Shown here piece after piece: positions 1 to 35,042 of a stretch of 35,042 nucleotides of DNA. Made by a program: the position numbers and the translations under genes. The stretch covers positions 1 through 35,042 of the forward strand of contig CAIOJS010000490.1 of assembly GCA_903858655.1 (NCBI GenBank), written 5' to 3'. Source of the stretch: an uncultured bacterium (GTDB taxonomy: Bacteria; Bacteroidota; Bacteroidia; Bacteroidales; CAIWKO01). Position 1 is the stretch's first letter. Each line of letters begins with the position of its first letter. The notes under the pieces are model-generated. The model had not been told where the DNA came from. It made no database searches and worked only from the letters and a program-made list of their open reading frames with translations.

Positions 1-9
1 ACAAATTAT

Positions 10-17
10 TACTTTTG
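10..17 (+). promoter_or_regulatory. Bacteroidota -7 promoter box
   Basis: TACTTTTG matches the Bacteroidota -7 consensus TAnnTTTG. It lies about 60 bases before the start codon at 78, in an AT-rich leader. The -33 element would lie outside the window. Confidence 0.6.
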
Positions 18-77
18 CAAATAGATAAACAATACGTGTTTTCAAATTAATTTATAAACCATTAAATATAAATACTT

Positions 78-812
78 ATGGGAGATTTTATAGGACGTTC
101 AGATGCAGACTTTGATGCATTTCAGGACAATTATGTTACTAATGTTAACCTTTTCAAGGCGACATGGGGCTTGTCCGCCGATGCCCTCACAGAATGGACA
201 TTTCTCACCGTTACAGCCGGAGATAAAAAAGCTGAATGGGTGCTTCGTTGGGCAAAAGTGAAATCCGGCGAGTTTACGCATTCGGATGTTGTGTTCAAAG
301 ATACCGCTCGTCACTCTTACGAAAGCGGCGATATCAACAATCCTACTGATACCAGTTTGAGGATTTTTACTAATCGCTATATCCGCTTTAATCCGTTGGT
401 AACTGACGGACAAAAAGCCGCTATCGGGATTACGATTCCTGACGAACAACGGTCACCGGCTCCAGGTGTAGATGGAAGCAATGTTAAGAGAGAAGTTGCT
501 GGTCAGGTTATAAAAAATGAACATCTGTTTCACCTTAGCCTTGTGAACACTCCCGGAGTTAAAAGCTTGGCAAAGGGAACAGGAGTTGATGCTATTGAAA
601 TTTATATCGCTTTCACACCTATCACCGTAACAGTTTCCCCTGCTGCAAAAGAATACACACTGGATGGCGAATCAAAAGGCGGTTATTACAAACGCCAGTT
701 TGATGATGGACAAGAAGAAACGAAAGCATGGTATAAAGCCCGCAAACGTTTTAAAGGCAGAACAAAAACCTGGGGACCCTTCAGCAAACCTTGGAATGGA
801 GTCATCTCATAG
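78..812 (+). CDS. Conserved hypothetical protein, cytosolic
   Basis: The frame encodes 244 residues with no signal peptide and no obvious membrane segment. I do not recognise a named domain. The end of the protein (about residues 175-240) reads like a small beta-rich, fibronectin-like module: an ITVTVSP strand, then YYKRQF and AWYKARKRFKG, then a closing WGPFSKPW. This pattern resembles a group of Bacteroidota hypothetical proteins that end in a WSxxxxxxVP-like strand, but the match is from memory only. It has its own promoter at 10-17 and a strong terminator at 853-895, so it is probably transcribed alone. The start ATG at 78 fits the promoter spacing. Function unknown. Confidence 0.8.
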   Translation: MGDFIGRSDADFDAFQDNYVTNVNLFKATWGLSADALTEWTFLTVTAGDKKAEWVLRWAKVKSGEFTHSDVVFKDTARHSYESGDINNPTDTSLRIFTNRYIRFNPLVTDGQKAAIGITIPDEQRSPAPGVDGSNVKREVAGQVIKNEHLFHLSLVNTPGVKSLAKGTGVDAIEIYIAFTPITVTVSPAAKEYTLDGESKGGYYKRQFDDGQEETKAWYKARKRFKGRTKTWGPFSKPWNGVIS

Positions 813-852
813 GCATGTTTTTTAGATAACTAAAACATACTTTTTAAATAAT

Positions 853-895
853 AAACTTCCGGAGATGAAAATAATTCTTCGGAAGTTTTTTTTTT
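853..895 (+). terminator. Rho-independent terminator after the first gene
   Basis: AAACTTCCGGAG (853-864) pairs with CTTCGGAAGTTT (877-888), with one G-U pair, around a 12-base loop. A run of T follows directly. It ends the transcript of the gene at 78-812. Confidence 0.85.
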
Positions 896-900
896 ATTCG

Positions 901-908
901 TATATTTG
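901..908 (+). promoter_or_regulatory. Bacteroidota -7 promoter box
   Basis: TATATTTG matches TAnnTTTG. It starts a few bases after the preceding terminator and lies 37 bases before the ATG at 946. Confidence 0.6.
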
Positions 909-945
909 CTGAAGTTTTCGGAATGTTTAATTAAAAATTGATGTT

Positions 946-2331
946 ATGAAAAAAATTTTGTTCTTCCTGCTATTCTTACCGCTTTTTTGTTTTTCTCAAA
1001 ACCAAGGCAACAAATGGTATTTCGGATATATGAAAGCACTTGATTTTAATAGTGGCTCTCCTCCCATACCTATTACAGGTGGTCAAATAATTCCGCTGCC
1101 TCAAGATATTAATTGGTATATACATAATGAAGGAACTGCTACTATTTCAGATGACCTCGGAAATTTATTGTTTTATTCAGAGGGACAACATGTTTGGAAT
1201 AGAAACAATCAGGTTATGCCTAACGGAAATTCTCTTATGGGATGTTATTCATCTACCACTTCTTCATTTATTATTCCGGTTCCTTTATCAAATAGGTTTT
1301 TTTATCTTTTTACAACTGATGGACTGGAAAATAATCTTTTAAATGGATTAAGATATTCTAAAATTGATATGTGCCTTGATGGTGGTAATGGTGATGTTAT
1401 TATTAATGAGAAAAATATACTTTTGCTTGATACAGTAAGTGAAAAATTGACAGGAGTAAATCATCCAAATGGGAGGGATATTTGGTTAATTGCTCATAAG
1501 CATTATTCTGATGCCTTTTATGCTTATTTAATTACTCCAAATGGAATAACTGACACTGTTATTACACATATAGGTTCAATTTATGGACCTTCAGTATGGC
1601 AGGCTCAGGGTCAAATGAAAGCATCTCCTAATGGAAAAAAAATTGCATCATTGATAAGTAATAATGGAGTTCCAAATGGTGCAATACTGGATTTTAATGA
1701 TTCAACAGGCGTTATATCTAATCTGATTAATCTGACCTCAATTTCAGATGAATATTCTCTGGAATTCTCACCCGATAATTCCAAATTATATACCTGGGGC
1801 TTGGATGGATTTTTTCAATTCGATTTAAATGCAGTAACTGAAGCAGGAATCAATGCGTCAAAAACCACTGTTACTTCCGGTGGTGGCATACCATTAGGTA
1901 TACAATTAGGACCAGATGGCATTATTTATACTGCTTTGGGTACAGCAATTTTATATCCAAATCTTCCTGCAGCATCATGTGGATATACTGCCGGATATTT
2001 AAGCATTAGCGCAAGTACGGATTTCCCAAGTTTTATTAGTAGCTTTAATTATCATAATAAACAATGTGACTGCTCAATTGAATTTATTGGTGAAGAAATT
2101 GATAACACAAAAATGAAAGTGTATCCTAATCCGGCAAAGGACAACATAACAATAGAAGCTCCTCAGCAAGCCATAATAGAAATTTCAAGCATAGAAGGAC
2201 AAATAATAAAAAGATTAAAAACAAAAGATAATAAAACAAATATTGATATTTCAGACTTAACAAGTGGTGTTTATATCATACGAGCACAGACAAACGAAGG
2301 AATCGCGACAAAGAAATTTATAAAAGAATAA
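946..2331 (+). CDS. Secreted T9SS type A sorting-domain protein with propeller-like repeats
   Basis: The 461-residue protein starts with a clear signal peptide (MKKILFFLLFLPLFCFSQ), so it crosses the inner membrane by Sec. Residues about 20-370 contain blades of a beta-propeller type, with phrases such as MKASPNGKKIASL, LEFSPDNSKLYTWG and LGPDGIIYTALG that recall WD40-like surface proteins of Bacteroidota. The last 75 residues (KVYPNPAKDNITIE onward, with DISDLTSGVYIIRAQTNEG and a basic end) form a type A C-terminal sorting domain. In this family that domain directs export through the type IX secretion system and attachment at the cell surface. The ligand or role is not evident. The gene stands alone, with a promoter at 901-908. 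Confidence 0.9.
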   Translation: MKKILFFLLFLPLFCFSQNQGNKWYFGYMKALDFNSGSPPIPITGGQIIPLPQDINWYIHNEGTATISDDLGNLLFYSEGQHVWNRNNQVMPNGNSLMGCYSSTTSSFIIPVPLSNRFFYLFTTDGLENNLLNGLRYSKIDMCLDGGNGDVIINEKNILLLDTVSEKLTGVNHPNGRDIWLIAHKHYSDAFYAYLITPNGITDTVITHIGSIYGPSVWQAQGQMKASPNGKKIASLISNNGVPNGAILDFNDSTGVISNLINLTSISDEYSLEFSPDNSKLYTWGLDGFFQFDLNAVTEAGINASKTTVTSGGGIPLGIQLGPDGIIYTALGTAILYPNLPAASCGYTAGYLSISASTDFPSFISSFNYHNKQCDCSIEFIGEEIDNTKMKVYPNPAKDNITIEAPQQAIIEISSIEGQIIKRLKTKDNKTNIDISDLTSGVYIIRAQTNEGIATKKFIKE

Positions 2332-2371
2332 TCGCCTAGTGCTTAACGCAAGTACAACAAAAACACCAAAA

Positions 2372-2597
2372 AAACTTTATTACTTTAGTAACAAAACAGC
2401 AACCTACATTGATTCTTAACTTTATTACTTTCCTCTGTATTTACTTTAAAGTGTGTTGAAAAACACTGATTTGTGATTTTGAAAAATTCATCTCGTATCG
2501 TATGTAAATGGCATTTTCATAGTACTTATTCAACAGTAATAAACTAATAAAGTAAAAGACACAGGGATAAATTCCGGTTATTAAAGTAATAAAGTTT
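2372..2597. repeat. 226-bp inverted-repeat element, MITE-like
   Basis: The 338-bp gap between 2331 and 2670 has no convincing gene. Its main structure is an inverted repeat. AAACTTTATTACTTTA (2372-2387) is exactly the reverse complement of 2582-2597, and the match extends inward to 21 bp with one mismatch (2388 against 2581). Related copies of CTTTATTACTTT lie inside (2418-2431, and near 2545-2556 on the other strand). No target-site duplication is obvious at the ends. It may be a small non-autonomous mobile element or simply a repeat-rich spacer. Confidence 0.5.
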
Positions 2598-2669
2598 GAT
2601 ACTCGTCTGACAGTAAGCACTACCTCCGTCATTTATATCAAATAAGGCGTGAGGCATCGGAGGCGGGTA

Positions 2670-3374
2670 TTAGAACGTAAAGAAAAGTCGTATCGTCAAA
2701 TACACAAAATATCCCGCTTGGGCAACAAACAACAAAGCCCAAAACATGGCAGGAATCCCTGTGAAACGTTCCAAGTTATAGGCATCACCGGCAGCTTTTG
2801 ATTTCTTGCTTGCAATGATAACGAGTTCTATGGATGAATATAAGGATTCGAACAACATGACACCCGACAGCCAAAGCGTAAACACATATTTTACAGTATC
2901 ATTCCCATAAAAAATCACCACAAGTATCAGAATAATAAATGAAATGAGCCAGAAAACTCCATAAGTATTGCGCACCAACATGGCAAGATTCAATAAAGCA
3001 ATAATGACAACAGTGTATAAAACTATTTGATATTGATTTATGGAGATTAAATAAAACATGAGAAATGCAAAAGCCGAACCAAAAGGATATCCACCTATTG
3101 CAACAAGAAACCGACTCCATTTCCCGTTTGTTTTGGTAGTGGCAGTTCCCGAACGGTTGCTAAAAAGTTCCACTTCGTAAACCTCTCCACTCGTCAATAA
3201 TGCAAAAAAAGCATGACCACTTTCATGAATCAACGTATTCACCACTCTCAAATATTTACCAACATAGGGTATGCGGTTGATTAACAAAACCACCAATGGC
3301 AGGGCGTATAAAAAATATTCTTTTTTCAATGTTAAAGATTTTGAGATTGCAAAGTTCGCTTTTATTGTATTCAC
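2670..3374 (-). CDS. M50-type membrane metalloprotease family protein
   Basis: The 234-residue protein is mostly membrane segments. The zinc motif HExxH is present as HESGH at residues 50-54, placed right after the first hydrophobic segment, as in site-2 proteases of the M50B group. A GGYPFGSAFAF stretch (around residues 93-103) and a late segment, DAYNLERFTGIPAMFWALLF, are also typical of M50B-like proteins. The family cleaves within membranes or is built on that fold; a third zinc ligand was not pinned down, so protease activity is probable and not shown. The start is GTG at 3372-3374. The gene is divergent from gyrB, and the two share a short upstream region. Confidence 0.8.
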   Translation of the reverse strand: MNTIKANFAISKSLTLKKEYFLYALPLVVLLINRIPYVGKYLRVVNTLIHESGHAFFALLTSGEVYEVELFSNRSGTATTKTNGKWSRFLVAIGGYPFGSAFAFLMFYLISINQYQIVLYTVVIIALLNLAMLVRNTYGVFWLISFIILILVVIFYGNDTVKYVFTLWLSGVMLFESLYSSIELVIIASKKSKAAGDAYNLERFTGIPAMFWALLFVAQAGYFVYLTIRLFFTF

Positions 3375-3420
3375 AATGATTTATCTTAACAAAAGAAAAT
3401 ACACAGAAGCCTGTTCATAA

Positions 3421-5490
<2,070 letters not shown>

Positions 5491-5494
5491 TTCT

Positions 5495-6169
5495 ATGAAT
5501 ATTATTGTTACGGGTGCCGGAAGGGGTATCGGATTGGAGGTATGCAAATGCTTCCTCCTAAATCCAGACAATACTATTTATGCCATTTCACGAAATATTG
5601 ATGCTTTAAAAACATTACAAGTCCGCTTCCCGAATTTGTTTCCGCTATCTTTTGACCTTGAAAGCAACTCATTTGATGAAGTTGCGAATCACATCAATAA
5701 TAAGATTGATATTTTGATAAACAATGCAGGCTTATTAATCAACAAAGCATTTGGAGATTTTGAGCAAACGGATTTGGAACGCACCATGAATGTAAATTTT
5801 ATTGCACCTTTCAAACTAATTCAAACCTTACTGCCTTATTTTGCTGAATCGGCTCACATTGTAAACATAAGTAGCATGGGTGGTTTTCAGGGGAGTTCAA
5901 AATTCTCTGGTTTATCTGCATACAGTGCCAGTAAAGCGGCTTTAGCATGTTTATCAGAATGTTTGGCTGAAGAACTTAAACCTCGGAATATCAAAGTCAA
6001 TTGCTTATGTTTGGGTGCTGTTCAAACAGAGATGCTTGAAATGGCTTTCCCAAATTATAAAGCAGATATGCAACCTGCTGACATATCAAAATTTATTGTA
6101 GATTTTGCTTTACAAGCCTATAAATACATGAACGGAAAGGTCATTCCCGTTTCATTGAATACGCCTTAA
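5495..6169 (+). CDS. SDR family oxidoreductase
   Basis: The 224-residue protein is a classical short-chain dehydrogenase/reductase, which uses NAD(P)H to reduce or oxidise carbonyl and alcohol groups. The nucleotide-binding TGxxxGIG motif is at residues 6-13 (TGAGRGIG), NNAG at 76-79, an active-site serine is in the NISS strand near 126, and the YxxxK pair is Y143/K147 in YSASK. It lacks a substrate-specific tail, so the substrate cannot be told. It starts 4 bases after the gyrB stop, so it likely shares that transcript; a functional link with gyrase is not implied. Confidence 0.92.
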   Translation: MNIIVTGAGRGIGLEVCKCFLLNPDNTIYAISRNIDALKTLQVRFPNLFPLSFDLESNSFDEVANHINNKIDILINNAGLLINKAFGDFEQTDLERTMNVNFIAPFKLIQTLLPYFAESAHIVNISSMGGFQGSSKFSGLSAYSASKAALACLSECLAEELKPRNIKVNCLCLGAVQTEMLEMAFPNYKADMQPADISKFIVDFALQAYKYMNGKVIPVSLNTP

Positions 6170-6240
6170 TTTTTTTCATTATTGATACAATTTTCTTTTC
6201 GTGCTCTTCGTTAAGAAAAGTGATTAAAATTATTGTTGCT

Positions 6241-7008
6241 ATGAAAACATCTGCTTTAAAATCCCTTTTCTATGCAGTTTTTTATATAACTGCATTTTCG
6301 GCTAATGCCCAAATAAAATCCACTATCAAAATCAAATCTATTACCATTGAAAATGGCGATACGATAGTGAATGAGAAAACCTATCAGAATGATGGCAACA
6401 CCATTATTTATGATACAATGTCTAATGACAACTCCCGATTTTTATTCTTTAATAAAGATTTTGAGATTGACACCAATTTTGATCAAAGTTTTTCGGATAA
6501 CTTTAGCCGGGAGATGAGTGAATTTATCAAGAAATTTAATTCTCCTAGAGATAATTTTTTTGATAATGATTTTGATTTCTTCGATCAAAAGATTCCTTAT
6601 AATTTTGATTCATTGTTTATGAATCATGGACAAAAAAGTATTATTCCTGTGGATACTTCTGGTGAGGACATGGAAATTCCACTACCCAAGAAAATGTCAG
6701 CCTATAATATTAGTTGTGAGAATATCTTTTTACCGGAAAAGCACAGCGTTAATAATTATACGATACATCCTGATTCTGAAGAAGGCTCTCTTAAAGTTTC
6801 TTTTAGTTTGGACCCGAAGAAATCAAGCACGATTTGCTTTATTGATGCCAATAATAAAACGTTTTATAAGGAGAAAGTGCCTAAATCAAAAGGAACCTAT
6901 ACTAGAATCTTTGATTTGACTGTTATTGATCCCGGTACATTTTATATCACGATTACGCAAGGAACTTTACAAAGCAAGAGTTTAGTCATCTTTAAAAGAA
7001 ACGAATAA
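6241..7008 (+). CDS. Exported protein of unknown function
   Basis: From ATG 6241 the product has 255 residues and begins with a signal peptide (MKTSALKSLFYAVFYITAFSANAQ). A further in-frame ATG seven codons upstream at 6220 would weaken that signal, so 6241 is preferred. The middle is very rich in Phe, Asp and Asn (for example FDNDFDFFDQ). The last 90 residues form a beta-rich module ending in GTFYITITQGTLQSKSLVIFK, which resembles the shape of T9SS sorting domains but lacks the usual YPNP opening. Probable periplasmic or surface protein; no enzymatic motif seen. Confidence 0.75.
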   Translation: MKTSALKSLFYAVFYITAFSANAQIKSTIKIKSITIENGDTIVNEKTYQNDGNTIIYDTMSNDNSRFLFFNKDFEIDTNFDQSFSDNFSREMSEFIKKFNSPRDNFFDNDFDFFDQKIPYNFDSLFMNHGQKSIIPVDTSGEDMEIPLPKKMSAYNISCENIFLPEKHSVNNYTIHPDSEEGSLKVSFSLDPKKSSTICFIDANNKTFYKEKVPKSKGTYTRIFDLTVIDPGTFYITITQGTLQSKSLVIFKRNE

Positions 7009-7052
7009 TAATATTAACCAACATTTTCTTTAGGAGGTAAGCAAAAAAGTAG

Positions 7053-7060
7053 TATTTTTG
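7053..7060 (+). promoter_or_regulatory. tRNA promoter -7 box
   Basis: TATTTTTG matches TAnnTTTG and lies 20 bases before the tRNA-Val gene. Confidence 0.65.
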
Positions 7061-7079
7061 CACTCCATTAATGCACAGG

Positions 7080-7154
7080 GGGTGGTTAGCTCAGTTGGTT
7101 TAGAGCGCTTGCTTGACAGGCAAGAGGTCATCAGTTCGAATCTGTTACCACCCA
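7080..7154 (+). tRNA. tRNA-Val (anticodon GAC)
   Basis: A full cloverleaf can be drawn. The acceptor stem is GGGTGGT (7080-7086) with ACCACCC (7147-7153), and the discriminator base is A7154. The D stem is GCTC/GAGC, and the anticodon stem is CTTGC/GCAAG around loop TTGACAG, with anticodon GAC at 7115-7117. The T loop is TTCGAAT. The T stem ATCAG/CTGTT has one T-T mismatch (7131 and 7145). CCA is not encoded. The anticodon reads valine codons GUC/GUU. Confidence 0.93.
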
Positions 7155-7564
7155 CTCATATTTTTGACACTTACAAAATAATGGGAGTGTGTATTTTATT
7201 TGGGTTTTAACATTGGGCTTATTTTATAAAATATGAATTGAAACCCAAAACATCTTAGGCCATTCTTATTTTTGAAATAAATATTAAGCAGTTGGCAGGT
7301 TATTTTGCAGGCTCTGCTCTACTGTTTGTAATCAATGAATTGTTTCTATAATTCAATTTTCCAAGTTTATTTTGCTTTCATCAAGACCTTGCAGCGTGTT
7401 GTTGTTAAATTCTTTTACGACTGTTTCGATATTTCCTTTGTAGAATTCCATGAAATGATAGGATTTTTTCTAAGTTTTTTGTGTTGACTTGTAATTGAAA
7501 ACAAATAGAAATAATTATTTCCTCGATAAATTAATATTCTATAAGAATAATGATTTCGCACAAA
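7155..7564. other. Gene-free stretch with a possible decayed minus-strand reading frame
   Basis: No intact gene is visible. On the minus strand, about 7262-7505, a short frame reads MEFYKGNIETVVKEFNNN and continues to a stop after 32 residues. In-frame text continues past the stop (IIETIH, then LQTVEQSLQNNLPTA), and an upstream stretch (KNLEKILSFH) sits in another frame. This could be the remnant of a broken gene, but the evidence is thin. A weak ACACT/AGTGT hairpin follows the tRNA. Confidence 0.3.
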
Positions 7565-7756
7565 CTAATCGGAGTCTTTTTCCTTTGGAACTTTCAATCC
7601 TGCTTCTCGAGCTTCGCTGATAGCAATGGCTATAGCCTGTTGACGGCTTTTTACGGTTCCGCCTTTGCCGTCTTTGCCTGATTTCAATTCACCATGCTTA
7701 AATTCGTGCATCACTTCACCAATTTTCTCTTCTGCTTTTTTCGAATATTTTGCCAT
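7565..7756 (-). CDS. DUF6496-type small basic protein
   Basis: The 63-residue protein is highly charged: it opens MAKYSKKAEEKIGEVMHEFK, continues with GELKSGKDGKGG, then VKSRQQAIAIAISEAREAG and ends KVPKEKDSD. I recognise this as the DUF6496 pattern, common in Bacteroidota and Proteobacteria and often found beside stress genes. No biochemical function is known for the family. The gene lies 30 bases downstream of the 7787-8038 gene on the same strand, so both should be expressed from the dual-site promoter at 8064-8129. Confidence 0.85.
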   Translation of the reverse strand: MAKYSKKAEEKIGEVMHEFKHGELKSGKDGKGGTVKSRQQAIAIAISEAREAGLKVPKEKDSD

Positions 7757-7786
7757 ACGTACTGGTTTTTTAAATTTGTTTATGTT

Positions 7787-8038
7787 TCATTTTGGTGGTT
7801 CGGGTTGTGCAGGGAAGGGTTTCTCGATGCGGGTTGGATCATTCTTCTCCGGTTCGTTTACTCCGGGTTCTAATCGGGTGGGGTCATGATTTTCGTCAGG
7901 CTTCGTCGGCGTAGGTTGTATCCCTGGATGATTTGGGTTTTCCGGTTGGTGGTGAGGATTTTCTTGCCATGCTGTGGCTTGTTCGTTCGCCTTATAGTTG
8001 GTTGAACCACTTAGCCAAATTATTTGTTTTCTTTCCAT
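7787..8038 (-). CDS. Small proline-rich hypothetical protein
   Basis: The 83-residue product is hydrophilic and rich in Pro, Asn, Glu and His (for example PHHQPENPNHPGIQPTPTKP), and is probably disordered. It has no signal peptide. I do not recognise a family. It is supported as a real gene by its position: ATG 8038 lies 26 bases after a perfect -7 box (TACCTTTG) that carries the dual-site operator shared by four other promoters in this window. It is first in an operon with the DUF6496 gene. Confidence 0.65.
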   Translation of the reverse strand: MERKQIIWLSGSTNYKANEQATAWQENPHHQPENPNHPGIQPTPTKPDENHDPTRLEPGVNEPEKNDPTRIEKPFPAQPEPPK

Positions 8039-8063
8039 GTCAATTTAATTATCTAATAACTTG

Positions 8064-8129
8064 CAAAGGTAAACAGGCATTGACGAATAAGGCTTACACA
8101 ATTTCTTGAATTAGTTGTATAATTCACAC
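8064..8129 (-). promoter_or_regulatory. Dual-site stress promoter A
   Basis: Read on the minus strand, half-site 1 is GTGTGAATTATACAA and half-site 2 is GAAATTGTGTAAG. Their AATT cores (8121-8124 and 8100-8103) start 21 bp apart. The second core starts 32 bp before the -7 box TACCTTTG (8064-8071). This spacing is identical in all five promoters of this type in the window. It drives the 7787-8038 and 7565-7756 genes. Confidence 0.8.
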
Positions 8130-8304
8130 TTATGGAATTTCGATAGAAATGTTAGATGCAATTTCCCCTTCTAAATGAATTACCTCGCATCCTCCGAAAA
8201 GAAAGCCAAAATGCTAACGTATCATCTTATTCTTAATACATTTAACATAACATTAATCGAGCGCAAAATAATCATAAAAAATAGACATTTATAATTTAAT
8301 AAAA

Positions 8305-8550
8305 AAACATATAGTTACGCATATTGTCATTTTACACTTTTGCGAAACTATATAGTTACATCGAGTTGCAAACTATTTCCGCATGAAACTATATAGTTTT
8401 ATCGAGTTGCAAACTATTTCCACGTGTAACTATATAGTTTTATCGAGTTGCAAATTGCAACTCAGTGTAACCATCTTGTTTTATCGAGTTGCAAGTTGCA
8501 ACTGTAAGTAACTATATAGTTTTATATAAATGCAAGAAACATGATAATGC
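8305..8550. repeat. 41-bp-period array with palindromic core
   Basis: Six units start at 8305, 8346, 8387, 8428, 8469 and 8510, exactly 41 bp apart. Four carry the perfect palindrome AACTATATAGTT. The first (AAACATATAGTT) and fifth (AACCATCTTGTT) are variants. The core is followed in units 2-5 by wwATCGAGTTGCAA and then about 15 variable bases. Units 4 and 5 hold a second inverted repeat in the spacer, for example GAGTTGCAAATTGCAACTC (8445-8463). No reading frame runs through it. The array lies between the divergent promoters A and B. Confidence 0.85.
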
Positions 8551-8689
8551 AACAAAAAATACATAGCTATCTTCTCCAAAGATATTCAGGATTGCTTTTG
8601 CAGTTAAAAATAATTTGAAAATAGTGCTTTATATATAATAGGTATGACAAAAAAATATCTTCCATAAAAAAGAAATAAATCACATTCCA

Positions 8690-8759
8690 AAAAACTCCAA
8701 ACTCCGAACTATGAACTCTGAACTATAAACTATGAACTCGTAACTATGAACTGTGAACA
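8690..8759. repeat. 7-bp tandem repeats (nnnAACT)
   Basis: Ten consecutive heptamers, in perfect 7-bp register, follow the pattern nnnAACT: AAAAACT, CCAAACT, CCGAACT, ATGAACT, CTGAACT, ATAAACT, ATGAACT, CGTAACT, ATGAACT and GTGAACA. The last ends 9 bases before the first half-site of promoter B. There is no open frame of note. Confidence 0.8.
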
Positions 8760-8768
8760 TTGATAAGG

Positions 8769-8833
8769 TATGAATTATGTAAATCAAAGTATGAATTGTG
8801 TAAGTGCTTGGTGGCTCATTGTGTGTACTTTTG
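8769..8833 (+). promoter_or_regulatory. Dual-site stress promoter B
   Basis: Half-site 1 is TATGAATTATGTAA (8769-8782) and half-site 2 is TATGAATTGTGTAAGT (8790-8805). They are near-perfect direct repeats 21 bp apart. The second AATT core (8794) starts 32 bp before the -7 box TACTTTTG (8826-8833). It drives the six-gene operon from 8864 to 12865. Confidence 0.85.
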
Positions 8834-8863
8834 CATTACGAAAAAAATATTAATCTATCTATC

Positions 8864-9232
8864 ATGGAACTAAAAATTAACAGCAAAACATTATCCTATA
8901 ATATGATTGTACAAACGCCTTATCAGGATGAATTCCCGGGCTATCCGGTCTATGCAGCTTGCGACGACATTTATATGCGCGGCAGCAAACAAAAAAATGT
9001 GAATCCCGAAGACATACATAGCTATAAGCATCTTTATGGAACGAATATGGGTAAGTTTACCAATAAAGAAAAACTCAACAACGACGAGCGCGTGAGCAAT
9101 CTGGATGTGCCGGGAGCCGATTTGGACGAAGAGGACCAAAACGTGGGCAACGAGGACGAAGAAAACAACTATTACTCCCTTGGAGGCGATGACCACAATG
9201 ATTTGGATGAAGATAAATCGGAAGTGAATTAA
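8864..9232 (+). CDS. Acidic conserved hypothetical protein
   Basis: The start is ATG 8864, which lies 30 bases after the -7 box; an upstream in-frame start at 8804 would fall inside the operator and is rejected. The product has 122 residues. The first half is neutral. The second half is strongly acidic and carries a motif, NLDVPGADLDEEDQNVGNED then ENNYYSLGGDDHNDLDEDK, that I recall as recurrent in Bacteroidota hypothetical proteins; the function is unknown. It is first in an operon with bacterioferritin (70-base gap), so a role in iron or oxidative stress is an inference from position only. An acidic tail could bind metal ions. Confidence 0.8.
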   Translation: MELKINSKTLSYNMIVQTPYQDEFPGYPVYAACDDIYMRGSKQKNVNPEDIHSYKHLYGTNMGKFTNKEKLNNDERVSNLDVPGADLDEEDQNVGNEDEENNYYSLGGDDHNDLDEDKSEVN

Positions 9233-9302
9233 GCTGAAGGCTACATCGTAGAAATTTTACATACACCTATACTATATATCCATCTATAAAAAAACCAGAA
9301 AC

Positions 9303-9782
9303 ATGAAAGGGAACGAAGAATTAATTGTTGTTTTGAACACTTTGTTGAAGGAAGAACTGTCAGCTGTCAATCAATATATGGTTCATGCCAAGATGTATCA
9401 GAACTGGGGCTACGGCAAACTGCATACTGCCATCCGCAATCAAGCTTTCGACGAAATGAACCATGCCGAAATGCTTATCGAGCGTATTATTTTGTATGAA
9501 AACACGCCGACGGTCACCAATATCAATATGTTGAATATCGGAAAAACCGTTTCGGATATGATTGATAATGATAATAATGAGGAGATAGGTGCGGTCAATT
9601 CCTACCATAATGCCATTCGGTTTGCACGTTCGTGCGACGATTATGTTACGGTGGATATTCTCACCAGGATTCTCATCAGTGAAGAAAGTCATTTGGATTG
9701 GGCTGAAACGCAACGCAACCAAATTCAGCAGATGGGCATCGAAAATTATTTATTAAGTCAAGTTGAAACTAGTAACGAATAA
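9303..9782 (+). CDS. bfr: Bacterioferritin
   Basis: The 159-residue protein is a four-helix ferritin that stores iron by oxidising Fe(II) at a di-iron centre. All expected ferroxidase ligands are present: E18, E51, H54, E94, E127 and H130, plus Y25. M52, which binds heme between subunits in bacterioferritins, is also present, which separates it from plain ferritins. The length matches the family. It is second in the stress operon behind promoter B, and the flavin reductase gene starts 24 bases downstream. That neighbour could supply electrons for iron release, as Fpr does with Bfd in other bacteria, but no Bfd is seen here. Confidence 0.95.
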   Translation: MKGNEELIVVLNTLLKEELSAVNQYMVHAKMYQNWGYGKLHTAIRNQAFDEMNHAEMLIERIILYENTPTVTNINMLNIGKTVSDMIDNDNNEEIGAVNSYHNAIRFARSCDDYVTVDILTRILISEESHLDWAETQRNQIQQMGIENYLLSQVETSNE

Positions 9783-9806
9783 TAAAAAAACAAAAAGTAA
9801 AGCATC

Positions 9807-10565
9807 ATGAAACCACACCTGGTAAAGATAAAATCATTGAAACTCATCACGCACGACGTTTTGCTCGTGTTGACCGACAAACCTGTTAAATTCAGCTACG
9901 TCCCCGGACAAGCTGTAGAAATTTCTATCAACAAACCCGGTTGGCAAACCGATCGGCGTTCGTTCTATTTCATTTCCATACCCGAAACTACCGATTTGGA
10001 GTTTTGCATCAAAACTTATCCCGAACATAATGGCGTTACGAACGAATTGCTGAAATTGCATGTGGGCGACGAACTTATCGTTTACGAAGAGTTTGGCGAA
10101 ATTTCGTATCGCGGCGAGGGTCTCTTCATTGCCGAAGGTGTAGGCATCGCACCTTTCCTATCTATCTTTCGCAATCTAAATTCGCGCCATTTAATAGGCA
10201 ACAATCAACTTATCTTTATCAACAAAACCAAAGCCGACATCATTTTGGAGACCGAGCTAACGAATATATTAGACGGCAATTACACAAATATTTTGTCGGA
10301 AGAACAGACTGCTGCGTATGCGCATGGACCCATCACGGAGCATATCCTGAAACATTTTCTGAACGGAAAACAAAAATACGTATATGTGAGTGGCTCGGCT
10401 AAAATGATAGCTGCTGTAGAAAAAATCCTGACGGCACTTCATATTTCTAAAGACTTCATCGTGAAAGAGACAGCCGAAGAAAGAAAACCGGTTGTTTATT
10501 CAAACTATCAACAATTTTATTCAATTATTCCAATGTTTAATTCAAAAAGCTATGACCAACATTAA
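9807..10565 (+). CDS. Ferredoxin/flavodoxin-NADP+ reductase-like FAD oxidoreductase
   Basis: The 252-residue protein has the two-domain layout of the FNR superfamily. The N-terminal barrel binds FAD, with YVPGQAVEI and the RRSFYFISIP segment (a variant of the RxYS motif). The C-terminal NAD(P) domain has GLFIAEGVGIAPFLSIFRNL, and KYVYVSGSAKMIAAVEKIL near the end. There is no iron-sulfur domain. Such proteins pass electrons between NAD(P)H and a small carrier. Between bacterioferritin and an old yellow enzyme, it might reduce either one. Its last 14 bases overlap the start of the next gene, which points to translational coupling. Confidence 0.85.
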   Translation: MKPHLVKIKSLKLITHDVLLVLTDKPVKFSYVPGQAVEISINKPGWQTDRRSFYFISIPETTDLEFCIKTYPEHNGVTNELLKLHVGDELIVYEEFGEISYRGEGLFIAEGVGIAPFLSIFRNLNSRHLIGNNQLIFINKTKADIILETELTNILDGNYTNILSEEQTAAYAHGPITEHILKHFLNGKQKYVYVSGSAKMIAAVEKILTALHISKDFIVKETAEERKPVVYSNYQQFYSIIPMFNSKSYDQH

Positions 10566-11646
10566 ATTATTATCTCCTACCTTGCTCGGCACCATGGAAT
10601 TGAAGAATCACCTCGTGATGGCTCCCATGACACGTTGCCGTGCCATAAATAACATCCCAAACTGCCTGATGGCGACCTATTATGCCCAACGCGCAGATGC
10701 GGGACTCATCATCTCTGAAGGCATTTCGCCTTCACCAAACGGTTTGGGCTATGCGCGTATCCCGGGCATATATACAAATGCACAAGTGGATGGATGGAAA
10801 AAAGTTACCTCAAAAGTGATGATGGCAGGCGGCAAAATCTTTGCCCAATTGATGCACACAGGGCGTATCAGCCATCCGCTCAATATGCCTGCGAATGCTC
10901 ACATACTCGCCCCTTCCGCAGTGAAAGCCGGCGGACAAATGTGGACGGATGCCGAACAATTACAAGATTTTCCCATTCCGAAGGAGATGTCTTTCGATGA
11001 AATATTTTACACCAAAACCGAATTTGTTGATGCCGCCGTCAATGCCATAGATGCGGGTTTCGATGGCGTGGAATTACACGCTGCCAACGGCTATTTGCTC
11101 GAACAGTTTTTGTCGCCTTGCTCCAACTTGCGCACCGACGAATATGGCGGCAGTATAGTAAGACGCTGTAGTTTTGTACTCGAAATTGCTACGGCAGTGG
11201 CAGAAGCTATCGGCAAAGAGAAAGTGGGCATACGACTTTCGCCCTATGGCATTGCGAGTGATATGTCGCCTTACCCGGATATTGAAAAAACCTATGAATA
11301 TCTTGCCGAACAGCTCGATATGATTGAAATTGCTTACATACATTTGGTGGATCATTCGAGTATGGGTGCTCCCATCGTGCCACAATTGATGAAACAACTC
11401 ATTCGAACCACCTTCCACAATCAATTGATACTTTCGGGCGGCTACGATATGCAATGCGCCGAAAATGATTTAGATAGCGGCTTGTGCGATTTGGTTGCGT
11501 TCGGACGTCCGTTTATCAACAACCCCGATTTGGTGAATCGTCTGCGCAATAATTATCCGCGTTCTATAATACTACATCCTGATTTATTCTATTCGGCAGG
11601 CGCTGAAGGCTACACCGATTATCCTGTCTATAGCCCCGAAGACTAA
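10552..11646 (+). CDS. Old yellow enzyme family alkene reductase (NemA-like)
   Basis: From ATG 10552 the protein has 364 residues, the usual length for this FMN-dependent family that reduces activated C=C bonds and nitro compounds with NAD(P)H. Family signatures are APMTRCRA with T27, GRISHP, and ELHAANGYLLEQFLSP, giving the substrate-binding H176/N179 pair and Y181. SNLRTDEYGGS follows, and FGRPFINNPDL is near the end. The frame is open upstream to 10492, but that would overlap the preceding gene by 74 bases, and the homologous start is MTNIKLLSP. It is likely a detoxification enzyme for electrophiles within the stress operon. Confidence 0.93.
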   Translation: MTNIKLLSPTLLGTMELKNHLVMAPMTRCRAINNIPNCLMATYYAQRADAGLIISEGISPSPNGLGYARIPGIYTNAQVDGWKKVTSKVMMAGGKIFAQLMHTGRISHPLNMPANAHILAPSAVKAGGQMWTDAEQLQDFPIPKEMSFDEIFYTKTEFVDAAVNAIDAGFDGVELHAANGYLLEQFLSPCSNLRTDEYGGSIVRRCSFVLEIATAVAEAIGKEKVGIRLSPYGIASDMSPYPDIEKTYEYLAEQLDMIEIAYIHLVDHSSMGAPIVPQLMKQLIRTTFHNQLILSGGYDMQCAENDLDSGLCDLVAFGRPFINNPDLVNRLRNNYPRSIILHPDLFYSAGAEGYTDYPVYSPED

Positions 11647-11658
11647 GACATTACCTGG

Positions 11659-12552
11659 ATGGATTATATTGATTATTACAAACTTTTGGGGATACCCAAA
11701 ACGGCTACGGCGAGCGAGATCAAAGCCGCTTATCGCAAACTGGCGCGCAAGCATCATCCCGACCTAAATCCCAATGACAAGGATGCGATTAAAAGATTTC
11801 AACAAATCAATGAGGCGAATGAGGTGTTGAGCGATGCAACGAAGCGCAAAAAGTACGATCAATATGGAAAAGATTGGCAACATGCAGAGGAATTCGAGCA
11901 ATCGCGTCAACAGCAAAGGCAATCCGCACAAAATCAACAGCAGCAATATGGCGGCGGACAAAATATGGGTGATTTTTCTGATTTCTTTTCATCTATGTTT
12001 GGCAATATGAGTGGCGGCGGCGGAAATCGTCCGCAGGCGAAATACCGCGGCGAGGATTTTTCTGCTGAGGTGCGTTTGCAACTTATAGAGGCTTACGTAA
12101 CGCATAAGCAAACCCTTACGGTGAATGGCAATCAAATTCGCATCACCATTCCTGCGGGTATCGAAAACGGACAGACCATAAAAATTAAAGGTCATGGCGG
12201 CATCGGCACCCACGGCGGACCCAATGGAGACTTATATATTACATTCGCCCTATTGCCCCATCCGCGTATCAAGCGTTTGGAAGATAACCTCTACACTACT
12301 GTGGATTTGGATTTGTATATGGCGATGCTGGGCGGAGAGATGACCATTGAGACCTTATCGGGAAAAGTTAAACTGCACGTGGCTGCAGAAACCCAAAACG
12401 GCACAAAAATCAAGCTTAAAGGCAAGGGATTTCCTGTGTATAAACAAGAAGGGCAGTTCGGCGATTTTTATGTGACCTATAATCTGAAAACACCGACGCA
12501 TCTCACTCAAAGACAAAAAGAATTATTCACCGAACTATCAAAAACAAGCTAA
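11659..12552 (+). CDS. cbpA: DnaJ-class co-chaperone CbpA
   Basis: The 297-residue protein has a J domain at residues 3-70 with the HPD motif at 33-35, then a Gln/Gly-rich linker (about 75-118) and a DnaJ C-terminal substrate-binding region. It lacks the zinc-finger domain of DnaJ, which defines the CbpA type. It stimulates the ATPase of DnaK and delivers clients. The gene for the modulator CbpM follows after 13 bases, the arrangement known from Escherichia coli cbpAM, where CbpM binds the J domain and restrains CbpA. It belongs to the operon of promoter B, with a 12-base gap from the preceding gene. Confidence 0.95.
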   Translation: MDYIDYYKLLGIPKTATASEIKAAYRKLARKHHPDLNPNDKDAIKRFQQINEANEVLSDATKRKKYDQYGKDWQHAEEFEQSRQQQRQSAQNQQQQYGGGQNMGDFSDFFSSMFGNMSGGGGNRPQAKYRGEDFSAEVRLQLIEAYVTHKQTLTVNGNQIRITIPAGIENGQTIKIKGHGGIGTHGGPNGDLYITFALLPHPRIKRLEDNLYTTVDLDLYMAMLGGEMTIETLSGKVKLHVAAETQNGTKIKLKGKGFPVYKQEGQFGDFYVTYNLKTPTHLTQRQKELFTELSKTS

Positions 12553-12565
12553 AATATTCCGCACC

Positions 12566-12865
12566 ATGGAAAAAACATATCTCATAGCCTTAAACGAATT
12601 CTGTAAGAATCATAACATCGAAATATCGTTTATCGAATCACTTCAAAACACGGGTTTGATTGAAACCTCCAAGCTTCACGATGCAGGATTTATAGAAGTC
12701 GAGCAACTCATGCAACTGGAAATGTATGTGCGTTTTCATTACGATTTGGACATCAATCTCGAAGGTATAGAAACCATCATGCACTTGCTCAGTCGCATCG
12801 AATCACAACATAAGGAGATAGTGAAACTCAAAAACAGGCTAATGCTCTATGAATTGAATGAATGA
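12566..12865 (+). CDS. cbpM: Chaperone modulator CbpM
   Basis: The 99-residue protein fits the CbpM/MerR-like modulator group: an N-terminal helix-turn-helix-like part (ALNEFCKNHNIEISFIESLQ, GLIETSK, FIEVEQLMQLEMYVRFHYDLDINLEGIETIMHLL) and a C-terminal coiled coil (ESQHKEIVKLKNRL). In characterised systems it binds the CbpA J domain and blocks its action. It is the last gene of the operon; no strong terminator is visible after it, only short CACGGAG-type repeats. Confidence 0.9.
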   Translation: MEKTYLIALNEFCKNHNIEISFIESLQNTGLIETSKLHDAGFIEVEQLMQLEMYVRFHYDLDINLEGIETIMHLLSRIESQHKEIVKLKNRLMLYELNE

Positions 12866-12919
12866 TTTATGTTTGCAGATGTATAGAAATGCTATGCTGA
12901 AATCTCTGATGAGGATTAC

Positions 12920-12944
12920 CACGGAGGCACGGAGAACACGGAGA
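12920..12944. repeat. Short CACGGAG repeats
   Basis: Three copies of CACGGAG(G/A) lie at 12920, 12928 and 12937 in the 165-base gap between cbpM and tamB. A similar group built on CACATAGG occurs at 20366-20389 and 20408-20415. These are short spacer repeats with no visible function. Confidence 0.5.
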
Positions 12945-13030
12945 AACACTAAGAAGACTACAACAATTCAACAATGTACTAATAAAACAATATAGCAATC
13001 CCCCCTACACAAATGCAATGACAAAAATGA

Positions 13031-16000
13031 ATGAATAAGGTACTACATTATGTAAAGAAAACCCTGAAAGTTGTTTTGTGGATAGCCCTGAGCTTCATAC
13101 TACTCTTTATTACCATAACTATATGCATACAGATTCCCCCGATACAGAAAAAACTGCTCGGCTATGCCACGTCTTTTGTAAGTGATAAGACGCATACTGT
13201 TGTTTCTATCAAGCATTTGAGCCTTGCCTTTCCGTGTAGCATAGTCATAGATGAAATTTATTTGGAGGATGTGCAGCGCGATACTTTGTTGTATGTTGGG
13301 CGCGTGGAAGCCAACCTTTCGCTCACTTCTTTGTTGCATCAGGAAATTAGGGTGAGTGCGTGTGCGCTTACGGATGTCAATTTCCACATGACGCGCATGG
13401 CAAATGACTCTTTATATAACTTCGCCTTTCTCATTAAGGCATTCGCAAGCACTGCAACAAAGCCGAAAGTTGCCGCTCCTGCCACAAAATCGCCGTGGAG
13501 TTTCAGTGTGGGCAGCGTGGATCTCAAAAATATTCGTTTCCATTTGGATGATAACTTTGGCGGTATCAAAGTAGGCGTAATATTGCGGCAGTGTTCCTTA
13601 AATATGGACAAAATTGACATCCCGACCATGACATTTGCAGTGAATGATATTAAGATAGATGGATTATTGACCAGTGTGTTGCTGTTGAATTCGGGACCGC
13701 CGTCCACCGATACCACTTCGAGCACGCTGCCCATCATTCAAGTGAAAACTTTAGCATTGCGTAATACGCATTTCACCTTCGGCGATTCTGTGAGCAAGCT
13801 CTTCATCAACGCTATGGTTACGCAAGTGAATCTGAAGGATGCCTCCGTTAATTTGCCGAAAGAAAATATAACTTTGGGGTATCTCTTCCTTACGAAAAGC
13901 AATGTTACGCTCAAACGTGAACAGGCGGACCCGTCAATCATTTCTCAAGATACATTGTCCGTAGCGTCGGGAGGCAGCAATTATACCATTGCGGTGCAAC
14001 ATGCTCTCTTAGATGATAATGCCTTGGCATATTTGGTGACCAATGTTGCCCCCGAACCAAAAACCTTTGATGTAAATCATTTGGTGTATGCCCATGTCGG
14101 CTTGGATGCCTCCGATTTGTATTATTCCAAATCGAAGCTCAAAGCAAGCATTAGGCAATTGCAAGCAATTGATAACAATGGTATGGATATAGTGAAGTGC
14201 GCCGTAAATTTCACGATGGATGATCATGGCATCCAAGCGCAAAATCTAAAAGTTGCTACCGCCCATTCTGCCATTGAGGCTGATTTGCAGATGCAATATA
14301 CCTCCATTTCGTCTCTAAGTGATTCTATTGGTTTATTGATAGTAGGAGCAAACATTTGCAAGGCGGTGGTTCGAAATTCGGACATCACCTACTTTGTGCC
14401 TCAAATCAAAAAGCAATTATTCTTTAGCAATGCCAATACGCTGAGCAGCATCAGCGGCTTGGTGTATGGACCACTCAATCATCTTACAGCAAAAAATCTC
14501 TTACTCAAAACAGGCGTCGGTACAAGTATTAGTTTGGATGCGTTGATAGTGGGCTTGCCTGATTTTCAACATGCTTATTTTGATATTCCGAATGGCAGCT
14601 TAGTGACAGGTAAGACTGATATTACATTATTTGCTGATACCTTAGTGCCGCGTACTATTGATTTGCCGCAACGTATCGCCATGGCGTTTCAATTTAAAGG
14701 GAAGATGAAAAACTTTCAAGCTCATCTCAGCCTGAATAGCAGCTTTGGCGCTGCGCAAATCCAAGCGGCTGTGGGTGCTGATGAGCATTTCAAAACCACT
14801 GTAAGTCTTAGTCGTTTCGACATTGGGAAATTGATACGCAATACCAATCTGCTTGGCGCTATAAGCCTCAAAGCTGTTGCGGATGGACAGGGATTGAGCA
14901 TGGATAGTATCAAATCAAAACTCGATATAGCGGTGTCGGAAGTGATGATTCAAAAATATAATTATCATAATCTCAACATCAACGGTAATATACGTGGAAA
15001 AGAATTCGAAGGCAGCATCACCTTGAATGATAGCAATGCCAAGTTTTCGATGGAGGCTTTGGTGCAGTTGGATTCTAATGAGCAACATTACAAATACAAT
15101 CTGAACGTGCAGGGCATGGATTTGCAGAAACTCCATCTGATGGAACAAGACAGGCGCATTGCTTTTGATTCGCGGGCAGATATCTATATGGATAGTGCGC
15201 AAGGTATGCGTGGAACTATTGCCATCGGCAAGCTGCTCCTGATGGCTAACGAAAAATCCTATACCCTCGACACCTTGTTGATAGCCTCTCTCAACGAATT
15301 GAATACGAAACGTTTCGAGAAGAATAACGCTTTAATTCTATTTGAATATACAGGCAAAGCTTCGCCCTTAGCGTTACCGAAAACCTATAGCAACATCCTG
15401 AATCATTATTTCCCATTATCAGATTCTATAAAAGCGACAGATGCGGCGGATTTGCAAAATTTCAATTGGCAATTGCAAGTGAATAACCATCCCATGCTGA
15501 AAGAAGTTTTCTTTCCACAGTTGCTCGAATTTGAACCCGCAAGGATAACAAGCAGTTATGATGCACCTTCACAGATACTCACTTTGTCTGCCGGCATTAA
15601 TAAAGTGGTGTACGGCTCCACTGAAATTAACGCGATGCAATTGGCTGTGAATACCGATGCCAATGCTTTGACCTATAAAATATCAAGCGCGTCGGTGTTG
15701 AATTCCTCCATAAAATTGGATCATATTGTGCTCGAAGGGAAAGCCGCCAACAAAACGCTTGAGGCGAATTTGTCGTCGGTGGATGATAATCAAAACAAAA
15801 AACTTCAACTGCAAACCATCATCACGAAGGATAGCGGGAACTATAAGATACACATCGCGCCTAAGGACTTCTATCTAATGAATCATCGGTGGGATGTGGC
15901 TGAGGACAACTATGTTATGGTGGGCAAATCGGGGCTATTATTGCACCACCTCTTCCTTTCGAAAGGCGAAAGTGCCATCAACATCGCATCCGTAAACGAT

Positions 16001-18004
16001 AAGTTTAAGGATGATTTGAGTTTCGAGATGAAACGCTTCGACCTGAATGAAATTTCGGGCATCATAGAGAAAGACACGGGCTTAGTGGCAGGCATTGTGG
16101 ATGGTACGGTGTTGCTGAAGCGCGTCAAGAATATCTATGGCATCATAGCCGATGCGCGCATCACCAATCTGAGTGTGCATGAGATACCCATCGGCGACCT
16201 CAGTGTGAAGGCAAAAAATCCCAATGCGGAGCAATTCGACATCAACATAGCCCTGACAGGCGACAACAATCAGCTCACGGCAACGGGTAGCTACCTGCCA
16301 AACGCTACGAGCAATGCCCTGAATATGAAGGTAAACATCGCAAGGCTTGCGTTGAAGAGCGTGCAAGCTTTTGTGCCTAATTATATTTCAAATGCCTCAG
16401 GAGACGTGGCGGGAGATTTCACGGTGGGAGGCGATCTGTCGGCGCCTGACATCAGCGGCACCTTGACATTTAATGATGTAGCGATGAAGCCACGCATGTT
16501 GAATAGTACGTTGCATATCGCGAAACAAAGCATCCGCATGACGCCTGACGGGATACATTTTGCGACCTTCACGGTGAAAGATTCCAATCAAAATGTGGCA
16601 ATTATAGATGGCAGCATCCGCATGGCGCATTTCAAAAATTTTGTTTTTGCGCTGACGGCAACGACCACCGACTTCCTTTTGTTCAACACAACAGCCCGCG
16701 ACAACAAGGAGTTTTTCGGGCGTATGATATTGGATAGCAAGGTGGACGTACAAGGACCCATGTCGCTTCCGATAGTCAATGCGCACATCAAACTGAAGAA
16801 GGGGTCGAGTTTTACGTTTGCTGTGCCCGAAGATAAATTGACCACAGATAAAGGTGAGGATGTGGTGGAGTTTGAGGACTCTATCAAACTAAATAATATT
16901 ATGCAACGCGACAAACAGCCTATAGCGCAAAAGTTTGCGCTGACAGCTTTCGACATCTCGTCGGTCATCGAAATTGATAAGGAAGCAAGCCTGCGCCTGC
17001 TGTTAGACCCTTCGAGCACTGATTCGTTGGTTGTGAAGGGCGAGGCGGCACTGAATTTTGCTATTGACCGTAGCGGGAAGATGAGTTTGACAGGCGCATA
17101 TAATTTGAATGAAGGTAGTTATCTCGTTTCCTTAGAGAATGTTATCAAGCGACGCTTCGTGATAGAAGCAGGCAGTACCATTACTTGGAATGGGGAGCTG
17201 TTGGGCGCCGATGTGAGTATCAATGCCACTTATTTGGTGCGTGCGACGCCCTTCGATTTAATCGCAGATCAAATGACGAATATGCCCGCAGGCGATCAGA
17301 ATCAATATAAGCAACGCTATCCATTCATCGTGTTGTTGAAGCTACGCGGGGCACTTTTGCAGCCTGTCATCAGCTTCGAGATACAACTGCCGCCCGAAGA
17401 CAAGGGCATAGTGGACGGCGCGGTGAATGCGAAACTTATGATGCTAAATGACGATCCTTCCGCTTTGAACAAACAGGTGTTTGCGCTATTGGTGCTCGGT
17501 CGGTTTATACAAGAAAATCCGCTGCAAAGTGAGACGGGCAGCGCCATGTCTGTCATGAGAACGACAGTGGGTAAGTTTCTGTCCACACAGTTGAACCAAT
17601 TAAGTTCTAAGCTATTAACGGGCGTTGAACTGAACTTCGACATACAATCTTACGATGATTATCAGAGCGGAGAGGCACAAGGGCGGACAAAAATTGATGT
17701 AGGCGTGAAGAAACAGTTATTCAAAGAACGATTGTCGATGCAGGTGGGCGGCGCGGTGGATGTGGAAGGACCGCAAGCGAAACAGAACAACGTGAGCGAC
17801 ATTGTGAGCGACATCATTATGGAATATCTGCTGACCAAAGACGGGCGCTACAAACTGAAAGCCTTCCGCCACAACCAATACGAAGGCGCCATTGATGGAC
17901 AATTGGTGGAAACGGGCGTAGGCGTGGTTTATACGCGCGACTTTTCCTCATGGAAGGATTTGTTCACTACACCCAAAAAAACGGATGCGGTTAGCCAAAA
18001 GTAA
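13031..18004 (+). CDS. tamB: Translocation and assembly module protein TamB
   Basis: The 1657-residue protein begins with a single membrane anchor (about residues 11-35), followed by a very long beta-rich periplasmic body and a C-terminal TamB domain (DUF490, roughly residues 1200-1640, including SGDVAGDFTVGGDLSAPDISGTL and GAYNLNEGSYLV). Such proteins form a hydrophobic groove across the periplasm. They work with an outer membrane Omp85 partner in inserting some outer membrane proteins, and in phospholipid transport in other bacteria. The partner gene starts 12 bases downstream. The gene is on the plus strand with no near-consensus -7 box visible. Length exceeds the E. coli protein (about 1260), as is usual in Bacteroidota. 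Confidence 0.92.
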   Translation: MNKVLHYVKKTLKVVLWIALSFILLFITITICIQIPPIQKKLLGYATSFVSDKTHTVVSIKHLSLAFPCSIVIDEIYLEDVQRDTLLYVGRVEANLSLTSLLHQEIRVSACALTDVNFHMTRMANDSLYNFAFLIKAFASTATKPKVAAPATKSPWSFSVGSVDLKNIRFHLDDNFGGIKVGVILRQCSLNMDKIDIPTMTFAVNDIKIDGLLTSVLLLNSGPPSTDTTSSTLPIIQVKTLALRNTHFTFGDSVSKLFINAMVTQVNLKDASVNLPKENITLGYLFLTKSNVTLKREQADPSIISQDTLSVASGGSNYTIAVQHALLDDNALAYLVTNVAPEPKTFDVNHLVYAHVGLDASDLYYSKSKLKASIRQLQAIDNNGMDIVKCAVNFTMDDHGIQAQNLKVATAHSAIEADLQMQYTSISSLSDSIGLLIVGANICKAVVRNSDITYFVPQIKKQLFFSNANTLSSISGLVYGPLNHLTAKNLLLKTGVGTSISLDALIVGLPDFQHAYFDIPNGSLVTGKTDITLFADTLVPRTIDLPQRIAMAFQFKGKMKNFQAHLSLNSSFGAAQIQAAVGADEHFKTTVSLSRFDIGKLIRNTNLLGAISLKAVADGQGLSMDSIKSKLDIAVSEVMIQKYNYHNLNINGNIRGKEFEGSITLNDSNAKFSMEALVQLDSNEQHYKYNLNVQGMDLQKLHLMEQDRRIAFDSRADIYMDSAQGMRGTIAIGKLLLMANEKSYTLDTLLIASLNELNTKRFEKNNALILFEYTGKASPLALPKTYSNILNHYFPLSDSIKATDAADLQNFNWQLQVNNHPMLKEVFFPQLLEFEPARITSSYDAPSQILTLSAGINKVVYGSTEINAMQLAVNTDANALTYKISSASVLNSSIKLDHIVLEGKAANKTLEANLSSVDDNQNKKLQLQTIITKDSGNYKIHIAPKDFYLMNHRWDVAEDNYVMVGKSGLLLHHLFLSKGESAINIASVNDKFKDDLSFEMKRFDLNEISGIIEKDTGLVAGIVDGTVLLKRVKNIYGIIADARITNLSVHEIPIGDLSVKAKNPNAEQFDINIALTGDNNQLTATGSYLPNATSNALNMKVNIARLALKSVQAFVPNYISNASGDVAGDFTVGGDLSAPDISGTLTFNDVAMKPRMLNSTLHIAKQSIRMTPDGIHFATFTVKDSNQNVAIIDGSIRMAHFKNFVFALTATTTDFLLFNTTARDNKEFFGRMILDSKVDVQGPMSLPIVNAHIKLKKGSSFTFAVPEDKLTTDKGEDVVEFEDSIKLNNIMQRDKQPIAQKFALTAFDISSVIEIDKEASLRLLLDPSSTDSLVVKGEAALNFAIDRSGKMSLTGAYNLNEGSYLVSLENVIKRRFVIEAGSTITWNGELLGADVSINATYLVRATPFDLIADQMTNMPAGDQNQYKQRYPFIVLLKLRGALLQPVISFEIQLPPEDKGIVDGAVNAKLMMLNDDPSALNKQVFALLVLGRFIQENPLQSETGSAMSVMRTTVGKFLSTQLNQLSSKLLTGVELNFDIQSYDDYQSGEAQGRTKIDVGVKKQLFKERLSMQVGGAVDVEGPQAKQNNVSDIVSDIIMEYLLTKDGRYKLKAFRHNQYEGAIDGQLVETGVGVVYTRDFSSWKDLFTTPKKTDAVSQK

Positions 18005-18016
18005 GCCGATACTATC

Positions 18017-20326
18017 ATGAAACACATAACTTTATATACATTCATCTTGCTGCTGACCGCATTTTTGTTTTCGGGATGCAGCGCCATTCGACATCTGGAT
18101 AAAGAAGAAAAACTTTATCTGGGGTCTGAAGTAAAGTTAGAGACAAGCGAGAAATTGACCAAGAGACAAGCTTCCACCTTGATACAAAGCGCAAAATCAG
18201 CCATACGCCCCGACCCGAATAAAAAGTTTTTGGGAGTTCGCACCAAGCTACTGATTTACACCATGGCAGGAAAGAATCCACGCAGCAAATTCCGCAAGTG
18301 GCTGCAACGCAAAGGTGAAGAACCTGTGCTGCTCAGCAGCATCAAGACAAGTGTTACGGCTTCTTTCATTGATGCCAAACTATTCAACCTTGGTGTTTTC
18401 CGAACATCTACCGACGTCCGCATCCTTCCCAAAAAGCGTACCGCCAAAGTACTTTATATCTGTCATGTGCATCGTCCGTATATCTTAAAAAGTATAAAAT
18501 ATGCCATTCAAAATGATAGCATCAGTCGTTTAGTTGACCTAAATCGTGATAAAAGTATTCTCAAAATCGGCGATGATTATAACCTCGACAAACTGAAATA
18601 TGAGCGAGATAGATTAGATGCCCTGCTGAAAGAGCATGGTTATTTCTATTTTGATCCGGATTATCTCATGTTTAAAGCCGATACAGCGCAGGGAAATCAT
18701 TCGGTGGCGCTCCGCCTGATGCTGAAAGATAGTGTGCCGCGAGCCATGCTGGAAGCGTATCGCATTCATCATGTTTATGTGAATCAAGATTATGCGCTCG
18801 ACGCGACGAATACTTCGGGTAAAAATGATACAGTGCGCTTCCACAATATGATATTTCAGGGAAAAAATTCTGACTTAAAAATACGTCCGAAGGTGTTGGA
18901 ATATTCAATTTATTTGAAGAAGGATGACGTTTATTCTGTTACAAATCATACCATAACGCTCAATCGTTTGATGTCTATGGGCAGTTTTAAATTTGTGAGT
19001 ATCAAGTTTTCGCCCGCCGATACGGCAGCGGAAAATTATTTAGATGTGGCAATACTTTTGACTCCAATGGCTAAATATACGCTACGTACGGAGTTGGATG
19101 TGATTGAGAAATCAAATACCAATTTAGGACCGCGTCTCAATCTTAGTTATCTGAATCGTAATACATTCAATGGCGCCGAGCTGTTGACCATACGATTGGC
19201 AGGTTCTTTTGAGGCGCAACTGAGCGGCACAAACAAAAATATGTTTTCATTCTCCGTGAATCCCGAAGCCGAGCTGTCATTTCCTCGCTTTATTGCCCCG
19301 TTTCGCATACGTACCAAAAGTATTTATATCCCAAAGACACATATTCTGCTCTCTTATAATTATTTGAAAAAGGTAAATTATTTCGACATGCACACCTTTC
19401 AGATTATTTATGGTTATAAATGGAAGCAGGACCTCCGTAGTGAGCACGAACTAAATCCGATATTAGTGAGTTTCACGGCTATCAAGAATAAATCTTCGCT
19501 GTTTAATGAGCTGTTGGCATCCAATTTGTTTTTAAAACGAAGCTACGAAGAGCTGTTCGTAGCGGGAGGAAATTATATTTATACCTATAATAAGCCGGAG
19601 ATGTTTGAAAAGCGGATGCGTTTTTACTTCCAATCTATCAACGAGTTGGCAGGCAATTTGTTTTGGGTTATATCCCGCCTGAGCGGAAAGTTAGTAACAG
19701 GTGAACATCCTGCATCCATGCTGGGCAATGTGTATGCGCAATTTGCAAAGATATCCTTAGACGGACGTGCTTATTATAATTTTAAAAATAAAGATAATAT
19801 AGCGATGCGGCTGTTTGCAGGCGTTGCGCGCTCGTTTGGTAATACGCAGTTGTTGCCTTATGCGAAACAATTTTTTTGTGGTGGACCCAAGAGCCTACGC
19901 GGTTTTCATATCAATTCTCTGGGACCCGGCACCTATCAACAAGATGCCAATACAAATGGTTTCTTGCAGTTGGGCGGCGATGTGAAAGTGGAGATGAATT
20001 TGGAATATCGTTTCACGATATATAAATATATCAAAGGCGCTTTGTTTACGGATGCGGGCAACGTATGGTTATTGAAATCGAATCCGTCGAATGTAGGCAG
20101 CTTCTTTGTGTTTAATAGATTTCTGAAGGAGTTGGCGGTGGATGCGGGCGTGGGTTTGCGGATAGATGTTTCATTTTTCGTGCTGCGCTTCGACTTAGCC
20201 ATTCCGTTGCGCAAGCCGTGGCTCGATGAGAATAGACGGTGGGTTTTTGATAAGATCATGTTCATGAACAACGGATGGCGTAGGGAAAATCTTATCCTGA
20301 ATGTGGCGATAGGCTACCCCTTCTAA
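18017..20326 (+). CDS. tamL: TamL, lipoprotein Omp85-family partner of TamB
   Basis: The 769-residue protein has a lipoprotein signal with the lipobox FSGC (C21), then POTRA-like domains (about residues 130-350, e.g. IGDDYNLDKLKYERDRLDALLKEHGYFYF) and a 16-strand Omp85 barrel. Near the end the barrel has the conserved GGPKSLRGFHINSLGPG segment (RGF lock motif of BamA/TamA) and GDVKVEMNLEYRF. TamA homologues with a lipid anchor are known in Bacteroidota as TamL. It acts in the outer membrane with TamB, whose gene is 12 bases upstream. Confidence 0.92.
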   Translation: MKHITLYTFILLLTAFLFSGCSAIRHLDKEEKLYLGSEVKLETSEKLTKRQASTLIQSAKSAIRPDPNKKFLGVRTKLLIYTMAGKNPRSKFRKWLQRKGEEPVLLSSIKTSVTASFIDAKLFNLGVFRTSTDVRILPKKRTAKVLYICHVHRPYILKSIKYAIQNDSISRLVDLNRDKSILKIGDDYNLDKLKYERDRLDALLKEHGYFYFDPDYLMFKADTAQGNHSVALRLMLKDSVPRAMLEAYRIHHVYVNQDYALDATNTSGKNDTVRFHNMIFQGKNSDLKIRPKVLEYSIYLKKDDVYSVTNHTITLNRLMSMGSFKFVSIKFSPADTAAENYLDVAILLTPMAKYTLRTELDVIEKSNTNLGPRLNLSYLNRNTFNGAELLTIRLAGSFEAQLSGTNKNMFSFSVNPEAELSFPRFIAPFRIRTKSIYIPKTHILLSYNYLKKVNYFDMHTFQIIYGYKWKQDLRSEHELNPILVSFTAIKNKSSLFNELLASNLFLKRSYEELFVAGGNYIYTYNKPEMFEKRMRFYFQSINELAGNLFWVISRLSGKLVTGEHPASMLGNVYAQFAKISLDGRAYYNFKNKDNIAMRLFAGVARSFGNTQLLPYAKQFFCGGPKSLRGFHINSLGPGTYQQDANTNGFLQLGGDVKVEMNLEYRFTIYKYIKGALFTDAGNVWLLKSNPSNVGSFFVFNRFLKELAVDAGVGLRIDVSFFVLRFDLAIPLRKPWLDENRRWVFDKIMFMNNGWRRENLILNVAIGYPF

Positions 20327-20555
20327 ACACAAAGTTTTTGTATAAGACTCGCGAGGAAATTTTACCACATAGGCACAAAGACACATAGGATTAAGAAAAG
20401 AGTAGAACACATAGGCATTTATCCATATAGAAATATGTATGAATTAGCACACATTTTATATTTTAATGGATAAACTTAATGCCGCTTGATGCCTTTTTGT
20501 CTTCCTGCCCTAGTGTTTGAAATGCGAAGCCTTATATTTTTTCTTCATGATAAAC
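20327..20555. other. Spacer after tamL
   Basis: No gene is visible. It contains CACATAGG repeats (20366-20389 and 20408-20415). Degenerate traces of the 42-bp repeat family may begin here (for example AATGCGAAGCCTTATATTT at 20521), before the clear array at 20556. No strong terminator for the tamB-tamL transcript was found. Confidence 0.5.
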
Positions 20556-21311
20556 CTTCGGCATATCGCTTTATATCTTTTTTTTATTGTGATTAACCTT
20601 CGAAGAAGCGCTTAATATAATTGTGTTTTTATGATTAATCTTCGATAAGAAATTATATATCTATTTGATAATTTGATGAATCTTCGATGCATATCTTTAT
20701 TGAGAAACAAGAATATCGCAATCAGAATGACTAATGATTTTATCAAATGATATAATTTCATTAAAGTTCTCTTCTTCGCTTATTATATATTTTGGATTGT
20801 ACATAAGCTTCGACGCATCGAGTGTACCAGATAATTCTCTTCTGAAAGCACGTCGAATGGCGCGGCTCACAAAAAAATGATTTTCAATAATCCGCGCATA
20901 CATACGCATAGTGAAATATCTTTTTTCACAAAGCCGCGACGCATCGAGTGTATTAGAAATTCTACTTTTTATAATCTTCGCTATGTCGAAGATAGTATTA
21001 TAACGTAATTTTAACGAGAGCGATATGCACGACATTATGTAGGATTCACTTTTTGATATACACGATGCATCGCGTGTATTAAAATATACCAATTTATATA
21101 TCCTCGATGCGTCGTGTATATTAGAATATGACAAATATATAATACTCGATGCTCCGCATGTATTATAAATACGTCTTTGCATTATTCGCGATGCATCGAT
21201 AGTATTTAAAAGTCTATTATTTTGAACAATCTTAACATCGAGGCTATGCGCTGACATAGTTTCATGATCCTGCTGCGTATCGAATACCACATCAAAAAGA
21301 TTATTTAGCGG
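20556..21311. repeat. 42-bp-period array with palindromic core
   Basis: Eighteen successive 42-bp units can be laid end to end from 20556, without insertion or deletion. The best units (starts 20808, 20934, 21060, 21102, 21144, 21186) share CTCGATGCATCGAG-like cores followed by TGTATTAnAAAT and an AT-rich half. The consensus core CTCGATGCATCGAG is a perfect palindrome. Units at 20724, 20766 and 20850 are very degenerate, but the phase is kept through them. The period is a multiple of three, so one minus-strand frame stays open across most of the array, yet the first units (20556-20696) lie beyond that frame's stop codon. Confidence 0.8.
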
Positions 21312-21497
21312 AAGTGGCAAGTCGCTATGCGCAGATGTTCGATTTCGAATCGGACCTGAATTGACGCTCATCAAACAAAAATGATTTTTGATATTCGGGT
21401 CCAAATCGGCTTTATGCGATAAGCGATTTTTCGTAAGAATCTTTAGTGATACATCTACGTTTTTTTTACTTTTTTGAATACAATTTATTCGTTCCAT
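20697..21497 (-). CDS. Doubtful reading frame over the 42-bp array (14-residue repeats)
   Basis: The 266-residue frame translates most of the array into 14-residue units such as NTIDASRIMQRRIY, NIHDASRIYKLVYF, NTLDASRLCEKRYF and GTLDASKLMYNPKY. The N-terminal 90 residues are not clearly repetitive. It could be a repeat protein of unknown type. Against this, the DNA repeat continues in the same frame past the stop (YASKI, FLSKI, SASSKV) with several stops, no family is recognisable, and no -7 box precedes it. Either the gene is decaying at its 3-prime end or the frame is a by-product of a 42-bp DNA repeat. There is no signal peptide. Confidence 0.35.
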   Translation of the reverse strand: MERINCIQKSKKNVDVSLKILTKNRLSHKADLDPNIKNHFCLMSVNSGPIRNRTSAHSDLPLPLNNLFDVVFDTQQDHETMSAHSLDVKIVQNNRLLNTIDASRIMQRRIYNTCGASSIIYLSYSNIHDASRIYKLVYFNTRDASCISKSESYIMSCISLSLKLRYNTIFDIAKIIKSRISNTLDASRLCEKRYFTMRMYARIIENHFFVSRAIRRAFRRELSGTLDASKLMYNPKYIISEEENFNEIISFDKIISHSDCDILVSQ

Positions 21498-21517
21498 ACA
21501 ATATTTTTATATTTGTT

Positions 21518-21533
21518 GATGATACTTATCATC
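21518..21533. promoter_or_regulatory. 16-bp palindrome, possible operator
   Basis: GATGATACTTATCATC has two 7-base arms around CT. It lies between the divergent frames at 21497 (minus) and 21638 (plus), a position typical for a dimeric repressor site. A poor -7 match, TATCTTTA (21572-21579), follows on the plus strand. Confidence 0.4.
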
Positions 21534-21637
21534 TTAACATTATTTAACACAGTTTGCATGATATTTCTATATATCTTTACTCCGTGAAATTGAAAAAACA
21601 AAACAATTGATTTATAAACACTTAAACTTTTAAAATT

Positions 21638-22606
21638 ATGAATAACAAATGGCACTTCCTCCAAAACACGTTTATTGTATTATTAAACAAAAGCCAAAAA
21701 CGTTTCTACAAATTTATGTATTTATTTTTGCAAGCACTTTATGCCCATCATAGCATCACCGAAATTAATGCAATCTACACCGCCTTGCTGCCCTACTACA
21801 CAACTTTCAGAAATGGCTACACGAGCAAGAAATCTAAAAAAGGGATTCGCAAAGGAGATGTGAAATCGCAAAAGGAGGCTTTTATCGAATTGTATGATGA
21901 TTTGCTACCCGAATGGAATCGTCAAATCGGTGCCATTTATGCTCCCAACACGGCTACCTATTTGAAAATCTTTCCCGAAGGTCTTTATCCGCTTGGTCAT
22001 GGCGCCATGGAAGAACGTTTGATTTATCTTGCTTCCATCATTGAAACGATGGGAAATTTTTCATTACTAGAGGATATCGCTGCCGAAATGCTAACTGCTT
22101 ATGATGCCATTGATGATGCACGCGATACTCGTGAACAATCCGGTACGGATGTCAAGACACAAATAGATACCACAAAAGATGCCGGCGAAGCACTGGCTAT
22201 GGAGGCTTATGGTGCTTTAGGTTTGTTGATACATTATTATCGCAAGACGCCTGATAAGATTATGGAATATGTGAACCTGGCGCTCTTGCGTGAACATAGT
22301 AAAAATGATCCGAATCCGCCTGTTGTCTATAATATGATCATCGCAGCCGGCGAAACCAAACAAGGGGAGTTCGAGTTTTTACTCACAGATCGGATGATAG
22401 TCTATAATCCCGACGAAGCTAAAATGCGTTGTTATTTTGTCAAAGAACTTACTGATCCTATGCCTGCGGCATATTTCGATATGGTGGCTGATGAGGTCAA
22501 GGAGTTTCCCATTGATGCTTATGCTGCCGAAGATGCTAAGTATTTTATGGTGAAAAATATGAATGCCACACTTGGCGGCTCGCTCGAAATAGAGTTAACT
22601 CAATAA
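21638..22606 (+). CDS. Hypothetical protein
   Basis: The 322-residue protein has no signal peptide or membrane segment and no named domain that I recognise. The first 170 residues look helical (KSQKRFYKFMYLFLQALYAHHS, MEERLIYLASIIETMGNFSLLEDIAAEM). The C-terminal 90 residues look beta-rich (GEFEFLLTDRMIVYNPDEAKMRCYFVKEL and YFMVKNMNATLGGSLEIEL). The helical head plus beta tail resembles the layout of the first protein in the window, but no residue-level link is claimed. It lies downstream of the 42-bp array and a 16-bp palindrome, and is closed by the hairpin at 22640-22666. Confidence 0.75.
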   Translation: MNNKWHFLQNTFIVLLNKSQKRFYKFMYLFLQALYAHHSITEINAIYTALLPYYTTFRNGYTSKKSKKGIRKGDVKSQKEAFIELYDDLLPEWNRQIGAIYAPNTATYLKIFPEGLYPLGHGAMEERLIYLASIIETMGNFSLLEDIAAEMLTAYDAIDDARDTREQSGTDVKTQIDTTKDAGEALAMEAYGALGLLIHYYRKTPDKIMEYVNLALLREHSKNDPNPPVVYNMIIAAGETKQGEFEFLLTDRMIVYNPDEAKMRCYFVKELTDPMPAAYFDMVADEVKEFPIDAYAAEDAKYFMVKNMNATLGGSLEIELTQ

Positions 22607-22639
22607 CCCTATTTCGTAGCATGCACTGCCTGTAAGAAA

Positions 22640-22666
22640 CTGCCGAAGATACCATAACTTCGGCAG
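22640..22666 (+). terminator. Hairpin between convergent genes
   Basis: CTGCCGAAG (22640-22648) pairs perfectly with CTTCGGCAG (22658-22666) around a 9-base loop. No T-run follows on either strand. It lies between the convergent 21638-22606 and 22784-23305 genes and probably ends one or both transcripts. Confidence 0.55.
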
Positions 22667-22783
22667 CCACTCTAATGCGTACTGTTTAAAGACTCTATGG
22701 CGCTTTTAGTATGTAGTATCGAAATCAATAGAATTGAAATCCATATACATAGCCTAAAACATAAATTCCGTAAACCTTTCATC

Positions 22784-23305
22784 TTAGGTCTTCCTTGTCG
22801 GCACAATAAATACTGGCACTAAGGTGTGGTGCAACACTTGTTCAGAAACACTGCCAAGAACAATATTCTGCAACCATTTGCGGCTGTGCGAACCTATCAC
22901 GATAATGTCGGCGTCCATCTCCTTAGCTGCCAACAAAATAACTTCGGCATACGCGCCTTCCTTCACTAGCGTTTTTATTTTTGTATCCTTCAAGTGACGC
23001 TTCACTTTATCCAAAAAATGTTTTGAGGCATCGCGGAGACCTTTGTCGCTTTCCAGTTCAATCTGTCCCATATCCAGATGACCTCCGAAGCCCAATATCG
23101 GACTATATTCCTTTGAGCCATAGAACACGGGGTCGGTCACCACATGCATAATTGTTATCTCGGCTTTCATCGCTTTAGCCATGCCATAGCCAATCTCAGC
23201 CACTTTAAGCGCACTGACATCATAATCTAATGCTATCAATACTTTTGTTGTTTTCTTTGTTTCCACTTTTTTTGTTTTTTGTGATGATTTAGTTTCGGTG
23301 CTCAT
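22784..23305 (-). CDS. Universal stress protein, UspA family
   Basis: The 173-residue protein has one Usp domain after a Lys/Thr-rich leader (about 20 residues). The beta strand KVLIALDYD starts the domain, the central strand ADIIVIGSHS follows, and the C-terminal GS..S..VLHHTLVPVFIVP closes it. The ATP-binding motif G-2x-G-9x-G(S/T) is present as GSHS, nine residues and GS, with Ser in place of the second Gly, so nucleotide binding is uncertain. Usp proteins act in survival under starvation and oxidative stress. The gene is monocistronic on the minus strand. Its 710-base upstream region is packed with heptamer repeats, and no dual-site promoter was found there. Confidence 0.9.
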   Translation of the reverse strand: MSTETKSSQKTKKVETKKTTKVLIALDYDVSALKVAEIGYGMAKAMKAEITIMHVVTDPVFYGSKEYSPILGFGGHLDMGQIELESDKGLRDASKHFLDKVKRHLKDTKIKTLVKEGAYAEVILLAAKEMDADIIVIGSHSRKWLQNIVLGSVSEQVLHHTLVPVFIVPTRKT

Positions 23306-23348
23306 GATATTTTTATTTTTGATTTATGAATGATATTAAGCTTAAGAT

Positions 23349-23425
23349 CCAAATTCCAAATCCCAAATCCCAAATACCAAGATTGAAGATCCAAAACCCA
23401 AATTCCAAATTCCAAGCTCCAAGGG
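23349..23425. repeat. Heptamer array 1 (CCAAATn)
   Basis: Eleven 7-bp units in unbroken register: CCAAATT, CCAAATC (twice), CCAAATA, CCAAGAT, TGAAGAT, CCAAAAC, CCAAATT (twice), CCAAGCT, CCAAGGG. It lies 44 bases upstream of the usp start codon and can pair with the opposite-strand arrays downstream. Confidence 0.8.
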
Positions 23426-23526
23426 GGGGCAGGCATTTTTGATTTTTTTACAGCATTGAAAAAATATATAATTCAAAAAATCTAAACTATATATCCATCA
23501 ATCCAAGTTATCCCGCGCTTTCCTCC

Positions 23527-23596
23527 TTGGTATTTGGAATTTGGAGCTTGGAACTTGGAATTTTCCTCTTGATACTTGGAATTTGGTTTTTGGTTC
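23527..23596. repeat. Heptamer array 2, inverted (TTGGnnn)
   Basis: Ten 7-bp units in register, mostly TTGGAAT, TTGGAGC or TTGGTTT. They are the reverse complement type of array 1. Arrays 1 and 2 could fold into a long imperfect hairpin with a loop of about 100 bases. Confidence 0.75.
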
Positions 23597-23641
23597 ATGT
23601 TATTTATTTATTTCATGTTTTATGCGTATGATTTGTAAGAC

Positions 23642-23676
23642 CCAAAACCCAAATTCCAAATCCCGAATACCAAGGT
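23642..23676. repeat. Heptamer array 3 (CCAAATn)
   Basis: Five units, CCAAAAC, CCAAATT, CCAAATC, CCGAATA and CCAAGGT, in the orientation of array 1. Confidence 0.7.
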
Positions 23677-23800
23677 GCGGAAGGCTTTTTTGATTTTTCG
23701 TATTAAACACAAACCCGATAGAATCAAAAAAATGTGAAAAATATATTCCGCCAAAAAATGCTAACCTAAAGTTTTTCCCTTTAAATAACGTCGTCGGGAC

Positions 23801-23940
23801 TTGGGCTTTGGATTTTTCTTCTTGGTATTTGGTATTTGGTCTTTGGTATTTGGAATTTTTTATTTAGTATTACATTTTTATATAGTGAAGCTTGAATTTT
23901 TCTTTTTGGTATTTGGTATTTGGAACTTGGTATTTGGATT
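23801..23940. repeat. Heptamer array 4, inverted (TTGGTAT)
   Basis: Two runs (23801-23870 and 23892-23940) of 7-bp units, mainly TTGGTAT, TTGGAAT, TTGGATT and TTTCTTn. The 21-base gap between them is itself three heptamers long, so both runs share one register. The array ends 75 bases from the stop codon of the CsbD-like gene. Confidence 0.75.
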
Positions 23941-24015
23941 TTTAAAAAAACTTATCTTTTGTATTAAGATGAATGATTACTTTTAAATCCTAAATCTCAT
24001 GAGACAGCCGCAAGC

Positions 24016-24201
24016 TCACAGTCCAAGAATTATCTGATGCATTTCCTCCTTAGTCTTATGTAGTTTATATTCTACCATACGCAGCATGATATCCTCCTTG
24101 CCTTCCTCATGTTGCATATCCTTATCTTTCAATTGGGGATATTTCATGCGAAGTTTTTCCTTCAGCTCTGTGAAGTTCCAATGTTCTATATTTGGATCCA
24201 T
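24016..24201 (-). CDS. CsbD-like stress protein
   Basis: The 61-residue protein resembles the CsbD family: WNFTELKEKLRMKYPQLKDKDM, then an acidic helix, EEGKEDIMLRMVEYKL, and a final KTKEEMHQII. CsbD proteins are small, helical, stress-induced and of unknown activity. The N-terminal W and the DxxxxEGxxD-like pattern fit, with divergence. It follows the 24270-24443 gene by 68 bases on the same strand with no terminator between, so both are probably driven by the dual-site promoter at 24495-24559. Confidence 0.75.
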   Translation of the reverse strand: MDPNIEHWNFTELKEKLRMKYPQLKDKDMQHEEGKEDIMLRMVEYKLHKTKEEMHQIILGL

Positions 24202-24269
24202 GATACTTTTATTTTAATGATTAGATAATAAATGTTTTAGCTTTTTCATATTTTGATACTTCGATCCTG

Positions 24270-24443
24270 CTAATTCGACAATTTTTTATTAAAGATTAAA
24301 CGCACCAGCACTATGAAGAATGCAATTATCAATAGCAAATGCACGATGCGAAAGGAATAAATGCTATAGGTGTCGAACCCGAAAAAGATGATAGCCCACA
24401 TGATGACTAACAGAGCTGCAATGACATAGAGAGAATTTTTCAT
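24270..24443 (-). CDS. Small lmo0937-like membrane protein
   Basis: The frame runs from ATG (24441-24443) to TAG (24270-24272) and encodes 57 residues. Two hydrophobic helices (SLYVIAALLVIMWAIIFFGF and HLLLIIAFFIVLVRLIF) flank a short turn, DTYSIYSFRIV, and the end is basic (NKKLSN). This matches the layout of the lmo0937 family of tiny two-helix membrane proteins, frequent in Bacteroidota stress loci. The function is unknown. It is the first gene after dual-site promoter C. The -7 box lies about 50 bases upstream of its ATG. Confidence 0.75.
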   Translation of the reverse strand: MKNSLYVIAALLVIMWAIIFFGFDTYSIYSFRIVHLLLIIAFFIVLVRLIFNKKLSN

Positions 24444-24494
24444 AATAATTTTTTTTTAAGATTTTATCAATACTTTCCATATTGAAATTGAGTA

Positions 24495-24559
24495 TAAAAT
24501 TACATCATATTAAGCGATTACATCTTACATAATTCTTTTTATAAGTTACATAATTCACA
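24495..24559 (-). promoter_or_regulatory. Dual-site stress promoter C
   Basis: On the minus strand, half-site 1 is TGTGAATTATGTAAC (core 24552-24555) and half-site 2 is AGAATTATGTAAG (core 24531-24534), 21 bp apart. The -7 box TAATTTTA (24495-24502) starts 32 bp after the second core. It deviates at its last base from TAnnTTTG, so this promoter may depend more on its activator. It drives the 24270-24443 and 24016-24201 genes. Confidence 0.8.
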
Positions 24560-24587
24560 GGTCAACCAAAAAATCGGATTGCTATAG

Positions 24588-24622
24588 AAAAAACAATCCC
24601 GACACGTAACATTATCGGGATT
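24588..24622 (-). terminator. Rho-independent terminator of the YXWGXW gene
   Basis: On the minus strand, AATCCCGA (24622-24615) pairs perfectly with TCGGGATT (24602-24595) across a 12-base loop, then G and a run of T (24593-24588) follow. It ends the transcript of 26299-24857 and insulates promoter C, which begins 29 bases beyond. Confidence 0.8.
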
Positions 24623-24856
24623 ATTTTTGTGGACATGAAGCCCTTTGCAAAGAATCATCGCACTTCTACAACTATTTTACTGTTCGTCTGACGAATTCTT
24701 CTATATAGATCACTTGTTTATTCGCTTTCCCTTTCGAGGATTTTTTTGTTGATATTTATTTTAAACTATATACATCCAAAAATAATTGTATAGATGGATG
24801 AGCTACTTGTTGCTATCGAAGTTAAACATTTCCGCTTAGCTGTTTTAGTTCTTGAT
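24623..24856. other. Long 3-prime spacer of the YXWGXW gene
   Basis: No reading frame or repeat of note is visible in these 234 bases. Together with the terminator, this is the 3-prime untranslated region of the minus-strand gene ending at 24857. Confidence 0.5.
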
Positions 24857-26299
24857 CTACAAACTTCCCGTACTCGGCATTTCGTTTATAGGTTGGCTCG
24901 AAGGATAAACTTTTGTAGGCTGTTGTTTGTTCGACTGCTTAGCCGGTTTTGTTCTCGTAGGTGGCTGTTTGTTCTGTTGTTGTGTAGGTTGCGTCTTAGT
25001 GGGTTGTTGCGTAGGTTGTTGTTGTGTAGGTTGCGTCTTAGTGGGTTGTTGCGTAGGTTGTTGTTGTGTTGGTTGCGTTTGCGTGGGTTGTTGCGTAGGT
25101 TGTTGTTGTGTCGGTTGCGTTTGCGTTGGCTGTTGCGTAGGTTGTTGTTGTGTTGGTTGCGTCCTATTGGGTTGTTGTTTGTTCTGTTGTTTTATAGGTT
25201 GTGTCTTTGTAGGTTGTTGTTTCGTTTGTTGCTTAGCAGGTTGCGTCTTTGTAGGTTGTTGTTGGTTCTGTTGCTTCACAGGTTGTGTCTTTGTAGGTTG
25301 TTGTTGGTTCTGTTGCTTCACAGGTTGCGTCTTAGTGGGTTGTTGTTTATTCTGTTGTTGCGTAGGTTGTGTCTTTGTAGGTTGTTGCTTGTTCTGTTGT
25401 TGCGTAGGTTGTGTCTTAGTTGGTTGTTGACTGTTTGTATTTTGTACCTTTTGTATCTTTGTAGGTTGTGTCTTCGTCTGCTGTGTGTTTCCCTTAGTGG
25501 GAGTAGCATTCACGCGTTGCGCAGCGGGCTTCACATTAGTCATATTGTCAACAACATACGGCACAGGTTTTTGTTTATCATTGGCTGCCTTTGTCACTTG
25601 CGGACGATAGATAAGCATCTGATTTTTATTCACACTCTGTCCGGGCTTGCTGCTATTTGTCATTTTGATTGGCGTGATGCTTCGGTTCGAACGTTTCTCC
25701 ACCTCAGCCCGATTCGGACCCATATTATACGAGGTGTTAGTGGTATTATTCACCCGCACATTATTGATAACGGTCGAGTTGTTATACACGGTGATATTGG
25801 TCGAATTGTCAACATAATAGTTATTTATCGTAGTACTTCCGAAATTATTGGCGCCTACGAAGGTCCACTGATTATATGGCGAATCATAGTTGTTGCCCGG
25901 ACCCATAGGCGACCATCCGTAAAAACCATCCGATTGACGCCAGTTAACCCACCCGGGACCCCATTGATAGTCGGGAACCCATATCGGTCCATACATAGCA
26001 TCGGTGTACCATCTGCCGTAGTGAAACGGAGCCCATCCCCATGCATAATACGATATCCACGTCCAACCTTCGTCTGTATATGCCCAATATCCATTGGTGG
26101 CGTAGGGCGTGAAGCCTGATGAAACTTCAGGAATCCATACATAGCCATAGTCGGGACTTTCCACCCAACTGCCATAGGGACTTAAATCGTCGTAGAAAAC
26201 CTGAAAACTTACCGAAACGCCTTGTGATGTCGCTTTCGATGGGGTGATGCAAGCGCCTATAAAGAGCACGAACAAGAGAGCAATGATTTTGTTTTTCAT
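24857..26299 (-). CDS. YXWGXW/DUF6600-type envelope protein with repeat tail
   Basis: The 480-residue protein begins with an export signal; the lipobox-like IGAC ends at C17, though cleavage after SKA is also possible. Residues about 35-160 are aromatic-rich, with YGSWVESPDYGYVWIPEV, GYWAYTDEGWTWISYYAWGWAPFHYGRWY and GPIWVPDYQWGPGWVNWRQ, the pattern of YXWGXW/DUF6600 proteins. Asn/Thr-rich text follows (165-260), then thirteen 14-residue repeats (279-460), and a unique end, PTKVYPSSQPINEMPSTGSL. It is probably a cell-envelope protein with an extended Gln/Pro/Thr tail. It stands alone behind dual-site promoter D, with its own terminator. Confidence 0.85.
   Translation of the reverse strand: MKNKIIALLFVLFIGACITPSKATSQGVSVSFQVFYDDLSPYGSWVESPDYGYVWIPEVSSGFTPYATNGYWAYTDEGWTWISYYAWGWAPFHYGRWYTDAMYGPIWVPDYQWGPGWVNWRQSDGFYGWSPMGPGNNYDSPYNQWTFVGANNFGSTTINNYYVDNSTNITVYNNSTVINNVRVNNTTNTSYNMGPNRAEVEKRSNRSITPIKMTNSSKPGQSVNKNQMLIYRPQVTKAANDKQKPVPYVVDNMTNVKPAAQRVNATPTKGNTQQTKTQPTKIQKVQNTNSQQPTKTQPTQQQNKQQPTKTQPTQQQNKQQPTKTQPVKQQNQQQPTKTQPVKQQNQQQPTKTQPAKQQTKQQPTKTQPIKQQNKQQPNRTQPTQQQPTQQPTQTQPTQQQPTQQPTQTQPTQQQPTQQPTKTQPTQQQPTQQPTKTQPTQQQNKQPPTRTKPAKQSNKQQPTKVYPSSQPINEMPSTGSL
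24920..25465 (-). repeat. 42-bp coding repeat (14-residue PTKTQPxxQQnKQQ units)
   Basis: Thirteen consecutive 42-bp units encode residues 279-460, each starting PTKTQP or PTQTQP (outer units diverged). Within several units a 21-bp (7-residue) sub-period is visible. The low-complexity DNA also opens long spurious frames on the plus strand. Confidence 0.85.
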
Positions 26300-26338
26300 A
26301 TTATTTTATATTTTATTGGTGATGAATTTATCACAATG

Positions 26339-26403
26339 CAAAAGTACGATGAACTGATGGCGTAGGTGTTATATAATTTTGTTTAAAACTTACATGATTC
26401 ACA
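26339..26403 (-). promoter_or_regulatory. Dual-site stress promoter D
   Basis: On the minus strand, half-site 1 is TGTGAATCATGTAAGTT (26403-26387) and half-site 2 is CAAAATTATATAAC. Cores start 21 bp apart. The -7 box TACTTTTG (26339-26346) starts 32 bp after the second core. ATG 26299 lies 39 bases downstream. Confidence 0.82.
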
Positions 26404-26465
26404 CATTGTTAGGGAGCTTTTTGATTATAGAATCCATCAGCCAAGCCTCTCATCGCATGAAGTTT

Positions 26466-26729
26466 TTATTTATGATGTCCTCTATGTTGTCCATTATCAT
26501 GATGCTCCCCATGATTATCCTGACCGGAATTGCCGCGTTGTTCGTAGGTTCCCCCATGTCTAACCTGCATAGGGCGTGGAAAAGGTGCGAAGCACGACGA
26601 CAAAAAGCCGACAACGCAGCATAGTAAAACAAAAATTAGTAATAGTAGTCCCTTGCGACGTCTGCTGATTTTAAAATGCGATGTACTAGGATGTTCGACG
26701 GTATGTCCGATAGTCAATTTTGATTTCAT
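26466..26729 (-). CDS. Small His-rich lipoprotein-like peptide
   Basis: The 87-residue protein has a basic head ending ISRRRKG, a hydrophobic stretch (about 28-43) and a lipobox-like LSSC at 43-46. It therefore looks like a lipoprotein with a long n-region or a single-pass membrane protein. The outer part is His/Gly-rich (HGGTYEQRGNSGQDNHGEHH and GQHRGHHK), a composition that often binds metal ions. I do not recognise a family. It is supported as a gene by the dual-site promoter at 26771-26835. Confidence 0.65.
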   Translation of the reverse strand: MKSKLTIGHTVEHPSTSHFKISRRRKGLLLLIFVLLCCVVGFLSSCFAPFPRPMQVRHGGTYEQRGNSGQDNHGEHHDNGQHRGHHK

Positions 26730-26770
26730 GGTGATGATTGTTTAAATAGTTACTTCGAAATTTATAAATG

Positions 26771-26835
26771 CAAAGGTCGTTCGAATCCATCATCAAAGTG
26801 TTACACAATTCCACATATAACTTACATGATTAACA
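26771..26835 (-). promoter_or_regulatory. Dual-site stress promoter E
   Basis: On the minus strand, half-site 1 is TGTTAATCATGTAAGTT (26835-26819) and half-site 2 is GTGGAATTGTGTAAC. Cores start 21 bp apart, and the second starts 32 bp before GACCTTTG (26771-26778), a -7 box with G in place of the first T. It lies 2 bases after the stop codon of the MlaD gene. Confidence 0.78.
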
Positions 26836-26837
26836 CG

Positions 26838-27584
26838 TTATTTTTTTGCTTTATCCAAAGCCTTCTGCTTGGCTTTGCGTGCCTTTTCTTCGTCATCTTT
26901 CAGTTGCTGTGCGGCTTCCGCTTTCCGTCTGAAATAACCCCTCAGCAAGAAGTTCTCCTTGGCAGCATTCATGTTCTCATCCAAGCCTTTGCTGCTGCTT
27001 TTGATATTCTTCATGGTTTCACTAAAGTCGTCGCCTATCATCGTATCCTGAATCAAACGCCCCAAAGTGCCGCGCCCGCTATTTATCTTAATCATGATCT
27101 CTGCCAATTGGTCCGACACCACTTCCGCATTACTTGCCGTTATCTTCAAACTTGCTATGATGGCATCCGTCTCAACAGGTTCGCGCGAGGCGATGGCATC
27201 GCCGTCCTTCACAGCAGGCACCTCACTGCTGCGTTGCGAAATCGTCAGTATCTTGTCGCCGATAATCCCTGCCGAGCCGATGCTTGCCGAACAATCTTTT
27301 TTGATAAAACGTTGAATACTTTTGCGCAGTATCATGTCCACCATCACCGTCGAATCGTCTATAATGTCAATGGCATCCACAGTTCCTACGTTGATGCCCG
27401 CGAAGCGGATATTGCTGCCAACTTCCAGTCCGCTCACATTCGTGAAGCTCGTTGTCAACCGAAAAACAGGATTGAACAAATTCTTTTGCTTGCCAAGGAT
27501 AAAGATAGTCAGCACAAACAATAAGATGCCGATGACGATGAATATCCCTAAACGTAATTTGAACTTTGTTGTACTCGTATCCAT
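26838..27584 (-). CDS. mlaD: MlaD family (MCE domain) lipid transport protein
   Basis: The 248-residue protein has one N-terminal membrane anchor (about residues 10-30), one MCE domain (about 38-115, with LTTSFTNVSGLEVGSNIRFAGINVGTVDAIDI and GSAGIIGDKILTIS), and a long helical tail that turns strongly charged (DDEEKARKAKQKALDKAKK). MCE proteins form hexameric rings that carry lipids between the membranes. The permease and ATPase genes are just upstream (MlaF gap 105 bases). The basic coiled tail suggests an extended stalk or a contact with a partner not in the window. Confidence 0.9.
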   Translation of the reverse strand: MDTSTTKFKLRLGIFIVIGILLFVLTIFILGKQKNLFNPVFRLTTSFTNVSGLEVGSNIRFAGINVGTVDAIDIIDDSTVMVDMILRKSIQRFIKKDCSASIGSAGIIGDKILTISQRSSEVPAVKDGDAIASREPVETDAIIASLKITASNAEVVSDQLAEIMIKINSGRGTLGRLIQDTMIGDDFSETMKNIKSSSKGLDENMNAAKENFLLRGYFRRKAEAAQQLKDDEEKARKAKQKALDKAKK

Positions 27585-27689
27585 AATGAAAATTATTTAT
27601 GATATGTGATGTATAGAAAATGTTTATTTTGTGATGATTATTTAATTCCAAACGTGTAAGCTGCAACTTGCAACTTAAAACTTTCCAAC

Positions 27690-28466
27690 CTACTTGAAGA
27701 AAGACTTGATAAACATATCTTCCGATTTCTCGAAGCTCTCCAAGCTGCCCTCTTGATAAATTTGTCCTTCGTGCAACATCACCACACGATTGGCTGTGCT
27801 GCGTGCGCATGCAATATCATGGGTGATGATGATAGATGAAGTTTTATATTTTTGTTGAATATCTTTGATGAGGATGCTAATCTCATCCGATGTAATAGGG
27901 TCAAGCCCTGTGGTAGGCTCATCATAAAGCATAATCATAGGGTCGAGCACTATGGTGCGTGCCAACGAGATACGTTTGCGCATGCCGCCCGATAGTTGGG
28001 CAGGCATTTTATCTATCGCATCATACAAACCCACATTCTCCAAAGCTTCCTTCACCTTTTCATTTACCGCTGCCCGTGTCAAGTCCTTCTTGATTCTTGT
28101 CAAAGGAAACTCAAGGTTTTCTCGCACTGTCATCGAATCATACAACGCCCCACTCTGAAACAAAAAGCCTATCTTCTTGCGAATTTCCATCAATCCGTCT
28201 TGATGCAATCTATCCACATTTTCTCCCAAAATATCTATGCTGCCGCCATCGGCTTCCAACAAACGGATAATACATTTCACCAACACCGACTTCCCCGAAC
28301 CGGATTTGCCCAACACCACCAAGTTCTCTCCGTCGAACAATTGCATAGAAATCTTCTGCAACACTTTTTGTGTCCCGAATGACTTCTTCAAGTTCTTGAC
28401 ATCAATAACAAGCTTCTTTGTTTTCACATAACTTGAATCGGCTATAGCTGTTTTCGTGGTATCCAT
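27690..28466 (-). CDS. mlaF: MlaF family ABC transporter ATPase
   Basis: The 258-residue protein is the ATPase of a phospholipid transporter. The Walker A motif GKSGSGKS is at residues 53-60, the ABC signature LSGGMRKR at 158-165, and Walker B with its catalytic Glu in MIMLYDEPTTGLDP at 177-190. The switch His is in IITHD. The variant signature with MRKR is characteristic of the MlaF group. It is between the permease gene (27 bases upstream) and the MlaD gene. Confidence 0.94.
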   Translation of the reverse strand: MDTTKTAIADSSYVKTKKLVIDVKNLKKSFGTQKVLQKISMQLFDGENLVVLGKSGSGKSVLVKCIIRLLEADGGSIDILGENVDRLHQDGLMEIRKKIGFLFQSGALYDSMTVRENLEFPLTRIKKDLTRAAVNEKVKEALENVGLYDAIDKMPAQLSGGMRKRISLARTIVLDPMIMLYDEPTTGLDPITSDEISILIKDIQQKYKTSSIIITHDIACARSTANRVVMLHEGQIYQEGSLESFEKSEDMFIKSFFK

Positions 28467-28493
28467 CGTCTATATCGTTTTATGCCATGCTGT

Positions 28494-29339
28494 TTAAAGC
28501 ATGTCGGTAATCTGCACCGCCACCAAATCCACCATAATCACCAATAGCGACGCCAAAACCACTGCCGAATTCGCTGCTTTGCCCACGCTTTCTGTGCCGC
28601 GTCCTGCATTATATCCTTTGTAGCACCCCACCAAACCGATGATAGCTCCGAAGACAAACGTCTTGATAACGGCAGGCAAAAAATCCATAAAATGCACATG
28701 ACTGAGAGCTTGTCGGCAATACAAAATAAATGTAACATCCCCTTTGATATTCGCCCCTGCCCAACTGCCAATCAAACCCAACGCATCGGCATACAACACC
28801 AACAAAGGAATCATCAGCGTAGCCGCCAACACCCGTGTAACCACCAAGAAACGCATCGGATTGGTGGATGATACTTCCATGGCATCTATCTGTTCAGTAA
28901 CCTTCATCGAACCCAATTCCGCGCCCATCCCCGAACCAATTTTTCCTGCACATATCAATGCCGTGATAACGGGTCCCATCTCCCTGATAAGCGAAACGGC
29001 TACCATCCCGGGCAACATAGTTACTGCGCCAAAGTTCATCAAGGTCGGTCGCGACTGAATAGCCAAAACCAAACCAATGATGATGCCCGTTACGGATATA
29101 AGTGGCAAAGACTTATTCCCTATCTGATAACATTGCCTCAAAAATTCCTTAAACTCAAAATCACGCGAAAACGTCGCCTTAAAAGTCTGCGCCGCGAATA
29201 AAAACATGTTCGCCACTTCCTGAAAGAAACCACTTGCCTTATTGCTGATATCAAACGTTTTCTCCGTAACTTTTATCGCACGATTCTTCGCTTGCTCCAC
29301 AGAGGGCTTCAATTGGATTATCGGAATAAGTTTTTTCAT
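28494..29339 (-). CDS. mlaE: MlaE family ABC transporter permease
   Basis: The 281-residue protein is the membrane permease of the MCE lipid transporter. Typical MlaE motifs are REMGPVITALICAGKIGSGMGAELGSMKVTEQIDAMEV (residues about 127-165) and GCYKGYNAGRGTESVG near the end. Several hydrophobic segments surround them. An N-terminal helical extension of about 60 residues precedes the first segment. It starts the mlaE-mlaF-mlaD set. MlaA, MlaB and MlaC are not present here. Confidence 0.94.
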   Translation of the reverse strand: MKKLIPIIQLKPSVEQAKNRAIKVTEKTFDISNKASGFFQEVANMFLFAAQTFKATFSRDFEFKEFLRQCYQIGNKSLPLISVTGIIIGLVLAIQSRPTLMNFGAVTMLPGMVAVSLIREMGPVITALICAGKIGSGMGAELGSMKVTEQIDAMEVSSTNPMRFLVVTRVLAATLMIPLLVLYADALGLIGSWAGANIKGDVTFILYCRQALSHVHFMDFLPAVIKTFVFGAIIGLVGCYKGYNAGRGTESVGKAANSAVVLASLLVIMVDLVAVQITDML

Positions 29340-29408
29340 AAAGCACTTTGTATTTTCTAATTTTCAGAATATTTCAGGACGATGTAGCAGACAATTTTTT
29401 TATGTATA

Positions 29409-31766
29409 TCAATGTGGCGATGCCTCCATAGTCAGGCGAGCCATCAAATAACTCACCGTGGATTCCGCCCCTTGATTCAAATTCACATGGGTATCTTCCA
29501 GCCCGTCGTAGCATCCGCCCGTACAAGGATTATACACAATTTGATGCAAACGATTCTTTCCCAAAAACCAATCGAAGGCAATGTGCATTTTCTCCCGATA
29601 CCGTATATTATTAAACACATCATAGAACTTGCTCAAGGTCATTACGCTGTAAGCAACATCTATCGGCTGCTCACCGAAGTGTCCGGCTTCTTGTCCTTTC
29701 ATTAGCCATTTTTTGTTCGAGATAACTTCAATGCCGTTTTCATTAAACGTCTGCGCTAACAAGAAATCAAAAGATGCGACAGCAATATCTTTATACACCG
29801 TATTCTTAGTCACTAACCAAGTATATAACATCGCTTCGGGCAAGACGCTATTGGCATACGTCAAATAACTCTCAAACCATGCCCATTCCTTGCTAGATTC
29901 ATGGCGATACATTTGCACCAATCTATCAGCTAACTTTTGTAATAGTTTTTGATACGTATCCGACTTCAAGACACTTAAATATAAATAAATTCCCTTAATG
30001 GTGAAAGCCATTGCCCGAGTAGAATGAACTTTTTCGATATATTTCAGGGCATCGTCCATCATATATTCTGCTTCCGAAATAACACTCATGGGCAACAAGC
30101 GTATCAAAGAAATCACAAAGCCTAATGCCCAAATAGCGCGCCCATTAGCATCATCCAAATTGGTAGTGTCATTTTGCTCCGTGAAATTATAATCTTTATC
30201 CACATAGTTTAAGAAGTTGCCCGCGGGTTGCTGACAATGTTTAATAAACTTAAGATACTTCTTGATGGCAACTAAACTATCGCTTTTGCTTTCAATGCTG
30301 TTTGGCAATTTATACTGCATACACATTGCCACCAATGCCCTCGCATTATCGTCCAATGTATAACCGCTTTTTATATCCGCTTGATTTATCTTTGAAAACT
30401 GAATAATGCCCATCTCTGTAGTCATTTGCTTCAGGTGGTTCAGATTTATAATTGGCAGATTATAGTGCAATGAAATGGTTTCCTCAGAAATCTTTTCCAA
30501 CAACACGGCATGATTCACGGCTGAGTTCTCCCAAGCTGTGGCAACTATCTTTTGCAAGGTGTTTGTACTAATATGTTTCCGTAAGGAGTTATTGGTCAAC
30601 AAGCGTGTAACACTTTCCGCCAACTGCCCCGAATTCCGAAAATCGAATATAATACCGGTGTCCTCGGTCAACACTTCTTTGGCATGGGGTATAGGCGTAG
30701 AAATAATCGGACAGGCACAGCTCATCGCATACACAAAAGTACCGCTCACCGCCTGATTCGGGTCATTCGTCGTAAACAAATAAATGTCTGTAAGCTGTAA
30801 ATATTCCAACAAGTCAGGCAACGCCAAATAATGATTAATAAACCGCACATGCTCCCCTATGCCTAATGTTCTCACTTTCTCCTCTAGCATCTCACGATAA
30901 CATTCTCCTTCTCTTTTCACCACTTCGGGATGCGTCTTGCCAATGACAAGAAACACCACATCAGGATTCGTCTCAATAATACGTGGCAAAGCATCCAATG
31001 CTGTTTCTATGCTTTTGCCCGAGCTTAACAAACCAAAAGTTGAAAGCACCTTGCGACCCGTCAAGCCATATTTTTTCTTCAACACCCATTTAGCCGTATG
31101 CGGAACCAAATGCGTTCCATGAGCAATAACACTAACCTTTTGCGGCGCTATGCCATAATCTTGAAACAAAATATTTGCCGAAGTATGCGTCATAACGACG
31201 ATGGATTTGCATACAGCAGTGATATTCTTCACCTTCAACCTAAAGAGTTCGTCAGGACGAGGCAGCACCGTATGAAATACAATAACAACAGGTTTTGCCA
31301 ACTCGTACAAGAACTGTAGAAAGGCTTGCTCTTGTTTATGATAGAATCCAAACTCGTGCTGTATCACAACTATTTTTATCTTGCTATCGGCATTGATTTT
31401 TATAGCCAATTTCTTATAATCTTTAGCTACGGAAGTCTTGAGGATATATTTCACCTCTTTTGGATAAGGATACGTAATCCCATTTGACTCCAAAGCACAA
31501 ACTTTTATTGCCAACGAATTGCCAAACTTATTATGCAATGCCTTTATCAAATCCTGCGAATACGTGGCTATACCACATTCTCGTGGTGGATAGGAAGTAA
31601 CGAATAAGATTTCAGCCAAATCCCGATTGAGTGATTGTGTGTAGCTTGGCAGACTATTGGCTTGCGACACTCCTGCCTGAGTCTTGTTGTCAAGCACGAG
31701 TAATTCTCCGTTTTGATAAGGGAATGTATCTAAGGGTAGATTGTGAATGTTATTAATTTTCATCAT
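29409..31766 (-). CDS. GT4-type glycosyltransferase fused to a glycosidase-like helical barrel domain
   Basis: The 785-residue protein has two parts. Residues about 50-430 form a GT-B glycosyltransferase of the GT4 type: ILFVTSYPPRECGIATYSQDL, then VIQHEFGFYHKQEQAF, KVLSTFGLLSSGKSIETALDALP, and VSGTFVYAMSCACPIISTPIPHAKEVL. Residues about 460-785 look like an alpha/alpha barrel: YTLDDNARALVAM, NLDDANGRAIWALG, WAWFESYLTYANSVLPEAM, GEQPIDVAYSVMTLSKFYD and NLNQGAESTVSYLMA. Such barrels occur in glycoside hydrolases and epimerases. The role is probably polymer or glycoside synthesis. It follows the GH130 gene by 4 bases, so they are co-translated. Sugar specificity is not visible, but the partner suggests mannosides. 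Confidence 0.8.
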   Translation of the reverse strand: MMKINNIHNLPLDTFPYQNGELLVLDNKTQAGVSQANSLPSYTQSLNRDLAEILFVTSYPPRECGIATYSQDLIKALHNKFGNSLAIKVCALESNGITYPYPKEVKYILKTSVAKDYKKLAIKINADSKIKIVVIQHEFGFYHKQEQAFLQFLYELAKPVVIVFHTVLPRPDELFRLKVKNITAVCKSIVVMTHTSANILFQDYGIAPQKVSVIAHGTHLVPHTAKWVLKKKYGLTGRKVLSTFGLLSSGKSIETALDALPRIIETNPDVVFLVIGKTHPEVVKREGECYREMLEEKVRTLGIGEHVRFINHYLALPDLLEYLQLTDIYLFTTNDPNQAVSGTFVYAMSCACPIISTPIPHAKEVLTEDTGIIFDFRNSGQLAESVTRLLTNNSLRKHISTNTLQKIVATAWENSAVNHAVLLEKISEETISLHYNLPIINLNHLKQMTTEMGIIQFSKINQADIKSGYTLDDNARALVAMCMQYKLPNSIESKSDSLVAIKKYLKFIKHCQQPAGNFLNYVDKDYNFTEQNDTTNLDDANGRAIWALGFVISLIRLLPMSVISEAEYMMDDALKYIEKVHSTRAMAFTIKGIYLYLSVLKSDTYQKLLQKLADRLVQMYRHESSKEWAWFESYLTYANSVLPEAMLYTWLVTKNTVYKDIAVASFDFLLAQTFNENGIEVISNKKWLMKGQEAGHFGEQPIDVAYSVMTLSKFYDVFNNIRYREKMHIAFDWFLGKNRLHQIVYNPCTGGCYDGLEDTHVNLNQGAESTVSYLMARLTMEASPH

Positions 31767-31770
31767 TTTT

Positions 31771-32808
31771 TTAAGTAGTTATACAGGTTAATAATTCCGT
31801 CATTAATGCGGATATACTTAATGAGGCACAAGCAATTTGCGAGTCAGCCGCTCCATAATAAATAAATAAAGTATCGCCAAACAATGCCGTTCCCGTCGGA
31901 AAAACCACATTATTCACCTCTCCCTTTAGCTCCCATTTAAACTCAGGGGAGAACAGAGCATAAGGCAATCGTGCAAGCTCTTTCCTAGGGTCATCAATAT
32001 CGAGCAATGCTGCAGCACAAGCCGAATAGACAAGTCCTTTGTTCGTATCTTGCACTCCGTGATAAATCAAAAGCCACCCATGCTCAGTTTCTATAGGGGG
32101 ACAGCCGCCTCCAATATAATCCGATTCGTGTGCGTGTATAGGATCCAAAACGATATGCTCCTGAAAATGGAGAAAATAATCTTTCCAAAAGTCCTTAGTT
32201 AGTTCGTCAAGATTTTTTACCGAAACCAATTGAATACCGGGCCGAATCCGATGCAGAAAAACAAGATTGCCATCAATCCGTCTCGGAAAAAAAACAACAT
32301 TTTTATCCCACAGCATCATCTTCGTTTCTGGATCCTCTAGTTGATAGTAGAACTTATGATTGTGGTAATAATCCGGATTTACCTTACTTCCCGACTCAAC
32401 AATAAATGCAAACTTCTCATAAGTAAAATGAGGCACAATCAAACCCTGCTTTTTAAAATGTATCATATCTTTCGATGTGGCATACGCCCCACGGGCATTT
32501 GTCCCATCGTATGCGGTATAAGACATATAAAACAGGTCATCTATTTTAACAATGCGAGGGTCTTCAACTCCATGCGATTCATAATCAAACTCCGGAACCA
32601 TAAAAGGTTTCTCCCATCGTTCCGAAATTGACAAAGGACCATCAAATCTGCAATAGCCTATACTCGAATAATTCCCCATGCTCACTGCCCTATAAAACAT
32701 GTGGACATTATCATCTATGCGTATGATAGCAGGGTTCAATACGCCCTCGTTTTCAAATTCCAAATTGGTCTTTGACAACAACACTCCTTCTTTTTTAACT
32801 TCAATCAT
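31771..32808 (-). CDS. GH130 family beta-mannoside phosphorylase or hydrolase
   Basis: The 345-residue protein is a five-bladed propeller enzyme of family GH130, which cleaves beta-mannosides by phosphorolysis or, in some subfamilies, hydrolysis. The catalytic Asp is D83 in GVEDPRI; a conserved FYRAV is at 38-42, and YHG is in LLIYHGVQD. The Arg and His residues that bind phosphate in phosphorylases may be present (R40, FPRR, H in YHG), but a structure-based alignment is needed to tell phosphorylase from hydrolase. It lies 4 bases before the glycosyltransferase gene and 2 bases after the AI-2E permease gene, so all three form one operon. Confidence 0.88.
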   Translation of the reverse strand: MIEVKKEGVLLSKTNLEFENEGVLNPAIIRIDDNVHMFYRAVSMGNYSSIGYCRFDGPLSISERWEKPFMVPEFDYESHGVEDPRIVKIDDLFYMSYTAYDGTNARGAYATSKDMIHFKKQGLIVPHFTYEKFAFIVESGSKVNPDYYHNHKFYYQLEDPETKMMLWDKNVVFFPRRIDGNLVFLHRIRPGIQLVSVKNLDELTKDFWKDYFLHFQEHIVLDPIHAHESDYIGGGCPPIETEHGWLLIYHGVQDTNKGLVYSACAAALLDIDDPRKELARLPYALFSPEFKWELKGEVNNVVFPTGTALFGDTLFIYYGAADSQIACASLSISALMTELLTCITT

Positions 32809-32810
32809 AT

Positions 32811-33953
32811 CTATATTTTATTTCTCCGCTTTATGCGGATAGGTTTTAGTTTTATTTTTAATAATGTGGGCATAGTATCACCTAGCAAAAACCCCCATGG
32901 TTTCAGTGGTTCAATGTGGTCAAAAATAAGTTTTACAATCGCAAGTAAAGGAACCGACAAAAACATACCCGACACCCCCCACAATGCATTCCCGGCTATG
33001 ATAGCGATTATTGCGAATAGCGCATTTATCTTCACTTTCGATGCAACAATCTTTGGAACAATAAAATTGTTATCAATTAATTGAATAAAATAGTGAATTG
33101 CCAAAACATACACGGCGTACCAAGCATTATCTTTTGTAACAATAGCAACCATCATGGGCAACGATACAGCAATAAGCCCGCCTATATACGGAATAAGGTT
33201 CAGTAATCCTCCAATAATCCCTAGTAGAATAGCATAATCAATCCCAAGTATCAGAAGACCGATAGAATTTAGTGATGCAACTATAACAAATTCAATCAAA
33301 AGTCCTATCAAATACCGTTGTATAACAGTTTTAATCTGTTTAATAATTTCCGAAACTTTTTGCTGATTGTGCGCACTAAAAATTCTGTGAATAAAATCCA
33401 ACAATAATGAGTGGTAATACAAAATCAAAAAAGTATAAACAGGAACCAAAAACATCACCATGAGCCAACCACCAATACTGACCAACGTTTGACCAATACT
33501 AGCACTACTTATGTTGATCAATTCTCCTTTCGACTTGGCAATCCATTCACGTATCCTAGTTGCGTCAACATTAAAGTATCCCGATGCCCATGTTATAGAT
33601 TGATTGAGCATCAAAGTAAACTTCTCCACCAAAGTTGGCCACGATTCGCTAAATCGGCTTGCTTGCGAATACATCAAAACACCAAACCCTGCCACAACCA
33701 CAAAAGTCAGTAACAAAGTCAGCACAATTGCTAAGATTCTGTGTAATTTTCTTCGAACAAAAAAGTTCACCACAGGATGCAATACAATGGCAATAATAAG
33801 TGCAAAAACTAATGGAATAATAATGCTTCGACATAAGTACAATATTGTGATAAACACAAATAGACCAACAAAACCGATGCTGATCTTTGCATAAAATGGT
33901 ATATGGAATTCTTTAACTGTCACGGCTTTCACAGTTCTTATCTTTTTTCTCAA
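32811..33953 (-). CDS. AI-2E family transporter
   Basis: The protein of up to 380 residues has the AI-2E/UPF0118 layout: two N-terminal membrane helices, an amphipathic loop region, and a C-terminal cluster of helices with LLGIIGGLLNLIPYIGGLIAVSLPMMVAI and NNFIVPKIVASKVKINALFAIIAIIAGNALWG. Members include exporters of autoinducer-2 and Na+/H+ antiporters, so the substrate is open. The start is not certain: the frame begins at TTG 33953, which overlaps the upstream gene by 41 bases; GTG at 33932 or 33923 overlaps less. It is co-transcribed with GH130 and the glycosyltransferase. Confidence 0.88.
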   Translation of the reverse strand: MRKKIRTVKAVTVKEFHIPFYAKISIGFVGLFVFITILYLCRSIIIPLVFALIIAIVLHPVVNFFVRRKLHRILAIVLTLLLTFVVVAGFGVLMYSQASRFSESWPTLVEKFTLMLNQSITWASGYFNVDATRIREWIAKSKGELINISSASIGQTLVSIGGWLMVMFLVPVYTFLILYYHSLLLDFIHRIFSAHNQQKVSEIIKQIKTVIQRYLIGLLIEFVIVASLNSIGLLILGIDYAILLGIIGGLLNLIPYIGGLIAVSLPMMVAIVTKDNAWYAVYVLAIHYFIQLIDNNFIVPKIVASKVKINALFAIIAIIAGNALWGVSGMFLSVPLLAIVKLIFDHIEPLKPWGFLLGDTMPTLLKIKLKPIRIKRRNKI

Positions 33954-34320
33954 AAAGATGGTGTATCACATAGTGCCCAAACGATTTAATGGCTTCTGGA
34001 TGTTGAGCAATTATGTTTGTAACCCCATATTGCACCACAGAACCAAATAGCTTTCTTCCCACATTATCTGTGTTCCCAACAACTATTTTTTTCGAAAGAT
34101 ATCCTCCTGCCAAACCAAGCGAAGTACTTAGTATCGTATTCATCAACGATGACGACGAAGTTATATCTCTCAATGTGCTTTTTAAAAGATTAACGGGCTT
34201 AAAACTTTCATAGACAGCAATGGCATGTTCTCTCAAAAGGTGCTTATCAATGGCTTGCTCTATTTCTAAAACCTTGATAGCATTTTTGAGTTGCACCCTA
34301 GAAGTTATATTCTTTTGCAT
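33913..34320 (-). CDS. Conserved hypothetical protein of the YtxH-holin cluster
   Basis: The 135-residue protein opens with a helical stretch (RVQLKNAIKVLEIEQAIDKHLLREHAIAVYESFKPVNLLKSTLRDI), then a short hydrophobic section (LSTSLGLAGGYLSKKIVVG) and FGSVVQYGVTNIIAQHPE. I recall similar proteins following YtxH and holin-X-like genes in Bacteroidota, without known function. It starts 6 bases after the preceding gene and overlaps the next by up to 41 bases. A peripheral membrane role is plausible. Confidence 0.75.
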   Translation of the reverse strand: MQKNITSRVQLKNAIKVLEIEQAIDKHLLREHAIAVYESFKPVNLLKSTLRDITSSSSLMNTILSTSLGLAGGYLSKKIVVGNTDNVGRKLFGSVVQYGVTNIIAQHPEAIKSFGHYVIHHLFEKKDKNCESRDS

Positions 34321-34326
34321 ATAAAT

Positions 34327-34668
34327 TTAATTAAGTATTTTCTTTATAAAATAATTGCCCATCACTCTTTTGAGCCAATTAAACATAAACACACGTAAAA
34401 CAAACATCACCAAACCATAAAACCCTGCTACAGCAAAAAAACCATAATAGAGTTTCCCCAATAAATCGCCTAACCAAAATGATGCGCCCATACTTAAAAA
34501 AAGCACAAAGGCTAATAACAATAGGTAAATTAAAGAGCGAGAGATGCACGACGAAGCAAAATCAGATGTTTTGTCCAACATTTTAAGCTTCACCAACTCA
34601 AAACTTGTTTTGCCAAATTCAGTGGCTTCGCCTAAAAGCGATTCAATCGTATGTCTGTTTTCTTCCAT
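34327..34668 (-). CDS. Holin-X-like small membrane protein (DUF1469 type)
   Basis: The 113-residue protein has a helical N-terminal part (TIESLLGEATEFGKTSFELVKLKMLDKTSDFASS) followed by two membrane helices (LIYLLLLAFVLFLSMGASFWLGDLLG and YYGFFAVAGFYGLVMFVLRVF) and a basic end. This is the layout of the phage-holin-family/Actinobacterial holin-X group, which in chromosomes is usually not phage-related and often sits beside YtxH genes, as here. Function in envelope stress is suspected from such contexts, not shown. No other phage genes are near. Confidence 0.8.
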   Translation of the reverse strand: MEENRHTIESLLGEATEFGKTSFELVKLKMLDKTSDFASSCISRSLIYLLLLAFVLFLSMGASFWLGDLLGKLYYGFFAVAGFYGLVMFVLRVFMFNWLKRVMGNYFIKKILN

Positions 34669-34821
34669 GATTTCTGTTATTTTAAGACAAACACCAAGGC
34701 ATAAGGTATAATTCTCGCAACTTTTAAGTACTCCTTTTAATGCGCCCTTAAAAAGAATAATTGCTAATGGCTACCTTCTGCCTTCAGTGCTTACCTCAAT
34801 TCTTATTCTTAATTCTCCAAT

Positions 34822-35042
34822 CTAAGATTCCTTAACCTTCGTCTTGTCAGGTTCAATAAAGTCGGAAACATTTTCCCGTGCTTTATTATACTTTTCCGAG
34901 ACGGTATCAATAAATTCATTGAATTTATCTTTCATTGCATCTGAATAATCCCCACTCTTATCGCATATTTTCTTGCGGGTTATCGTACCTTTTTCGGGGG
35001 CAAATAAAATTCCTAAAATTGCGCCGGCGGCAACGCCTGCCA
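34822..35042 (-). CDS. YtxH domain protein, cut by the window end
   Basis: The frame runs to the window edge on its 5-prime side and stops at TAG (34822-34824). The visible 73 residues read AGVAAGAILGILFAPEKGT, then ITRKKICDKSGDYSDAMKDK, and a charged end. The glycine-rich hydrophobic segment followed by FAPEKG and a coiled coil is the YtxH (Gas vesicle-like) pattern, a family of small stress-linked membrane proteins. It heads the minus-strand cluster down to MlaD. The 153-base gap to the next gene has no clear terminator. Confidence 0.85.
   Translation of the reverse strand, partial: AGVAAGAILGILFAPEKGTITRKKICDKSGDYSDAMKDKFNEFIDTVSEKYNKARENVSDFIEPDKTKVKES

Follow-up and report, generated by a model that had tools for sequence, protein, structure and literature searches.

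Five promoters in one contig of an uncultured Bacteroidales bacterium share a direct repeat at a constant distance from the start box, which raises the question of what regulator reads this repeat and which functions it controls. The window considered here is the whole analysed stretch of 35,042 nucleotides, which is contig C490 of a MAG (G000; 4.2 Mb in 558 contigs, 81% complete) with the gene content and -7 boxes of Bacteroidota. Computation established the motif and its fixed geometry, the target families that recur, how araC is linked to the motif, and how the two co-occur across genomes. From these results, we consider it quite likely that the five promoters of the window belong to a Bacteroidota regulon under the control of a single AraC-family activator.

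Promoter Architecture

Promoters A to E follow a common plan in which a 21-bp direct repeat, GTGTGAATnATGTAAC ... GAATTRTGTAAC, is followed by a Bacteroidota -7 box. The repeat is seen in all five, as a sequence-only reading of the window had claimed, and the -7 box starts 54 bp past the first GAAT in each (5/5). Promoter A (8768..8833, forward strand) has half-sites at 8768-8783 and 8793-8804 and the box TACTTTTG at 8826-8833. The others lie on the reverse strand: promoter B (8064..8129; half-sites 8114-8129 and 8093-8104; box TACCTTTG at 8064-8071), promoter C (24495..24560; half-sites 24545-24560 and 24524-24535; a weak box, TAATTTTA, at 24495-24502), promoter D (26339..26404; half-sites 26389-26404 and 26368-26379; box TACTTTTG at 26339-26346), and promoter E (26771..26836; half-sites 26821-26836 and 26800-26811; box GACCTTTG at 26771-26778). 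The repeats and boxes of C, D, and E thus map to where the same reading had placed these promoters. A search of the window for the half-site TGTGAATYATGTAAGTT with up to three mismatches returned five matches, compared with a shuffle mean of 0.53, and none of 100 shuffles reached five. Promoter A accounts for two of these matches, one per half-site, and C, D, and E for one each, at the first half-site; promoter B was detected with the paired pattern.

The host genome was scanned by pattern search, yielding at least 20 such promoters; matches with three mismatches were no commoner than control-pattern matches and were disregarded. In 20 host promoters, the first repeat reads GTGTGAATnATGTAAC and the second, GAATTRTGTAAC, starts 21 bp on, with a -7 box of the form [TG]ACYTTTG at 54 bp past the first GAAT in 18. 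The conserved first half-site is about 16-17 bp long. Host sites are clustered, with eight on contig C54 and five in the window; were 20 sites spread evenly over the genome, five or more in 35 kb would have a probability near 1e-6. The earlier proposal of activator-type promoters belonging to one shared regulon is supported.

In Flavobacterium johnsoniae, the -7 box lies at -12 to -5, and the primary-sigma -7 element of Bacteroidota is TAnnTTTG (PMC6847099). A box of this primary-sigma (sigma-ABfr) type is found at a fixed distance in most of the sites. When the box is put at -12 to -5 as in F. johnsoniae, the repeats come to lie at about -70 to -55 and -45 to -34, and the second repeat therefore covers the place of the -33 element.

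Genes Behind the Promoters

The first ORF behind promoter A (8867-9232, forward) encodes an acidic protein of 121 aa and is followed in the same direction by ferritin-like, NAD-binding oxidoreductase, OYE-type, CbpA-CbpM, TamB, and Omp85 genes. At 11659-20326, CbpA-CbpM and then TamB and the Omp85 protein are encoded in one direction, joining chaperone genes to outer-membrane assembly genes. Recurrence of the motif at cbpA orthologues had been anticipated, and a cbpA-cbpM pair in locus L072 does have a site. Promoter B precedes a Pro-rich ORF of 83 aa (7787-8038, reverse), a paralogue of which (L032:6847-7098) likewise follows a site, on contig C54. Between B and A lies an array of ~50-bp units (AACTATATAGTTTTATCGAGTTGCAA...) at 8330-8530, and a possibly similar array occurs on contig C54 near L032:7400-7610.

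Behind promoter C, the sequence-only reading had placed an lmo0937-like and a CsbD-like protein, which holds in part. The DUF5670/lmo0937-like gene (24270-24443, reverse; E 1.3e-4) scores 22.4 bits, just below Pfam's 23.5, and the 61-aa product of the second gene (24016-24201, reverse) resembles CsbD by eye and has no Pfam or NCBIfam match. A UspA gene (22784-23305) comes after the CsbD-like gene with a 0.7-kb gap between them, and short repeats of the type TTGGTATTTGG / TTGGAATTTGG are found in this gap at 23300-23930. Promoter D precedes a DUF6600 (YXWGXW) protein with a Gln/Thr-rich repeat tail (24857..26299, reverse), in agreement with the surface protein named earlier. Behind promoter E lies an 87-aa ORF (26466..26729, reverse) that had been described as a His-rich lipoprotein-like peptide; it is His-rich, and a family search with it gave no match. 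The mlaD gene ends at 26838, immediately before promoter E, which places the MlaE-MlaF-MlaD genes (29339-26838, reverse) upstream of this promoter and not behind it.

Certain families recur among the first ORFs behind 206 sites: DUF3494 ice-binding proteins (31), CsbD (24), OmpA with a glycine zipper (12), YtxH (10), DUF6600 (8), lmo0937-like (8), MlaE (6), and Dps (3), together with many single ones. CsbD is found in 9 of 12 motif-positive genomes tested versus none of six without strict matches. The motif had been expected upstream of orthologues in relatives, and all 10 csbD loci carry the repeat upstream, clearly in eight and in drifted form in two from flavobacterium-like genomes. The host genome encodes seven DUF3494 ice-binding domains (L032, L033; contigs C54 and C190), several of them behind promoters of the regulon and some in open frames of more than 500 and more than 1500 residues. 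Judged from gene content, the description of the promoter set as a stress/envelope regulon is well supported, and the set appears to switch on envelope- and stress-protection genes. The stress and envelope theme proposed earlier is thus borne out by recurring target families, with the label "general stress" resting on gene content only.

Distribution Across Bacteroidota

With at most one mismatch, the 34-bp pattern occurs in 9 of 79 genomes of the same order (no control matches); at the scale of the phylum, 14 of 296 genomes have it (one control match). The exact pattern is present in at least 80 stretches of named genomes, those listed all being Bacteroidota where the group is named. Among the matches listed are the genera Draconibacterium, Prolixibacter, Mariniphaga, Sunxiuqinia, Maribellus, Paludibacter, Flavobacterium, Lutibacter, Polaribacter, and Niastella, and cultured bearers include Draconibacterium orientale, Prolixibacter bellariivorans, Flavobacterium yafengii, and Niastella vici. 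Over all fetched stretches, the 39-bp consensus with up to four mismatches gave 221 sites versus none in the reversed sequence, a figure that speaks for specificity and not density, as the stretches were picked for having a site. The -7 box lies at +54 in 138 of these 221 sites and at +53 in seven. Some loci are duplicates, taken from a single organism with two names; L151 and L085, for instance, correspond to the same contig. In flavobacterium-like genomes, the motif has drifted.

A Candidate AraC-Family Regulator

The regulator had been held to be absent from the window, and the candidate araC indeed lies on another contig of the host MAG, C74, which resembles the window in GC content (0.397 versus 0.395) and tetranucleotide composition (r 0.96). 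One AraC-family protein of ~190 residues accounts for five of the ORFs behind sites. The host gene (L036:2656-3231) is followed by genes for a PAS hybrid kinase with a receiver and then for a 143-residue receiver. This order is kept in six loci (the host, L085, L088, L072, L092, and L126), five of which were chosen because a site precedes araC.

The candidate protein has a C-terminal AraC-type helix-turn-helix domain (PF12833, E 3.4e-15; PF00165, E 3.1e-8) and no receiver domain. In an AlphaFold model built from 10 sequences (mean pLDDT 84), the C domain is an AraC-type DNA-binding domain with Z scores of 9-11 to AraT, MarA, AraC, and SoxS. The N domain is modelled as beta-alpha-beta-beta-alpha-beta, with Z scores of 7-8 to HMA metallochaperones and ACT domains; this fold is common and does not imply metal binding. 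In the 10-sequence alignment, C13 is invariant and the second Cys of the HMA metal site is mostly Ser. The 21-bp geometry fits AraC-type half-sites and the sites adjoin the gene; binding itself is predicted.

Two arrangements link the motif to the gene. In L172-L178, the motif lies ~95 bp upstream of the araC start, and in a second clade, it lies directly past the araC stop in the same direction (L179, L181-L188, L192, L210, L220, and L228). Training of the scoring matrix used sites from some of these araC loci, but none from L175, L176, L178, or L182-L188. Among the 80 motif-bearing stretches listed from named genomes (0.6 Mb), 10 contain a total of 11 araC genes, each at least 44% identical to the host copy, whereas ~0.3 would be expected from a density of roughly 0.5 per Mb in motif-positive genomes. 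Diverged copies of araC keep the 21-bp repeat just downstream: in 37 araC loci without a matrix match, six RTRYAA pairs were found just downstream on the gene's strand, all 21 bp apart, versus six pairs with one at 21 bp and no peak on the upstream side.

The gene and the motif also co-occur across genomes. Within the order, at a 190-bit cut-off, araC is present in 6 of 8 motif-positive genomes and in 10 of 70 others (Fisher p 7e-4); across the phylum, at E 1e-45, it is present in 10 of 13 motif-positive genomes and in 65 of 282 others (Fisher p 1e-4); in both tests, the own genome was left out, and the Fisher tests ignore relatedness. The three exceptions in the phylum-wide test, as well as G034, proved to have weaker relatives when searched with a profile. 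No araC relative was found by profile search in G049 (94% complete), which has several sites (L087 is G049:C172); either an assembly gap or a different regulator would account for this genome. Good araC orthologues also occur in several genomes that gave no strict motif match.

Proposed Mechanism and Alternatives

We infer that the AraC protein binds the motif and activates transcription. The protein, which joins an HMA-like N domain to a DNA-binding domain of the AraC type, would occupy the 21-bp direct repeat as a pair of subunits spanning about -70 to -34, where the promoter-proximal half-site may stand in for a -33 element. Once bound, the activator would bring the primary-sigma form of RNA polymerase to the -7 box. 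In the clade to which the host belongs (C74), its targets would also include its own operon of araC, PAS hybrid histidine kinase, and stand-alone receiver. The kinase and receiver may in turn feed a signal to the activator, presumably some form of osmotic, cold, or envelope stress. Several observations count against this proposal: the missing araC relative in G049, the orthologue-bearing genomes with no strict match, the drift of the motif, the flat upstream side in the spacing comparison, the incomplete host assembly in which araC and the window are on separate contigs, and the lack of a receiver domain in the activator.

The sequence-only reading had instead pointed to LytTR, and a LytTR-family response regulator could bind 21-bp direct repeats of this kind. 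Known LytTR sites are 9-bp repeats with 11-13 bp between them, just upstream of -35 (PMC6193735), and the period observed here fits that spacing. However, spacing does not decide the matter, since a period of about 21 bp is common to LytTR and AraC/XylS sites, and the first half-site of ~16-17 bp is longer than a LytTR repeat. The presence of LytTR genes is likewise uninformative, as all 16 motif-positive genomes tested have them. In two flavobacterium-like genomes, G220 and G296, a LytTR response-regulator gene lies tail-to-tail with csbD (G220:C36 and L246:1490-2550), which leaves the LytTR reading some probability; the motif was looked for at this LytTR gene and not found. Moreover, the host has nine LytTR genes, all of them on contigs that lack the motif, and in the listed stretches of named genomes the sites are not accompanied by any recurring LytTR family. 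A family found in every genome tested yet unlinked to the sites was set aside as a candidate; gene linkage, which ties one AraC subfamily to the sites, favours AraC, and the LytTR assignment, probably wrong, is given little credence.

It is somewhat less improbable, though still unlikely, that the sites are read by some other regulator, encoded elsewhere, with the araC operon as just one more target. The first-clade araC carries a promoter like those of other targets, and G049 has sites and no araC relative. Being a target does not, however, explain the linkage in the second clade, where the site follows araC instead of preceding it, nor do the diverged copies with their downstream repeat fit this account. 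Among families found in four or more of the 80 listed stretches, no other transcription factor was seen by eye except CbpM, a chaperone modulator. The uniform spacing to the start box might also suggest a class of alternative-sigma promoters that need no activator. We find this scarcely credible, because the start box is the ordinary primary-sigma element TAnnTTTG (PMC6847099) and the repeats reach to about -70. Control by the AraC-family activator is thus the reading we prefer.

Significance and Comparison With Known Systems

We know of no general stress regulon described for the phylum Bacteroidota and, to our knowledge, no RpoS or sigma-B counterpart has been described there. A search of the open-licence literature returned nothing relevant on the motif, on an AraC regulator linked to CsbD or DUF3494 in Bacteroidota, or on a stress regulator for the phylum, which is weak evidence of novelty given its restriction to open-licence papers. 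We judge the case evenly balanced that many Bacteroidota control a general stress regulon through an AraC-type activator with an HMA-like domain, together with a PAS hybrid kinase and a receiver, at ordinary primary-sigma promoters and without recourse to an alternative sigma factor. For a major phylum, the proposal names a candidate for the master regulator of stress protection, along with a binding site and a list of targets, and would place ice-binding DUF3494, CsbD, DUF6600, and Mla genes under one switch. The cultured species bearing the motif make it open to step-by-step testing.

The Sigma-B, RpoS, and PhyR-EcfG stress responses control overlapping types of target, including CsbD, Dps/ferritin, YtxH, Usp, and lmo0937-like proteins. 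Unlike these systems, the proposed activator would use the ordinary sigma factor, so that an alternative one is not needed. LytTR systems place direct repeats with a period of 21 bp ahead of the promoter and are positively autoregulated (PMC6193735). The promoters described here share the repeats and their period, and the proposed regulon would share the autoregulation, but they have a longer half-site and no linked LytTR gene. There is also a likeness to AraC/XylS-family activators that work adjacent to the promoter: two direct-repeat half-sites are present, of which the proximal one extends into the -35/-33 region, and the candidate regulator carries an AraC-type DNA-binding domain. AraC at araI1-I2 and XylS at Pm use direct-repeat half-sites about 21-22 bp apart. 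MtlR at PmtlE occupies two 15-bp blocks, at -72 to -58 and -50 to -36 (PMC4514859). In contrast to AraC, XylS, and MtlR, the candidate has an HMA-like N domain in place of a sugar/effector domain, would serve 20 or more promoters with a Bacteroidota -7 box, and shares its operon with genes for a hybrid kinase and a stand-alone receiver.
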